From assembly GCA_900554645.1 (NCBI GenBank), contig USIE01000007.1, forward strand, positions 1 to 55,000: a DNA stretch of 55,000 nucleotides, written 5' to 3'. The notes below the pieces were generated by a model that had not been told where the DNA came from, ran no database searches, and saw nothing but the letters and a program-made list of their open reading frames with translations. Position 1 is the stretch's first letter; each line of letters begins with the position of its first letter. Made by a program: the position numbers and the translations under genes. Shown one piece after another: positions 1 to 55,000 of the stretch. Source of the stretch: an uncultured Collinsella sp. (GTDB taxonomy: Bacteria > Actinomycetota > Coriobacteriia > Coriobacteriales > Coriobacteriaceae).

Positions 1-93
1 GGATTTGCAGCGACGGACCTCAGGACGCCCTTACACCACGTCTGCGCGCGCGACCACTGTTGTAAAACTGGTCACATTATTTTGCACCAAAAC

Positions 94-134
94 AACGACC
101 TGATAATGTACAACTGTTCATTATCAGGTCGTTT
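94..134. terminator. Strong hairpin, probable bidirectional terminator
   Basis: A perfect 15-bp stem (94-108 with 119-133) encloses a 10-nt loop. It is followed by TTTT on the plus strand and by a T-rich stretch on the minus strand, so it could end transcription from either side. It probably separates a gene left of the window from the minus-strand operon. The rest of 1-325 shows no convincing gene. A weaker GCCCC/GGGGC hairpin at about 293-313 lies just after the FGGY kinase stop. Confidence 0.7.
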
Positions 135-325
135 TAGCATACCCAGGGACATATTAGACAGCTTTAAGTTGTCCGCAGACACTCAACTTGGACCTCAAGA
201 GCCAAATTTTGCTGCTACTAAATTTGTGACAGTACTCATATTTGGCATTTTTTGCCCACGACCCTCAAGGGACATGCGAATCGCACAACGCAGCCCCCAT
301 AAGAGCGTGGGGCAATTCGGCGGCG

Positions 326-1843
326 CTATACTAGCTCGTGCATAAGGTCGCAATTTCGCGCATATAGCTCATCAAAGATACGGCGGCGCGATGCGTGCAG
401 CTCATGAGCGTCCATATCAGGCTCGATCGTTTGCGCGACCCCAAGAACCCGGGCAAGCTCACCCCATGATGAATAGGCGCCGCCAGCAAGTGCCGCCATA
501 AGAGCATCGCCAAAACATGCGCCCACCGTAACCTTCGCAACCGAGACCTCACGACCGCAGACATCGGCAATCGCCTGCATCCATACCGGATTCTTAGTTC
601 CGCCGCCCACGAGCATGATGCGCTCGATGGGAAGCCCGTGCTCGCGCTCGATGATGTCGACATGAGCCGCAACAGTGTAGGCGATCCCTTCCAAAGCCGC
701 GCGGACCATATGGCCCCGGGTATGCCTTTCGGTCAGACCGAAGAACACGCCACGCGCCTCGGGATCGTTGAGCGGGGTGCGCTCGCCCGCAAAGTATGGA
801 AGACACAGCAGGCCATCTGCTCCAGGACCTACCTGCCCGGCATCGTGCGCCATGACCTCATAGGCATCGGGGCCGCCGGAGTGTTCGGCATCCATGACAT
901 CGCGGTACAACTCGCGTCGCAACCACGCCGTCAACGCATCTGCTGTATTGGTCCCGGCGCAGATGCCGTAGGTTCCGGGGATGATGAATGTCCCTGGCCA
1001 TAGACGAGCGTCATCGACCATATGGTCCGCCAAATAGATAAAGTAGGCCGTGCTCCCGAGTTGCACCATCATGTCCCCGGGGCAGAACACTCCAGTAGAA
1101 ATCGCCTCGGCGCCCGAATCGCCTGTTCCGACAAGCACCGGCGTATCCCTCGCAAGACCGGTTTCAACCGCCGCCCGATCCGTGATTACGCCGGCGATAT
1201 CGGTCGCCGCCATGACTTCGGCCATCTGGTCGGGACGGCAGAACCGCGCGCACCCGCGCTCATTAACCTGCCACGTCTCACGATCGTATAAGGGAAGGAA
1301 ATCCTCGGCAAGGTAACGGTCAATCGTAAACCTGCCGGTAAGCTTGGCGCATAGATAGGACGAAGCCGTAAGAAACTTCGCCGCCCGCTCATGGACCTCG
1401 GGCATATTCTCCTTAAACCAAAGGACCTTAGGGGCGATATCCGACGAACACGGATCGTGTCCAAAGAGCTGGCGAGCGCGATCGGGACCATATTCGGAAA
1501 GAAGCTCGTCAATCTGCGGCTTCGAGCGAGCATCGACCCCGTAGAGAATTGCCGGAGCCAAGGCGTGGCAATCTTCATCGACTGGCACGCAATCACAGCC
1601 CAAAGCCGACAACCCTACGCAGCGGATCTGGCTCGCCTCGATGCCCGCGCACTCGATAAGCTCGCGAGACAGCCGGCAAAAATCACCCCACCAAATCGCT
1701 TCTGTATCGTGCTGATACCAACCATCCTGAGGGTTCTCGGTTTCATGTTGGCAAGATGCCTGCGCCACAATTCGACACTCCGCATCAATTAACACGCCCT
1801 TGGACGCACTCGTTCCAATGTCGATGCCAAGATAGTACGGCAT
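326..1843 (-). CDS. FGGY-family carbohydrate kinase
   Basis: This is a 505-residue ATP-dependent sugar kinase of the xylulokinase/gluconokinase type, close to the usual FGGY length of about 500. The N-terminal phosphate-binding loop reads GIDIGTSASKG. A second ATPase motif GTGDSGAEAISTGV lies mid-protein, and the C-terminal domain carries VGGGTKNPVWMQ, typical for the adenosine site. The ATG at 1843 is preferred because GAGGGGAG precedes it by about 8 nt, while the GTG at 1852 overlaps that site. It starts 5 nt after the BtpA-like stop and is the last gene of the minus-strand locus. The substrate is unknown; the FrlD-like kinases upstream suggest the locus handles more than one sugar or sugar phosphate. 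The family call is firm, the substrate open. Confidence 0.9.
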   Translation of the reverse strand: MPYYLGIDIGTSASKGVLIDAECRIVAQASCQHETENPQDGWYQHDTEAIWWGDFCRLSRELIECAGIEASQIRCVGLSALGCDCVPVDEDCHALAPAILYGVDARSKPQIDELLSEYGPDRARQLFGHDPCSSDIAPKVLWFKENMPEVHERAAKFLTASSYLCAKLTGRFTIDRYLAEDFLPLYDRETWQVNERGCARFCRPDQMAEVMAATDIAGVITDRAAVETGLARDTPVLVGTGDSGAEAISTGVFCPGDMMVQLGSTAYFIYLADHMVDDARLWPGTFIIPGTYGICAGTNTADALTAWLRRELYRDVMDAEHSGGPDAYEVMAHDAGQVGPGADGLLCLPYFAGERTPLNDPEARGVFFGLTERHTRGHMVRAALEGIAYTVAAHVDIIEREHGLPIERIMLVGGGTKNPVWMQAIADVCGREVSVAKVTVGACFGDALMAALAGGAYSSWGELARVLGVAQTIEPDMDAHELHASRRRIFDELYARNCDLMHELV

Positions 1844-1848
1844 GCCGC

Positions 1849-2658
1849 TCACTCCCCTCTCGCGGCACGGGCGGCAGCCATGAACCGCGCGACCCGTTCG
1901 GCTTCGACAGGGGCGTCGAGCTTGCCGTCTCGCTTGAGGCAGGTACCGACAAACGCGCCATCATAATGCGAAAACACGTCTGCAACGGTATTCTCGCGAC
2001 ATCCCGTTCCACATACCACCGGCACATCGCCAACACGGACGCGCACCTCGTCGGCAAGCTCGCCCGAAGCGCCGCGCCCGGCAGCAGACCCGCCAATAAC
2101 AAGGGCGTCGGGTAGGCAGTTGAATACCAGCGAATCGGCAATATCGGGAGTCGATCGGTCGTTAAGGTACACCTCGCCCTCGCTTGTGATGAAATGGAAC
2201 ATCTTTAGGTCATCCAGACGCAGGGCGGCACGGCGGCGCATGGTGTGCGCAAAGTCACGATTGATCAGGCCAAGATCGCCAGCCCAGGCACCGCAGAAAT
2301 TGCAGCGTGTAAACTGCGCCTCAACGGCGGCGCACAGCTCGATCGTGGCATCGCCGTCATAAATAGCCTCTGCACCCCAAGGGGTCGAGAAATCTGCGGC
2401 AAGAGCTCCGATGACATGCCCCATAGCGGCAAGGGTCACTGCCGACACATGCTGCTCGTAGGGCATCGATAGCTCATTGGTGATCAGAATGCCGTCCACG
2501 CCACCCGACTGCAGCGCTTCGAGATCGCGCTTGGCGGCATCGATCACGCGCGAAACGCTGCCGCCCGGATAATACAGAGGATCGCCAGGCAGCGGCTGCA
2601 GATGCAGCATGCCAATTACCGGTTTCTCGGTCCCAAACATCGAAGCCATAAACGACAT
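1849..2658 (-). CDS. BtpA/SgcQ family protein
   Basis: A 269-residue member of the BtpA (photosystem I biogenesis-related)/SgcQ family, a TIM-barrel-like group of uncertain chemistry often found in sugar-phosphate operons such as E. coli sgc. Visible family signatures are the N-terminal KPVIGMLHLQPLPGDP, the segment GGVDGILITNE and the C-terminal VVCGTGCRENTVAD followed by DGAFVGTCLKRDG. The ATG at 2658 is chosen because AAAGGAG lies 7 nt upstream. Its stop overlaps the ribosome-binding site of the FGGY kinase gene, so the two are probably translationally coupled. The reaction is not known; an aldolase- or phosphatase-like role on a sugar phosphate is a guess from context. Confidence 0.88.
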   Translation of the reverse strand: MSFMASMFGTEKPVIGMLHLQPLPGDPLYYPGGSVSRVIDAAKRDLEALQSGGVDGILITNELSMPYEQHVSAVTLAAMGHVIGALAADFSTPWGAEAIYDGDATIELCAAVEAQFTRCNFCGAWAGDLGLINRDFAHTMRRRAALRLDDLKMFHFITSEGEVYLNDRSTPDIADSLVFNCLPDALVIGGSAAGRGASGELADEVRVRVGDVPVVCGTGCRENTVADVFSHYDGAFVGTCLKRDGKLDAPVEAERVARFMAAARAARGE

Positions 2659-2699
2659 GGTCAATCTCCTTTAGCTCGCCGACTCACAGACATCAACTG

Positions 2700-3128
2700 C
2701 TACTCACCCAGCACCTCAACGAACACTTTTCGCTTCTGAGGTCCATCGAACTCCGCAAGGTAGATGTTCTGGGCCCCGCCACATACAATGTGGCCGTCTT
2801 GAACGGGGAAGAAGCAGCTATTGCCGCAAATCATGCTCTTGATATGACCACAGGAGTTATTGCCCGTGGCACCATAGCTCGGCAAGAAATGAGCATGCGC
2901 ATAGGGGGCATCGGGCGGGGCAATGCGATCGAGCGTCTCCATGAGATCGGTCTCCACGCACGGAAGCCCCTCGTTCACCACGATGCCGCAAGTCGTATGC
3001 GACAAAATAATCGCTGCCAGTCCATCGGTCACCGCACTACGCTCGATGGCGGCATGCACATCTTCTGTGATATCGATGAACTGGTCGGGCGCCGTCGATA
3101 GATAGCTCAATGTCTCGAGTGTCACCAT
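2700..3128 (-). CDS. YjbQ/UPF0047 family protein
   Basis: A 142-residue single-domain protein of the YjbQ (UPF0047) family, whose E. coli member has weak thiamine-phosphate synthase activity in vitro. Family features are FIDITEDV near the N terminus, the motif LSHTTCGIVVNEG with a probable metal-binding His, and NSCGHIKSMICGNS later on. The ATG at 3128 sits 10 nt after AAAGG; an in-frame ATG at 3137 is too close to that site. The start overlaps the end of the upstream amidohydrolase gene, so the pair is coupled. It contains several Cys residues around the usual His motifs (TTC, NSCGH), which differ from the common TSA and NGHAH patterns. Its job here is not known; a role in sugar-phosphate chemistry is inferred only from the neighbourhood. 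Confidence 0.82.
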   Translation of the reverse strand: MVTLETLSYLSTAPDQFIDITEDVHAAIERSAVTDGLAAIILSHTTCGIVVNEGLPCVETDLMETLDRIAPPDAPYAHAHFLPSYGATGNNSCGHIKSMICGNSCFFPVQDGHIVCGGAQNIYLAEFDGPQKRKVFVEVLGE

Positions 3129-3129
3129 G

Positions 3130-3990
3130 TCACTCATCACCTTTCAGAAAACGCAGCGCCGTACCGGAATACAGATTCTCCCGCGCCTCATCGCGCATGG
3201 GCACAGTATCAAGCGCCCGCTTGAGCTTGAAGGCGCGGAAGCGTGGCGTATTGCTGGCAAACATCACCTGATGAGACAGGGCACGCTCATACCACAGCGG
3301 TCCCATATCGACGGTGAAGAGCCGCTGCATCATTTCTTCGGGCGAATCGATATAGGTAATAGAGGCATCCGTATAGCAATTGGGATACTTGAGCAGCATC
3401 GCCACGGTCTCGCGCACCCAGGGCCAGCCAAAGTGCGTCAGGTTAAAGCGCACATCCGGATGCGTTGCGATGGTGTGCTCAAACGCAAGCGGGTGGCTTC
3501 GCGAAAGCTCCGCACCCGGCTCCCAGGACATACCGGCATGGAAAACCACCGGCTTGTTGTAGCGCTCACAGAGCTTGTAGAGCGGCTCGGCCACGGCATC
3601 ATCGGGCGCAAAACCTTGCTTTGCCGGATGCAGGCAGAGCCCCTTGGCCCCCAGCTCGGTAAAGGCGCGCTCCAGCTCATCGGCGGCGCCACTCACCTGC
3701 GGGTCCACGCTCGCAAATCCCCATAGACGATCGGGGTGCGCAGCAACAAGCGCGGCAACCTGGTCGTTGGTGCCAAAGTGCCCGCCGCACGCCGTGGTCA
3801 CATCGAGCGGCATGAGCACGCTTTTCCGTACATCGCAGACATCCATCTCGGCCACGAGCTCGTCCCAGTCCATGGGGCCCATGTGCCCCATGCCAAACTC
3901 ACGCTCCCAAAAACCAAAGCCATCTGGCTCGTCGCCTGGCGTATAGATCTCGCCGTAGAGCATGGGCTGGACCAGCATATCGATTACCAT
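3130..3990 (-). CDS. Amidohydrolase family 2 (TIM-barrel) protein
   Basis: A 286-residue protein of the amidohydrolase_2 superfamily (decarboxylases and lactonases). Visible family features are a barrel strand with WGFASVDPQ, the metal-ligand candidate VVFHAG, the pattern FNLTHFGWPW, and a late VMFASNTPRF in the position of the usual GSDxP motif. The canonical N-terminal HxH is replaced by DMLVQP, and the late Asp of GSD is Asn, so metal binding may be altered or lost. AAAGGAG precedes the ATG by 7 nt. It is followed without a gap by the YjbQ gene. A lactonase or decarboxylase role is possible, but the missing ligands make any reaction uncertain. Confidence 0.75.
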   Translation of the reverse strand: MVIDMLVQPMLYGEIYTPGDEPDGFGFWEREFGMGHMGPMDWDELVAEMDVCDVRKSVLMPLDVTTACGGHFGTNDQVAALVAAHPDRLWGFASVDPQVSGAADELERAFTELGAKGLCLHPAKQGFAPDDAVAEPLYKLCERYNKPVVFHAGMSWEPGAELSRSHPLAFEHTIATHPDVRFNLTHFGWPWVRETVAMLLKYPNCYTDASITYIDSPEEMMQRLFTVDMGPLWYERALSHQVMFASNTPRFRAFKLKRALDTVPMRDEARENLYSGTALRFLKGDE

Positions 3991-4017
3991 CTTGTACTCC
4001 TTTCCAGGCTTTTGTTC

Positions 4018-4818
4018 CTAGTACGGTTCGAACGACCCAATGACTCGGGACGAAAGCTCGGCACCGGCATGCATGCACGCCGGCACGTCAAGCCCATCCA
4101 GTACACCCTTGGTGAATCCGGCGATATACGAGTCGCCGGCGCCCACGGTATTGACAACCTTCTCGGCCGGCACGATCCCACATTCATAGAAGCGCTCACC
4201 GTCATAGGCGATGCTTCCCTTCTCGCCAAGTGTGGCGACTGCCACGCGCGGGCCCAGCTCCTGCACATGGCGCACCCAGTCGCGCAGCTCCGCGCTATCC
4301 TCCTCAAACGACATAAAGGCATAGTCAACGTAAGGAAAATGGTTCTCACAGGCGTATTCGGGATCTTGACTGAACACCGAAAAGTCCATGACGACGGTCT
4401 TGCCTGCCTCGTGCCATTCGGGCAGCAGGTCTAAGCAGTTTCCAAACAGGTCGGTATGGATGACATCGTGCTCCAGGATAAATGCCCGGTCATCATCGTT
4501 TGGTCGGTACGTTTCCATGACACCGTCAATCGCTTCGAGATGCACGCGGTCGACGCCGTCCTTCAACGCCATGAGCATCACCGAGGTATCGCCGTCCTCC
4601 ACGCGAAGATGCGAGATGTCGAACCCCTCGGCAGCCAGCGCCTCGCGCATTTTGTCTCCGTACTCGTCCTTTCCGACGACCGACACTGCAGATACCGATA
4701 TGCCCATTCGCGCCAGGTGGATACCCCAGTCGATGCCATTGCCAGTCGGATAGAACACGCCGATGTTTTGGTACACGTCCGCACAGCAAAAGCCAGCTGC
4801 ACATGCTTTGATATCCAT
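4018..4818 (-). CDS. PfkB-family sugar kinase, FrlD-like paralogue
   Basis: A 266-residue ribokinase-fold kinase. The catalytic motif VNTVGAGDSYIAGF lies near the C terminus, with the general base Asp in GAGD. The N-terminal substrate motif reads PTGNGIDWG where FrlD proteins have PGGNAVN, which suggests a shifted sugar specificity. The segment MDFSVFSQDPEY matches the DFSD region of FrlD. The ATG at 4818 follows GGAGAAG; the in-frame TTG at 4833 lacks a site. A terminator-like hairpin lies 17 nt upstream, so this gene may be expressed from read-through or its own promoter. It is clearly a paralogue of the kinase at 4937-5800. It probably phosphorylates a related sugar or Amadori compound. 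Confidence 0.85.
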   Translation of the reverse strand: MDIKACAAGFCCADVYQNIGVFYPTGNGIDWGIHLARMGISVSAVSVVGKDEYGDKMREALAAEGFDISHLRVEDGDTSVMLMALKDGVDRVHLEAIDGVMETYRPNDDDRAFILEHDVIHTDLFGNCLDLLPEWHEAGKTVVMDFSVFSQDPEYACENHFPYVDYAFMSFEEDSAELRDWVRHVQELGPRVAVATLGEKGSIAYDGERFYECGIVPAEKVVNTVGAGDSYIAGFTKGVLDGLDVPACMHAGAELSSRVIGSFEPY

Positions 4819-4834
4819 AGTCTTCTCCAGCAAT

Positions 4835-4865
4835 CAAAAAGGGGCCCACCCAAGGCGAGCCCCTA
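4835..4865 (-). terminator. Intrinsic terminator/attenuator between two PfkB kinase genes
   Basis: On the minus strand AGGGGC pairs with GCCCCT (4841-4846 with 4859-4864, plus inner pairs), followed by TTTTT. It falls between the FrlD-like gene and its paralogue and immediately before the ribosome-binding site of the latter. It would lower expression of the six downstream genes relative to the upstream ones. Confidence 0.65.
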
Positions 4866-4936
4866 TCCGAATTCCGATGTAATCTAGCGTCAGTCAGCCA
4901 AGGCTTCAGCCCCAAGCCTCCCAGCGCTTTCTCAGG

Positions 4937-5800
4937 CTACTCGGTGATCGGAGCTCCGTGGCCCCAAGAGCCCTCCATGCCGCACACGGTCGAGGCAAAA
5001 CCTGCCGCAAAATCGAGCGCACGCTCAATGACCTCAGGTCCGTCCTCGCCGCGCTTGGCGGAATCGAGATAGCACATCAGGAATGAGGTCAGGAACGAGT
5101 CACCGGCTCCCATGGTGTCCTTCATGTCCGTTACGGGCTTTGCCAGCTGGCGATAGTAGCGCTCGCCGTCATAGGCGATGCAGCCCTCGGCGCCCGCCGT
5201 TGCGGACACAAAGCGCGGGCCCAAATTCTTAACCCAAGCGAGGCGCTCGCGAATCTCATCCTCACTTGCAGCATCGGCAGCGCTAAAGAAGGCGAAGTCG
5301 ACAAACGGGGCAATCTGCTCATAGTATTCATCGGTGGAATCGTCCGAGAAGTCAAACGATACGGTGATGCCTGCAGCCTTCAGCTTGGGGAGCTCGCGCT
5401 CGGTAAAGCAGTAGTTGCCCGAGTGGACTACGTCGAACTGCTTCATGTATGCCAGATCGAAGCGATCGAGCACATAGCGCGCATCGCCACGGATGCCGCC
5501 CTCGTTGGAGCCGAGGAATACGCGGTCGCCATCGACCACGGTCACACGCGCCGCGCCGTTCTCGCCAATAAGCTGCTCGCACTTAGCGAGCTCGATGCCC
5601 TCATCCTCGAGACTTGCAATCACATGCTCGGCAGCGGCGTCGTTGCCAAAGATGCCCATGTACGCGGAGCGCGCGGCACCGCACTTCTTGGCGTAAACGG
5701 CAAAATTCACCGCATTGCCGCCGGGATACATGGTATGGATATGCTCATAACGGTCGACGACGTTGTCACCGAACCCGAGCGCGTTAACGTTAAAAGCCAT
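4937..5800 (-). CDS. frlD: Fructoselysine 6-kinase-like PfkB kinase
   Basis: A 287-residue PfkB kinase resembling E. coli FrlD throughout: GFGDNVVDRYEH at the N terminus, PGGNAVNFAVYAKKCG as the sugar-binding motif, SFDFSDDSTDEYY in the middle, and the catalytic KDTMGAGDSFLTSF with GSWGHG near the end. FrlD phosphorylates fructoselysine at O6 in the cytoplasm; the product is the substrate of FrlB. GGAAGGATAGG precedes the ATG at 5800. The gene follows the FrlB-like gene by 14 nt, as expected for one operon. The exact Amadori substrate (lysine, another amino acid or another amine) cannot be read from the sequence. The gene symbol is a family-level assignment. Confidence 0.83.
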   Translation of the reverse strand: MAFNVNALGFGDNVVDRYEHIHTMYPGGNAVNFAVYAKKCGAARSAYMGIFGNDAAAEHVIASLEDEGIELAKCEQLIGENGAARVTVVDGDRVFLGSNEGGIRGDARYVLDRFDLAYMKQFDVVHSGNYCFTERELPKLKAAGITVSFDFSDDSTDEYYEQIAPFVDFAFFSAADAASEDEIRERLAWVKNLGPRFVSATAGAEGCIAYDGERYYRQLAKPVTDMKDTMGAGDSFLTSFLMCYLDSAKRGEDGPEVIERALDFAAGFASTVCGMEGSWGHGAPITE

Positions 5801-5814
5801 GGTACCTATCCTTC

Positions 5815-6783
5815 CTAGTACTCAACAACGCCCATGTAGCGGCGGAAGTCGGGGTCGTGATCGAACACCTTGCCGCGCGCTGCACGCAGCTCGCAGTTCA
5901 TAGCGTAGAACAGCACCGGATCCAGATAGGCACGAACGCTCGCCGGCACGGCCTCCATACCGTACTCCTTGGCATCAAGCACCATCAGCGTGTCGGTATG
6001 GGTCTCGAGGAACGCCAGGGCGCGCTCGTCCATAGGACGGCACTCGCTCGAGCCCATCTGCAAGAAGTAGAAGACGCCATCCTGGGTAGCCTCAAAGGGG
6101 CCATGGAAGTACTCGGCGGAGTGGATATAGCTGCAGTGCTGCCACTGCATCTCCATCAGCGAGCAGATAGCGAAGCCGTACGTCTGGCTAAAGTTGGGAC
6201 CGCTGCCCAGGATATAGAAGAACTCATGCTCCTGGCAAAGCTTGGCGAAGCGATCGCCCAGCTCGGCATTTACCTTTTCGCGTGCGGGAGGCAGAATCTT
6301 ATCCATTTCGGCAATACCGGCATACATGTCGGCGAGATCGGCGTAGCCCTCCTGCTGGTCGAGCAGCTCGGCCGCGAGCGACAGCGAGATACCGGCAGGA
6401 ACTTCGGCCTGCGGAACGCCCTCGCCCCACGGGTACACCCAGGTGACCCACTTGCCATTATCGATCTTGGAACCGGCGTTATCGGTCTGCGCGATCACCG
6501 TCGCGCCCGCGGCAAGGGCAATCTCGCAGCCCTCGACGACCTCGGGGGTATTGCCGCTGTGACTGCAGGCAATGACCAGAGACTTCTCGCCCAGGCGACG
6601 GGGACGCATGATGTCGAACTCACGGGCCGTATAGATATACGAGGTGAACGTCGTCGCCTCGCGCTGCAAGAGCTCATGGGCCGGGATCAGATCGATCATG
6701 GAGCCACCGCAGGCGATCCAGTAGACGCTGTCGAACTTGCCCTTCTCGGCAATTGCTTCCTTAATCAGATCATGTGCGTTCAT
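5815..6783 (-). CDS. frlB: SIS-domain deglycase, FrlB-like
   Basis: A 322-residue protein with two SIS (sugar isomerase) domains. FrlB splits fructoselysine 6-phosphate into lysine and glucose 6-phosphate. Visible matches include YWIACGGSMIDL, the SIS signature CSHSGNTPEVVEG, YFHGPFEATQDGVFYF, and the C-terminal RRYMGVVEY, close to the RRYYGGLVEY end of E. coli FrlB. The ATG at 6783 follows GGAAAGGAAC; an upstream in-frame ATG at 6831 has no site. It lies between FrlC-like and FrlD-like genes, the classic partners of this enzyme. A glutamine-fructose-6-phosphate transaminase is excluded by the absence of a glutaminase domain. Related deglycases for glucoselysine-6-P (GfrF type) remain an alternative. 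Confidence 0.85.
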   Translation of the reverse strand: MNAHDLIKEAIAEKGKFDSVYWIACGGSMIDLIPAHELLQREATTFTSYIYTAREFDIMRPRRLGEKSLVIACSHSGNTPEVVEGCEIALAAGATVIAQTDNAGSKIDNGKWVTWVYPWGEGVPQAEVPAGISLSLAAELLDQQEGYADLADMYAGIAEMDKILPPAREKVNAELGDRFAKLCQEHEFFYILGSGPNFSQTYGFAICSLMEMQWQHCSYIHSAEYFHGPFEATQDGVFYFLQMGSSECRPMDERALAFLETHTDTLMVLDAKEYGMEAVPASVRAYLDPVLFYAMNCELRAARGKVFDHDPDFRRYMGVVEY

Positions 6784-6849
6784 GTTTAGTTCCTTTCCAG
6801 CTTGGCCGGCCATGCAGGACGTGTCTTGCATGGCCGAGCAAAATCTTAT

Positions 6850-7701
6850 CTAGTCAATCAGATACTTCTCGAAGGCGGCCATGTTCTTGGCATCTGCCGC
6901 CGCCGGATCATCGAAGTAGCGACCGTCCGTGATTTCCTGGCCCAACATGCCATCGAAACCATGGGCGTTGAGCGTGGCGACGAAGGCATCCATATCGTGC
7001 TTGCCGTCGCCCCAGACCAGATGGCCATAGGGATCGCCGTCGATAAAGTGCATCTCGTGGATCGCACCGTCGCCAAATGCGGCAAACCAGTCCTCGAGCG
7101 ACTCGCCCGCAACGCCCATTGCGGTCGTATCGACCATAGGCTGCAGGTACGGACTCGCGACCTCATCAATCATGCGCTTGGCATCGGCGACGGTCGTCAC
7201 AAGGTTGCTCTCCTCGGGACGCAGGCTCTCCATCGTTAGCACCAGACCGTGCTCGCCGGCATACTCCGCCAAGATGGATAGGTGTTCGCGGCTGCGCTTC
7301 CACGCCTCTTCGCGATCCTCGTCCCAGTCGCCCCAACCCGAGTTTACGGACATGCGGTCGCACCCCAGCACCTCGGCAAGCTCGATGCCATGCTTGAAGT
7401 ACGCTAGGCTCCGCTGCTCATGGAGCGGCTTACGAGCGCAATACTGCCATGGGTAGACCACGTTCTCGGGACAGAGCGTCCGATAACGCAGACCACGGTC
7501 GGCGGCCTTTTTCGCCAGAACCTCGGCCTCAAAATACCCAGTGTGATCGAGCGTCACATGGGGCTCGGCGCACCACAGCTCGATGGACTCAAAGCCTAGG
7601 CGCTGTTGCGTATCCAAAAAATAGTCGAGCGACCACATGATGTAGTGGATGTTCATGCCCGCGATCTGCTCGCGACGCAGCGTCGGTTTGGTTTCAGGCA
7701 T
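6850..7701 (-). CDS. frlC: FrlC-like epimerase (AP-endonuclease 2 fold)
   Basis: A 283-residue TIM-barrel protein of the xylose-isomerase-like/AP endonuclease 2 family. It resembles FrlC, which interconverts fructoselysine and psicoselysine. Features: LGFESIELWCAEPHV, the metal-site pattern LTMESLRPEESNLVTT (FrlC has LEPLTPYESNVV), MVDTTAMGV, and MHFIDGDPYGHLVWGDGKHD near the C terminus, which supply the Glu, Asp and His ligands expected for a divalent metal. GGAGG lies just before the ATG and overlaps the end of the upstream amidohydrolase gene. Its place beside FrlB- and FrlD-like genes supports the assignment. It may act on an epimeric Amadori compound. Confidence 0.8.
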   Translation of the reverse strand: MPETKPTLRREQIAGMNIHYIMWSLDYFLDTQQRLGFESIELWCAEPHVTLDHTGYFEAEVLAKKAADRGLRYRTLCPENVVYPWQYCARKPLHEQRSLAYFKHGIELAEVLGCDRMSVNSGWGDWDEDREEAWKRSREHLSILAEYAGEHGLVLTMESLRPEESNLVTTVADAKRMIDEVASPYLQPMVDTTAMGVAGESLEDWFAAFGDGAIHEMHFIDGDPYGHLVWGDGKHDMDAFVATLNAHGFDGMLGQEITDGRYFDDPAAADAKNMAAFEKYLID

Positions 7702-7702
7702 G

Positions 7703-9286
7703 CTAAACCTCCTTATTTCGGTCGAACACGATACGTCCGTCCGACATGGTCATATCAACAGCAAGGTCACGAGCATCGCGGTAGTCAAGGCCAAACACAT
7801 CGCGATCGAGCACACAGATGTCGGCAAGCTTACCGGCCTCGAGCGTCCCCAGCTCATCCTCGCGCATCAGGTCATATGCGCCCCCTGCCGTCCATGCACG
7901 AAGGAGCTCGGCAAGCGTCAGCGTATTACCTTCATTCACGGACAAACCGTCGGCAAAGAAACCGCCGCATGCACTAAATACTGATTCGCCCAGGCTCGGA
8001 ATCAAGAGCGGAAGGTCGGTGCCGCAGCACACCGTACATCCCGCGTCTTCCATACCGCGACGGTTCCAGCTGCGCTGCAGTCGTGCCTCGCCGATCTGCC
8101 GACGCATCATCGACAGACAGTCCTCGCGTTTATCGAGCGTGAGGATCTGGGGGTAGACCTCGCAGATTCCGCCCAGCTTGCCAAACAGGGCAAGGTCTTC
8201 CGGATCAGAGTTCTCGAGGTCGGTAATCGCATGGCGTCGAAGCATGACTCCGTGTTCATCTCGCGGCAGCGAAGCATACAGCGCAACGGTGTGGCGAACG
8301 GCGCCGTCACCCTGACAATGAAGCGAGTAACGGAAGCCCTCGGCATCAATCGCGCGCAGCTCGTCCTCAATCAAACCCCACTCGGGCTCCTCGACAACCG
8401 TCTTGCCGGCAGCCCCTGCATCGGCCGTCTCCTCATAAGGGTCGATCATCTCGGCAAGCCCTGCCCACACACCGCGATCGGTCATGCGGTTGAAGCCCGA
8501 GAAACGAACAAACGGTCCCTGGAAGCGATCGCGCGCCGCACGGGCATAGGGCAGATTCGCCCCGGCGCCCACCGGCTGCGACATCATGGAGACGCGAACC
8601 GTCAGCTCGCCAGATTCCTCACGGCGTGCCATCTCATCGGCAAATCCGTAATAGTCGTCGAAGGCCATCTCTTTGATAGCCGTGACACCGCGAGCGTTCA
8701 GCATCGCCATGTAATCAGAATACCCGGCGCGTACCTCGGGAAGCGCCAGGAGGTCCCGCATCATACGCCAGGTCTTCTCGGCGTAGCAGGCCTCGGGCGT
8801 AAAACCATAGCGCTCGCTGGCGGCGGCGTTGAGAACGCACGTCTCGGCACCCGGAGTAAAGCAAACAACAGGAACGTCTCCGAAGGCGTCGTCGAGCGCT
8901 GCCGCCGTTTTTTCATTCTCGGCGCCTTCGGCGAGCGATGCGGGAAGGTCGTGCCCAAAGGCGGCGGCACAATCGAGATGGGCATCCTTCCACAAACGCA
9001 GAAGCGCTACCACTTCGTCGACGTCAGAGGCTTCGGATAAGTCGGCTCCCAAGCTCCGCAACGCCCAGCCCGTATAGAACGTATGCACATCGACCAAGCC
9101 AGGCATGACCGTTCTGTCGCCACAATCGATCACCTCATCTGCCTGGGCGAGAAACGAGTCTGCCTCGCCAGCGCTACCGACGGCTTCAATCCGATTGCCG
9201 CGTACCGCGACAAAACCTTCAAACGGCTGGTCTTCCGTACCGGTGAAGACGCTCTTGGACGTCAGCACCGTCAAACGATCAGACAT
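7703..9286 (-). CDS. YtcJ-type metal-dependent amidohydrolase
   Basis: A 527-residue amidohydrolase of the YtcJ/LAF3 type. It has an N-terminal composite beta domain (VFTGTEDQPFEGFVAVRGN), then TVMPGLVDVHTFYTG in place of the usual HxH motif (here HTF), FRYSLHCQGDGAVRHT with the His ligands, CGTDLPLL with the catalytic Asp, and a C-terminal GTLEAGKLADICVLDRD typical of the family. The ATG at 9286 is chosen because AAGGAGG precedes it; a longer reading to 9412 runs into the carrier gene. The HxH-to-HTF change may alter metal content. In an Amadori locus it could remove an acyl or amide group before the sugar steps, but no substrate can be read. Confidence 0.87.
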   Translation of the reverse strand: MSDRLTVLTSKSVFTGTEDQPFEGFVAVRGNRIEAVGSAGEADSFLAQADEVIDCGDRTVMPGLVDVHTFYTGWALRSLGADLSEASDVDEVVALLRLWKDAHLDCAAAFGHDLPASLAEGAENEKTAAALDDAFGDVPVVCFTPGAETCVLNAAASERYGFTPEACYAEKTWRMMRDLLALPEVRAGYSDYMAMLNARGVTAIKEMAFDDYYGFADEMARREESGELTVRVSMMSQPVGAGANLPYARAARDRFQGPFVRFSGFNRMTDRGVWAGLAEMIDPYEETADAGAAGKTVVEEPEWGLIEDELRAIDAEGFRYSLHCQGDGAVRHTVALYASLPRDEHGVMLRRHAITDLENSDPEDLALFGKLGGICEVYPQILTLDKREDCLSMMRRQIGEARLQRSWNRRGMEDAGCTVCCGTDLPLLIPSLGESVFSACGGFFADGLSVNEGNTLTLAELLRAWTAGGAYDLMREDELGTLEAGKLADICVLDRDVFGLDYRDARDLAVDMTMSDGRIVFDRNKEV

Positions 9287-9296
9287 CGCGACCTCC

Positions 9297-10760
9297 TTAC
9301 GCCGGAAGCATGCCGGAGATGGCGGTAATGACCAAGCCAAACACGACCATGAAGATGAAGAACTTCCAGATGGTCTTCCACCATTGGCCAAACGAGATCT
9401 TTGCCACGGCAAGGCCCGCCACCGTCATACCTGCCACGGGGCTAATGGTGTTAATGGTCTGGTTGGCAAACTGCAGCGCCGTTACGGCGGCTTCGGGGTT
9501 GAGGCCCATAAGCTCGGTCAAAGGACCCATGACAGGCATGGTAAGCGCGGCCAGGCCGGAGCTCGAAGGAACCAGGAAGGACAGGAGGCCAAGGACAACG
9601 TACATGAACGTGGTGTACACGGCGGCAGGGGCTCCAGCAAGCAGAGTGGCAAGTGCCTGAAGGATGGTGTCGATAATCATGCCGCCCTCGGCGATGACCA
9701 GAATGCCGCGAGCGATACCGATAACGACGGCTGCGTAGGCAAAGTCGGCAAGACCCTTAACGAACTCATCGGCGATGGTCTGCTGGTCAAGACCGCCCAG
9801 GATACCGGCGAGCAGCCCCATGCCAAGGAACACGGCAGAAATCTCGTTCATATACCAGCCCTGCGTAACAAGACCCCACACGATAAGCGCCATACCACCG
9901 GCAAAATCAATCAGCACGAGCTTCTGGCGAGTGGTGAACTCTTCCTCGATGGAAGCATCGGTCACGGAGAACTCAATGCGCTTGAGTTTGTCGTCCTCGA
10001 ACGTAACGGACGACTTGGGGTTCTTCTTGACGCGCATGGCATAACGCATGGCCCATGCGATGCCGGCGGCGGTGAAAATAACCCATGCAACGGCACGCAA
10101 CCACAGCTGCGGGTTGCCCTCGATGCCAATGATGCCCTGCGCGATCAAAACGTTGAACGGGTCAATCGTCGAGGCGCAGTAGCCCAAGTTGGGACCGAGG
10201 AAGCAGATGATAAATGCCGTCATGGAGTCATATCCGATGCCCATCATGATGGGGATGAAGATGGCATAGAACGGCAGGGCTTCCTCAGACATGCCAAACG
10301 TGGTGCCGCAAATGGACAACAGCGTCATCGTGATGGGAATAATCAGAATATCTTTGTTTTTGAGCTTCTTGATTACTCGGCTCATACCGGCGTTAAGCGC
10401 GTTGGTCTTGGTGATGATCGCGAACGAGCCGCCGATCAGCAAGACGAACGCAACGACGTCGGCGGCCTCTTGAATACCCTTAGTAGGCGCCTGCAGGACC
10501 GCAAAGATATCTTGGCCCAGGTTAACGGTCTCGCCGGTCTCGGAATCGGTATAGTTCTTATCGACCTGTTCATAGGTTCCGGCAACGGCGACTTCGCGCT
10601 CGCCTGCCGCAGTCGAGATCGTCTTGCGCTGGTATTGGCCAGAAGGAACGACCCAGGTTAAAACTGCAAAAACCACGATCAGCAAGAACATGATCGTATA
10701 GACGTGCGGTAATTTGAATTTGAAACGTCTGTTTGTCTTCTTCGCCTTCGTATCTGACAT
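9297..10760 (-). CDS. YfcC/DcuC-superfamily membrane carrier
   Basis: A 487-residue integral membrane protein with about 11-13 hydrophobic segments, of the YfcC (C4-dicarboxylate carrier-like, ArsB/NhaD superfamily) type. An N-terminal helix (IMFLLIVVFAVLTWVVPSGQY) is followed by an extracellular loop, and two inverted halves contain ICGTTFGMSEEALPFY and FLVPSSSGLAALTMPVMGP, the family's re-entrant motifs. The ATG at 10760 has GGAGG upstream; a longer frame to 10820 has no site. It is the first gene after the operator-bearing promoter and so probably imports the locus substrate. The characterised E. coli frl locus uses an APC-type carrier (FrlA) instead, so this is a different solution if the substrate is an Amadori compound. 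Confidence 0.88.
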   Translation of the reverse strand: MSDTKAKKTNRRFKFKLPHVYTIMFLLIVVFAVLTWVVPSGQYQRKTISTAAGEREVAVAGTYEQVDKNYTDSETGETVNLGQDIFAVLQAPTKGIQEAADVVAFVLLIGGSFAIITKTNALNAGMSRVIKKLKNKDILIIPITMTLLSICGTTFGMSEEALPFYAIFIPIMMGIGYDSMTAFIICFLGPNLGYCASTIDPFNVLIAQGIIGIEGNPQLWLRAVAWVIFTAAGIAWAMRYAMRVKKNPKSSVTFEDDKLKRIEFSVTDASIEEEFTTRQKLVLIDFAGGMALIVWGLVTQGWYMNEISAVFLGMGLLAGILGGLDQQTIADEFVKGLADFAYAAVVIGIARGILVIAEGGMIIDTILQALATLLAGAPAAVYTTFMYVVLGLLSFLVPSSSGLAALTMPVMGPLTELMGLNPEAAVTALQFANQTINTISPVAGMTVAGLAVAKISFGQWWKTIWKFFIFMVVFGLVITAISGMLPA

Positions 10761-10819
10761 AGATACCTCCAAAGAACCCGAGACCTTATCGTGTCTCGCT
10801 TTAACGTTCGCGCAATGCA

Positions 10820-10868
10820 AACGTCCTATGACGTTCTATAGATTATCAGCGTGTTTTTAGCACTTCAA
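10820..10868 (-). promoter_or_regulatory. Promoter with palindromic operator for the catabolic locus
   Basis: On the minus strand TTGAAG (10863-10868) and TAATCT (10840-10845) are separated by 17 nt. A perfect inverted repeat AACGT-N6-ACGTT (10820-10835) overlaps the expected transcription start. This is a natural site for the GntR-type regulator encoded immediately upstream. The -10 is weak. The assignment of regulator to operator is inferred from position. Confidence 0.6.
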
Positions 10869-10929
10869 GGATATTTCGGACAGATTACGAGGACTCGGGT
10901 GAACGGTCGTTCAACGGCGGCGAACGGCA

Positions 10930-10966
10930 AAAACGCCCGGCAGGCAATTTAGCCTGCCGGGCGTTC
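10930..10966 (-). terminator. Intrinsic terminator after the GntR gene
   Basis: A perfect 14-bp GC-rich stem (10932-10945 with 10952-10965), a 6-nt loop and a minus-strand T run follow the GntR stop by 15 nt. It isolates the regulator gene from the catabolic operon, which must therefore start at its own promoter. Confidence 0.88.
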
Positions 10967-10980
10967 TCTTGATCAACGTC

Positions 10981-11724
10981 CTAAATATCAAAAACGTAGC
11001 GCGATCCTACAATCCGCTGTCGGCCGATGATAAACGGCCGCTGCTGCTCGTCATAGAAATATGCCTCCATATAAAACAGAGGCTCTCCCGTGGGAACGGA
11101 CAGCAGCCGGGCGACTTCGGGTGACGCACACGCGATCTCAAGCGTGCACGGCTCGGTGCGAGCAGGCCCGCGACCCGTCTGTTCGCGCACGACCTCGAAA
11201 ATTGATTGATCGGTAAGGTCCGCCTTCGCCAAAAAGGCGTTGTCTTCATAAACGTACGTGTTGTTCTCGAGCATCACGGGGATGCCATCGGCGGTGCGCA
11301 CGCGTTCGATGCAGATCAGCTCCGACCCAGCGGGAACGCCAAAAAACTGCGCTTCGGTAGCATCGGCCGGCAACACTTTTCTTGAGACAATACGCGCCCC
11401 GGGCTCCATCTCGTTGACGCGGCAGGCGTCCGAAAAACTCTGAACGTCGTCCTTCTGGCGGATTTTACGCTTGAGCTTGGGGGCGTTTACAAACGTGCCC
11501 CTCCCCTGCTGCTTGGTTAGGTAGCCCTGCTGCACGAGCTCCTCAATGGCCCGCCGAACGGTAACGCGACCAACTTTGTAGCTTTCGGCCAATTCGAATT
11601 CATTCGGTATCCGAGCGCCCGCCTTATAGGTACCAGAATTGATGTCATTTTTGATGATATCGATAACCTGTTGATATAGCGGGATTGCCGCTTTTCCGTC
11701 GGTCAACCCTTCAGTCGATGGCAT
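10981..11724 (-). CDS. GntR-family regulator with UTRA domain (FrlR-like)
   Basis: A 247-residue transcription factor. Residues about 12-80 form the GntR winged helix (IPLYQQVIDIIKNDI, VGRVTVRRAIEELVQQGYL, QQGRGTFV). Residues about 95-240 form a UTRA effector domain (ICIERVRTADGIPVM, PLFYMEAYFYDEQQRPF). HutC/FrlR-type regulators bind sugar phosphates or related ligands. GGGGAGGG precedes the ATG by 4 nt. The gene lies upstream of the catabolic locus in the same direction and ends in a terminator. It most likely represses the promoter at 10840-10868, where a palindrome overlaps the start site. The ligand may be a phosphorylated Amadori product. Confidence 0.9.
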   Translation of the reverse strand: MPSTEGLTDGKAAIPLYQQVIDIIKNDINSGTYKAGARIPNEFELAESYKVGRVTVRRAIEELVQQGYLTKQQGRGTFVNAPKLKRKIRQKDDVQSFSDACRVNEMEPGARIVSRKVLPADATEAQFFGVPAGSELICIERVRTADGIPVMLENNTYVYEDNAFLAKADLTDQSIFEVVREQTGRGPARTEPCTLEIACASPEVARLLSVPTGEPLFYMEAYFYDEQQRPFIIGRQRIVGSRYVFDI

Positions 11725-11782
11725 TTGCCCTCCCCTAGCAAATATGGAATCAATAATCGGTGCGGATTACGCATCGCCAGTC

Positions 11783-12442
11783 CTACGCAAGCTCCAGCAG
11801 CTCCGGCAGCTGGTCGATGATCTTGTCAGCGGCATCCTGGCTAAAGCCGAAGCGCTCCTCGCGCTTGGCGATCACCGTCAGACCCGCTCGCTTGCCGGCA
11901 GTGATGCCAGGGACGGAGTCCTCGACGCAGCAGCAACGGTCCGCAGGCAATCCCAGCAGATCCAGCGCATGCAGGTAAATATCGGGTTCGGGCTTGCTCT
12001 CCTTAAACTGCTCGCCGCTCACCACGTACTCAAAGGCATCCGACAGGCCGCACGCATCGAGCACTTCCTCGATGCTGTCCATGGGAGACGAACTGGCCAG
12101 CGCCACGCGAACGCCGCGACGCGGGAGCTCGCGAATCGTCTCCACGGCGCCCGGATTGATCAAGGTCTGATAATCGCGCGGGCGTTTATGCGCCCACTCA
12201 TCCCAGCGGGCCAGCGCCTCCTCGCCGGTAAAGTGTCCCTTTCCGGCGCGCTCAAACCAATCGACCAGCATATGCAAGAAGAACTGGTGCGAGGTACCAA
12301 CCTGCCCGTTCAACTCCTCTTGGGTCAGGTTCAGCCCAAGCTCTTTGGCAAACGCAGCGGTCTCCCCCAGGTAATAATACTCGGTATCGACGATGACACC
12401 GTCCATGTCAAAGATAACGGCGTCGAACGGAAATGCGGACAC
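11783..12442 (-). CDS. HAD-superfamily phosphatase/phosphoglucomutase-like protein
   Basis: A 219-residue HAD hydrolase of the beta-phosphoglucomutase-like subfamily. Motif I reads FDMDGVIVDTE, motif II ALASSSP, the motif III Lys lies in EQFKESKPEPDIYL, and motif IV is CCCVEDSVPGI. A four-helix cap lies between motifs I and II. The GTG at 12442 is chosen over an upstream ATG because AGGGAGGG precedes it. It could dephosphorylate a sugar phosphate or convert beta-glucose 1-phosphate to glucose 6-phosphate; the sequence does not decide. A terminator separates it from the Cof-type HAD gene upstream, and 58 bp separate it from the GntR gene. Confidence 0.88.
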   Translation of the reverse strand: MSAFPFDAVIFDMDGVIVDTEYYYLGETAAFAKELGLNLTQEELNGQVGTSHQFFLHMLVDWFERAGKGHFTGEEALARWDEWAHKRPRDYQTLINPGAVETIRELPRRGVRVALASSSPMDSIEEVLDACGLSDAFEYVVSGEQFKESKPEPDIYLHALDLLGLPADRCCCVEDSVPGITAGKRAGLTVIAKREERFGFSQDAADKIIDQLPELLELA

Positions 12443-12457
12443 GGCACCCTCCCTAAC

Positions 12458-12483
12458 AAAAAGGCGCCCGCAAGCGGACGCCC
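12458..12483 (-). terminator. Intrinsic terminator after Cof-type HAD gene
   Basis: On the minus strand a 9-bp GC-rich stem with one G-U pair, a 2-nt apex and TTTTTG follow the Cof-type HAD stop by about 25 nt. The stem sits just upstream of the ribosome-binding site for the next HAD gene. Confidence 0.75.
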
Positions 12484-12505
12484 GAACCATGCACTATCGG
12501 CGATT

Positions 12506-13348
12506 CTAACCCAGCAGCCTATCGAGTGCCACCGCGATGCCGTCTTCGTTGTTATCGGCGGTCACCATCTGGGCCACGGCCTTGACCTCATCGACGGCGT
12601 TGCCCATGGCGACACCGGTGCCGGCCCACTCAATCATGGACTTGTCGTTCTGGCCGTCGCCAAACGATACGACCTCGCTGGCATCGATGCCGAGCTTGGG
12701 CAGGGCACCCTCGAGCGCACGGGCTTTGTCGATACCGGGCGCCGTGTACTCAAAGTACCAGTCGGCCGTAAACATGCCCGAAAGCGTCTGGGTAAAGGGC
12801 GCATACATCTCCTCGTAATGCGCCTGCAGGTAGGTCGGACCACCCGCCGTCAGCAGCTTGTCCACGGGATAAGTGTCCACGACCTCATGCAGGCTCTCGA
12901 CCTCGCGAATCTTAAGATCGCACGCATCGCGCTCATACTTGACGATATTCTTCCGCAAGCCGTCAGGCAGCGTGATCATGCAATGGTACGAGTCCTCGAC
13001 GTGCAAATCGCGACCGAGCGAAATCATAGGAATCACGTCGAAATTGCGCAGATGATCAATCAGACGGTGCAGCTCGTCGACCGGCATGGCCTGGTCAAAA
13101 AGGACCTCATCGGTCTGAGCGTCGACCACGTGCGCGCCATTAAAGGCAACTAGCAGACCGTCATGGTTTTGAAGGTCGAGCTCCTGCGCCAAGGCGTGCA
13201 ACCCCCATGCGGGACGGCCCGAAGCCAAGATGAGCTTAATGCCCGACTCCTGCGCCGCGAGCAGCTTCTCGCGCGTACGCGGGCTGATGACCTTTTGGTC
13301 GTTGGTGAGCGTACCGTCGATATCCATTGCGATGGCTTTGATTGCCAT
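12506..13348 (-). CDS. Cof-type HAD-IIB phosphatase
   Basis: A 280-residue HAD-IIB (Cof) hydrolase. The nucleophile motif is AMDIDGTLTND, motif II is LILASGRPAWGL, and motif IV is VVSFGDGQNDKSMIEWAG, all intact. The cap sits between motifs II and III, as is usual for class IIB. The ATG at 13348 has AGGGAGG 6 nt upstream. Members dephosphorylate sugar phosphates, flavin mononucleotide or pyridoxal phosphate with broad specificity. A second Cof-type gene occurs at 34544-35341. It ends in a terminator and is probably transcribed alone. Confidence 0.92.
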   Translation of the reverse strand: MAIKAIAMDIDGTLTNDQKVISPRTREKLLAAQESGIKLILASGRPAWGLHALAQELDLQNHDGLLVAFNGAHVVDAQTDEVLFDQAMPVDELHRLIDHLRNFDVIPMISLGRDLHVEDSYHCMITLPDGLRKNIVKYERDACDLKIREVESLHEVVDTYPVDKLLTAGGPTYLQAHYEEMYAPFTQTLSGMFTADWYFEYTAPGIDKARALEGALPKLGIDASEVVSFGDGQNDKSMIEWAGTGVAMGNAVDEVKAVAQMVTADNNEDGIAVALDRLLG

Positions 13349-13452
13349 ATATGCCTCCCTGTCATTGAACAACCTTGCCTAAGTCATCATACAGAACACC
13401 CACGGCGGCGCTGTTTACAACGGGAAAATGTCATATTGTCCCAAACATGAAC

Positions 13453-13490
13453 GGCGCGCCTTCGACGATTGCGATGCCCGTCGAGGCGCC
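13453..13490. repeat. Imperfect intergenic hairpin
   Basis: GGCGC and CTTCGACG pair with CGTCGAGGCGCC around an 8-10 nt loop between the Cof-HAD and pgi genes. There is no T tract. Function unknown. Confidence 0.4.
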
Positions 13491-13520
13491 TCCCGATACA
13501 TTCCATCCTATCCAAATAGC

Positions 13521-13556
13521 AAGGGGCCCGTATCCCAACGGATACGGGCCCCTTTC
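13521..13556. terminator. Hairpin terminator after pgi
   Basis: A perfect 15-bp stem with a CAAC loop lies about 30 nt after the pgi stop. T tracts are short on both strands, but the stem is very stable. It likely ends pgi transcripts. Confidence 0.7.
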
Positions 13557-13583
13557 AGCCATAAGCCAACTCGGCCGTAAAAA

Positions 13584-15278
13584 CTACTTGCGATGAGCGC
13601 GGTAGAACTCGATGAGCGCCTGGGTCGAAGCGTCCTGCTCGGCCTTGGCAGCGTCGTCGTGGAAGGCCGGGGTGATCTGCTTGGCAAGCTGCTTGCCCAG
13701 CTCGACGCCCCACTGGTCGTAGGAGTCGATGCCCCAGACCGTGCCCTCGACAAACGTGATGTGCTCGTACAGGGCGATGAGCTCGCCGAGTGCGAACGGG
13801 GTCAGCGTGTCGCCGAAGATCGAGGTCGTCGGACGGTTGCCCTCAAAGCAGCGAGCCGGGACGATCTGTTCGGGCGTGCCCTCGGCACGAACCTCGTCGG
13901 CCGTCTTACCAAAGGCGAGCGCCTTGGTCTGGGCCAGGAAGTTGCCCAGGAACAGCTCGTGCACGTCCTGACCGCTGTCGGTTGCGGGGTTGGCGGTGTT
14001 GGCGAAAGCGATAAAGTCGGCCGGAACCACCACGGTGCCCTGGTGCAGCAGCTGGTAGAAGGCGTGCTGACCGTTGGTGCCGGGCTCGCCCCAGAAGATC
14101 TCACCGGTATCGGAGGTCACAGCGCTGCCGTCCCAGCGGACGTGCTTGCCGTTGGACTCCATGGTGAGCTGCTGCAGGTAGGCCGGGAAACGGTGCAGGT
14201 ACTGGCAGTACGGCAGCACGGCGTGGCTCTTGGAACCGAAGAAGTTGACGTACCAGACGTTGAGCAGGCCCATCAGCGCGACGGCGTTGTTCTCGAGCGG
14301 CGTGTTGCAGAAGTACTCGTCGATGGCGTGGAAGCCCTCGAGGAACTGCTGGAAGCGCTCGGGGCCGAGCACGACGATCAGCGACAGGCCCACGGCGGAG
14401 TCGACAGAGTAGCGGCCACCGACCCAGTTCCAGAAACCAAAAGCGTTAGCGGGGTCGATGCCGAAGGCCTCGACCTTCTCGAGTGCGGTGGAAACGGCGA
14501 CAAAGTGCTTGGCCACGGCCTCGGCGTTCTGCTCATCGGAGCCGTCGATGGCGCCCTGAGCCTTGAGCTGCTCGAGCATCCAGGTCTTGACCTCGCGAGC
14601 GTTGGTGAGGGTCTCGAGCGTGGTGAAGGTCTTAGAGACGATGATCACGAGCGTGGTCTCGGGATCCAGACCCTTGAGCTTCTCGGCCTGGTCGTTGGGA
14701 TCGATGTTGGAGATATAGCGGCAATCGATACCGGCGTCGGCATAGGGACGCAGGGCCTCGTAAGCCATGACCGGGCCCAGATCGGAGCCGCCGATGCCGA
14801 TGGACACCAGGTGCTCGATCTTTTTGCCGGTAACACCCTTCCACTCACCGGAGCGCACGCGCTCGGCGAAGGCATACATGCGGTCGAGAACCTCGTGCAC
14901 GTCGGCAACGACGTCCTGGCCGTCGACGATGAGCTGGCCCTTCTCGCTTGCCGGGCGGCGCAGCGCGGTGTGCAGGACGGCGCGGTCCTCGGTGGTGTTG
15001 ATGTGCTCGCCGGAGAACATGGCGTCGCGGCGCTCCTCGAGCTTCACCTCGCGGGCAAGATCGCACAGCAGCTTGACGGTCTCATCAGTCACCAGGTTCT
15101 TGGACAGGTCGAAGTGCAGGTCACCGGCGTCAAAGCTCAGCTTGTTCACGCGCTCGGCATCGGCGGCGAACCAGGCCTTGAGGTCGATACCCTCGGCCTC
15201 GAGCTTCTCCTGATGGGCCTCGAGCGCCTTCCAAGCGGCAGTCGACGTAGCATCGATAGGTGCGGCAACAGTTGCCAT
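13584..15278 (-). CDS. pgi: Glucose-6-phosphate isomerase
   Basis: A 564-residue phosphoglucose isomerase that interconverts glucose 6-phosphate and fructose 6-phosphate in glycolysis. Signatures: [58 protein letters not shown] and [11 protein letters not shown] at the end. Catalytic Glu ([19 protein letters not shown]) and Lys ([12 protein letters not shown]) regions are intact. The length is that of the large bacterial form. The ATG at 15278 is placed by GAGGA upstream. Glucose 6-phosphate released by an FrlB-type deglycase 7 kb away would enter glycolysis here, but the genes are separated by terminators and HAD genes. Confidence 0.97.
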
Positions 15279-15401
15279 AGAGTCCTCCTCAGCATACGGG
15301 CGCACGCCTCCATGCGCCCGGACATTCAGATGCCACTATTCTAGCGCAGGTCAAGACTATAATCAGCGAGCGTTGCCAATCGGCCCCCAAACGGCAACCG
15401 A

Positions 15402-15477
15402 CCAAAAAGGGACAGGTTTAATTTGGCAGGTCAAACGCTTTACCAATCAAAAATAACCTATCCCTTTATGCCAAATA
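15402..15477. repeat. Inverted copies of an AGGGACAGGTT-type repeat
   Basis: A copy of CCAAAAAGGGACAGGTTT at 15402-15419, followed by TTTGGCAGG, faces an inverted, diverged copy (15455-15477, AACCTATCCCTTTATGCC). A third copy lies at 16136-16153. Together they bracket the alcohol-dehydrogenase remnant. This looks like a dispersed REP-type element; the family is not identified. Confidence 0.6.
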
Positions 15478-16053
15478 TTAGGCCGCAGCGCAGACGCTAC
15501 CGAGCAACTCACGCAGAGGAGACCCGATGCCCTCCAGCAGTTCGGGCGCGATGATGGCAAAAACGGGAACCTCGCCGGCCCCCACGACGGCAGGCACCTT
15601 GCCCTCCGAGACAATACATCCATAAGGGACAAAACCGTCTTCGCCGGCATCGAACGCCGCCATGCGACGCGCGAGTTCGCGCGCAAAGCCGGCAGTATCG
15701 GCATCGCCGATCGCCAGGACAAAGTCCACGCCTTCGTCGGTCGCCAGGGCCACGGCTTCGTCGATCAGCTCGTCTCCCCCGTCGCCCTCAACCGAGTCGC
15801 AGCGAAAAAGCACGCGCTCGAGCAGAGCTCGATCAAGCGAGCCGAGCGCCGCCGAGACGAGCTCATCACGCGTATTCTTGCCACCGCCCAGCACCACCAG
15901 CGCCTTGGTGCCGCCGTAGTGAGCGACCAATCGTCCACACCAGCGAGCTACGTCTCCATCCGCAACAAGGCGCGTCGGCATGCCAAACCCATAGTTGACC
16001 ATCGTTTCCACAACCCTTCCGTGCATGTAGGTGACATCAGTCGTTAGGCTCAT
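15478..16053 (-). pseudogene. Truncated iron-containing alcohol dehydrogenase-like remnant
   Basis: A 191-residue open frame resembling only the N-terminal nucleotide-binding domain of iron-containing (butanol-type) alcohol dehydrogenases, which are about 380-400 residues. It keeps YGGTKALVVLGGGKN and DEGVDFVLAIGDAD, but the family's GGGS cofactor motif has become GDAD and the whole iron-binding domain is missing. The C-terminal 50 residues are a patchwork (VPYGCIVSEGKVPAV, VPVFAIIAPELLE). The start lacks a clear ribosome-binding site. Short repeats flank it on both sides. It is most likely a decaying fragment, although an intact reading frame allows a small NAD-binding protein with a new role. 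Confidence 0.6.
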
Positions 16054-16135
16054 GCTACGAAGCGAGGTTTTCCGAGCTGTTTCGCGCTCTTTAGAGCTGC
16101 GTTAAAAACCCGATGCAACCGCACGACCATACCTG

Positions 16136-16153
16136 CCAAATAGGGACAGGTTT
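16136..16153 (+). repeat. Third copy of AGGGACAGGTT-type repeat
   Basis: CCAAATAGGGACAGGTTT matches the copy at 15402-15419 at 17 of 18 positions and runs into the -35 box of the umuC promoter. Confidence 0.55.
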
Positions 16154-16212
16154 TGACGGTGTCCGGTCGAGCAGGTATTATCGAACAGGTATTCGATAAG
16201 AACATGTGTTTG
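16153..16212 (+). promoter_or_regulatory. umuC promoter with two LexA-like SOS boxes
   Basis: TTGACG (16153-16158), a 17-nt spacer and TATTAT (16176-16181) form a good promoter. Two boxes follow: CGAACAGGTATTCG (16182-16195) and AGAACATGTGTTTG (16199-16212). Each matches the Gram-positive LexA consensus CGAACRNRYGTTYG at 13 of 14 positions. A third degenerate copy lies at 16168-16181. They cover the expected start site, so LexA would block initiation until DNA damage. Confidence 0.8.
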
Positions 16213-16225
16213 ATGGGAGGCACGG

Positions 16226-17731
16226 ATGGCGCACGAGCAGCACACCTACATCTGCATCGACCTCAAGACGTTTTACGCCAGTGTCGAGTGCGTCGACCGC
16301 GGACTCGATCCGCTCACTACGTGCCTGGTCGTTGCCGACGAATCGCGCGGGCGCACGACCATCTGCCTCGCCATCACACAGGCTATGAAGGACCTCGGGA
16401 TACACAACCGCTGCCGTCTATTCGAGATTCCCGACGGCATCGACTACATCAAAGCAGTGCCGCGCATGCAACACTACATGGAGGTGTCGGCGCAAATCTA
16501 CGGCGTCTATCTGGAATACGTCAGCCCCCAGGACGTGCACGTCTACTCCATCGATGAGTGCTTTATCGACGTGACGCCCTATCTGGACCTTTATCACACC
16601 GATGCCGAAGGGTTCGCCTGCATGTTGCGCGACGAGGTCTTGGGGCGCACCGGCATCACGGCGACGGTCGGTATCGGCCCCAACCTATTCCAGGCCAAGG
16701 TAGCGCTCGACATTACCGCCAAGCACGTACCCAGCCGCATCGGCATACTCGACGACGGGACCTTTCGCAAGGAGATCTGGCCCCATCGCCCCATCACCGA
16801 CATCTGGGGCATCGGCCCCGGCGTGGCGGCCCGTCTCGAGAAATACGGCGTCTACGACCTGATGGGCGTCGCCGCACTCGACGAGAACCTGCTCTACGAC
16901 GAACTCGGCGTCAATGCCGAATATCTCATCGACCACGCCTTCGGGCGCGAGCCGACAACCATCGCCGATATCCAAGCCTATCGCCCGCAAGCGACCTCGA
17001 CCACCACAGGACAGGTGCTCTCGAAGGGCTATGCCTACGAGCAGGCCTACACCGTCTTGCGCGAAATGGTCGACAACGCCGTGTTGGATCTAGTCGACAA
17101 GCACGTGGTGTGCGACAGCATCTCGCTCTTTGTGGGCTATGCAAGCGAGCGCGCCGACATACGCCGGCTCAACGCCAGCGGCACGGCGCAGTATATAGAC
17201 GGCTGCGGGCACCTGCGCTCGAGCACATCGAGCATCGAACCCACCGCAACTGCCGGCCCCGAGCTCGCGCCCCGTGCTCCCAAGCCCGTCCAGCGCGATG
17301 ACGAAAGGCGTCGTCTGGTGCGCGAAGCGCAGGCAATCGATGGCATCTTTGTGGGCGAACACGGCGGCAAACCGCGTGGTGGCTATGCCGCGCTCTTTGC
17401 GCACTCCAACGCCTCGCGAAAGCTGCCCGAGCGCACTAATTCGTTTAAGAAGATCATGGGGTATTTCGATGACCTTTGGGCACAAACAGTCGATCCCAAA
17501 CGACCGGTCAAGCGCATCAACCTGGGATTTGGCAACCTCATGCCCGAGGAATTTGCCACCATCGATCTGTTCAGCGATATCGAGGCCGATGAGCGCGAGC
17601 GCGACCTGGCGCGCGCCGTCCTGGCCGTGAAAGGCAAGTACGGCAAGAACGCGCTCGTCAAGGGATTAAGCTTTACCGCCGGCGCCACCGCGCGCGAACG
17701 CAACGGCCAAGTTGGAGGACATCGTGCCTAA
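16226..17731 (+). CDS. umuC: Y-family translesion DNA polymerase (UmuC/UvrX type)
   Basis: A 501-residue Y-family polymerase. The palm motif ICIDLKTFYASVECVDRG holds the first catalytic Asp, and VYSIDECFIDVTPY holds the Asp-Glu pair. The helix-hairpin-helix region reads DIWGIGPGVAARLEKYG. The C-terminal little-finger region is longer than in DinB, as in Bacillus UvrX/UmuC, and holds GFGNLMPEE. An RBS (GGGAGG) lies upstream of the ATG. The promoter carries LexA-like boxes, and a YolD-like gene overlaps the 3' end, the same pair seen in SOS mutagenesis cassettes of Firmicutes. It probably performs error-prone bypass of DNA lesions. Confidence 0.92.
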   Translation: MAHEQHTYICIDLKTFYASVECVDRGLDPLTTCLVVADESRGRTTICLAITQAMKDLGIHNRCRLFEIPDGIDYIKAVPRMQHYMEVSAQIYGVYLEYVSPQDVHVYSIDECFIDVTPYLDLYHTDAEGFACMLRDEVLGRTGITATVGIGPNLFQAKVALDITAKHVPSRIGILDDGTFRKEIWPHRPITDIWGIGPGVAARLEKYGVYDLMGVAALDENLLYDELGVNAEYLIDHAFGREPTTIADIQAYRPQATSTTTGQVLSKGYAYEQAYTVLREMVDNAVLDLVDKHVVCDSISLFVGYASERADIRRLNASGTAQYIDGCGHLRSSTSSIEPTATAGPELAPRAPKPVQRDDERRRLVREAQAIDGIFVGEHGGKPRGGYAALFAHSNASRKLPERTNSFKKIMGYFDDLWAQTVDPKRPVKRINLGFGNLMPEEFATIDLFSDIEADERERDLARAVLAVKGKYGKNALVKGLSFTAGATARERNGQVGGHRA

Positions 17732-18149
17732 ACCCAAGCAGCAGCCCGTGCGCCCGCCGACCGCCTTCGAGCGCCTGGCGGACCCCGAGGGCAGACGCCG
17801 CGCCGCCGACCCCAAGCTCACTGCCAACGGTGCCGTGCGCGCCAACCGCGCCGCACAGTTTATGCCCTTTGCCGCCCTCACGGGATACTATGAACTCGTG
17901 CGCAAGCAGGAAATCACCGTCGAGCCAAAACGTGAGCTCACGGAAGAAAAAGCCCTCGCGCTTTCTAGAAAGCTCGAGGGTCTCAAACGTGGCGACTTGA
18001 TTCGTGTCACCTATTACGATACATACGGCTATCGCAGCCGCACCGGCATCCTCGACGAGGCGCTCCCCGCCTTCAAGCTCCTCAAGCTCCGAGACATCGC
18101 CATCGACTTCGACGACATCCAAGACATCGAACTGCGCGGACGAGCCTAG
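17724..18149 (+). CDS. YolD-like protein
   Basis: A 141-residue protein starting at GTG 17724, which follows GGAGG by 5 nt and overlaps the polymerase gene by 8 nt. It shows the YolD-like pattern: RAAQFMPFAALTGYYELV near residue 45, and a C-terminal segment GDLIRVTYYDTYGYRS and ALPAFKLLKLRDIAIDFDDI. YolD-like proteins regularly accompany UmuC/UvrX polymerases and are thought to stabilise or regulate them in the role of UmuD. It should be induced with the polymerase from the SOS-type promoter. Confidence 0.85.
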   Translation: MPKPKQQPVRPPTAFERLADPEGRRRAADPKLTANGAVRANRAAQFMPFAALTGYYELVRKQEITVEPKRELTEEKALALSRKLEGLKRGDLIRVTYYDTYGYRSRTGILDEALPAFKLLKLRDIAIDFDDIQDIELRGRA

Positions 18150-18175
18150 CCAAGGAAGCGCATCCAGGGCGGCGC

Positions 18176-18559
18176 TTACAGCGTCATGACGTAGTAGCCC
18201 GCGTCTTTCACGGCCGTCTCGAGGACACCACGATCAACCGGCTGCTTAGAGCGCACGCGTGCCGTGTGGTCCGCATACGTCACCGTTGCCCACACGCCAT
18301 CCAGCGCATTGAGGGCATTGGCTACGTTCTGAGCGCAGCCGTCACAGCTCATGCCGCCGATGAGCAGCTCATCGCTATAGGGATAGTGTGACGCATCGGT
18401 ATCCACCACAACAACCTTTTTGGCCTTCTTGCCGCTCGTACCATCGCTGCAGCAACTCTTCCCGTGTGTCGAAGCGGCAATGCGACGCAGTCCAAAAAAC
18501 ATGCCGATGGCAATGACGGCCAGCACGATGAGATTCGCAGGGTTGAGCAAGTCACTCAT
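18176..18559 (-). CDS. Membrane-anchored heavy-metal-associated (HMA) protein
   Basis: A 127-residue protein. An N-terminal helix (residues about 7-24, ANLIVLAVIAIGMFFGL) anchors it in the membrane. A Cys pair and basic linker follow, and residues about 65-127 form an HMA domain with the copper-binding motif GGMSCDGCAQNV. AAAGGGGAG precedes the ATG at 18559. A CsoR-like palindrome lies 30 nt upstream, so it is probably induced by copper. It may buffer or hand over Cu(I). No copper ATPase is seen beside it, which is unusual. Confidence 0.87.
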   Translation of the reverse strand: MSDLLNPANLIVLAVIAIGMFFGLRRIAASTHGKSCCSDGTSGKKAKKVVVVDTDASHYPYSDELLIGGMSCDGCAQNVANALNALDGVWATVTYADHTARVRSKQPVDRGVLETAVKDAGYYVMTL

Positions 18560-18588
18560 GCGCTCCCCTTTCAAGTAGCACTATCTAG

Positions 18589-18605
18589 ATACCCCCATGG
18601 GGTGT
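18589..18605 (-). promoter_or_regulatory. CsoR-like copper operator
   Basis: The palindrome ATACCCC-CAT-GGGGTGT resembles the operators of CsoR copper sensors, which have C- and G-tracts framed by AT pairs. It lies in the leader/promoter of the HMA gene. No csoR gene is in the window. Confidence 0.55.
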
Positions 18606-18667
18606 CCCCATCTTAACCCAAAATCATGTCTGTTCGGTCAATTAGTTTCCCTCTTCAAACTTTTTTG

Positions 18668-18695
18668 TTGACCATGGCTTACTTTCGTGTATAAG
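18668..18695 (+). promoter_or_regulatory. Promoter for DUF3793-flavodoxin pair
   Basis: TTGACC (18668-18673), 16 nt, TATAAG (18690-18695). The TTG start of the next gene follows 38 nt later with AAGGAG in front of it. Confidence 0.6.
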
Positions 18696-18733
18696 TTTTC
18701 CTAGGCTAACAGTTTAGATCCGTAAGGAGCGCC

Positions 18734-19438
18734 TTGACTCGAACCATAGATATCCCAACGTTTCAGGCAGCGGTCGTGCGCAACTGCTCTCCCACGCTCG
18801 CGGGCATCAAGCCGGCATCGCTCTTTACCTATCCAGGCACCTACGCCCACGGGAACGGCTCGACCACAACCGAAACCATCGCAGAACGTCGAGCACGCCT
18901 GCTCAACGTTATCGCCCAGTGCAATCGCGAGCTTGACCCGCTCGACATCCACCTGAGTGTTTTGGTCTGGCGGCCCTGCGGAGCACTCGTGTACGTGTAC
19001 CGAGCCAAAAGCCTCGCCACCTATTTCGCAGACCCTCGCGCCCAAACAGCGCTCGCCTCGGAAGGCTACGACACGAGAGACCTTTCGACATGCCTTGTGC
19101 ATTTGGCATCACGCATCACGCTCGCGAGCAATAACGTCGCGGAATGCGCTTGTAGCCAGACTCGATGCGCACTACCCCAGCAAGCTAGCTGCAGCAACGA
19201 CTGCACCTGCGAGTTTCCGCACGAAATAGGCTACTTCCTTGGATATCCCTACGACGACGTGCACGAGTTTATCGTCCAGCGCGGCGAGAACTACAAGGTC
19301 TTTGGGGCCTGGAAGGTCTACACGAATGTCGAGCAAGCGCTTGCGATGTTTGACGCCTACCGCGCTTGCACTCAATACCTCACCTTTGTCTATCAGCAGG
19401 GCTGCAGCTTGGCGCAACTTGCCCAGGCAACCCGATAG
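18734..19438 (+). CDS. DUF3793 family protein
   Basis: A 234-residue protein of the DUF3793 family, which is found in anaerobes next to a flavodoxin gene. The pattern AGIKPASLFTYP near the N terminus, VLVWRPCGALVYVYR in the middle, and EIGYFLGYPYDDVHEFI with YKVFGAWKVYTN near the end are typical. A Cys-rich stretch at about residues 138-155 (CACSQTRC, CSNDCTC) precedes the conserved block. The start is TTG 18734, supported by AAGGAG. The biochemical role is unknown; the flavodoxin neighbour 46 nt downstream suggests redox function or iron-responsive control. A terminator follows the pair. Confidence 0.85.
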   Translation: MTRTIDIPTFQAAVVRNCSPTLAGIKPASLFTYPGTYAHGNGSTTTETIAERRARLLNVIAQCNRELDPLDIHLSVLVWRPCGALVYVYRAKSLATYFADPRAQTALASEGYDTRDLSTCLVHLASRITLASNNVAECACSQTRCALPQQASCSNDCTCEFPHEIGYFLGYPYDDVHEFIVQRGENYKVFGAWKVYTNVEQALAMFDAYRACTQYLTFVYQQGCSLAQLAQATR

Positions 19439-19484
19439 AACATAGAAGCCGCGGCAACCTGCCGCACAACTGAAAGGATTCAAC

Positions 19485-19904
19485 ATGAGCAAGATCGCCG
19501 TCGTCTACTGGAGCGGCACGGGCAACACCGAGGCCATGGCAAACCTCGTCTCCGAAGGCGCCACGTCCGCGGGTGCCGAGGCTGAGGTCATCTCCTGCGC
19601 CGACTTCTCTGCCGACAAGGTCACCAACTATGACGCCTTCGCCTTCGGCTGCCCCGCCATGGGGTCCGAGGAGCTCGAGTACGACGAGTTCCAGCCGATG
19701 TGGGATGAGGTCAAGGAAGTCCTCGGCGACAAGAAGGTCGTCCTCTTTGGCTCCTATTCGTGGGCCGAGGGCGAGTGGATGGACAACTGGAAGGCCGACG
19801 CCGACGAGGCAGGTGTCAACGTCGTCGATTCCGTCATTTGCTACGACGCCCCCGACGATGAGGGCGAAGCGGCCTGCAAGGCCCTCGGAGCCGAGCTCGC
19901 GTAA
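19485..19904 (+). CDS. Flavodoxin
   Basis: A 139-residue short-chain flavodoxin, an FMN electron carrier that replaces ferredoxin when iron is scarce. The phosphate loop reads YWSGTGNTEAMANL, and the FMN-binding loops are GCPAMGSEELEYDEF and LFGSYSWAEGEWMDNW, with the expected Trp next to the isoalloxazine ring. GAAAGGA precedes the ATG. It forms an operon with the DUF3793 gene. Confidence 0.96.
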   Translation: MSKIAVVYWSGTGNTEAMANLVSEGATSAGAEAEVISCADFSADKVTNYDAFAFGCPAMGSEELEYDEFQPMWDEVKEVLGDKKVVLFGSYSWAEGEWMDNWKADADEAGVNVVDSVICYDAPDDEGEAACKALGAELA

Positions 19905-19955
19905 CGAAACCAGGCCTCCAAAAGAGCCTGTATCACAGCGCATCCCCATCCCTAC

Positions 19956-19999
19956 AAAAGAGCGGGGGCTGGATTCAAGTCCAGCCCCCGCTCTTTTGT
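19956..19999. terminator. Bidirectional terminator
   Basis: A perfect 19-bp stem (about 19956-19974 with 19981-19999) with a 6-nt loop has A and T tracts at both ends. It serves the converging flavodoxin and ABC-transporter operons. Confidence 0.9.
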
Positions 20000-20020
20000 A
20001 ACGGCAGTTACATCAACCGG

Positions 20021-20773
20021 CTACGAAATATTGCCCAAGAACGCCTTGGTGCGCTCGCTCTTGGGGTGGTCGAAGACCTCGCTCGGCGTACCCTCTTCCA
20101 CAATGACGCCGCCGTCCATAAAGACGACGCGGTCGGCGACATCGCGGGCAAAGCCCATCTCGTGCGTCACGACGATCATGGTCATGCCGTCGCGCGCCAA
20201 GTCGCGCATGACGCCCAGGACGTCGCGCACGAGCTCGGGGTCGAGCGCCGAGGTGGCCTCGTCAAAGAGCATGACGTGCGGGTTCATCGACAGGGCGCGG
20301 GCGATGGCAACGCGCTGCTGCTGGCCGCCCGAGAGCTGGCTCGGCATAAAGTCGATACGCTCGGCAAGACCGACCTTGGTCAGCTCCTCGACGGCAATCT
20401 TCTCGGCCTCTTCCTTGCTGCGCTTGAGCACCTTCTGCTGCGCAAGCATGACGTTCTTTTTGACTGACAGGTGCGGGAACAAATTGAACTGCTGGAACAC
20501 CATACCCAGATGCGTGCGCACTTTGTTAAGGTCGACGCCCTTGGCGCACACGTCCACACCCTCAACGACAATCGAGCCACTCGTGGGATGCTCAAGACGG
20601 TTGATGCAGCGAAGCATCGTCGACTTACCCGAGCCCGAGGGACCCAGAACTACGACGACCTCGCCCTTATGCACATCCAGATCGATATCTCGCAGAACGA
20701 CGTTATCGCCAAAGGCTTTCTGGAGGTTCTTGATACTGACGACAACCTCGTTCGAGTTATTGGTTTCGCTCAT
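20021..20773 (-). CDS. Polar amino-acid ABC transporter ATPase
   Basis: A 250-residue GlnQ/HisP-type ATPase. Walker A is [11 protein letters not shown], the Q loop is [14 protein letters not shown], the ABC signature is [15 protein letters not shown], and Walker B is [15 protein letters not shown], followed by the H-loop [10 protein letters not shown]. It powers amino-acid uptake with the permease 12 nt upstream and the binding protein beyond it. All motifs are intact. The amino acid cannot be named from the sequence. Confidence 0.95.
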
Positions 20774-20785
20774 GATAGGACCTCC

Positions 20786-22147
20786 TTACAGACCGGCGAT
20801 GTGATCGGCGGGCGTCGCGACAACCTGTCCGGCGCTCTTGGCGGGACGCTTCTTCTTGGTCTCGGCCGTGCCCAAAAGCCTTGCCTCAAGACCGCTCACC
20901 AAGCGAGCGAGCGGCAGGGTGATGACCAGGTAGAACAGGGCGGCAACCACATACGGCGTGATGGAGCCCGTCGTGGCCACGATGGTGCGGGCGTTCATGA
21001 CGATCTCGACCACGCCCACGGCCGCGAGCAGCGACGTGTCCTTGTAAAGCAGGATAAATTCACTGGTCAGCGTAGGCAGGACATTACGGAACGTCTGCGG
21101 AATCATAACGTAGAGCAGTGTCTGGAACGCGTTCATGCCCAGCGAGCGAGCCGCCTCGTTTTGGCCCTTGGGGATCGACTGAATACCGGCGCGGAAGATC
21201 TCGCACAGGTAGGCGGACGAGTTCATGGCCATGACGATGACGCCCAACACATAGTCGTCAACCTTGACGCCGGCCAGCGGCAGGCCAAAGAACGCGATGT
21301 AGATCTGCAGGAACGCCGGCGTACCACGGATGATATTCACATAGATGCCGGCAAGGCAACGCAGGATGCGCGACTTGGAGATGCGCATGAGCGACAGGGC
21401 GAAACCGAAGGGAATTGCCAGCGGAAACGCCACAAGTACGATCGAAAGCGACATGAGGAAGCCTTTGAAAACGATCGGCAGGCTCTGGACTAAAATGACC
21501 GGGTTCAGGAACAGGCGCAGGAACATGTTGGAATTCCATGCCTCGACCCACGGCTGCTCCTTAAGGTCGGCCAGGAAGTTATCGAATGCCGTCACGCCCT
21601 TGATCTCCACCGACGGAATCTTGGAGATCTTCTTGGTCGAACCATCGGCCAAAGTGTAGGTGCCGCTAAAGGCCTCGTCGCCGCCCTCGACGGGGAAGGT
21701 CACGCCGTAGACCTCGACACGGAAATAACCGCCGGCGGGCGCCGTCTCGCCAAAATCGATCTTGAGCGTCTGGCCGTCGACCTTGCACGTAGGCTTCATG
21801 GGCGTACGGTCCATAAGGTCATCGCCCGAGAGCATCGTCAGACGCGTGTCGTCCGCACCAAAGGTCGTGTCATCGACAAACGTCAGCGAAAGACCGCTCA
21901 GTTCCTCATCGGCATCGGCCTGGACCTCCCAGGTGATACGAGTCTCGGTGCCACCGACCACGTCGCTACCCGAACCGGTATTGGGTCGGGCGGTGATCTT
22001 TGCGGTCTCAAGTGCCTGAGCAGTCGAGGGCGCGCAGGCCCCCGCGCATACCAGGGTAAGCACCACAGCCAGGGCACAGGCCAGCTTTTGGAGCATCGAG
22101 GGCAGTGGATGGCTCTTGCCCATGGCTCCTTGGTTCAATCGAGACAA
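20786..22147 (-). CDS. Amino-acid ABC permease with secreted N-terminal domain
   Basis: A 453-residue protein, about twice the length of a normal GlnP/HisM permease. Residues 1-45 form a signal peptide (KLACALAVVLTLVCAGAC, cleavage after AQA). Residues about 46-195 form a polar, beta-rich extracytoplasmic domain (ITWEVQADADEELSGLSLTF, FRVEVYGVTFPVEGGDEAF) resembling an Ig-like fold. From about 220 comes a permease with five or so membrane helices and the EAA loop GQNEAARSLGMNAFQTLLY. The start is TTG 22147 with TAGGAG 5 nt before it; ATG 22123 is too close to its site. The extra domain might bind substrate or dock the binding protein. Fusions of binding proteins to permeases exist, but this domain is not one. 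Confidence 0.88.
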   Translation of the reverse strand: MSRLNQGAMGKSHPLPSMLQKLACALAVVLTLVCAGACAPSTAQALETAKITARPNTGSGSDVVGGTETRITWEVQADADEELSGLSLTFVDDTTFGADDTRLTMLSGDDLMDRTPMKPTCKVDGQTLKIDFGETAPAGGYFRVEVYGVTFPVEGGDEAFSGTYTLADGSTKKISKIPSVEIKGVTAFDNFLADLKEQPWVEAWNSNMFLRLFLNPVILVQSLPIVFKGFLMSLSIVLVAFPLAIPFGFALSLMRISKSRILRCLAGIYVNIIRGTPAFLQIYIAFFGLPLAGVKVDDYVLGVIVMAMNSSAYLCEIFRAGIQSIPKGQNEAARSLGMNAFQTLLYVMIPQTFRNVLPTLTSEFILLYKDTSLLAAVGVVEIVMNARTIVATTGSITPYVVAALFYLVITLPLARLVSGLEARLLGTAETKKKRPAKSAGQVVATPADHIAGL

Positions 22148-22209
22148 GGTGGCTCCTAACGTTTAAGTTGCCGACATAACGGGGCGGGATGACGCCCATT
22201 CAAGAAACG

Positions 22210-22243
22210 CAAAGGCCCTCTCCGTCAAAACGGAAAGGGCCCG
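22210..22243 (-). terminator. Leaky terminator between binding protein and permease
   Basis: On the minus strand a 12-bp stem with one mismatch and a CAAA/TTTG loop is followed by TTTG. It lies after the binding-protein stop and before the permease gene. Such hairpins raise binding-protein output relative to the membrane parts. Confidence 0.65.
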
Positions 22244-22263
22244 CGTGCAATCAAGTAGCTATT

Positions 22264-23124
22264 TTACTTGATGTTGTACTTAGCCATAAGGGCGTCAACG
22301 GTACCGTCATCGGTCAGGTCCTTGATGGCCTGGTTGATGTCGTCCTTGAGCTTAGTGTTGCCCTGGTTGATGGCGATGGCGTACTCCTCGCCGGTGCTGA
22401 TCTGCTTGATGGTCTGGCAGGTGTTGAACTGCTCGGCGGTCAGCTGGCTGGCGACGGAGCGGTTGGTCACCACGGCGTCACCCTTATCGGACTGCAGGGC
22501 GCTGAAGCACTCGGTGGCGTCCTTGTAGGGAACAATCTTGGCCTTGGGGAAGTTCTCCTGGGCAAAGGCCTCGGCGGTCGAGCCAGACTGGACGATGATG
22601 GTAGCGTCGGCGTTGTTGAGCTTCTCGCTGTAGTTGTCGGCCGTGATGTCGGTGTTATCGACCTTGGTCACGATGGCCTGATCGTCCATGTAGTAGGAAT
22701 CGGAGAAAGTGACTTCCTTCTCACGCTCGGGCGTGTCAGTGATAGCCGCGATGGAGACGTCATACTTGGCACCCGAAGCGACGCCCGGAACCAGCGTGTC
22801 AAAGTCATTGTTGACGTACTCGACATCCAGGCCCAGCTTGTCGCCGATAGCCTTGATAAGCTCAAGGTCAAAGCCCTGATAATCGCCGTTGTCGTCCTTG
22901 TACTCAAACGGGGCGTACTCGGCAGAGGTGCCGACGGTCAGCGTGCCGTCCTTGACGAGTGCGTACTCCTTGGAGCCGTCGACCTTCTCGACCTTAGCGT
23001 CGTCAGAGCTGCTGGAACCGGCATCGGAACCAGAGGTGGCGTTGGACGAGCCGCAGCCCGTCAGAGCAAGGGCGAGCGCCATGGCACCCGTGGCGGCAAA
23101 TGCGCCAAGCTTCTTGAGCTTCAT
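22264..23124 (-). CDS. Amino-acid ABC transporter substrate-binding lipoprotein
   Basis: A 286-residue family 3 (SBP_bac_3) binding protein. The signal peptide ends in the lipobox LALTGC (acylated Cys at about residue 24), followed by a Ser-rich linker. The mature domain has TLTVGTSAEYAPFEYKDDNG, the YQGFDLELIKAIGDKLGLD motif, and SGSTAEAFAQENFP for ligand binding. ATG 23124 has AAGGAG upstream. It is the first gene of the operon and has its own promoter. The ligand is probably a polar amino acid or cystine-like compound; this is not resolved. Confidence 0.94.
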   Translation of the reverse strand: MKLKKLGAFAATGAMALALALTGCGSSNATSGSDAGSSSSDDAKVEKVDGSKEYALVKDGTLTVGTSAEYAPFEYKDDNGDYQGFDLELIKAIGDKLGLDVEYVNNDFDTLVPGVASGAKYDVSIAAITDTPEREKEVTFSDSYYMDDQAIVTKVDNTDITADNYSEKLNNADATIIVQSGSTAEAFAQENFPKAKIVPYKDATECFSALQSDKGDAVVTNRSVASQLTAEQFNTCQTIKQISTGEEYAIAINQGNTKLKDDINQAIKDLTDDGTVDALMAKYNIK

Positions 23125-23181
23125 AATCAGTCTCCTTCCGGTGACCTCGTTTGATTCAGAGGTCTGCAAAAACTGTTGGCT

Positions 23182-23210
23182 ATTATGCACCCGGAATTAC
23201 GAATCTGCAA
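23182..23210 (-). promoter_or_regulatory. Promoter of the amino-acid ABC operon
   Basis: On the minus strand TTGCAG (23205-23210), 17 nt, CATAAT (23182-23187). The start codon of the binding protein lies about 58 nt downstream. Confidence 0.6.
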
Positions 23211-23271
23211 TGAGAAAACTGATTGAAACAAACCCATAACGTGAATGGAATACTCTACTTTATGACAGTCA

Positions 23272-24138
23272 TTACTGCTGCAATGACCTTAATAGTCTAA
23301 TTTCAGCTGCATAACCTGCAAGTTCGTTCGGAGTCTCCAAAATAAACGGCAGTGAACGCAAACGGCCATTCGATACAATATTCTGCATAACCTGCATACC
23401 GCCACCAAATTCCTCGCTGCCAAGGTATCCCTTGCCGATGCACTCGTGACGATCTTTATGGGCGCCACAAGGGTTCTTCGAATCGTTGATGTGTACAGCA
23501 TGCAAGCGATCGATACCCACCACGCGATCGAACTCGTCGAGTACGCCGTCCAGATCATGGATGATGTCGTAGCCGGCATCGTTCACATGGCAGGTGTCCA
23601 AACAAACGCCCAGCTTATCGGACAGCTCTGGACACTTGGCGGCAACGCCCTCGATAATGCACGCCAGCTCTTCAAAGCTACGGCCCACCTCGGTGCCCTT
23701 ACCCGCCATGGTCTCGAGCAATACCGTCGTCTGCTGTCCCTCAAACATCACCTGGCACAGCGTGTCGACAATCATCTGAATGCCGGCGTCTGCCCCCTGT
23801 CCCACATGCGCGCCGGGATGGAAGTTGTAGTAGTTGCCGGGCAGTGCTTCCAGACGCTGCAAATCTTCCGCCATAGCCTCCAAGGCAAACTCGCGCGCCC
23901 GCTCCTTAGCGGAGCAGGGGTTATAGGTATACGGGGCATGCGCCACCAGCGGTCCAAAGTCGTTTTGCGCCATAAGCTCGCACAGAGCCGCCACGTCATC
24001 CATGTCAAGGTCTTTTGCCTTGCCACCGCGCGGGTTGCGCGTAAAGAACGCAAAGGTATTGGCACCAATGGACAACGCCGTCTCCCCCATTGCCCGATAG
24101 CCCTTCGTCGTCGAAAGATGACACCCGATCGTTAGCAT
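23272..24138 (-). CDS. nfo: Endonuclease IV (AP endonuclease)
   Basis: A 288-residue TIM-barrel enzyme that cuts DNA 5' to abasic sites in base-excision repair. Metal-ligand motifs are all visible: [77 protein letters not shown] and FILETPNE. These supply the His, Glu and Asp ligands of the three-zinc site. The length fits the family (about 280). It is followed, in the direction of its own upstream neighbour, by hairpin repeat A at 24156-24238. Confidence 0.97.
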
Positions 24139-24155
24139 CTCCAGCTCCCCCTCAT

Positions 24156-24238
24156 CAGTTGCGGTGAAATACGGTCTATTGGTGCCTTATTTTGGCGCAA
24201 ACAGACCGTATTCCACCGCAAGATATAAAAGGGGCATC
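24156..24238. repeat. Hairpin repeat, copy A
   Basis: Arms 24159-24180 and 24199-24222 pair over about 22 bp (one mismatch each at two positions) around an 18-nt loop, followed by a conserved ATAAAAGGGGCAT tail. The outer part (TTGCGGTG / CACCGCAA) is the same as in copy B at 25316-25400, while the inner stem differs but still pairs. On the minus strand it lies directly after the Gfo/Idh stop. Confidence 0.75.
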
Positions 24239-24282
24239 AGGGGCACGGTCCGCCGAGCCCCCTTGAGCAGCAGCACCGCAGC

Positions 24283-25302
24283 CTAGAGCGTCAAGCGAAT
24301 CGCATCGATGATCTGCGCGCAGCGCTGTGTGGCGGCAAGGGGCATGACGGGACTCTCGAGTTTCCCCGCCCGGATGAGCTGAGTCGCATGCGAAGCTTCG
24401 CCGTAAAAATCATCGACCTCAAATGGGGCGTCGATTTCGAGCACTCGACCGTCGGAGTACTTCACATGGGCGAGCTCGGGGCGATGGAGGCGCTCGATTT
24501 CCAACGAACCCCGTTCGCAGGCAATCGTTAAGCGGCTTTCATATGCTGCTTTGCCGTCGCACACCATATGAATGGGTATACCGCCGACACTCATATGAAT
24601 CTCATCGGCCCAATCCACGCGGCCGCCCGATACGTCACGCCAGCGAACTTCACGAGACGAAACATCGCACGCACCCGCAAGCAGATCCTCAAACCACCCG
24701 ACCGCATAGCAGCCCATGTCATATAGACAGCCGCCCTGCAACGGATCGAGCAGATAACTCGAAGGGGACTCACCATAATCGAGTTTTTGCACGCTTTCGA
24801 TCGAGACGATACAGCCGAGCTCGCCCGACGCAAGCAAACCCTTCACGCGAGTACGCATCGGACAAAACCGATTTTTCATCGCCTCCATAAACGGCACACC
24901 GCACTCACGGGAAACAGAGGCGATCGCATGGGCCTCTTCTTCATTCAAAACGGCCGGCTTTTCGCACAGCACGGCCTTTCCCGCGCGCAGTGCCCGACAA
25001 GCCCAATGCGCATGCATGCCATGTGGAATAGCCAAGTAGATTGCATCGACATCGGGATCGGCAATCAACGCATCATAAGCCGCATCGCCGCTATCGTCAG
25101 CCGTGGCATAACTGTGCGCGGCATCAATCGAAAACGCTCGACAAAATTCCTCGACATGTGCAGGAGTGCGGCCGGCCGCAGCCACCAGCCGTGCCTCGTC
25201 GACCTTCTTGAGCGACGATGCAAATCGATGCGAAATGTGCCCAGCGCCCAAAACGCCCCAACGAACTTCACGCAAATCATCACATGAATCCCGATGACCC
25301 AC
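24283..25302 (-). CDS. Gfo/Idh/MocA family oxidoreductase
   Basis: A 339-residue NAD(P)-dependent sugar or dihydrodiol dehydrogenase. The Rossmann motif reads WGVLGAGHISHRFASSL, and the catalytic LCEKPAVLNEEEA has the conserved Glu-Lys-Pro. The C-terminal substrate domain carries YDMGCYAVGWFEDLL, with Asp and Tyr in the active-site region. The start is GTG 25302, preceded by AAGGGGG. It sits between two hairpin repeats, and its minus-strand neighbour is an aldo/keto reductase. Substrate unknown. A family paralogue lies at 32567-33673. Confidence 0.93.
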   Translation of the reverse strand: MGHRDSCDDLREVRWGVLGAGHISHRFASSLKKVDEARLVAAAGRTPAHVEEFCRAFSIDAAHSYATADDSGDAAYDALIADPDVDAIYLAIPHGMHAHWACRALRAGKAVLCEKPAVLNEEEAHAIASVSRECGVPFMEAMKNRFCPMRTRVKGLLASGELGCIVSIESVQKLDYGESPSSYLLDPLQGGCLYDMGCYAVGWFEDLLAGACDVSSREVRWRDVSGGRVDWADEIHMSVGGIPIHMVCDGKAAYESRLTIACERGSLEIERLHRPELAHVKYSDGRVLEIDAPFEVDDFYGEASHATQLIRAGKLESPVMPLAATQRCAQIIDAIRLTL

Positions 25303-25315
25303 GACAGCCCCCTTC

Positions 25316-25400
25316 AGTTGCGGTGGAATAGTTCCTGTTTAAGCCCCATTCTGCCGCAAACAGGAACTATTCCACCGCAAGTTATAAAAGGGTCATGAGG
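25316..25400. repeat. Hairpin repeat, copy B
   Basis: A perfect 23-bp inverted repeat (25318-25340 with 25358-25380) surrounds a 17-nt loop and is followed by TTATAAAAGGGTCATGAGG. Both ends match copy A. It lies directly after the aldo/keto reductase stop on the minus strand, so it forms the 3' end of that transcript. Confidence 0.8.
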
Positions 25401-26583
25401 AGCGCGTTTTGCCGAAGGCCTTGAGCACCGCCGTCACGGGGCCAGGCTGAAAACGGCGGCGTACGTCGTCCAAGCGCCCGGGGATATCGATGTGCTGCGG
25501 GCAGTGACGTGCGCATTTGCCGCACTTGACGCAATTGCTCACCAGCTTGGGCTCGTTCGTCCGCACCGCGCTCGCCGTAAAGTATTGAGACAGCCCCGTA
25601 AACCAACTATGCGCGTAACTCGCGTTGTAAGCGGCAAAGCAGCCGGGAATGTTAATACCCTTGGGACATGGCATGCAGTAGCCGCATCCCGTGCAGGGCA
25701 CGCGATTCGATTTTTCAAACTCCGCCAGCACGCGTGCGATGGTATCGAGCTGAGCGGCTGTCATCGAATCCGGCAGGGCCCGATCGGCCAGCACCGCGTT
25801 CTCGTCCACCTGCGCGGTATCGGTCATGCCCGAAAGCAGCATCGTGACTTGAGGATGGTTCCACACCCACGAAAGGCCCCAAGCAGCCGGCGTCTTCAGG
25901 TACGGATCGCGTACGTCATCGAGCACGGCGCGGGCCCGCGGAGGCAGCTTGCCCGCCAGGCGTCCGCCCAAAAGCGGTTCCATCACAAACACCGCGAGCC
26001 CGCACTCGGCGGCTGCTATAAGTCCCGCCGTTCCCGCTTGGTAGCGCTCTCCAGCGTAGTTGTACTGAATCTGGCAAAAATCCCAGTCATACGCGTCGAG
26101 CATCGTCAGGAAGTCCGCCGCACTGCCGTGATACGAAAAACCTATCTGGCGAATACGCCCCGCAGCCTTTTGGTGCGCAATCCAGTCTTCGATGCCCAAC
26201 GCCACCACGCGCTCCCACTGGGCGGGCGAAGTGATGTTGTGCATAAGGTAATAGTCGATATGGTCGGTCCGCAGGCGGCGCAGTTGCTCGTCGAAGAACC
26301 GGTCGAAATCCTCCGCGCACTTGCACGAAGCGTGCGGCAACTTAGTCGCGAGCAACACGCGGTCGCGCAGACCCAGGCGCTCAAGTGAGGCGCCCACGCA
26401 CACCTCGTTACCGGGATAGAGATACGCGGTATCCAGATAATTAATCCCCTGCTCCACCGCACGGGAAATGATGGCATCGGCTGTCTTCGCATCGGGGTGT
26501 CCCGGCGCACCGGGAAATCTCATGCAGCCCAGACCCAGAGCGGATATTCGGTTACCACTTTTGGGGTCAACGCGATATTGCAC
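25393..26583 (-). CDS. Aldo/keto reductase with C-terminal 4Fe-4S ferredoxin domain
   Basis: A 396-residue protein. Residues 1-260 are an aldo/keto reductase barrel (ISALGLGCMRFPG, GINYLDTAYLYPGNEV with catalytic Asp and Tyr, YYLMHNIT with the His, VFVMEPLLGGRL). Residues about 300-396 carry Cys clusters CTGCGYCMPCPKGINIPG and CVKCGKCARHCPQHIDIP, ligands for two [4Fe-4S] clusters. This fused type is common in anaerobes. The start is GTG 26583, directly preceded by AAAGGAGG; upstream ATG 26601 lies within that site. Substrate unknown; a ferredoxin-linked reductase is likely. Confidence 0.92.
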   Translation of the reverse strand: MQYRVDPKSGNRISALGLGCMRFPGAPGHPDAKTADAIISRAVEQGINYLDTAYLYPGNEVCVGASLERLGLRDRVLLATKLPHASCKCAEDFDRFFDEQLRRLRTDHIDYYLMHNITSPAQWERVVALGIEDWIAHQKAAGRIRQIGFSYHGSAADFLTMLDAYDWDFCQIQYNYAGERYQAGTAGLIAAAECGLAVFVMEPLLGGRLAGKLPPRARAVLDDVRDPYLKTPAAWGLSWVWNHPQVTMLLSGMTDTAQVDENAVLADRALPDSMTAAQLDTIARVLAEFEKSNRVPCTGCGYCMPCPKGINIPGCFAAYNASYAHSWFTGLSQYFTASAVRTNEPKLVSNCVKCGKCARHCPQHIDIPGRLDDVRRRFQPGPVTAVLKAFGKTRSS

Positions 26584-26746
26584 GGCCCCTCCTTTCGCCA
26601 TCAGCGCCCCGGCAAGGCGAAACACAATGGTCACGCAGCCGAAACATCGTGGAATCGCAATCGAGAACGTATCGTAACGCAGCAGAAATCGAGCCGTCAC
26701 GGCACCGCTTTAACATCAGCAAAAAGCCCGATGAAAGGAGCCGGGC

Positions 26747-26815
26747 ATGACCACGCGCATGTCTTTGCGGTCTGCCCTGCAGCGTAGCGTCCAGGCAAAC
26801 GTTTCTTTTTTATAA
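26747..26815 (+). CDS. Possible 22-residue small ORF
   Basis: ATG 26747 is preceded by AAAGGAG at a 6-nt spacing and runs 22 codons to TAA. It begins MTTRMSLRSALQRS and is followed 49 nt later by a terminator. It would be a short, basic peptide or a leader to the ketopantoate reductase region. No homology is recognised. It may be chance. Confidence 0.2.
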   Translation: MTTRMSLRSALQRSVQANVSFL

Positions 26816-26863
26816 CAGCCGCCCCGCGCACCCACCAATCACCCTGGCAGCATACAATCCATC

Positions 26864-26888
26864 AGGCGCCCCTTACGCGGGCGCCTTT
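26864..26888 (+). terminator. Terminator/attenuator before ketopantoate reductase remnant
   Basis: A perfect 8-bp stem AGGCGCCC/GGGCGCCT with a 7-nt loop is followed by TTTT. It lies only 20 nt upstream of the next start codon, so it would end any transcript from the 26.7-kb region or act as an attenuator. The 26584-26908 stretch otherwise shows no gene beyond the small ORF. Confidence 0.65.
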
Positions 26889-26908
26889 TACATGGGGAGA
26901 TGATTCAC

Positions 26909-27822
26909 ATGCAGATCAACAAGGTCGCCTTTATCGGCAAGGGCGGCGTCGGCCTGCTCTACGGCAGCATGATCGCCCGGGCGCTCGGCAACGACGCCGT
27001 CGAATACGTCATGGATGATGCCCGTTTTGAGCGCCATGCGAACGACGCGCCCACCGTCAACGGCAAGCCCTGCGATCTCACGTCCGTCCGTGCCAGCGAG
27101 GCAGCGCCCGCCGATCTGGTCATCCTGACGGTCAAGACCACCGGTCTCGACCAAGCACTCAAGACTATGGAGCGTGTCGTGGGACCCAACACGCTCATCG
27201 CCTCGCTATGCAACGGCATTACGAGCGAGCAAAAGATTGCCGAACGCTTTGGCTGGGAGCATACCGTTCTTGGTATCTGCCAGGGCAGGACGCCGTGTTC
27301 CTCAACGGCGCGCTCACCTTTACCAATGCGGGCGAGATCCGCTTTGGTGCAGCCGCCGGCACCGACCCCGCGACCGTCGCCGCTATCGACGAGCTCTACA
27401 CGCGCTGCGGCATCGCCCATACCGTCGAGAGCGACATTGCGCACCGCATGTGGGTCAAACTCATGCTCAACGACGGCATCAACCAGACCTGCATGGCCTA
27501 CGGCGGGACCTACGGAAGCGCCACGGAGCCGGGCTCCGAGCAGCGCCGCTGTTTTGTCTCCGCCATGCGCGAGACGCTTGCGGCTGCCAACGCCGAGGGC
27601 GTTGAGCTGACCGAGGCAGACCTGACGCAAATGGTGCACCTCATCGAGGGAATCGACCCCGCCGGTATGCCCTCGATGGCTCAAGACCGCATCGCACAAC
27701 GAAAAACCGAAGTCGAGGAGTTCGCGGGCACCATTTGCCGCCTGGCCGCCAAACACGATATCCAAGTGCCGCAAAACGATTGGCTCTACCAGAGGATTCG
27801 CGAAATAGAAAGCAGCTGGTAG
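26909..27822 (+). pseudogene. 2-dehydropantoate 2-reductase family gene, frameshifted
   Basis: Two frames together encode a full-length (about 304-residue) ketopantoate reductase family protein, an NADPH enzyme of pantothenate synthesis or a related ApbA/PanE oxidoreductase. The first frame has the cofactor motif VAFIGKGGVGLLYGSM and VILTVKTTGLDQAL, and runs to ICQG near 27286. The second starts at DAVFLNGALTF and carries the catalytic Lys region HRMWVKLMLNDGINQ. Comparison with the expected CQGMDAV shows one base, a T after 27287, is missing. RBS GGGGAG supports ATG 26909. Either a recent inactivation or a sequencing error; everything else is intact. Confidence 0.85.
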
Positions 27823-27857
27823 TGCTCGGCATACTGCAGCCAACAGATCCAATGGCA

Positions 27858-27900
27858 AAGCCGCCGCAAGGAGCACTCCCCTCGCGGCGGCTTCCTTTTT
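27858..27900 (+). terminator. Terminator after ketopantoate reductase remnant
   Basis: A 10-bp stem AAGCCGCCGC/GCGGCGGCTT (27858-27867 with 27884-27893), a 16-nt loop and a plus-strand CCTTTTT tail. Confidence 0.8.
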
Positions 27901-27931
27901 CATCTTTGGCCAAAAATCAGCTTCAGAACGG

Positions 27932-28138
27932 TTAGAGCTGCGACTCCGACGCCTGGTCCTCATCGTCGCGACAAAGGACTACGCCCGCACTTCCCAGCAG
28001 CGCGGCCGCGATCAACACGCCAACCACGATAGAGGCAGCCTCACAAGACCCCTGCATGCCCGCGACGAGCGCGGCCGTGGGACCAAGGCAGCCAAGCATC
28101 AACGCGACGGCGGCAACGGCGATATCTCGAGCGTTCAT
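27932..28138 (-). CDS. Small two-helix membrane protein
   Basis: A 68-residue protein of two hydrophobic helices (IAVAAVALMLGCLGPTAALVA and IVVGVLIAAALLGSAGVVL) with an acidic C terminus. GGAGGAAG precedes the ATG. No family is recognised. It is alone between the ketopantoate reductase remnant and the secreted protein. Confidence 0.6.
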   Translation of the reverse strand: MNARDIAVAAVALMLGCLGPTAALVAGMQGSCEAASIVVGVLIAAALLGSAGVVLCRDDEDQASESQL

Positions 28139-28255
28139 GAGACCACTTCCTCCACGAGAAAGACCTTATTTCTCATGAACCAGTGTGCCCCGCATGCATA
28201 CGCCCAGCGTACCGCCACGGTAAGGGCTCTGTTAACTCAAACGCACATAAAGAAA

Positions 28256-28294
28256 GGGCGGCTTTACGTTGCCTAAAAGCTCAGCAAAGACGCC
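28256..28294 (-). terminator. Weak terminator after the secreted-protein gene
   Basis: On the minus strand GGGCGG pairs with CCGCCC over a large loop and is followed by TTTCTTT. It lies 35 nt after the stop. Confidence 0.4.
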
Positions 28295-28329
28295 CGCCCA
28301 TCATGTGCCTATTTTGCTCTGATGGCAGA

Positions 28330-29106
28330 TTACCAACCGGTATAGTAGTCGGTGGTTCCGGCAGCACAGCCGGAGTCATAGACCTTGCACTCGCCCTTGG
28401 AACCGGTAAACGTGGAGCCTTGGGCCTTATCGCCCGCGGCAACGACGTAGTAGCCATCGGAATCGCGCCAAAAGCCCTCGGAATCCTGCGTCCATTCGCC
28501 CGTGCGGTGGTGATACAACACGTTGCTGCTGTAATAAGTCTCGCGGCGGCCGTTATAGTTATTGACGCCGCTCGAGCGCGTCAGACCCGAGCCGTTCGCG
28601 TAATACGCAGCAGACGTGTAAGACAAGCCGGAGCAGGCGTTGTAATACGAAGCCTGGGCGGCCTCGGCGGCCTCGGCCTCGGCTGCGGCGGCCTCGAGCG
28701 CTTCGCGCTTGGCATTCTCAAGCGCAGTGCGCAGCTCATCGAGCTCGGTCGACTTCGTGTCGACCTCCCCCATCGTCAACAGACTACCCGCACCGTCGAT
28801 ACAACCCTGCAGCACAGCGCGCTCGTCATCGGTAGCATAGTCGCCATACATATTCATAATGATCTGAGCGCGCATCTCAAGGGAATCGCGCTTGGCCTCC
28901 ATCGAGGCGTTCCACTCCTGCATGGAACCATAACCATCGCCGCGATAATCAACGGGCTGTACCAGCGTCGCCTCGGACGGCGTAGATCCAACCGTATCGG
29001 ACAGTGTTGCCGCGTGGGCATCAGTTGCGCCGGCGCCTGCCAAAAGTGCCACGGTCAGAGCGGCGGAAAGGGCAGCGGCTTTCGGTTTTCGTGAATCGAT
29101 CCTCAT
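28330..29106 (-). CDS. Secreted protein with coiled coil and Tyr/Gly-rich C-terminal domain
   Basis: A 258-residue exported protein. Residues 1-32 form a signal peptide with Ala-rich core and ADAHA-type cleavage site (ATDAHA). Residues about 100-160 form a helical segment ending in an Ala/Glu-rich coiled coil (ALENAKREALEAAAAEAEA). Residues about 170-258 form an aromatic-rich domain (RRETYYSSNVLYHHRTGEW, SDGYYVVAAGD, KVYDSGCAAGTTDYY) with a conserved look of a small beta-barrel secreted domain seen in gut actinobacteria. The ATG at 29106 has GGAGG 10 nt upstream. It may act at the cell wall, but no catalytic motif is clear. Confidence 0.75.
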   Translation of the reverse strand: MRIDSRKPKAAALSAALTVALLAGAGATDAHAATLSDTVGSTPSEATLVQPVDYRGDGYGSMQEWNASMEAKRDSLEMRAQIIMNMYGDYATDDERAVLQGCIDGAGSLLTMGEVDTKSTELDELRTALENAKREALEAAAAEAEAAEAAQASYYNACSGLSYTSAAYYANGSGLTRSSGVNNYNGRRETYYSSNVLYHHRTGEWTQDSEGFWRDSDGYYVVAAGDKAQGSTFTGSKGECKVYDSGCAAGTTDYYTGW

Positions 29107-29317
29107 GTAGCTGGAAACCTCCGTAGTGCGTTTTTGCTGCGTTTGAGCTGCGTGTGATTCGATCGCGCTGCATAGTACCTCGAGCAAATCGCGACCTGCG
29201 GTTTTACTCAAAAGGCGCACGTCAATTGCGTAAAACTCACATCCTCTCAACAGGAGTTTTCCACAACTCAAATGCATAAAGCATGCCAAAAACCCTGTAA
29301 TAGCGCCCTTCCTATGC

Positions 29318-29354
29318 AAAAAAGACGCCTGCGCAACCATTGCTTGCGCAGGCG
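29318..29354 (-). terminator. Terminator after metY
   Basis: On the minus strand an 11-bp stem CGCCTGCGCAA/TTGCGCAGGCG (29344-29354 with 29326-29336) with a 7-nt loop is followed by TCTTTTTT. Confidence 0.9.
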
Positions 29355-29417
29355 CCTTGAGCAGGCATTTATGCAGTTATACCTATCGAGTCGCAAGGGG
29401 TCCTTGCACAAGTCGCC

Positions 29418-30728
29418 TTACTCGTCCAGCACGGCGAAGGCCTGCTTCAGATCCCAAATGATGTCCTCGGCGTTCTCGGTGCCGATGGAAAGACGGATCG
29501 TGGAGGGCGTGATGTTCTGCTCGGCGAGCTCCTCGGCAGAGAGCTGGGAGTGCGTGGTGGTAGCCGGGTGCACGACGAGCGACTTGACGTCGGCCACGTT
29601 GGCGAGCAGCGAGAACACCTGCAGATGATCGATGAACTTCCAGGCAGCCTCCTGGCCACCCTTAATCTCAAAGGTGAAGATCGAAGCGCCGCCGTTGGGG
29701 AAGTACTTCTGATAGAGCTCGTGATCGGGGTGCTCAGGCAGGCTCGGGTGGTTCACCTTGGCAACGTGGCTGTCGCCGGCAAGGAACTCAACGACCTTCT
29801 TGGTGTTCTCGACATGACGGTCAACGCGCAGCGACAGGGTCTCGGTGCCCTGGAGCAGGACCCAGGCGTTGAACGGGCTGATGCAGGCACCCTCGTCACG
29901 CAGCAGGATGGCGCGGACATAGGTTGCGAAGGCGGCGGGACCGGCAGCCTCGGCAAACGAGACGCCATGGTAGGAGGGGTTGGGCTCAGCGATCTGGGCG
30001 TACTTTCCGCTCGCCTTCCAATCGAAGTTACCGCCGTCGACGATCACACCGCCCAGCGAGGTGCCGTGGCCGCCGATGAACTTGGTTGCGGAGTGGACAA
30101 CGATGTTGGCGCCATGCTCCAGCGGACGGAACAGATACGGGGTGCCGAAAGTGTTGTCGACGACAACCGGCAGACCGTGCTTCTTGGCGATCTCGGAGAT
30201 GGCGTCGATGTTGGGGATGTCAGAGTTGGGGTTGCCGAGCGTCTCGAGATAGATGACCGTGGTGTTGTCCTTGATGGCACCCTCAACCTCTTCCAGGTTA
30301 TGAGCATCGACAAACGTGGTCTCGACGCCAAACTGGGAGAGCGTATGCTCGAGCAGGTTGTAGGAACCGCCGTAGATGGTCTTCTGAGCCACCACGTGGT
30401 CACCAGCCTGGGCAAGAGCCTGCAGGGTATAGGTGATGGCAGCGGCACCGGAGGCGACGGCAAGACCGGCCACGCCACCCTCGAGCGCGGCGATACGGTC
30501 CTCAAAGACGCCCTGGGTGGAGTTGGTCAGACGGCCGTAGATGTTACCGGCGTCGGCAAGACCAAAGCGATCGGCGGCGTGCTGGGAGTTGCGGAACACA
30601 TAGCTCGTGGTCTGGTAGATAGGCACGGCGCGGGAGTCGGATGCGGGGTCGGCGCTCTCCTGGCCAACATGAAGCTGCAGGGTATCGAAACCAAAGGTGT
30701 GCTCGGGGTTGTTGATGAACTGGCTCAT
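29418..30728 (-). CDS. metY: O-acetylhomoserine sulfhydrylase
   Basis: A 436-residue PLP-dependent enzyme that makes homocysteine from O-acetylhomoserine and sulfide. The Cys/Met-metabolism fold shows FGFDTLQLHVGQESADPAS, YGRLTNSTQ, VVASGAAAITYTLQ-type PLP phosphate site, and the Lys of the Schiff base in HSATKFIGGHGTSLGG. The length (about 430) fits MetY rather than the shorter MetB/MetC. ATG 30728 follows AAGGAGATC. A promoter and a leader ORF lie upstream, and a LysR gene is divergently placed. Confidence 0.95.
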   Translation of the reverse strand: MSQFINNPEHTFGFDTLQLHVGQESADPASDSRAVPIYQTTSYVFRNSQHAADRFGLADAGNIYGRLTNSTQGVFEDRIAALEGGVAGLAVASGAAAITYTLQALAQAGDHVVAQKTIYGGSYNLLEHTLSQFGVETTFVDAHNLEEVEGAIKDNTTVIYLETLGNPNSDIPNIDAISEIAKKHGLPVVVDNTFGTPYLFRPLEHGANIVVHSATKFIGGHGTSLGGVIVDGGNFDWKASGKYAQIAEPNPSYHGVSFAEAAGPAAFATYVRAILLRDEGACISPFNAWVLLQGTETLSLRVDRHVENTKKVVEFLAGDSHVAKVNHPSLPEHPDHELYQKYFPNGGASIFTFEIKGGQEAAWKFIDHLQVFSLLANVADVKSLVVHPATTTHSQLSAEELAEQNITPSTIRLSIGTENAEDIIWDLKQAFAVLDE

Positions 30729-30790
30729 GATGATCTCCTTGATCGAACGAAAGTAAATAAATAAGAGAGAAGTAAGTCGCTGTCTCCTGA

Positions 30791-30844
30791 TCACGCCGAC
30801 GGGCGCAAACAGGAGCCCGGCATTCGTCTTGGTAAGCAGTTCAT
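30791..30844 (-). CDS. Possible leader peptide upstream of metY
   Basis: ATG 30844 is preceded by AAAGGAGG at a 7-nt spacing, a better site than that of metY itself. The frame encodes the 17-residue peptide MNCLPRRMPGSCLRPSA. It starts about 60 nt after the predicted transcription start. It has two Cys and two Met, so translation speed could report on sulfur amino acids. CTCCTG inside it can pair with CAGGAG just after its stop. No homologue is known to me. Confidence 0.45.
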   Translation of the reverse strand: MNCLPRRMPGSCLRPSA

Positions 30845-30913
30845 ATGCGGTCCTCCTTTTGACATCCCGGTTCCGTGGTCGGCTTAATTACCTACCGCCT
30901 TTGTGTGTTTTGA

Positions 30914-30942
30914 ATAGTACGAGCATTGTTTCACTCGGTCAA
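30914..30942 (-). promoter_or_regulatory. metY promoter
   Basis: On the minus strand TTGACC (30937-30942), 17 nt, TACTAT (30914-30919). The resulting leader is about 180 nt long and contains the small ORF. No SAM riboswitch consensus is seen. Confidence 0.7.
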
Positions 30943-30957
30943 TCACTTAAAAGCGCT

Positions 30958-30987
30958 AACCTGTTATCGGTTTTTTAGATAGCTATC
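30958..30987. promoter_or_regulatory. Palindromes between metY and lysR, candidate regulator sites
   Basis: AACC-N7-GGTT (30958-30972) and GATAGCTATC (30978-30987) lie just upstream of the LysR start and of the metY -35. LysR-type proteins bind such sites in divergent intergenic regions. Confidence 0.4.
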
Positions 30988-31003
30988 GAAAGGACGGGCA
31001 CCG

Positions 31004-31906
31004 ATGACACTCCAGCAGCTTCGTTTTCTTATCGCCGTGGCAGAGTCCGGCTCAATCAACGCCGCAGCTCAGCGCCTCTATACCGCTCAGTCCAACATCT
31101 CAAACGCCGTCAAAAGCCTAGAACAAGAGCTCCATCTGGAGATCTTTACGCGCTCCAGCCGCGGCGTCACGCTCACCAACGACGGCACCGAGCTTTTGGG
31201 CTATGCGCGCCAGGTCGTAGAGCAGGCCGACATGCTCGAGGCACGCTACGAGGACGGTGGCACCCCGCAAGCCCGCCTCGCCATTTCCGCCCAGCACTAC
31301 GCCTTTTCGGTCGAGGCCTTTGTCAACGTAGTCGAGCGCTGCCGCGACAGCAAGTTCGAGTTCATCATGCGCGAGACCACCACATCGCAGATCATCGATG
31401 ACGTCCGTGCGTTTCGCAGCGATATCGGCATTCTGTATCTGGATGACTTTAACGCCCGCGTTCTGCAGAAGGCCTTCGCCGATGCCCGCGCAAGCTTCCA
31501 TCCCCTATTCGACGCGACGGTCCACGTCTTCGTTAGCGAGCGCCACCCGCTCGCACGCCGCCCGCAGCTGTCCCTTGCCGACCTCACGCCCTATACGCGC
31601 TACAGCTTTGAGCAGGGAACCTCAAACTCCTTCTATTACGCCGAGGAACCTTTTAGCTATATCCCTTGCGACCGCAACATACGAATCTCGGACCGCGGAA
31701 CACTTACTAACTTACTTATCACGTCGAACGGTTACACCCTGTCGACCGGTGTCCTCTCCAATGAAATGCAATGGGGCATGGCATCGATCCCGCTAGCAGA
31801 CGCCCCAACGATGCACGTTGGCTACATCATGCACGACGAGCGCAAGCCCTCTCTCCTCTTGCAGCAATACCTCGACGAGCTCAACCGCATCATCCATGCC
31901 AACTAA
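31004..31906 (+). CDS. LysR-family transcriptional regulator
   Basis: A 300-residue LysR-type regulator. Residues 1-60 form the winged helix (LQQLRFLIAVAESGSINAAAQRLYTAQSNISNAVKSLE). The rest is the periplasmic-binding-like effector domain (DIGILYLDDFN, STGVLSNEMQWG). GAAAGGA precedes the ATG. It is divergent from metY with 275 bp in between and so probably controls that gene and itself, with an O-acetylserine- or O-acetylhomoserine-type ligand in the manner of CysB/CysR. The ligand is inferred, not seen. Confidence 0.93.
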   Translation: MTLQQLRFLIAVAESGSINAAAQRLYTAQSNISNAVKSLEQELHLEIFTRSSRGVTLTNDGTELLGYARQVVEQADMLEARYEDGGTPQARLAISAQHYAFSVEAFVNVVERCRDSKFEFIMRETTTSQIIDDVRAFRSDIGILYLDDFNARVLQKAFADARASFHPLFDATVHVFVSERHPLARRPQLSLADLTPYTRYSFEQGTSNSFYYAEEPFSYIPCDRNIRISDRGTLTNLLITSNGYTLSTGVLSNEMQWGMASIPLADAPTMHVGYIMHDERKPSLLLQQYLDELNRIIHAN

Positions 31907-32005
31907 CTGTCGGAAGACGGGGTAGAAATCGTAGATTGCTAGCCCCCGGCGGGCATGGCGCTACAATGGTCACTCACACGAAACGTACCCAACGAAAGGA
32001 AGCCC

Positions 32006-32491
32006 GTGAAGGTCATCATCTATACCGACGGCTCGGCCCGATCAAATCCGGGACGCGGCGGCTACGGCGCCGTGCTCAAATACACCAACCCCGCCGGCAA
32101 GACCTTCACCTCCGAGCTTTCGCGCGGCTACGCCAAGACCACCAACAACCGCATGGAGCTCATGGCGGTCATCGTGGCGCTCGAGGCACTTAACCGCCCC
32201 TGCGAGGTCGAGGTCCATTCCGATTCGCAGTACGTCGTCAACGCCTTTAACAAGCACTGGATCGACGGCTGGAAAAAGCGCGGATGGAAAACCGCCAACA
32301 AGCAGCCCGTCAAGAACCGCGACCTGTGGGAGCGCCTACTCACCGCCAAAAGCAAGCACAAGGTTGAGTTCATCTGGGTTAAGGGTCACGCCGGCCACGA
32401 GCTCAACGAGCGCTGCGATGAGCTCGCCACCACGGCGGCCGACGGCAGCAACCTCGATATCGATACCGGCTTTAACGAGAGCGACCTGTAA
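32006..32491 (+). CDS. rnhA: Ribonuclease HI
   Basis: A 161-residue enzyme that removes RNA from RNA-DNA hybrids. Catalytic acids are in [41 protein letters not shown] and [12 protein letters not shown]. The basic protrusion [17 protein letters not shown] is present. The start is GTG 32006 behind GAAAGGAAG; a frame from 31955 has no site. The distribution of motifs and the length fit E. coli RnhA. Confidence 0.96.
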
Positions 32492-32566
32492 CGGCGTTTT
32501 CGCACGCTATTTCCTGCCCCCTCGCGCTACACTCATCCTGTAAACCGAACGGCACGAGGGGGATAC

Positions 32567-33673
32567 ATGCTGCGTATAGCGACCATCGGCACATCCATGA
32601 TTACCGACGACTTTATCCAGGTCGTCAACGCCAACGACCAAGCCGCGTTTGTGGGCACGCTCTCGCGCGATGCCGAGCGCGGCGCCGCCTTTACCGCCGA
32701 ACACGGCGGCGAGCGTAACTTCACCGCACTTGACGAGCTTGCGTCCGCCGACGACGTCGACGCCGTCTACATCGGCAGCCCCAATGCGCTCCACTACGAG
32801 CAGGCCCTTGCCTGCATCGCCGGTGGCAAGCACGTCATCGTCGAGAAACCCTTCTGCGCCACCGAAGCGCAGGCGCTGGAAGTCTTCCGCGCTGCCGAGG
32901 CAGCAGGTGTCGTGGCCCTCGAGGCCATGCGTCCCCTCCACGATCCCGCCTTCCACGCCATCGAGGACGCCTTGGGCGAGATCGCCCCCATCCGCCGCGC
33001 CTCATTGCGCTTTGGCAAGTATTCCTCGCGCTACAACGAGATTCTCGCGGGACGCGCCACCAATATCTTCGACTGCAATATGGCATCGGGTTCCCTCATG
33101 GACATTGGCGTCTATACCGTCGAGCCCATGGTCGAGATCTTTGGCATGCCCTCCGGCCTTACGAGCATGACCACTCTGCTCGATCCCACCACGCGACAGC
33201 TCACGCACGGCCCCATCGATGGCTGCGGTTCCATCCTCGCCAGCTACGGCGGTGGCTGTATCTCCGTCGAGCTCGCGCACTCCAAAATTACGAACGACCT
33301 GTTGCCCTCGCAGATCGAAGGCGAGCGTGGCACTATCCAGATCGACCATCTGTCCACGCCCCGCAACGTCCGCATCGACTATCGCGGCGACGTCGTACGC
33401 GGCTCGGCGACCGAGGCACCGCGCGAACAGGGAGACAACGGCCGCGTGCTCGACCTGCCCAAATCGAGCAACACTATGGAATACGAACTCACAGACTTTA
33501 TCACCGCCATCGGCGGCATCGATAGCGTTAAGGAAGAGATTTGGGAGACCCCGGCGGGACGCCACGAGCTTGGCCACTACCGCGATGTCACACTCGTCTC
33601 ACTGCGCATCATGGATGCCGTGCGCCAGCAGGCCGGCATAACCTTCCCAGCCGACGCAGGCAAGCAGGCATAG
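32567..33673 (+). CDS. Gfo/Idh/MocA family oxidoreductase
   Basis: A 368-residue NAD(P)-dependent oxidoreductase of the dimeric dihydrodiol dehydrogenase-like type. The N-terminal Rossmann fold begins IATIGTSMITDDFIQ, and the catalytic loop reads VIVEKPFCATEAQA. The substrate domain has MDIGVYTVEPMVEIFG. GAGGGGG precedes the ATG. The acylphosphatase gene follows 2 nt later. It resembles the paralogue at 24283-25302 in architecture but differs in the dinucleotide site. Substrate unknown. Confidence 0.92.
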   Translation: MLRIATIGTSMITDDFIQVVNANDQAAFVGTLSRDAERGAAFTAEHGGERNFTALDELASADDVDAVYIGSPNALHYEQALACIAGGKHVIVEKPFCATEAQALEVFRAAEAAGVVALEAMRPLHDPAFHAIEDALGEIAPIRRASLRFGKYSSRYNEILAGRATNIFDCNMASGSLMDIGVYTVEPMVEIFGMPSGLTSMTTLLDPTTRQLTHGPIDGCGSILASYGGGCISVELAHSKITNDLLPSQIEGERGTIQIDHLSTPRNVRIDYRGDVVRGSATEAPREQGDNGRVLDLPKSSNTMEYELTDFITAIGGIDSVKEEIWETPAGRHELGHYRDVTLVSLRIMDAVRQQAGITFPADAGKQA

Positions 33674-33675
33674 CT

Positions 33676-34086
33676 ATGGGTCTCTTCGATACGTTCTTCT
33701 CCAGCGTCACCGGCGGCAGTCGAGAGCCTCAAAAACCATCAAACGTCGAGCTCGAGCTGCGCCGCAGGCTTACTGTGCTCGCAAGCGACGAGGCCACTCA
33801 AGACACTCCCCTGCGCTATTTCCTGCGCTGGGCGGGGCAAGTCCAGGGCGTTGGCTTTCGCTTTACCAACACCAACCTCGCGCAGGCACGCGCGCTCACC
33901 GGCTGGGTGCGTAACATGGAAGACGGCTCAGTCGAGATGGAGATACAGGGGGCTCCGGCAAACGTCCTATCTCATCTCGAGGCGCTTCATGCCTCCTACG
34001 AGCGCATGGGAACACGTTTTCGCCTCGTAGACGCCCAGGCCCGAGCCCCACTTGCCAATGAAGACGGTTTCACGCCTCGTTATTAG
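33676..34086 (+). CDS. acyP: Acylphosphatase with N-terminal extension
   Basis: A 136-residue protein. Residues about 45-135 form an acylphosphatase, which hydrolyses acyl phosphates. The signature GQVQGVGFRFTN has the catalytic Arg, and ALTGWVRNMEDGSVEMEIQG has the catalytic Asn. The first 45 residues (LFDTFFSSVTGG, then a charged helix) are extra to the usual 90-residue enzyme and are not recognised. The start at 33676 is directly after the oxidoreductase stop, so the two are coupled. Confidence 0.88.
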   Translation: MGLFDTFFSSVTGGSREPQKPSNVELELRRRLTVLASDEATQDTPLRYFLRWAGQVQGVGFRFTNTNLAQARALTGWVRNMEDGSVEMEIQGAPANVLSHLEALHASYERMGTRFRLVDAQARAPLANEDGFTPRY

Positions 34087-34147
34087 TATTGTGTGCTAAA
34101 TACGGTATCATTTACCTACGACCGTTGATAGAAAAGAGGCGAGGCGC

Positions 34148-34528
34148 ATGGCGGTGCAAAGAAGGAATACCAGGCAGCGAAAGCTGGTTCTTGACGCCGT
34201 GCGCCAAAGCTATAACCATCCCACCGCCGACGAAATCTACAACGTCGTGCGCGCGCAGGATGACAAAATCAGCCGCGGCACGGTCTACCGCAACCTCAAT
34301 CTCTTGGCCGACGCCGGCGAGATTCTCTCCATCAAGACGCCGGGCGGCAGCCGCTTCGATCGCACGATCGAGCCGCATGCGCATATCATCTGCACCTCGT
34401 GCAGCCGCGTCATCGACGTACCGCTCCCCTTCGATGCCCAACTCGACGCCAAGGCATCCGAGCAAATCGGCTGGCACGTCACGTCGCACTACACCATCTT
34501 CGAGGGTCTCTGCCCCGACTGCCGGTAG
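34148..34528 (+). CDS. Fur/PerR-family metalloregulator
   Basis: A 126-residue Fur-family protein. The winged helix covers residues about 5-75 (RQRKLVLDAVRQSYNHPTADEIYN, SRGTVYRNLNLLADAGEI). The metal domain has HAHIICTSCSRVIDVPLP and a final CPDC, the two CxxC pairs of the structural zinc site. The His in RFDRTIEPHAH belongs to the regulatory site. It could be PerR- or Fur-type; the short protein and HAHIIC order lean to PerR. Weak -35 and -10 elements lie about 50 nt upstream. Confidence 0.9.
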   Translation: MAVQRRNTRQRKLVLDAVRQSYNHPTADEIYNVVRAQDDKISRGTVYRNLNLLADAGEILSIKTPGGSRFDRTIEPHAHIICTSCSRVIDVPLPFDAQLDAKASEQIGWHVTSHYTIFEGLCPDCR

Positions 34529-34543
34529 ATGTTTGGGACATGC

Positions 34544-35341
34544 CTACTCAGCAAGTAGACGACGCAGCTCCTCTTCGACCGTATGCGCGTAGCGGACACG
34601 GTCGTTGATGCCGCGCATGGTGGGGTTGCAGCTCTCCATCAGATAGGGATGGCCCACGACGTTGAGCATGTCGCGATCGTTCTCATTGTCGCCAAACGCC
34701 ATCATCGCATCGGGCGAGATCCCCAGGGCACGACCGTAATCGGCAAGCGCGGACCCCTTGCCCGAATCAAAGCCGATAAAGTCGGTCCATTCGGTTCCCG
34801 ACGTCATCACGTCAACACGGTCGCTAAAGAGGCACTCAAAATACTCCAGCGCCGCCGGCTGCTCCGCCTCGGGCGTCTGGAAGGCAATCTTAATGACATC
34901 CTCGTCAATGTCTTCGGGACGGTCGACTACCGCCACATCACAATGGACCTCATAACGCAGGTGGTCAACAAACGCATCGTTGCTGCTCATGGTGTAGAGG
35001 CGCCCCTCACACGAAAGGGTCACGTCGGCATGGGGGTACGCAACCACGGCATTCGCGATATCCATGGCTAGGCCACGCTCCATAGAACGCTTGACCACGG
35101 CACGCCCCTCGCTCATGACCAGGGCTCCGTTTTCGCATACATAGGAGAGTTCATCGGCCACCGGGGCAAACAGGTAGCGCAGGCTCGTATATTGACGGCC
35201 ACTCGCCGGCATAAACACGATACCGCGACGATGCAGCTCATCGATGAGCTCAAAGGCCTCGGAACGCGGCTCGTGCTCCCCCGGATGCAGCAACGTGCCG
35301 TCCAAATCGCATGCAATCAGCTTAATTCCCTCAAGGCCCAT
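34544..35341 (-). CDS. Cof-type HAD-IIB phosphatase
   Basis: A 265-residue HAD-IIB hydrolase. Motifs: IACDLDGTLLHPG, MPASGRQYTSL, ALGISPDAMMAFGDNENDRDML. The Lys of motif III is in DSGKGSALADYG. GGGGGAAAG precedes ATG 35341. It converges with the Fur gene, whose stop is 16 nt away. Sugar phosphatase activity is expected but the substrate is open. Confidence 0.92.
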   Translation of the reverse strand: MGLEGIKLIACDLDGTLLHPGEHEPRSEAFELIDELHRRGIVFMPASGRQYTSLRYLFAPVADELSYVCENGALVMSEGRAVVKRSMERGLAMDIANAVVAYPHADVTLSCEGRLYTMSSNDAFVDHLRYEVHCDVAVVDRPEDIDEDVIKIAFQTPEAEQPAALEYFECLFSDRVDVMTSGTEWTDFIGFDSGKGSALADYGRALGISPDAMMAFGDNENDRDMLNVVGHPYLMESCNPTMRGINDRVRYAHTVEEELRRLLAE

Positions 35342-35424
35342 ATACTTTCCCCCAAAGCACCGCATCAACAGCAAGACGGGCTTTGAATAGTTGCCTCTCA
35401 AAGTCCGTCTTACTCATACGCACG

Positions 35425-36003
35425 TTAACCGCGCGCCTTCTTTACGATCGTAAAGTCTGGAGCCATGCTCACGACGGCATCCGCCGCACTCGACGCAAAG
35501 CGCCGGTCCGCATCGAGTTCACGGGTAACCACCGAGAGCCGAACGCCCTCGACGCCCCGGAGCATGCGGCCCAAAACAGGCTGCACCGGCGTATACATGC
35601 GCACGGTATACTCGTCCGAATCGCCTCGGAAAAGCGGCGCGTGCATATTGCCGATCTCCCAGCACGCATGCGCGAGCGCAATCGGGTCCATGCGGTCAAC
35701 TTCGACCAAATAAACCTCGGCACTGCGCAGGCGCACGACAACCGCCACGGGCACCATGCCCGAACGGTCGATGGCGAGCACGTCGCCGTCGGTAAAACGA
35801 CCGCCGTCGGCAGCATCCAGCCGAACATCGACCGTGCGCCCCAGCTCCGTCACGCCCACAAGCGCGCATACATCAGCCTGGTCCCAATCGAGCAGCAGCT
35901 CGTCAACTTCAAAGACGCCGCCCAACTTCCGGCGAAGCAGGAGTTCATAGGACGGGTCGTTGAGATTTCCGAGACACGCTGTCGAAACCAGATTCACAGG
36001 CAT
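35425..36003 (-). CDS. UreE-like metallochaperone
   Basis: A 192-residue protein whose C-terminal part matches UreE, the nickel chaperone for urease: ALAHACWEIGNMHAPLF (UreE has YHLGNRH) and VLGRMLRGVEGVRLSVVTREL. The N-terminal half has the UreE beta domain (DGDVLAIDRSGMVPVAVVV). The His of GNMH is the bridging metal ligand in UreE dimers. The His-rich tail is absent. It starts 3 nt after the FKBP-type gene, forming a pair. No urease subunit or other accessory gene is in the window. It may deliver nickel to another enzyme or have taken on a new role. Confidence 0.72.
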   Translation of the reverse strand: MPVNLVSTACLGNLNDPSYELLLRRKLGGVFEVDELLLDWDQADVCALVGVTELGRTVDVRLDAADGGRFTDGDVLAIDRSGMVPVAVVVRLRSAEVYLVEVDRMDPIALAHACWEIGNMHAPLFRGDSDEYTVRMYTPVQPVLGRMLRGVEGVRLSVVTRELDADRRFASSAADAVVSMAPDFTIVKKARG

Positions 36004-36006
36004 AGC

Positions 36007-36435
36007 CTAGTCCTCGACCTCAACGAGCTCGATATCAAAGTTGAGGTCCTTGCCGGCAAGCTCGTGGTTGGCATCGAGCGTCACAGCCTCGGGCGTTACG
36101 TCGATGACGACGGCGGGGACAGGCATGCCGCTCGGCGTGGACAGGAAGAGCTTCATGCCCTTCTCGATCTGCTCGATGTTGGGAACCTGCTCGGCCGGGA
36201 AGGTAATAACCATCTCGGGATTGTGCTCGCCGTAGGCATCGGCAGCAGGAATGTGCACGGTCTTCTTCTCGCCCACCTGCATGTCGACAACAGCGGCGTC
36301 GAAGCCCTTGATCATCTGACCGGCGCCGCAGGTGAACTCCAGCGGCTCGCCGCGATCGTAGGAGCTATCGAACTGCGTGCCGTCGTCGAGCGTGCCGCGA
36401 TAATGAGTCTTGACCTTCTTGCCCTGGTTGGACAT
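36007..36435 (-). CDS. FKBP-type peptidyl-prolyl isomerase (SlyD-like)
   Basis: A 142-residue FKBP-fold isomerase. VKTHYRGTLDDGTQFDSSYDRG starts the domain, GAGQMIKGFDAAVVDMQVGEKK is the active-site loop, and an inserted-in-flap domain follows (about residues 65-120), as in SlyD. The His-rich metal tail of E. coli SlyD is missing. GGAGG precedes ATG 36435. It is upstream of the UreE-like gene; SlyD assists nickel insertion in hydrogenase maturation in E. coli, so a shared metal role is plausible. Confidence 0.93.
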   Translation of the reverse strand: MSNQGKKVKTHYRGTLDDGTQFDSSYDRGEPLEFTCGAGQMIKGFDAAVVDMQVGEKKTVHIPAADAYGEHNPEMVITFPAEQVPNIEQIEKGMKLFLSTPSGMPVPAVVIDVTPEAVTLDANHELAGKDLNFDIELVEVED

Positions 36436-36555
36436 GGTAACCTCCGTGATAAGGGCGGCGCGCAACGCGGGCCGCCGTGAACATATGGCGCTAACTATAC
36501 CCTAGTCATACAATTCAATGACAGTTTGCAAAGAAACGCTGCAACCGGAGGAACC

Positions 36556-37569
36556 ATGGCATATCCCGTATTTGACCTACACTGCGACACCGCCGACCGC
36601 ATCGGCTGGGCCACGCTCGATCTCGACCTGCGCTTTACCGCCGGCACCGACGGTTATTTCCCCGGCGACGAAACGCATCCGCAAGATTTCGACCTCATCG
36701 AGGGCAACGCCTGCGCCATCTCGCTCGCAAAGATCGGCAACACGCCATGGGCACAGTGCTTCGCCACGTTTGTCCCCGATGAGATTCCCACCGCCCACGC
36801 CGCGCGCTTCCAGGCGCAGATCATGGCGCATATGAGCGGCCAGGCAATGCTCAACCACGACCGCATGGTCAACGTACGCAGCGCGGCAGACATTCGCCCC
36901 GCGCTCAAAGACGGCAAGGTCGCCTGCATCCACACCATCGAAAACGCCACGTTCTTTGCCGAGGACCCCGCGCTGATCGAGGTGCTCAAGAGCTTGGGCG
37001 TACTCATGTCATCGCTCAGCTGGAATGCGCAGGGACCGCTCGCGAGCGGACACGATACCCACGCCGGCCTCACCGCCGCCGGCATCGAGGCACTTACGCA
37101 GATGGAGCACGCCGGCATGGTGCTTGACGTCTCCCACCTCAACGATGAGTGCTTTGACGAGGTTGTCGCCCACGCCACACGTCCCTTCGTCGCCAGCCAC
37201 TCCAACTCTCGTGCAGTTTGCGGCGTTAAGCGCAACCTTACCGACGACCAGTTCCGCACCATTCGCGACATGGGTGGCATCGTCGGCCTCAACTACTGCA
37301 GCGAGTTCCTTTCCAACGACGCAACCGACAAGACAGCCGCAGACGTCACCTTCGACCAGCTGGCGGCACATATCGAGCACTGGCTCGACCTGGGCGGCGA
37401 GGACGTCATCGCGCTCGGCGGCGACTGGGACGGTGCCACGGTGCCCGCCTTCCTCTCCGATGCCAGCAAGATGCCCGAGTTCCAGAACATGCTCTCCAAG
37501 CACTTTGGCAAGACCGTGATGCAGAAGCTCTGCAGCGATAATGCCCTTGCCTTCTTTGAGCGTTATTAA
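36556..37569 (+). CDS. Membrane dipeptidase family (peptidase M19)
   Basis: A 337-residue M19 (renal dipeptidase-like) zinc peptidase. The first metal motif is FDLHCDTADRIGW, followed by CIHTIENATFFAEDP, MVLDVSHLNDECFDEV with bridging His, PFVASHSNSRAVCGV with the second His, and GGDWDGATVP. No signal peptide is seen, so it is cytoplasmic. CGGAGGA precedes the ATG. It would cleave dipeptides, including D-amino acid or beta-lactam-like ones. It is divergent from the FKBP gene. Confidence 0.93.
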   Translation: MAYPVFDLHCDTADRIGWATLDLDLRFTAGTDGYFPGDETHPQDFDLIEGNACAISLAKIGNTPWAQCFATFVPDEIPTAHAARFQAQIMAHMSGQAMLNHDRMVNVRSAADIRPALKDGKVACIHTIENATFFAEDPALIEVLKSLGVLMSSLSWNAQGPLASGHDTHAGLTAAGIEALTQMEHAGMVLDVSHLNDECFDEVVAHATRPFVASHSNSRAVCGVKRNLTDDQFRTIRDMGGIVGLNYCSEFLSNDATDKTAADVTFDQLAAHIEHWLDLGGEDVIALGGDWDGATVPAFLSDASKMPEFQNMLSKHFGKTVMQKLCSDNALAFFERY

Positions 37570-37583
37570 TTTCACATCCCCTG

Positions 37584-37622
37584 AGCGGGCCGGCATGCCG
37601 AACGGTCGACATGCCGGCCCGT
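37584..37622. terminator. Hairpin after M19 dipeptidase gene
   Basis: A 13-bp stem of CGGGCCGGCATG type flanks a 12-nt loop. It lacks a T tract on the plus strand. It may protect the 3' end or attenuate read-through to the M48-like gene. Confidence 0.5.
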
Positions 37623-37643
37623 CCCCAATCTGAAGGACCACTT

Positions 37644-38420
37644 TTGACGCAGCAATTTACGCTTTTCCTACCCCAACCGGATGGGACTCCCATCCCCGTC
37701 GTCGTTACCAAAAAGCGCGTCAAAAACTTCAACCTGCGCGTCACATCGAGCGGTGAGGTCCACGCCAGCGCACCGCTCGGCGCCAGCCGCGAGCGTATCG
37801 AAGCGTTTGTGAAGCGCAACAGCGCCTGGATTATCAGACGACTTGCCCAGCGCGAGCAACGTCAGGCGACGGCGCGAGAGCCGCTCAGCCCCTCGTCCAT
37901 CATTGCACTTTGGGGCAAGCCCATCACGGTACAAGATGCGCTCGATCGCAACTTTGCATCACCCGCACCGCGGCCCAAGCAGGCCACCTTCGCAAGTTTT
38001 ATGGGTGCCGACAAATCGAACGAACGCCCACAGGCCAAGCGGCGCGCAACCCTCGACGGCCTGACGTCCGATGAGCTCCAGACCCGCATCGACCAGCTCT
38101 ATGCATCCGAGGTCACCACGGCGCTGCGCGATATGGTGCGCGCGTACGAAATCGCAATGGGTGTCGCCGTTTCCCGCGTTTCCGTGCGCAGCATGAAAAC
38201 GCGCTGGGGATCATGCACGCCCAAAACCGGCGCCATTCGCATCGCACGAGAACTTGCCGCCTACCCCGTCGAGTGCCTTGACATGGTTGTCGCCCACGAG
38301 CTCGTCCACCTGCTCGAACCGAGCCACAATCATCGGTTTCACGCGCTGCTCGACACGTACTGCCCCAACAACAGGGCTCTGTCGCAGCGGCTCAAAAAAC
38401 CGCCCGCCAACGAGCTCTAG
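37644..38420 (+). CDS. YgjP-like zinc metallopeptidase
   Basis: A 258-residue protein of the YgjP/DUF45 (SprT-like) group. The C-terminal domain has VRSMKTRWGSCTPKTGAIR and the zinc motif VVAHELVHLLEPSHNHRFH, in which HExxH is HELVH and a third His follows. The N-terminal 90 residues are a beta-rich domain seen in the family (KKRVKNFNLRVTSSGEVHAS). The start is TTG 37644 behind GAAGGA. Substrate unknown. It converges with folB, only 6 nt apart. Confidence 0.9.
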   Translation: MTQQFTLFLPQPDGTPIPVVVTKKRVKNFNLRVTSSGEVHASAPLGASRERIEAFVKRNSAWIIRRLAQREQRQATAREPLSPSSIIALWGKPITVQDALDRNFASPAPRPKQATFASFMGADKSNERPQAKRRATLDGLTSDELQTRIDQLYASEVTTALRDMVRAYEIAMGVAVSRVSVRSMKTRWGSCTPKTGAIRIARELAAYPVECLDMVVAHELVHLLEPSHNHRFHALLDTYCPNNRALSQRLKKPPANEL

Positions 38421-38426
38421 AGTCGG

Positions 38427-38912
38427 TTAGCGCACACGCTCGATCTCGACACCGCAGCTTGCCAGGGGAAGACCGACGGGCGCCCAAGGCTTATCGAGCT
38501 TAACGTGCACGCCAAGCAGCAGGGGGTAACGACGCAGCAGCATCTGGGCCACACCCTCGGCTGCAGCCTCGATGAGCTTAAACGTATGCTCGCGCAGATA
38601 GCCATCGACATCGTGGCACACCGAGCCGTAGTCAATCGAAGCGTCCAGGTTATCGTGCTCCCCCGCTGCACGCAGGTCGGCATAGAGCACCAAGGACACG
38701 ATGAACTTCTGGCCCAGCGCGTTCTCTTCGGGATACACGCCGTGGTTGGCAAAGACCTCGAGACCGTCGATAGTAATGCGGTCAGCATGGCGCAGATCGT
38801 CATAGCTCACGTGGGGAACCGCCGTTGCGGTGGATATTTCGCCCCTTCCACGGCGGGCGAGCTCGGCGCCTTCAGTCTTGGTTGCATTCTCGGGCAGTTT
38901 CTTGTTGCTCAT
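38427..38912 (-). CDS. folB: Dihydroneopterin aldolase
   Basis: A 161-residue FolB, which cleaves dihydroneopterin in folate synthesis. Motifs: DRITIDGLEVFANHGVYPEEN with the catalytic region, SIDYGSVCHDVDGYL, KLIEAAAEGVAQMLL with the catalytic Glu/Lys area, and VHVKLDKPWAPVGLP with the Lys. About 40 extra N-terminal residues (basic, unknown role) precede the core of about 120. AAGGAGA precedes the ATG. It is the third gene of a folE-HD-folB cluster. Confidence 0.92.
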   Translation of the reverse strand: MSNKKLPENATKTEGAELARRGRGEISTATAVPHVSYDDLRHADRITIDGLEVFANHGVYPEENALGQKFIVSLVLYADLRAAGEHDNLDASIDYGSVCHDVDGYLREHTFKLIEAAAEGVAQMLLRRYPLLLGVHVKLDKPWAPVGLPLASCGVEIERVR

Positions 38913-38955
38913 CGCGATCGTCTCCTTCGTTTAGAACCCCGACCGCGTAAACTAA

Positions 38956-39537
38956 CTACACGCGAATCGACAGGTTCTTTTTATCATCGCTCCAGTTGCA
39001 AGCATTGCGCGCGGGGCATGCAAAGCAGGCGCGCGACGCTTTGTCGGCTGCATAGAGCAGGCGCTCGAGCGGTTGGCTGTTCACGCGCAGCTTTCGATGG
39101 CCCAGAATGGCCGTCTTAATGGCTGCGGCATCGGCCGGCTCAAACGCCACGTCATCGGGCATGCCGCCGAGAATTGCATCAGCGACGCGCTCGCTTGCAA
39201 CATCATGGGATATACCCGATTCATACTGTTCATCTTTGCCGATATCGTGAAGAAGTGCCGTGGCGTAGATGACCTCGCGGTCAAATTCGAGCTGTTCCTC
39301 GAGATTCTTGATCCACATAATGCGAGCAACATCCAGCAGGTGGTCAATACCGTGGCGGCAGAAGATGCGCCCCGATTCCAACTGTGCAATGTTGCCCAGG
39401 TGCCGACGGAACAGCCCGTTGGCACAAATGTAATCAATGCGAGGCATGGCACCAAAGGGAGTCAGGCCCGAAGCCATAAAGCCGCGACGCGACGTCCCCT
39501 CATCGGTCTTCGATGTAAAGTCGTTGACGACCCTCAT
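38956..39537 (-). CDS. HD-domain protein in folate cluster
   Basis: A 193-residue HD hydrolase. The metal-binding motif is ATALLHDIGKDEQYESG (HD pair), with a leading His in RHGIDHLLDVARI and a later His in ILGHRKLRV. The C terminus holds Cys residues CFACPARNACNW. ATG 39537 is 1 nt after the folE stop. HD proteins in folate clusters may remove phosphates from dihydroneopterin triphosphate, a step that often lacks a known enzyme. This role is inferred from the position between folE and folB. Confidence 0.82.
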   Translation of the reverse strand: MRVVNDFTSKTDEGTSRRGFMASGLTPFGAMPRIDYICANGLFRRHLGNIAQLESGRIFCRHGIDHLLDVARIMWIKNLEEQLEFDREVIYATALLHDIGKDEQYESGISHDVASERVADAILGGMPDDVAFEPADAAAIKTAILGHRKLRVNSQPLERLLYAADKASRACFACPARNACNWSDDKKNLSIRV

Positions 39538-39538
39538 G

Positions 39539-40096
39539 CTAACGGCCCAGCATCCTAAAGAACCGCTCCTCGAGCGACGGATCGGTCTCAAAGACGCCGC
39601 GGCGAGCGAGCGTCACGGTCTTGGTGCCAGGCTTTTGCACGCCACGCATGGTCATGCACATGTGCTCGGCCTCCATGAGCACGATCGCCCCCTGGGGAGC
39701 AAGATAGTCCATAAGGGCATCGGCAACCTGCGCACACAGCTGCTCCTGCAGCTGCAGACGGCGGGCATAGACCTCCACCGTGCGGGCAAGCTTGGAAAGC
39801 CCGGCCACGCGGCCATTGGGGATATAACCGATCGCTGCCTTGCCATAAAACGGCAGCAAATGGTGCTCGCACAGCGAATAGAACGTGATGTCGCGCTCGA
39901 TAACCAAATCGTTCGAAGCAACGGCAAAGGTTTTGGACAGGTGCTCCTCAGCGCTCTGGTCCATACCGCCGGCAATCTCACCATACATACGGGCAACACG
40001 CGCCGGGGTCTCCAGCAGGCCCTCACGAGTTGGGTCCTCGCCTATGCCCTCAAGCAACAGCTTAATGGCGGCCTCGACTTTTTCCTGATCGACCAT
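39539..40096 (-). CDS. folE: GTP cyclohydrolase I
   Basis: A 185-residue FolE, which converts GTP to dihydroneopterin triphosphate. Zinc and catalytic residues are in [22 protein letters not shown], and [20 protein letters not shown] and [16 protein letters not shown] complete the site. ATG 40096 is the first with a GTGAGG-type site. It heads the folE-HD-folB cluster. It may also serve queuosine or tetrahydrobiopterin synthesis, but the folB gene favours folate. Confidence 0.96.
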
Positions 40097-40162
40097 CTGG
40101 GCCTCACTTTTCCGATTAAACGTTCGCACTATGGTACCACGCCGGCGCACAGCCGCCACCAG

Positions 40163-40744
40163 CTACATAGTATGGGTCGAATAGACAGGATCGTCCCGCC
40201 AAAGCTCCACAGCGTCGCAAAGCGCAACATCCTCACGCGCAGCACGGGCGCGCGTGGCGTTCATATCGATCACACGCTGATTGCTCGAGCCCCTAAAGCG
40301 CAGCGTGATATCGTACAGATCCTGAACAAACGGACCGTCCACCAACATATCAAGACAGGCAAGGATACGGTCCGTCACCTCGGTATGATGACGGCCATCC
40401 GGCATGAGCTCCTCGAGCACATCACCGGTAAAGCACCAAATAGTCTTCCCCGACTCTACGGGATAGGCAGCGCGAACACGCTCGACAAAGTCAACAAGCC
40501 CCGCCTGATTCTCGGGCTCCATAGGCTCGCCGCCCAAAATCGTCAGACCGTCAATAAAGGGATGGTCGAGGCTCTCGATAATCTTGTCCTCGACGGCACG
40601 ATCGAAGGGCTCACCCGCAGCAAAGTCCCAGGCGACAGAGTTAAAGCAATTCTTGCACCCACGACGGCATCCGCTCACAAACAGAGAAGTACGAACGCCT
40701 TCCCCATCAGCAATGTCGAAATACTTAATGTTCGCGTAGTTCAT
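40163..40744 (-). CDS. nrdG: Anaerobic ribonucleotide reductase activase
   Basis: A 193-residue radical-SAM enzyme that installs the glycyl radical on NrdD. The cluster motif is SGCRRGCKNCFN (CxxxCxxC) near residue 30. GLTILGGEPMEPENQAG follows, and the C terminus has VDGPFVQDLYDITLRFRGSSNQRVID. ATG 40744 has GGGAGAG upstream; an unusual hairpin lies next to that site. It is separated from nrdD by 426 bp with two large hairpins. Confidence 0.96.
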   Translation of the reverse strand: MNYANIKYFDIADGEGVRTSLFVSGCRRGCKNCFNSVAWDFAAGEPFDRAVEDKIIESLDHPFIDGLTILGGEPMEPENQAGLVDFVERVRAAYPVESGKTIWCFTGDVLEELMPDGRHHTEVTDRILACLDMLVDGPFVQDLYDITLRFRGSSNQRVIDMNATRARAAREDVALCDAVELWRDDPVYSTHTM

Positions 40745-40759
40745 AAGTGACTCTCCCGG

Positions 40760-40843
40760 GAGGCCGGGACATATCATCCCGTCCTCAAACATTCTCGGCC
40801 TGCGGCCTGCGAAACTGCGGGCGGGACGATATGTCCCGGCCTC
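40760..40843. repeat. Large hairpin upstream of nrdG
   Basis: A perfect 15-bp arm pair (40760-40774 with 40829-40843) continues inward for about 10 bp with one mismatch and one wobble. The loop contains CGGCCTGCGGCCTG. On the minus strand it ends beside the nrdG ribosome-binding site and could mask it. Confidence 0.7.
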
Positions 40844-41027
40844 ATGCAAAGGGTAACTCAATGAACGAAGCGAACATCGAGCATAGGGTTCGAGGTCCAA
40901 TAAAAAATGGGCTGCAGCTCAACCGCCATTGAAAGCAAATCGCCACCGCAGGTCAACTCATTTCCGCTAAGAACTTCGAGGAGTGAGCAGACCGCGTGCT
41001 GCATCTCAGCTACGTCAACTTGGCTGC

Positions 41028-41153
41028 ACCGTAGCGAGACGCCGGACCTTTGCTCGATATGAGTTCCGCACGAACAGGAGGCGCCAGTGGCGCCTCCGTC
41101 GTGAGTCAGGACTGTCCGAAATAGCGAGCAAAGGTCCGGGGGCTCGCTACGGG
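41028..41153. repeat. Nested inverted repeats between nrdD and nrdG
   Basis: CCGTAGCGAG (41029-41038) pairs with 41143-41152; GGACCTTTGCTCG (41044-41056) pairs with 41125-41137; and a central perfect hairpin GGAGGCGCC/GGCGCCTCC (41077-41085 with 41089-41097) forms the tip. Together they make a 126-nt cruciform-like fold directly after the nrdD stop. No open frame is in it. The remaining stretch 40844-41027 shows nothing convincing. Confidence 0.75.
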
Positions 41154-41170
41154 GTAGCCTGGGATGGATA

Positions 41171-43393
41171 TTAGAGATGCAGCACGCGGTCGCGGATCTC
41201 CTCGGTTCGACCCTGGTTCCAGAACTGGGTACCGATGTAGCCGCACGTACGACGGGCGACGTTCATCTTCTCCTGGTCGCGGTTACCGCATTTGGGGCAC
41301 TCCCACACCAGCTTGCCGTCATCCTCGACAATCTTGATCTCGCCGTCGTAGCCACACACCTGGCAGTAGTCGCTCTTGGTGTTGAGCTCGGCGTACATGA
41401 TGTTGTCGTAGATGTACTGCATCACGCGAATGACGGCCTTGAGGTTGTCCTGCATGTTGGGAACCTCGACGTAGGAGATGGCACCGCCCGGCGAAAGCTG
41501 CTGGAACATGCCCTCGAACTTAAGCTTGTCGAAAGCATCGATCTCCTCGGACACGTGGACGTGGTAGCTGTTGGTGATGTAGCCCTTGTCCGTCACGCCC
41601 GGAATGATGCCAAAACGACGCTGCAGGCACTTGGCGAACTTGTACGTCGTCGACTCAAGCGGGGTGCCGTACAGCGAGAAGTCGATGTCGCTCTCGGCCT
41701 TCCACTCCGCGCACTTGTCGTTCATGCGCTGCATGACGGCCATAGCGAACGGCGTGCCCTCCTTCTCGGTGTGGCTGTGGCCCGTCATGTACTTGACGCA
41801 CTCATACAGGCCGGCATAGCCCAGGCTAATGGTGGAATATCCGCCCACGAGCAGCTTGTCGATCGTCTCGCCCTTCTTCAGGCGGGCGAGGGCACCGTAC
41901 TGCCACAGAATCGGCGCGGCGTCAGAAAGTGTACCCATCAGGCGCTCATGACGGCACAGCAGGGCACGGTGGCACAGCTCGAGGCGCTCGTCAAAGATCT
42001 TCCAGAACTTGTCCATGTCCTGATGCGAGCTCAGCGCAACGTCGGGCAGGTTGATGGTCACGACGCCCTGGTTAAAGCGGCCATAGTACTTGGGCTTGTT
42101 CGGGTCGTAGTTCAGCGCGTTGGCAACGTTGTTAAAACCGTTGCCCGAGCGGTCGGGCGTCAAGAAGCTGCGGCAGCCCATGCAGGTATAGCAGTCGCCG
42201 TTGCCCGCGGTCTCGCCCTTCGACAACTTGAGCTCGCGCATCTTCTTCTCGGAGATGTAGTCGGGCACCATGCGCTTAGCGGTGCACTTGGCAGCCAACT
42301 GGGTGAGGTAGAAGTACGGGGAGTCCTCGTGAACGTTATCGTCCTCGAGCACATAGATGAGCTTGGGGAATGCCGGGGTAATCCACACGCCGGCCTCGTT
42401 CTTGACGCCCTCGTAGCGCTGGCGCAGCGTCTCTTCCACGATCATGGCAAGGTCGTGCTTCTCCTGCGCTGAGCGAGCCTCGTTAAGATACATGAAGACC
42501 GTCACGAACGGAGCCTGGCCGTTGGTGGTCATAAGGGTCACAACCTGATACTGGATCGTCTGGACGCCACGACGAATCTCGTCACGCAGGCGGTCCTCAA
42601 CGACCTCACGGACCTTCTCGACAGACGCGGAAACGCCGAGCTCCTCGAGCTCACGCGCGACCTCGCCGCGGATCTTCTGACGGCTCACCTCAACAAAGGG
42701 GGCAAGATGGGTCAGCGAGATAGACTGTCCGCCGTACTGGGAGGAGGCAACCTGGGCGATGATCTGCGTCGCGATGTTGCAGGCCGTCGAGAAGCTGTGC
42801 GGCTTCTCAATCAGCGTGCCCGAGATAACGGTGCCGTTCTGGAGCATATCCTCCAGGTTCACCAGGTCGCAGTTATGCATATGCTGGGCGAAATAGTCCG
42901 AATCGTGGAAGTGAATCAGACCCTCATTGTGGGCGTCCACAATCTCCTGGGGCAGTAGCACGCGCTGGGTCAGGTCCTTGGAGATCTCGCCGGCCATGTA
43001 GTCGCGCTGAACGGAGTTGACGGTCGGGTTCTTGTTGGAGTTCTCCTGCTTGACCTCTTCGTTGTTGCACTCGATGAGCGACAGAATCTTGTCATCGGTC
43101 GTGTTCTTCTGGCGCTTCAGGCTCTGAACATAGCGATAGATGATGTAGTGGCGAGCGACCTCGTAGCAGTCGAGACGCATGATCTCGTCCTCGACCAGAT
43201 CCTGGATCTCCTCGACCGAAACGGTATGGCCGGCATTCTCGCATGCCTCGGCGACGTTTTGAGCCGCGTAGATCACCTGGCGGTCGGTAAGGCGAGAGCC
43301 CTCCTCAACCTCCAAGTTTGCAGCACGGATGGCATTGACGATCTTATCGATGTCAAAGACAACCTCGGTGCCGCTGCGCTTGATGATCTTCAT
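41171..43393 (-). CDS. nrdD: Anaerobic (class III) ribonucleoside-triphosphate reductase
   Basis: A 740-residue glycyl-radical enzyme making deoxynucleotides without oxygen. An N-terminal ATP-cone (MKIIKRSGTEVVFDIDKIVNAI, residues 1-90) gives allosteric control. The catalytic domain holds HDSDYFAQHMHNCDLVNL and CYTCMGCRSFLTPDR. The C-terminal zinc site (CQVCGYDG and CPKCGN) and glycyl-radical loop RRTCGYIG are intact. ATG 43393 follows an AGAGG site. An NrdR-like box lies 258 bp upstream. Confidence 0.97.
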   Translation of the reverse strand: MKIIKRSGTEVVFDIDKIVNAIRAANLEVEEGSRLTDRQVIYAAQNVAEACENAGHTVSVEEIQDLVEDEIMRLDCYEVARHYIIYRYVQSLKRQKNTTDDKILSLIECNNEEVKQENSNKNPTVNSVQRDYMAGEISKDLTQRVLLPQEIVDAHNEGLIHFHDSDYFAQHMHNCDLVNLEDMLQNGTVISGTLIEKPHSFSTACNIATQIIAQVASSQYGGQSISLTHLAPFVEVSRQKIRGEVARELEELGVSASVEKVREVVEDRLRDEIRRGVQTIQYQVVTLMTTNGQAPFVTVFMYLNEARSAQEKHDLAMIVEETLRQRYEGVKNEAGVWITPAFPKLIYVLEDDNVHEDSPYFYLTQLAAKCTAKRMVPDYISEKKMRELKLSKGETAGNGDCYTCMGCRSFLTPDRSGNGFNNVANALNYDPNKPKYYGRFNQGVVTINLPDVALSSHQDMDKFWKIFDERLELCHRALLCRHERLMGTLSDAAPILWQYGALARLKKGETIDKLLVGGYSTISLGYAGLYECVKYMTGHSHTEKEGTPFAMAVMQRMNDKCAEWKAESDIDFSLYGTPLESTTYKFAKCLQRRFGIIPGVTDKGYITNSYHVHVSEEIDAFDKLKFEGMFQQLSPGGAISYVEVPNMQDNLKAVIRVMQYIYDNIMYAELNTKSDYCQVCGYDGEIKIVEDDGKLVWECPKCGNRDQEKMNVARRTCGYIGTQFWNQGRTEEIRDRVLHL

Positions 43394-43620
43394 CCTCTTG
43401 CCTCTTTCGCGTCGTAATCTCATTGCGCTTCAGAGCCAAACGATGCCCGGCAGGGCTTGCCCCCGCCTTGCGGCGCCGTCGCGCAATCTGTGTTCTCGAT
43501 AAACCATAAGTCCTCATGCGGACAAACCTTGCAGCCGATCAAACGGCTCAAAGATCTATCCGAATGGGGTGAGTAAGGTCTTCGTTCTCTGTCCGCCATC
43601 TATCATACGACAAAGACGCA

Positions 43621-43666
43621 TCTATATCCTGTATTCTTTTTTTAGGTCAAACACAACATATAGTGT
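43621..43666 (-). promoter_or_regulatory. nrdD promoter with NrdR-like box
   Basis: On the minus strand TTGACC (43645-43650), 18 nt, TATAGA (43621-43626) form a promoter. ACACAACATATAGTGT (43651-43666), close to the NrdR consensus ACACWATATATWGTGT, adjoins the -35. A degenerate second half-box may lie at 43617-43632. The leader to nrdD is about 220 nt. Confidence 0.7.
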
Positions 43667-43967
43667 TTCAGCAGGTCAAAGCAATTAGTCTATTTGCAGA
43701 CGCATTAAAAATGAGAGGTTCTTGGCAAGCCGCTAAAACGTTACCAACTCGACTACCTGCAAGGCAGTTATAAAACACCCTTAGTCAAGCCGCCGACAAA
43801 TCCTACCAAAACCAAGCCGCTCACGCCAAAAGAATCCAAAAGATAATGCTTGACCAACATGTTGCGGTCGAGCTGATATCAAGTCCGGCACAAGCGATCC
43901 TTCAAACTCAAAAGTCATCCATCAGCCACGGCCGAAGCATTTTGACTGAATTGCTCAAGAAAACAAA

Positions 43968-43995
43968 ACAGCCTAGAGGCAAAGCCTCTAGGCTG
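43968..43995 (-). terminator. Original tRNA-Val terminator (left of the element)
   Basis: AGCCTAGAGGC and GCCTCTAGGCT form a perfect 11-bp stem with AAA/TTT loop, followed by TTTTGTTTTC on the minus strand. It is the natural 3' end of the tRNA-Val transcript before insertion of the element. The stretch 43667-43967 shows no gene. Confidence 0.75.
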
Positions 43996-44048
43996 CGAAC
44001 ATTTGGTGGGCGTTAGAAGATTTGAACTTCTGACCTCTTCCGTGTCAG
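43992..44048. repeat. Left attachment-site direct repeat (57 bp, 3' tRNA-Val copy)
   Basis: Identical to 48892-48948. It contains the 3' part of the tRNA-Val gene from the anticodon loop to CCA and about 12 bp beyond. The bases after 44048 do not complete the anticodon stem, so this copy cannot make a tRNA. It marks the left end of the integrated element. Confidence 0.9.
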
Positions 44049-44184
44049 CGCCCTGCCGCTCCGCCAACAGGCGTTTCCCAGTGAGTCAATCTTCACACTT
44101 CATGCATCCAGAGCGTCCGATTGGTCCGTCTATCTCGGCTTTTCTGATTCCCTATAATTCCAGACAGGCCGTCCGTTACGGTGA

Positions 44185-44238
44185 GTCCAAACCTATTTTG
44201 GACAGCGTTTGGACAGCAGACATCATTCATTTGGACAG
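44185..44238. repeat. Left integrase arm-site repeats
   Basis: TTTGGACAG occurs at 44197-44205, 44208-44216 and 44230-44238, with an inverted GTCCAAA at 44185-44191. The same motif recurs near the right end. Such arrays are typical arm-type binding sites for tyrosine integrases. Confidence 0.6.
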
Positions 44239-44258
44239 ACATTCGGAAGCTGGTCTCA

Positions 44259-45342
44259 GTGGCAACTTACTCGAAAGGAAGCCTGCGCGAGCGAAGCAAG
44301 GGGCACTGGCAGGCACGCTTCTGCCGGACCGACGGAAACGGCTCGAGCATCGTAACCAGATCGTTCGAAGCGACCTCTCGCCGAGCCGCGACCCTCATCA
44401 TGGAGGACATCAGAAGGGAGCTGATCGAGCAGGACGGCGACGGCGCCTCAAGTCGCGAGCTCATTGCGTACATGTTGTATTACGCTGACGAGCTCGAGCG
44501 CTCCCAGCAGATAGAGGCGAGCACCGCAACCAACTACCGCAGTTCCATCAAGCATCTCGCACGCTATCTCGAGGGTTACTCAATCGAAGAGATAGCGCCG
44601 GAGAACGTCATGGACGTGCAGGTGGCCCTGCTCGCGGACGGCCTCGTCGTCGACACCGTTGCAAAGGACCATCGCTTCTTCAAGCAGGTTATGGACTACG
44701 CCTGCGAGATGGGCCATATCCATCGCAGCCCCTTCAACAAGGCGACCAAGCCGCCGAAGCGTCGGAAGCCTCGTCCGAACGCGCTCGACGAGAGGAGCCG
44801 TTCGATGCTTTTATCCGTCCTGGACGCGTCCCCCACGACCAAGCAGAGCGTTGCGGCGCGCCTCGGGCTGCTCGCCGGGCTCAGAAGGGAGGAGGTCGCT
44901 GGCCTCAGGTGGGGCGACGTTGACCTCGTCGCCAACAGAATCAGAGTCGGTCGCGCCGTCGGGGTGTCGAATGGCAGGCCCTATCTCAAGGGCACGAAGA
45001 CCGAGGCGGGCGAACGGGAGGCCGTCCTCGAGAAGGGGCTCGCCGATACTCTGCGCTCCCTCAGGAGCTCTCTCGGGGTAAGCGCGAGAGGACCGCTATG
45101 TCCTCGGAGACGGAGATTCGTTCTACACGCCCGACCGCATCACGAAAGACTTCACGTCGCTCGCCAAGGCGATGAACCTCATCGGGGTTGCCGGAAAGCG
45201 AGCCACGTTCCACGACCTCCGCGACACTTTCGCCACGCGCCTTATCTCCCAAGGGGTGAACGTGAAGACCGTCTCCCATCTTCTCGGTCACGCAAATGCG
45301 GCCATGACCCTCAACGTCTATACGTCCACCGGGACCCCGTAA
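44259..45342 (+). pseudogene. int: Tyrosine integrase, frameshifted
   Basis: A phage-type tyrosine recombinase of about 361 residues if the frame is restored. Residues 1-60 form an arm-binding domain (TYSKGSLRERSKGHWQARF), and residues 90-180 form the SAM-like core-binding domain. The catalytic domain has the first Arg in LGLLAGLRREEVAGLRWGD. The rest lies one frame on: FYTPDRITKDFTSLAKAMN, FHDLRDTFATRLISQG (HxxR), HLLGHANAAMTLNVYTS (His and Tyr nucleophile). One extra A at about 45080-45081 explains the shift. Start GTG 44259 is the best guess. All catalytic residues survive, so a sequencing error or phase-off state is possible. Confidence 0.85.
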
Positions 45343-45529
45343 AGGCGGAGGGGCATGGCTGTCGTCATTGCGTTCCTTTCTCCTCGGACGGATTTTGGGT
45401 ATGCGTCACGGGCCCCGCGTAGGGCGGGGAGCGAATCGACGCAGGCTTGAGGCCGGTTGGGTTGAGGTTGAGGTTCGGGTTCCACAGGCTTGAACAGCCC
45501 GACGGACGGGGCGTCCGGGCGCGCTATGC

Positions 45530-45811
45530 CTAGGGAGCGGTGGATGCCCCCGGGGCAGCAGGGGACTCGGACGCGGTGGTGCCGGAAGTGTCGACCTCGC
45601 CCAAATCTGCGAGCTGGCCGATGAACGGGATGCCCTCGGGGTCGCCCACCTCGACGCCGCCGAGGACGACGGTGTCGTCGCGCATGTCGATTTGGGTCGT
45701 GAATACGGCCGGGTCGAAGCCCGAGGCGATAAAGCCAATGCCCGCGAGGACGACGCCCGCGGCAACGAGCCCGCCCGCCACGGCGAGGTAGATCTTCTTC
45801 GCGCTGGTCAT
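45530..45811 (-). CDS. Short membrane-anchored protein, third gene of PadR operon
   Basis: A 93-residue protein. An N-terminal helix (IYLAVAGGLVAAGVVLAGIGF) anchors it, followed by a short extracellular part (DMRDDTVVLGGVEVGDPEG) and a Ser/Thr/Ala/Pro tail. The ATG has AAAGGAG upstream. The position after PadR and DUF1700 is where a DUF4097 beta-helix protein usually stands; this may be a shortened version of it. The 45343-45529 stretch downstream shows only a short GTTGAG tandem. Confidence 0.7.
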   Translation of the reverse strand: MTSAKKIYLAVAGGLVAAGVVLAGIGFIASGFDPAVFTTQIDMRDDTVVLGGVEVGDPEGIPFIGQLADLGEVDTSGTTASESPAAPGASTAP

Positions 45812-45826
45812 GGTACTCGCTCCTTT

Positions 45827-46450
45827 CTACGCCGCGAGGTACGCGGCAGTGTCGTCCTTCTCGCCCTTGACCTTCCAGAAGGGCGAGGCGACCTTCCTCG
45901 CCCAGAGCGCCGAGAGGCGCGCAATCTGCTTGGAGGCCGCCCAGGCCCCCGCGCCCACGAGGAGTGCCGCCCCGATAAAGGCAAGGCCGCAGCCCAGCAT
46001 CGCGAGCACATAGGGCACGTGGCCGACGGTCACGCCCGCCGCCGCGAGCGCGAGTGCCGCCGCGCCCACGGCGCCGAGCGCCACGGCGATGACCCACACG
46101 CAGAATGCCAGCACCCAGATGCAGACGTAGACGCTGAGAGCCACGGCGGCGAAGGCGACGAGCAGCGGCGCCCAAACCGGCGACCCCACGATGGCGAGCA
46201 CCCACAGCAGCGCGGTGCTGCGCCGGCGCGTCCTCGCGATCGCGCGCGGCACGGCGGGCAAGTCGTCGAGCGTGGCCTCGGCAACCTCGCCGGGGGTGCC
46301 CATGGCGGCCACGGCCTCCTCCTCGCTCATGCCGTCCTCCATGCGGTCAGCGATGGCCTCCGCGTAGAACGCCTTGGTCTCCTCCACCTGCTCGGCCGGC
46401 AGGCAGGCGAGCAGCTCGCCCAACCGGCCCAGAAACTCATCGCGCGTCAT
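45827..46450 (-). CDS. DUF1700 membrane protein
   Basis: A 207-residue protein. Residues 1-75 are the DUF1700 helical domain (TRDEFLGRLGELLACLPAEQ, MSEEEAVAAMGTPGEVAE), and residues about 85-190 contain three or four membrane helices. The ATG at 46450 overlaps the PadR stop by 14 nt. PadR/DUF1700 pairs are common in Firmicutes and Actinobacteria and are thought to sense membrane stress. The C terminus is cytoplasmic and basic. Confidence 0.87.
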   Translation of the reverse strand: MTRDEFLGRLGELLACLPAEQVEETKAFYAEAIADRMEDGMSEEEAVAAMGTPGEVAEATLDDLPAVPRAIARTRRRSTALLWVLAIVGSPVWAPLLVAFAAVALSVYVCIWVLAFCVWVIAVALGAVGAAALALAAAGVTVGHVPYVLAMLGCGLAFIGAALLVGAGAWAASKQIARLSALWARKVASPFWKVKGEKDDTAAYLAA

Positions 46451-46757
46451 GGTGCGCCCCCTCAACGTATGCGTAAATCTCCCGTACGGACGGCCACTCG
46501 GCCAGGAACTCCTCGATGCGTGCTCGCCCGTCGTCCGTGATGCGGTAGTACCGGCGCAGCCGCCCGTTGTGCTCGGCGGAGCGCGCCGTGATGCACCCGG
46601 CTTTCTCCAGGCGCTTGAGCAGCGGGTAGAGCGTCGACTCCGTGAGCCCCATGCTCGCCGGCACGTCCTTCACGATCTGGTAGCCGTAGGACTCCTCGCC
46701 GGAGACGGCCGCGAGCACGCAGGCCTCCAGGAAACCGCGCTTCATCTGGGCCTCCAT
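46437..46757 (-). CDS. PadR-family transcriptional regulator
   Basis: A 106-residue PadR-type repressor with a winged helix (LEACVLAAVSGEESYGYQIVKDV, LTESTLYPLLKRLEKAGCI, GRLRRYYRITDDGRARIEEF). ATG 46757 follows AAGGAAGG; ATG 46745 is an alternative. It heads an operon with DUF1700 and the short membrane protein, and a palindrome sits in its promoter. It likely represses its own operon in response to an antibiotic or membrane signal. Confidence 0.9.
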   Translation of the reverse strand: MEAQMKRGFLEACVLAAVSGEESYGYQIVKDVPASMGLTESTLYPLLKRLEKAGCITARSAEHNGRLRRYYRITDDGRARIEEFLAEWPSVREIYAYVEGAHHDAR

Positions 46758-46777
46758 CCGCACACCTTCCTTCGTCG

Positions 46778-46800
46778 TATACTGTGCTACACACACTATA
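46778..46800. promoter_or_regulatory. Probable PadR operator
   Basis: A symmetric site TATA-N-TGTG-N5-CACA-N-TATA lies 21 nt upstream of the padR start. PadR proteins bind similar TG/CA dyads. The rest of 46801-47000 holds only an imperfect hairpin at about 46857-46914. Confidence 0.6.
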
Positions 46801-47000
46801 TGACGCTAGGTATCAGGCGTCAACATCTATCGAGAAGATTCTCCTGTCATAGGCGCTCGCAGCACCTTCCTCATGGCAGCCTCCGTCACCACCGTGGCAG
46901 GCTGAGAAGGTGTCCGATCGCGCCTTTGATCTCTAGTTCTTTCGTCCCGATTCTTCGCTGAGCTTCGTGCCTCATATGCAGAGAACTCAGGTCACATAGG

Positions 47001-47522
47001 CTACGTCAGCCGGTACTCCATAGGTACGACCCTATATTCACCTTGGCCGATTGGTGCATCCACCTCGACGAAGCCGCACTTCTCCCAGAAGCGGCGGGAC
47101 TGCTCGTTCCCCTCGACGTAGGCGAGGCGCACACGAGAAACGCCCTCGCAGCGGAGGCGGTTGAGTAACTGTGAGATGAGCAGGCTCCCGACACCTGTCC
47201 CCTGCCGAGAGGCGTCGACCATGAAGAACCCGATGAAGGCACACCCCTCCGCTGGATAGCCCCGGACGAGGCCGAGTACGGCGATGAGATTCCCGCCGGC
47301 ATCGAAGAAGCCAAGATAGGACTTTTGATCTGAGGAGCAGCCGGGAGGCAGCTCGACCATCTCGGCGGCGAGCGCGTCCAGCGTCGGCTCCTCGTCGAGG
47401 AATGCGTAGTATTGCGGGTTGCCGAGGCAGAGGGAGAGCAGTGCAGGAAGGTCAGAATGGGAGAGTTTCCTGACTGACGCGACTACACCGTTGAGCTCCT
47501 CGCCGTTCATCACATCACCCAC
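47001..47522 (-). CDS. GNAT-family N-acetyltransferase
   Basis: A 173-residue GNAT protein. The acetyl-CoA loop reads SRQGTGVGSLLISQLL (Q/RxxGxG/A), preceded by GCAFIGFFMVDA, with RRFWEKCGFVEVD near the end. The start is GTG 47522 behind AAGGAG at 8 nt. It is cargo of the tRNA-Val element. Substrate unknown; antibiotic, amine or protein acetylation are all possible. Confidence 0.9.
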   Translation of the reverse strand: MGDVMNGEELNGVVASVRKLSHSDLPALLSLCLGNPQYYAFLDEEPTLDALAAEMVELPPGCSSDQKSYLGFFDAGGNLIAVLGLVRGYPAEGCAFIGFFMVDASRQGTGVGSLLISQLLNRLRCEGVSRVRLAYVEGNEQSRRFWEKCGFVEVDAPIGQGEYRVVPMEYRLT

Positions 47523-47581
47523 CGGTTGTTCTCCTTGTCACCGTATGGCATCCAGCATCAATTCAGGCCCCATAAACAACT

Positions 47582-47611
47582 AGGGCCAGTCCCCGAGAGG
47601 ACCGGCCCTTA
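47582..47611. terminator. Hairpin after Abi-like gene
   Basis: GGGCC and GTCC pair with GGAC and GGCCC around CCGAGA (one mismatch). It follows the Abi-like stop by about 40 nt on the minus strand. T tract weak. Confidence 0.5.
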
Positions 47612-47651
47612 CAAAACCTCAAAGGTTTTTGCATCTGCGTACATCATGGCA

Positions 47652-48650
47652 TCAGCCTCGTGCCACGTCAAGAACCCTCGCAAGAAACGCAAGGTGGGAC
47701 ACGAGGGGGTTCTGCGTCCCATAGCGCGCGATCGCGTCGTCCATTAGGGGACGGAGGCCAGCGACCGCGTCAAGCGCTGCCGGGGCGGCGCGCTTGCCCA
47801 CAAGCATGTCATGCAGCGCCACGGTGGTCACGAGCTGTTGCGTGCGACGGTTGCGCAGTCTGGCTCGACGGCCCTTGCTGTTGCGGATGCCGTGGGCGTT
47901 CAGCCACTCGAGCGCGACTCCCGAGGTTGCGTGCCTCGTCTCGCGCTCGGGCACGAAGCCGTTGCATAGGCAGCCCGCATGGCTCGCGCAGTTGCGGACG
48001 GCCTTCACGTCCTTGAGAGCGTAGTGAATCTCCCGCCTACCCACCTCCTCCCAGCGCTCAACGCAGACGAGGTAAAAGGCGAGCAGCGTCCCGAACGGTG
48101 CCACTTCCAACAGCACCCATACGGGCATGGCATCCCGGTAGTGGTCGATCAGCGACCCAGCGTACTCGTCCGCCTGGGACCGCGATACGAGGTCGCGTCT
48201 CAGCCCCTCGCGAAAGCCGCGCGGCAGGGAGGACACGAAGTCGGCGACGACGCCATAGCCGTCCTCCCCGCGCCCGGCGGCCTCGGACACGAGCCATGCC
48301 CTGACCGCGCGCTCGACGTCTTTCGCCATGAGGCGAAACGTCTCGCGTAGGACGTCGTCAAGAGAACTCACGTCCAAGAGGTCCCCGAAGTCGAGGCTCA
48401 CGAACTTCCCAGCGTCGAAGCCGTCCTCATGGCGCTGGAAAAGCACCCGGTAGGCGGAGAGGTGTAGGTAGGTCTCAGCACTCGAAAGGATATCGAGCGC
48501 GCGCTCCTCCGCACAGCGCTCAAACGTGACGCCCTTGCCCTTGAGCAGATCGATCTGCTGCTCAGGAGTCGTTATGGGCTTAAGGGATAGCGCATCATGC
48601 ACGCCGTCATCCATACCCCAAGCTGTGAGTTTCTTAGCATCATCCATCAT
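47652..48650 (-). CDS. Abi_2-type HEPN protein (candidate phage defence)
   Basis: A 332-residue protein of the Abi_2 family (AbiD/AbiF type), which stops phage growth by abortive infection. N-terminal TTPEQQIDLLKGKGVTF and LHLSAYRVLFQR match the family start (Q..LL..RG, YRLS.Y). The HEPN RNase motif Rx4H is seen as VRNCASHAGCLCN, with FLxLL-like EVAPFGTLLAFY before it. No clear RBS precedes ATG 48650; later starts are possible. It is cargo of the element, next to the tRNA end. It would be a ribonuclease activated by infection. Confidence 0.85.
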   Translation of the reverse strand: MMDDAKKLTAWGMDDGVHDALSLKPITTPEQQIDLLKGKGVTFERCAEERALDILSSAETYLHLSAYRVLFQRHEDGFDAGKFVSLDFGDLLDVSSLDDVLRETFRLMAKDVERAVRAWLVSEAAGRGEDGYGVVADFVSSLPRGFREGLRRDLVSRSQADEYAGSLIDHYRDAMPVWVLLEVAPFGTLLAFYLVCVERWEEVGRREIHYALKDVKAVRNCASHAGCLCNGFVPERETRHATSGVALEWLNAHGIRNSKGRRARLRNRRTQQLVTTVALHDMLVGKRAAPAALDAVAGLRPLMDDAIARYGTQNPLVSHLAFLARVLDVARG

Positions 48651-48749
48651 GCAAGCAATTCTACCCTACGACCAGAAACTGAAGAGTCCGGCTCCCGAAT
48701 CACATGAGCCGAATAATGGTTAGATGATTATGGAATATTGGTGGCATTA

Positions 48750-48773
48750 TATCGGCACCTCAAGGTGCCGATA
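48750..48773. repeat. Perfect 10-bp hairpin near right end of element
   Basis: TATCGGCACC-TCAA-GGTGCCGATA. It lies between the Abi-like gene and the right attachment site and may be a terminator or recombinase-related fold. The rest of 48651-48826 shows no gene. Confidence 0.55.
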
Positions 48774-48826
48774 CTCAAGTCCATGCATAACTTGACATTC
48801 CATATCGTCCGGTGAATCCCGCCGAA

Positions 48827-48858
48827 TTTGGACAGCTGTTTTGACATCAGTTGGACAG
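48827..48858. repeat. Right integrase arm-site repeats
   Basis: TTTGGACAG at 48827-48835 and GTTGGACAG at 48850-48858 mirror the array near the left end. Confidence 0.5.
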
Positions 48859-48891
48859 ATACAAAATCAGCCCAGAGGACATAGCCTCTGA

Positions 48892-48948
48892 GCTGCGAAC
48901 ATTTGGTGGGCGTTAGAAGATTTGAACTTCTGACCTCTTCCGTGTCAG
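48892..48948. repeat. Right attachment-site direct repeat (57 bp)
   Basis: Identical to 43992-44048. Here the repeat is part of the intact tRNA-Val gene. A hairpin at 48868-48895 provides a replacement terminator. Confidence 0.9.
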
Positions 48949-48978
48949 GGAAGCGCTCTCCCCCTGAGCTAAACGCCC
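48904..48978 (-). tRNA. tRNA-Val(GAC)
   Basis: A 75-nt cloverleaf including encoded CCA. The acceptor stem is GGGCGTT/AACGCCC, the anticodon loop CTGACAC gives GAC, and the T loop is TTCAAAT. It follows tRNA-Gly by 3 nt and serves as the integration site of the element. Confidence 0.96.
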
Positions 48979-48981
48979 AAA

Positions 48982-49057
48982 TGGAGCGGACAACGGGGCT
49001 CGAACCCGCGACCCCAACCTTGGCAAGGTTGTGCTCTACCAACTGAGCCATGTCCGC
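48982..49057 (-). tRNA. tRNA-Gly(GCC)
   Basis: A 76-nt cloverleaf with CCA. Acceptor GCGGACA/TGTCCGC, anticodon loop TTGCCAA gives GCC, T loop TTCGAAC. It is the first gene of the tRNA-Gly/tRNA-Val operon. The same tRNA occurs at 51098 and 51325. Confidence 0.97.
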
Positions 49058-49069
49058 TTACGAGGATTA

Positions 49070-49117
49070 ATCATACGTGATGCCCGCATCCTATGCAAGA
49101 ACTTTTTTTGAAAAGTT
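49070..49117 (-). promoter_or_regulatory. tRNA-Gly/tRNA-Val promoter with upstream palindrome
   Basis: On the minus strand TTGCAT (49093-49098), 17 nt, TATGAT (49070-49075). An AT palindrome AACTTTT-N4-AAAAGTT (49100-49117) lies just upstream of the -35. The same layout recurs at the other two tRNA promoters. Confidence 0.75.
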
Positions 49118-49189
49118 TTGCGGTGCCCTCGCGAAGGCATCAGTCGCCACGAAAGGCGCGGACAAACGCAGACTCACATGAGATGCCCT

Positions 49190-50923
49190 CTACATCTCGC
49201 CGAGCAAAATCCAGGCAGAGCTGTCCTGTGCGAGCTTACCGTCTGCGAGCGGTGATGAAGTGAGCAGGACCTTGCCCGCCGGCAGCTTCACGGGCGCTGC
49301 GCCGAAGTTCGTCACACACGCCCAGCCGTTGTCGCGGCGATAGGCGATAACGCCGCCCTCGGCACCCTCGGCACCATCCGCAAGACCGGTGCGCCCGTCA
49401 AGATCGAGCCACGCAAGATCGTTGGTGCACCCGCGCAACTTGCGCCGCAGCCAGAGGGCCTCGCGATAGAGCGCGAGCATCGATGCCGGGTCCGCCTCTT
49501 CCCTATCGACAGCGTAGTCGGAAAACCACGCAGGCTGCGGCAGATGAGGCGCTCCATCGGCGCCTGCCGGCGAAAACCCAAACGATCCGCCCTGCGCGGG
49601 ATCGTCCGCCGACACCCACGGCAGGGGAACTCGGCAGCCGTCGCGCCCTTTCTCGCGTTTCGGCCCGTGTGTATTGGTTGCACTGGGATCTTCGAGTGCA
49701 GACCACGGGATATCAGCCACCTCAAAAAGGCCGAGCTCTTCACCCTGGTACACGTATGCCGAGCCCGGAAGCGCCAGCTCGAGCAAAAGGGCCGCCCGCG
49801 CGCGACGCTCGCCGAGCTCACGGTTCTCGTCATAAGACGACCCGTCGCGCAAGAGCCAGTCAAGCGCAATCTGGTGGTAGCGCGTCGCCTTGATCTGCGG
49901 CAGGGCATAGCGTGTCGCCACGCGCGGCACGTCGTGGTTGGAGAGCACCCAGGTCGAGGCAGAATCGGATTCGACGGCCGCCTTCAAGCCCTCCTCGATT
50001 GCTGCATGCATGTCGTCATAGGTCCAAGTGGCCTTGGCGAACTCGAAGTTGAACGTCTGGCCAAGCTCGCTGGGGCGCGCATAGAGATGCTGGCGCTCGG
50101 GCAGCACCCACGCCTCGGCAACGGCACTACGCGGCGGATCATAGCGGTCGAATACGCGGCGCCACTCGCGATAGATCTCGTGGACCTCGTTGCGGTCCCA
50201 CAGCGGATGGGTACCGTCGTCAACCATGTCATCGCCCTCGGCGAGATGCCACCGGTCGAGATCATCGCGATCGAGGTCCTTGGCGAGACCGTGTGCCACA
50301 TCGATACGGAAACCATCGACGCCACGATCGCTCCAAAACGCGAGGACGTCGCAGAAGAATGTGTGGACCTCGGGGCACGACCAGTCAAAATCGGGCTGCT
50401 CGGGCGTAAACATATGCAGATACCACTGACCGTCCGCAACACGCGTCCAGGCGGGGCCGCCAAAGTTGGCATTCCAATTGGTGGGAGGCAGCTCGCCATA
50501 CTCGCCTCGACCGTCGCGAAAGATATACCGGGCGCGCTCGGGCGACCTGGGGCCGGCGGCAAGAGCAGCTTTGAACCAGGGATGTTGGTCGGATGAGTGG
50601 TTGGGCACGATGTCGACGATGACCTTGATGTCGTGCGCGTGGGCAGCGGCGACCATGTTATCGAAGTCGTCAAGCGAGCCAAGACGCGGGTCGACATCGC
50701 AGTAGTCCGCCACATCATAGCCGCCGTCGACAAGCGGCGATGGGTAGAACGGGCTCAGCCATATGGCCTCGATGCCCAGCTGCTCAAGATAATCCATCTG
50801 CTGGGTAATGCCCGCAATATCGCCCAAACCCGTACCAGTCGAATCCTTAAACGAGCGCGGATAAATCTGATAGATCGCCGCATCGGACATCCACGAGCGC
50901 GAAGAGGTTATTTCTGTAGCCAT
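49190..50923 (-). CDS. GH13 alpha-glucosidase (oligo-1,6-glucosidase type)
   Basis: A 577-residue glycoside hydrolase of family 13. Conserved regions: I VDIVPNHSSDQH, II DGFRIDVAHGL with the nucleophile Asp, III AVAEAWVLPE with the acid/base Glu, and IV WVLSNHDVPR with the stabilising Asp. N-terminal AAIYQIYPRSFKD is typical. It has no signal peptide, so it cleaves alpha-glucosides such as isomaltose or maltose in the cytoplasm. ATG 50923 follows AAGGGAG; ATG 50932 lies within that site. No transporter or regulator gene is beside it; it stands between two tRNA operons. Confidence 0.95.
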   Translation of the reverse strand: MATEITSSRSWMSDAAIYQIYPRSFKDSTGTGLGDIAGITQQMDYLEQLGIEAIWLSPFYPSPLVDGGYDVADYCDVDPRLGSLDDFDNMVAAAHAHDIKVIVDIVPNHSSDQHPWFKAALAAGPRSPERARYIFRDGRGEYGELPPTNWNANFGGPAWTRVADGQWYLHMFTPEQPDFDWSCPEVHTFFCDVLAFWSDRGVDGFRIDVAHGLAKDLDRDDLDRWHLAEGDDMVDDGTHPLWDRNEVHEIYREWRRVFDRYDPPRSAVAEAWVLPERQHLYARPSELGQTFNFEFAKATWTYDDMHAAIEEGLKAAVESDSASTWVLSNHDVPRVATRYALPQIKATRYHQIALDWLLRDGSSYDENRELGERRARAALLLELALPGSAYVYQGEELGLFEVADIPWSALEDPSATNTHGPKREKGRDGCRVPLPWVSADDPAQGGSFGFSPAGADGAPHLPQPAWFSDYAVDREEADPASMLALYREALWLRRKLRGCTNDLAWLDLDGRTGLADGAEGAEGGVIAYRRDNGWACVTNFGAAPVKLPAGKVLLTSSPLADGKLAQDSSAWILLGEM

Positions 50924-51059
50924 GGGGCGCATCTCCCTTGCAACGAGGTTTAGATGCTCACGATGATACGCCCAAGGCAGACAGTCGCGACAAACAACGC
51001 CCCACCTACGCCCAAAAAAGCTCGCTCCCTCTCGGGTTCGAGTCCATGCAATGGGTACG

Positions 51060-51090
51060 AAAAAGCCCGGCTACCTTGGTAGTCGGGCTG
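51060..51090 (-). terminator. Terminator of the tRNA Gly-Cys-Gly operon
   Basis: On the minus strand AGCCCG and CTACC pair with GGTAG and CGGGCT (one mismatch) around AA, followed by TTTTTC. Confidence 0.85.
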
Positions 51091-51097
51091 TTGCGTT

Positions 51098-51173
51098 TGG
51101 AGCGGACAACGGGGCTCGAACCCGCGACCCCAACCTTGGCAAGGTTGTGCTCTACCAACTGAGCCATGTCCGC
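51098..51173 (-). tRNA. tRNA-Gly(GCC)
   Basis: Same sequence as the copies at 48982-49057 and 51325-51400, anticodon GCC, with encoded CCA. It is the last gene of the Gly-Cys-Gly operon. Confidence 0.97.
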
Positions 51174-51215
51174 ATATGTAAAACAAAACGGGCGCCGGAG
51201 CGCCCGGATGTTGCC

Positions 51216-51289
51216 TGGAGGCGAAGCCCGGATTCGAACCGGGGGTAAAGGCTTTGCAGGCCTCTGCCTTACCACTTGGCCACTTCGCC
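51216..51289 (-). tRNA. tRNA-Cys(GCA)
   Basis: A 74-nt cloverleaf with CCA. Acceptor GGCGAAG/CTTCGCC, anticodon loop CTGCAAA gives GCA, T loop TTCGAAT. Confidence 0.97.
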
Positions 51290-51324
51290 GAAAAAGGACC
51301 GCATGAGACGGTCCGGAAACGCAA

Positions 51325-51400
51325 TGGAGCGGACAACGGGGCTCGAACCCGCGACCCCAACCTTGGCAAGGTTGTGCTCTACCAACTGAGCCATGTCCGC
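51325..51400 (-). tRNA. tRNA-Gly(GCC)
   Basis: First gene of the Gly-Cys-Gly operon, identical to the other two tRNA-Gly(GCC) copies in the mature region as read. Confidence 0.97.
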
Positions 51401-51412
51401 TTGCGGGTTATT

Positions 51413-51460
51413 AATTTACGCGAGTTGCCCAAAAGACGCAAGTACTTTTTTCAAAAAAGT
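51413..51460 (-). promoter_or_regulatory. tRNA Gly-Cys-Gly promoter with upstream palindrome
   Basis: On the minus strand TTGCGT (51436-51441), 17 nt, TAAATT (51413-51418). The 17-bp palindrome ACTTTTTTCAAAAAAGT (51444-51460) lies 2 nt upstream of the -35. Confidence 0.7.
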
Positions 51461-51504
51461 TGTCTGGCACATGTTCTCGGCAGGTAAACACGCCAAACGA
51501 TGTA

Positions 51505-52251
51505 CTAGGCGCACGATTCCAATGCTCCGTTAAACAGCTTCACCATCCGGACACGCGTCCCGGCGCCGTCCGTGCGACGGGCAACCTCCACATTGTCGAC
51601 CAGCATGCGCATAAGCTTGATACCGCGTCCACGCTCTTCGGTCGCAACCGGCTCACTCGACCCGTCGATCGAATAGCCCATCCCACGGTCAACGACCTCG
51701 ATTACCACTCGATCGCCATAAGCCTGAACCGTCAGGATGCACCCGATGCCGCCCGCATGGTCATACGCATTGCCCAGCGCCTCCCCCGATGCCAATGCGA
51801 CGTCATAGCGCTCGTCGCGGCGTAACGGAAGCGACTCGAGGAGCTCGGCAATACGGTGCCGATAATATGGGAGGTTCTCGATACCCTGACGCACCTCGAC
51901 GCTCTTACTCCAGCGCGGCAGCTCCCCCACCGGAATGGCGGGAATCGACTCCCGTGCCGGACCTGCAACATGAAGGATATCGACGAGACGGGCGATCTCT
52001 AAAAAGCGAACGACCTCATCAGATGCGTTGACGAGCGAAAGCAGGCCCTCGCGCCTCATGAGTTCGCGAGCGCGCGTAAGCAGGAACGCCAAACCTGTCG
52101 AGTCGATAAAGCCAACAGTTTGACAATTGATGACAACTCGACGCACGCCGCGGTCGATCAAAGCATCTAACCGTCGGCGCAGCGCGGGCACCGAGGCGAT
52201 GTCAATATCGCTCGGTGGCGTCAAAACCGCTATGTCATTCCACTCATTCAT
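51505..52251 (-). CDS. Fused STAS anti-anti-sigma and RsbW-type ATPase
   Basis: A 248-residue fusion of two partner-switching modules. Residues about 1-105 form a STAS domain with the phosphorylatable Ser in GFIDSTGLAFLL. Residues about 125-245 form a GHKL ATPase: N box SGEALGNAYDHAG, G1 VVDRGMGYS, G2 ERGRGIKLMRMLVD. Usually these are separate proteins (SpoIIAA/RsbV and SpoIIAB/RsbW). The kinase could phosphorylate its own STAS part. The start at ATG 52251 lacks a strong site. The phosphatase gene is 78 bp upstream in the same direction. No sigma factor gene is in the window. Confidence 0.87.
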   Translation of the reverse strand: MNEWNDIAVLTPPSDIDIASVPALRRRLDALIDRGVRRVVINCQTVGFIDSTGLAFLLTRARELMRREGLLSLVNASDEVVRFLEIARLVDILHVAGPARESIPAIPVGELPRWSKSVEVRQGIENLPYYRHRIAELLESLPLRRDERYDVALASGEALGNAYDHAGGIGCILTVQAYGDRVVIEVVDRGMGYSIDGSSEPVATEERGRGIKLMRMLVDNVEVARRTDGAGTRVRMVKLFNGALESCA

Positions 52252-52329
52252 ACGACCATGGTTCCCCAAAAGAGCCTACTCGATGCATGCATTTCCCCAA
52301 CCGTACGGATTAGGCCTGGCCAACGTCAC

Positions 52330-54675
52330 TTACGACCGGCCCCGCAAAAACTCAAGGGACACCAGTGCGATGTCGTCGTCCAAAGCCGATTCGGTAAAGC
52401 GATCAAGCTCTCCCAAAACCTTGCCGCAGATACCCGATACGCCCTCGCCCGAAACCGATAGTAAAAGATCGCGTAGGCGCTGTTCACCAAAGAACGCCCC
52501 CGTGCGATCGCGTGCCTCAATCGTTCCATCGGTATACATAAAGAGCATGTCACCAGGAGCGAAGGTAAAGGCGCCCGTCTCGTACACCATGCTTTCGAAT
52601 GCGCCGATCACGCCCGACTGGCATCCAAGGAGCTCAACCTCTCCCCCGCGAGCCTCGTCACCGCCAAGCGGGATCGACTCGGGCCTGATGACCATGGTTG
52701 GAGGATGGCCCGCCGAGCAATAGGTCGCGCGCCCCGCTTTAAGATCGATCTTGGCGATAAAGGCCGTCACGAACGTCTCGACCCTCGAGAAGCCCATGAG
52801 CATGCTGTTGAGGGAGCGTGCCATGCGAGCAGGGCCAGCGCCCTCCCAGGCATAGGCCGTCAGGGCCGTCTTGACGAGCGCGGACATGGATGCCGCCTCG
52901 ATACCCTTGCCAGACACATCACCCAGAATCATGACGGCGCAGTCGTCGGGAAGGCGGATGAGTGTATAGAAGTCTCCGCCGACCAACGCGGAGTTCGTGG
53001 CCGACAGGTACACCGAGTCGGTCGCGATGCCCGGAACATCACCGAGCGAATTCCTCATTCCGACCTGAAGGGTCTGGGCGATATGGCGCTCCTCGCGCTT
53101 TTGCGACTCACCTTCATAGATCAACTCAAAATCGTGGGCTAAGTGCACCAGATAGTCGTATTCAAGGTCGTCAATCGGCTCTTGGCTGCCATCGCGAAGC
53201 AGCAAAGCGCGCGTCGTCGGCCCCTTGGCAACATCGGCCGGGACGATCGCATCGTTGCTACGCCTGCTGTCAGCATCCGAGCGATAATGCCCCACCTCGA
53301 TGCCAGAGTCAACATAGATGCCTTGGCACGGTAGGCCGTGAGCTCTCAACCATCCGCCCATGGGCATAGACTCATCAACACGTGTCAAGCGAACATGCTT
53401 CAGGTCGTCAGCGCTCGCACCGCCCAGGACTGACACTTCAAAGCCATCCGAAGCGGCCCCCAAACGCGCAGCAGGCGCCGTAGTCGAAAAAAAGAGCGAC
53501 TCCGGGTCCCCTGGCAGCGCCACACGACTGCCTCCCTCAAAATCGATGACAAAGCATTCAAGGCCCGCATCGTACTCCACAGGGCAGAAATGGCAATTAA
53601 GCACAGCGCAGATTTCGGACGATACGGCGTGCGAAGCGGCGACCGAATCATCAAGATAGGTAAAGAGCTCATCGCGCAACACATTGAGCGAGCGGCCAAG
53701 CTCTGCGGTACGACGCGAGCGCAAGCTCGATGCCATACCGACTAACTGGATAGACAGATAATCGCAAATGACCTCGAGCACGTTAACGTCATAGGCAAGC
53801 GGCGCCTGGGGGCGTTTCCAGCCGACTTCCAGCACACCGAGGACCTGCGTGCCGTAAAACACGGGAAGGCAGATCTCGCTGCGGTATGGCGGCATATCCT
53901 GCACGCGCAGCAGGTGCTTGGAACGATTATCCAGATCCATGAACATGCCCGAGGCGACTCGATCGCCCTCAAGGTCCTGCTGGATCGATAGACGACAAGC
54001 GCGCGACTCACGAAGCACGTACGTCGGAATGCCAGCGCCATAGGGCATGAACTCGGGCAGATAGCTGTCCTCAAGTTCCTTGGAAACACCACGGAGCTTA
54101 AAACCGCCGCTCTCGGAAAAATAGATGGCGGCACCCGATGCATCGAGCGTTCCGACAAGCTGATTCAAAACGGTGTCGAGCAATCTGGGAAGCTCATCGG
54201 AGCCAACGGTACTCATAATGACCGAAAGCGTGCCCGAAAGGCGCTTATTCGCCACCCTAAGCTCCGATAGCGCACGCTTGAGTTGACGGTCGTGGGAATA
54301 CTGCTCTTCGATGCTGTGAAGCGCCACCAGGACACGCGGCGCACGGCGTCCAAAGATGCGCGGCGGCGTGACGGAACCCGCGCGAACCAAGACGGGAATA
54401 AACGACCCGTCGCTCAGCTTGAGCATCAGCTCACTCTCGGAGCCATCGGTCTCAAATGGCAGACGATGTTCAGTCGCGCGCTCAAAGGCAGAAGAGTACA
54501 GCACGTCCTTAACGTCACCATTGATGACATCGGTGCGCTCCTCACACATCAGGTCGAGCAAGCGATTATTCACATGCAGAATGGTTCCGTCGAGTTCGCA
54601 GATGATGACCGCATCGCTCGTGATCTCGACCAGTTGGGCAACGTCTGCCCACTCGTTGCGCTCAAGCGTTTCCAT
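52330..54675 (-). CDS. PAS-GAF-PP2C (SpoIIE/RsbU-type) phosphatase
   Basis: A 781-residue signalling phosphatase. Residues about 10-120 form a PAS domain (EITSDAVIICELDGTILHVNN). Residues about 150-320 form a GAF domain (ASGAAIYFSESGGFKL, SEICLPVFYGTQVLGVLEVG). A middle region of about 200 residues is less clear and may be a second GAF. Residues about 555-780 form a PP2C/SpoIIE domain: SALVGGDFYTLIRLPDD, MILGDVSGKGIEAASMS, GDMLFMYTDGTIEARD and DDDIALVSLEF, with metal-binding Asp residues. ATG 54675 is behind GTGAGG. It likely removes phosphate from the STAS part of the next gene in response to a signal sensed by PAS or GAF. Confidence 0.9.
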   Translation of the reverse strand: METLERNEWADVAQLVEITSDAVIICELDGTILHVNNRLLDLMCEERTDVINGDVKDVLYSSAFERATEHRLPFETDGSESELMLKLSDGSFIPVLVRAGSVTPPRIFGRRAPRVLVALHSIEEQYSHDRQLKRALSELRVANKRLSGTLSVIMSTVGSDELPRLLDTVLNQLVGTLDASGAAIYFSESGGFKLRGVSKELEDSYLPEFMPYGAGIPTYVLRESRACRLSIQQDLEGDRVASGMFMDLDNRSKHLLRVQDMPPYRSEICLPVFYGTQVLGVLEVGWKRPQAPLAYDVNVLEVICDYLSIQLVGMASSLRSRRTAELGRSLNVLRDELFTYLDDSVAASHAVSSEICAVLNCHFCPVEYDAGLECFVIDFEGGSRVALPGDPESLFFSTTAPAARLGAASDGFEVSVLGGASADDLKHVRLTRVDESMPMGGWLRAHGLPCQGIYVDSGIEVGHYRSDADSRRSNDAIVPADVAKGPTTRALLLRDGSQEPIDDLEYDYLVHLAHDFELIYEGESQKREERHIAQTLQVGMRNSLGDVPGIATDSVYLSATNSALVGGDFYTLIRLPDDCAVMILGDVSGKGIEAASMSALVKTALTAYAWEGAGPARMARSLNSMLMGFSRVETFVTAFIAKIDLKAGRATYCSAGHPPTMVIRPESIPLGGDEARGGEVELLGCQSGVIGAFESMVYETGAFTFAPGDMLFMYTDGTIEARDRTGAFFGEQRLRDLLLSVSGEGVSGICGKVLGELDRFTESALDDDIALVSLEFLRGRS

Positions 54676-54701
54676 CGTGGACCTCACCGTCTATCGGTAA
54701 C

Positions 54702-54724
54702 AAAAAAGCCTCCGAGGAGGCTTC
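54702..54724 (-). terminator. Terminator after tRNA-Leu
   Basis: On the minus strand AAGCCTCC-TCG-GGAGGCTT is followed by TTTT. It lies 10 nt after the tRNA and before the phosphatase start. Confidence 0.85.
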
Positions 54725-54734
54725 TCAAATGCGA

Positions 54735-54824
54735 TGGTGTCGGAGGCGGGACTTGAACCCGCATGACCAAAAAGCGGTCACTAGCACCTCAAGCTAGCGC
54801 GTCTGCCAATTCCGCCACTCCGAC
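54735..54824 (-). tRNA. tRNA-Leu(GAG)
   Basis: A 90-nt class II tRNA with encoded CCA. Acceptor GTCGGAG/CTCCGAC, anticodon loop TTGAGGT gives GAG, long variable arm (TGACCGC...GGTCA), T loop TTCAAGT. Confidence 0.96.
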
Positions 54825-54881
54825 ATGCTATGTTGTTGATTCGCGGTTCGTTTTGTTGGACCCGCGCGTTCAACGAGGAAG

Positions 54882-54930
54882 ATAATAACCTATGATTCGA
54901 GAACTGTGCAAGCACTTTTTTCAAAAAAGT
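54882..54930 (-). promoter_or_regulatory. tRNA-Leu promoter with upstream palindrome
   Basis: On the minus strand TTGCAC (54906-54911), 18 nt, TATTAT (54882-54887). The 17-bp palindrome ACTTTTTTCAAAAAAGT (54914-54930) is identical to that at 51444-51460 and has the same distance to the -35. Confidence 0.7.
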
Positions 54931-54984
54931 TTACGAATTTGTAAACCTTGATTGTCATTTTCATTGCAACAGCCTCAGGACTCA

Positions 54985-55000
54985 GCGCAACGCGTTGCGC
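54985..55000. repeat. Perfect 16-bp palindrome at window end
   Basis: GCGCAACGCGTTGCGC. It may be part of a structure that continues beyond the window. Function unknown. Confidence 0.4.

Follow-up and report, generated by a model that had tools for sequence, protein, structure and literature searches.

Organization of the locus

The window, a 55,000-nucleotide stretch of DNA from an uncultured Collinsella sp., holds ten intact genes at positions 326..10760, all on the minus strand and in a single run. ORF calls and Pfam matches bear out the names that a first-pass annotation had given these genes, with nine of the ten scoring far over the Pfam cut-off and the SIS-domain gene barely passing (26.8 vs. 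25). As cut for analysis, the genes are separated by 1-35 bases or overlap, except for a 103-base gap between the two PfkB-type kinase genes, PfkB1 and PfkB2; the cut versions of FGGY, PfkB2, YtcJ, and YfcC start one to five codons off the coordinates given below. We refer to YfcC, the YtcJ-like and FrlC-like genes, SIS, and PfkB1 as part A and to PfkB2, AH2 (Amidohydro_2), YjbQ, BtpA/SgcQ, and FGGY as part B. A GntR/HutC-type regulator gene beyond the span originally annotated (10981..11724, minus strand) opens the run and also accompanies part A in related loci by neighborhood comparison; no NCBIfam model exceeds its cut-off for this ORF, although the top matches are GntR-type. Two HAD genes lie upstream of it within the window.

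The PfkB1/PfkB2 gap, where part A meets part B, contains a minus-strand hairpin followed by a T run (4840..4864; 11 pairs, 8 of them G-C), which from its sequence is a possible terminator or attenuator. Its stem is the longest among 11 terminator-like matches in 12 kb, a stretch for which shuffled sequence yields 10.9 matches. A similar hairpin occurs in four other loci (L057, L058, L061, and L070), with whole-gap z values of -4.6 to -6.0; the value for the window's gap is -1.8, and the corresponding gap of L075 has no such hairpin (z 0.4).

Part A begins with a YfcC-type carrier of the DcuC family (9297..10760; PF03606, 369.7 bits) that reaches 327.9 on the NCBIfam YfcC model, under its cut-off of 500. 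The YtcJ-like Amidohydro_3 protein that follows (7703..9286; PF07969, 128.7 bits) has Phe in place of the second His of HxH, as do all 32 aligned sequences with a letter at that site. The FrlC-like gene (6850..7701) encodes an AP_endonuc_2 TIM barrel (PF01261, 120.5 bits) and a probable epimerase; FrlC is its top NCBIfam model, at 96.5 bits against a cut-off of 305. The SIS-domain protein (5815..6831) had been called FrlB-like, and it groups with solved deglycases: its nearest solved chains are 3eua (6.6e-57) and 9otj (1.2e-53), and it retains the Glu of MEMQW, a residue that is Ala in the variant chain 9otu. We regard it as a probable sugar-amine-6-phosphate deglycase, related to the solved enzymes despite an NCBIfam FrlB score (106.4 bits) far under the cut-off of 430. 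PfkB1 (4937..5800) completes part A and has FrlD as its top NCBIfam model.

Both kinases are FrlD-related, as first proposed, but it is the variant PfkB2 (4018..4818, with an alternative TTG start possible at 4833) that passes the fructoselysine-6-kinase (FrlD) cut-off of 247, at 264.1 bits, and not PfkB1, at 186.7 bits. The changed substrate motif noted for this second kinase is real and conserved. TGN..D is present in 33 of 34 distinct PfkB2 sequences, with the remaining one outside the pattern, and GGN..N in 24/24 PfkB1 and 10/14 PfkBd sequences, the other four PfkBd falling outside it. PfkB2 is thus, at the level of sequence, an FrlD relative with TGN..D replacing GGN..N.

The metal ligands of Amidohydro_2 proteins are the HxH motif, a beta-5 His, and a beta-8 Asp. 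AH2 (3130..3990; PF04909, 126.3 bits) has LxQ at the HxH site and an Asn among the ligand positions. Of 35 distinct AH2 sequences complete at these sites, 22 retain HxH and 8 the Asp, with all four ligands retained in 8. The window does hold two proteins with amidohydrolase-family matches, Amidohydro_2 and Amidohydro_3, but the label may mislead, because the metal ligands of AH2 are not conserved and the HxH of the YtcJ-like protein carries a Phe.

YjbQ (UPF0047; 2700..3137) overlaps AH2 by 8 bases and matches PF01894 and TIGR00149 (101.9 bits, cut-off 67.75), the latter family being named secondary thiamine-phosphate synthase in NCBIfam. Alignment with four solved relatives reveals GGAQ in place of GTWQ, plus an insert, and the Ala of GGAQ is kept in 36/36 sequences; by these features, the YjbQ copies of the module form a distinct subfamily. 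The BtpA/SgcQ protein (1849..2664; PF03437, 178.7 bits; TIGR00259 over cut-off) is modeled as a phosphate-binding-type TIM barrel (pLDDT 95.3), and its top fold matches are KDPG/KDPGal aldolase, at 13-19% identity over the aligned chains, and other phosphate-binding TIM barrels. KDPG aldolase carries its Schiff-base Lys on the sixth strand. In contrast, the sixth strand of the BtpA model (residues 187-190) lacks a Lys, and K14 and K244, although kept in 62/62 sequences, are located elsewhere. We do not accept an aldolase assignment from the fold alone, because epimerases, thiamine phosphate synthases, decarboxylases, and isomerases share it. The last gene of the run encodes an FGGY carbohydrate kinase (326..1843; PF00370, PF02782) whose nearest curated model is xylulokinase (XylB, 278 bits, under the cut-off of 380).

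Part B as a separable accessory module

Among 13 Collinsella genomes with an SIS gene at least 96% identical to that of the window, part B is present in five, has its start visible at a contig end in one (G033), and is absent at the locus in seven. Enorma, Fournierella, Ruminiclostridium, and Caproiciproducens likewise carry it next to part A, and part B and Amadori-type genes occur together in differing gene orders and in two phyla. A second Caproiciproducens copy (L264) has part B interleaved with homologs of FrlB, FrlC, and FrlD that pass the NCBI cut-offs, and Olsenella-type loci carry part B without YfcC or the part A SIS genes. Part B is a separable accessory module and no member of one obligatory pathway, an arrangement we rejected because each part occurs without the other. 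The description of the locus as an expanded Amadori-type locus is fair: its SIS protein groups with deglycases, and the added genes turn up together beside such genes in another phylum. They may widen the pathway, but as an accessory module and not as an obligatory part. The expectation that the downstream block stays constant wherever the frl part is kept fails in the seven Collinsella genomes, and the block also occurs apart from part A in the Olsenella-type loci.

Strong YjbQ matches in 26 chosen genomes adjoin AH2 in 28/28 cases, and G218, G220, G222, and G227 hold more distant copies (25-32% identity) at other sites. We rejected a housekeeping role for YjbQ because the module subfamily is distinct and adjacent to AH2.

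The module itself divides. The PfkB2-AH2-YjbQ triad is present in G020 and G149, where no BtpA match was found, and BtpA lies near an FGGY gene in a Leucobacter (G236) and a Chloroflexi genome (G237), where AH2 was not found. The FGGY-BtpA pair is thus separable from the triad, which counts against the explanation we favor below, as do the absence of part B from seven Collinsella loci, the lack of a Lys on the sixth BtpA strand, and a distance correlation that takes no account of species descent. Across 245 Oscillospirales genomes, close BtpA and close AH2 matches number three each and coincide only in G220. Two other PfkB-AH2-YjbQ arrangements have an aldolase at the place of BtpA; five further AH2-YjbQ loci without BtpA (L261, L267, L272, L315, and L317) show no aldolase in their partial annotation.

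The surroundings of the module also vary. The AH2-YjbQ pair of L268 has as neighbors DeoC, an ABC carrier of the sugar type, and a PfkB resembling tagatose kinase (229 bits, under the cut-off of 420). At L104, L110, L264, and L315, where the module stands free, it has separate carriers and regulators, FrlA-like and amino acid carriers accompany some loci, and a HAD-type phosphatase-like gene adjoins BtpA/FGGY in L098, L100, L110, L112, and L264 (profile-scanned in L098 and L110). In Olsenella-type loci, AH2-YjbQ-BtpA-FGGY seemed to replace the deglycase. We rejected this SIS-free reading as stated, because seven genomes (G149, G156, G224, G225, G226, G229, and G233) have an SIS gene, at 26-29% identity to that of the window, on the same contig ~11-21 kb from AH2.

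Relation to characterized sugar-amine systems

The frl operon of E. coli comprises FrlA, B, C, D, and R and serves fructoselysine and psicoselysine. The Collinsella locus resembles it in having an SIS deglycase-type protein, an FrlD-like kinase, an FrlC-like protein, and a GntR regulator. It differs in its carrier, which is YfcC (DcuC) rather than FrlA, in SIS and FrlC-like proteins that fall under the NCBI FrlB and FrlC cut-offs, and in the additional YtcJ-like gene and entire part B. The PTS-based sgc operon of E. coli likewise places SgcQ, of the BtpA family, beside sugar-phosphate genes.

Passages of PMC4072780 describe the Salmonella fra locus for fructose-asparagine as having a Dcu-family carrier, an SIS deglycase, a sugar kinase, a GntR regulator, and an amide-hydrolyzing enzyme. 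The carrier, deglycase, PfkB-type kinase, and regulator all have counterparts here, as probably does the amide-hydrolyzing enzyme. Unlike the Collinsella locus, with its YtcJ-like Amidohydro_3 protein, FrlC-like gene, and part B, fra uses an asparaginase (fraE) and lacks frlC; Pfam finds no asparaginase among the ten genes. The gfr operon of Salmonella and Faecalibacterium, as outlined in parts of PMC12675984 and PMC12136445, likewise has deglycases for sugar-amine phosphates but takes up fructoselysine and glucoselysine by a PTS. No PTS components, mannose-family subunits included, are found by Pfam among the ten genes, where phosphorylation instead falls to separate kinases. The fructoselysine cluster of Intestinimonas AF211 shares the kinase and deglycase route in the portions of PMC4697335 that deal with it; however, its carrier is of the ABC type, and the word amidohydrolase is absent from the main text of that paper.

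A proposed second branch and its alternatives

We favor, at about even confidence, an operon of two parts that deals with sugar-amine (Amadori-type) conjugates, in which part B forms a second kinase-dependent catabolic branch. Because the set accompanies Amadori-type genes in quite different bacteria, part B is probably the entry to another breakdown route, one not yet described. The gene content, its recurrence as a set, the kinase motif change, the non-conserved metal site, and the predicted BtpA fold come from the sequence analysis; the part A reactions in this organism, all part B reactions, and their order we infer as follows. Part A would work like frl/fra: YfcC would import the conjugate, the YtcJ-like protein would probably remove an amide or acyl group, epimerization would fall to the FrlC-like protein, PfkB1 would then phosphorylate, and the SIS deglycase would cleave the phosphate into hexose 6-phosphate and free amine. 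PfkB2, derived from FrlD with an altered sugar-binding motif, may phosphorylate a related conjugate not handled by the first route, for which a pentose-derived or otherwise epimeric sugar-amine is our first guess. AH2 and YjbQ would act as a single unit on its phosphate product, FGGY would rephosphorylate a ketose-like product, and BtpA would isomerize or cleave it toward central metabolism.

A bolder and rather doubtful version makes AH2 and YjbQ the halves of one new sugar-phosphate-processing enzyme, with an amidohydrolase fold whose metal site is no longer needed. Together with the altered FrlD kinase before them and FGGY and BtpA after them, they would break down phosphorylated sugar-amines independently of SIS. 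That HxH is kept in 22 of the 35 sequences makes this version slightly less likely.

Several observations could instead be taken to mean that part B clears away or recycles damaging by-products that arise in the main route, such as stalled phosphorylated sugar-amines or the deoxyosones from their decay, and serves no separate nutrient. Genomes can do without part B while keeping part A (7/13 Collinsella), a HAD-type phosphatase-like gene lies beside BtpA/FGGY in five loci, two HAD genes precede the GntR gene of the window, and the possible terminator would hold part B expression low; within the fra pathway, 6-phosphofructose-aspartate is termed a toxic intermediate in the abstract of PMC12755824. 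Mere clean-up, however, would have no need of the separate carriers and regulators of the four free-standing loci, and detoxification with two extra kinases would be costly; we consider this role unlikely. We hold it quite unlikely that part B serves to break down a free sugar, perhaps a rare ketose, with nothing but its neighborhood in common with part A. Against such a chance pairing stand the repeated co-occurrence of the two in two phyla and with varied gene order, the interleaving with FrlB, FrlC, and FrlD homologs at L264, the FrlD-like nature of PfkB2 itself, and the FrlA-like and amino acid carriers at module loci, although part B is cleanly present or absent behind PfkB1, a possible terminator separates the two parts, and the neighbors of AH2-YjbQ at L268 would suit a free-sugar pathway. 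It is very improbable that the locus is a standard frl/fra one carrying genes of no importance, with YjbQ serving thiamine metabolism and the rest being annotation noise; the family name of YjbQ is in keeping with that idea, but the GGAQ subfamily with its insert invariably adjoins AH2 among strong matches, and the remoter copies lie elsewhere in four genomes.

We found no papers in the literature joining BtpA and YjbQ, and none on YjbQ/UPF0047 with BtpA or FGGY. Titles and abstract openings of the Amadori-pathway papers surveyed hold nothing resembling this gene set, those on YjbQ/UPF0047 and BtpA/SgcQ name no established pathway role, and those matching SgcQ give it no function. A 2019 study said to concern Collinsella intestinalis and a food-processing product may already show part of this locus. 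The Collinsella genes look suited to eating sugar-amine compounds formed on heating food, and a second branch, if true, would lengthen the list of heated-food compounds usable by gut anaerobes. The recurring unit with Amadori-type genes offers a concrete pathway for testing YjbQ/UPF0047 and BtpA/SgcQ, both of which would gain a physiological role if the AH2-YjbQ enzyme proved real. Closely related Collinsella genomes are sharply split over part B, and the genus therefore provides a natural with/without comparison.

Gene content and layout of the locus

The locus is an frl/fra-like operon with a recurring accessory module. All ten genes that the first-pass annotation had read as an expanded Amadori-type catabolic locus are confirmed as intact minus-strand genes, from 10760 to 326, and a GntR gene (11724-10981, minus strand) heads the run. 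Pfam assigns a family to each of the ten, and the best NCBIfam models agree for most; the NCBIfam scan yielded only weak models for the YtcJ-like protein and none for the Amidohydro_2 protein (AH2). We set the border between two parts at a hairpin separating two FrlD-like kinases: part A comprises YfcC, YtcJ-like, FrlC-like, SIS, and PfkB1 (the kinase with GGN..N), and part B comprises PfkB2 (with TGN..D), AH2, YjbQ, BtpA, and FGGY. Measured on the genes as cut, four of them with starts displaced by one to five codons, neighbors lie 1-35 bases apart or overlap (AH2/YjbQ by 8 bases), except for the 103-base PfkB1-PfkB2 gap. The hairpin in this gap (4864-4840, minus strand), followed by a T run, has the longest stem among 11 terminator-like matches in 12 kb, a number showing no excess over shuffled sequence (10.9). 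A similar hairpin occurs in four Collinsella relatives, where the whole gaps have folding z values of -4.6 to -6.0; z is only -1.8 for the window gap, and the more distant L075 locus has no such hairpin (z 0.4).

From its sequence, part A appears to work like known Amadori pathways, yet it differs from the E. coli frl set. The closest solved chains to the SIS protein are of deglycase type, 3eua (6.6e-57), deposited as a putative fructose-amino-acid-6-phosphate deglycase, and 9otj (1.2e-53). The protein retains the Glu of MEMQW, which is present in 27 of 27 aligned sequences and is Ala in the 9otu variant chain. Compared with E. coli frl, however, both the SIS protein (106 versus 430 bits) and the FrlC-like protein (97 versus 305 bits) miss the NCBI FrlB and FrlC cut-offs, respectively. 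The carrier belongs to the DcuC/YfcC type; Salmonella FraA, encoded in the fra locus, has also been described as a Dcu homolog (PMC4072780). In the YtcJ-like protein, Phe replaces the second His of HxH in all 32 sequences that have a residue at this position; the protein retains one Lys, two His, and one Asp. Elsewhere in Collinsella, genomes G001-G043 have up to 10 SIS-domain matches each, GlmS-like ones included; loci L017-L023 hold a separate GntR-SIS pair (73-77% identity), and a further part-A-like set, lacking part B, is found in L072 and L073.

Presence and absence of part B in Collinsella

Part B is separable from part A. Among 43 Collinsella genomes, 13 have an SIS gene sharing 96% identity or more with that of the window, and five of these carry the whole of part B at the SIS locus (G001, G002, G008, G024, and G031); in G031, it is divided between two contig ends that truncate PfkB2 and AH2, and the AH2 stretch at the contig edge contains a stop codon. 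In G033, PfkB2 and the first part of AH2 are visible up to the contig end. Part B is missing from the locus in the other seven (G004, G007, G009, G012, G018, G032, and G034), where PfkB1 is followed directly by a TatD-like gene that elsewhere comes after FGGY. BtpA and AH2 are absent genome-wide from five of the seven, the view of G018 and G032 being of the locus only. Collinsella sp. BA40 (G022) has just a remnant immediately behind PfkB1, namely BtpA and an FGGY fragment (L071:8558-10713 / L089). In the window, FGGY is closely followed by a short MITE-like inverted-repeat element (229-246, minus strand) whose ends resemble CCAAATATGAGTACTGT, and such an element is found behind PfkB1 in six of seven fetched part-B-less loci (L062-L067).

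Recurrence of part B across genomes

Despite this separability, part B is a real unit. A BtpA profile scan of genome contigs returned the best 80 of 96 relatives as loci, all of which were mapped. Among these, an FGGY-family gene accompanies BtpA in 36 of 36 loci at 42% identity or more, in 6 of 17 at 36-41%, and in 0 of 27 below 36%. The gene is of the module type (at least 40% identity) in 34 of the 36 close loci and only 29% identical in L111 and L120; L096/L097, L112/L113, and L116/L117 are near duplicates, so the loci are not independent events. AH2 was detected in 22 of the 36, YjbQ in 18, and PfkB2 in 20, counts lowered by genes hidden in ORF picking, with many loci cut by contig ends. 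Complete or nearly complete sets of both parts, in varying gene order, occur in Enorma, Fournierella, Gemmiger, Clostridiales, Oscillospiraceae, Ruminiclostridium sufflavum, and Caproiciproducens galactitolivorans.

In 26 genomes chosen by their BtpA loci, YjbQ has some match in 25 and AH2 in 24, strong in 23 each; Leucobacter G236 lacks both, Chloroflexi G237 has no AH2 and just a weak YjbQ, and the matches in G232 are all weak or broken. YjbQ adjoins an AH2 match in 28 of 28 cases at E <= 1e-30 and in none of the 8 weaker ones. All 45 YjbQ ORFs above 80 bits have AH2 on their own strand no more than 100 bases away, in loci pre-selected around these genes and with some genomes counted twice.

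Across whole genomes, BtpA and AH2 co-occur strongly in one group but weakly in a second. Among 197 Coriobacteriia genomes, close BtpA (E <= 1e-69; next match 1.6e-36) occurs in 9, close AH2 (E <= 1e-61; next match 9e-18) in 10, and both in 8, against 0.46 expected (P 8e-12 assuming independent genomes, which they are not). The 245 Oscillospirales genomes have three of each and share one. In the order of G231, five of 344 genomes have close AH2. The AH2 locus itself includes BtpA and FGGY in G635 and G609; G231 has this pair in another locus (L116), G619 does not have it, and in G782 an FGGY stands at the end of one locus. By identity, Collinsella BtpA is closer to one group of Oscillospiraceae and their relatives (53-65%) than to Olsenella, a member of the same class (43-49%), although other Clostridia stand at 42-47%; the pattern is suggestive of interphylum transfer.

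Genomic contexts and possible roles

The strongest single piece of context for part B is L264, a second locus in C. galactitolivorans, with all genes on one strand in the order BtpA, HAD-like, PfkB2, FrlB, FrlC, AH2, YjbQ, FrlA-like permease, GntR, FrlD, GntR, FGGY. Its FrlB (471 bits), FrlC (477), and both FrlD-type kinases (383 and 389) exceed the NCBI cut-offs, and the permease falls under that for FrlA (572 versus 800). FrlC (445) and both FrlD-type kinases (376 and 386) also pass in L076, the sole Olsenella locus scanned, and Vagococcus L110 has an FrlA-like permease (530 versus 800). From these contexts, two Amadori-type backgrounds of different build appear to have gained part B. Distances among BtpA, FGGY, AH2, YjbQ, and PfkB2 correlate at 0.88-0.95 over 25 loci, a level reached in 0 of 999 permutations, uncorrected for species descent.

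The most probable reading, to which we give an even chance, is that part B provides another kinase-dependent route, of putative chemistry, within sugar-amine catabolism. A clean-up role is unlikely, and the proposal that part B is merely an adjacent sugar pathway is slightly more doubtful. That its genes are passengers is very improbable. Degradation of dietary glycation products by Collinsella intestinalis has been reported (cited in PMC10255453), and a portion of the locus may already have been described in the original study.

Related genes also occur in other settings. In L262:4122-11489 and L263:9894-16296, PfkB-AH2-YjbQ precedes genes for a LacI regulator, a glycyl radical enzyme and its activase, and a fructose-6-phosphate aldolase. 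In Anaerolineaceae L145:8276-17608, BtpA is present as a tandem pair beside genes for a GntR regulator, an ABC carrier of the Bmp type, a member of the PTE family, and a PfkB kinase; L140, L146, and L147 resemble it in gene order, the domain scan having covered L145. Several module loci of Olsenella-type and related genomes (L299-L306) lie within stretches of at least 20 kb that also contain additional SIS, YtcJ-like, and FrlC-like genes, joined in the scanned cases by an SDR, esterase, or ROK gene.
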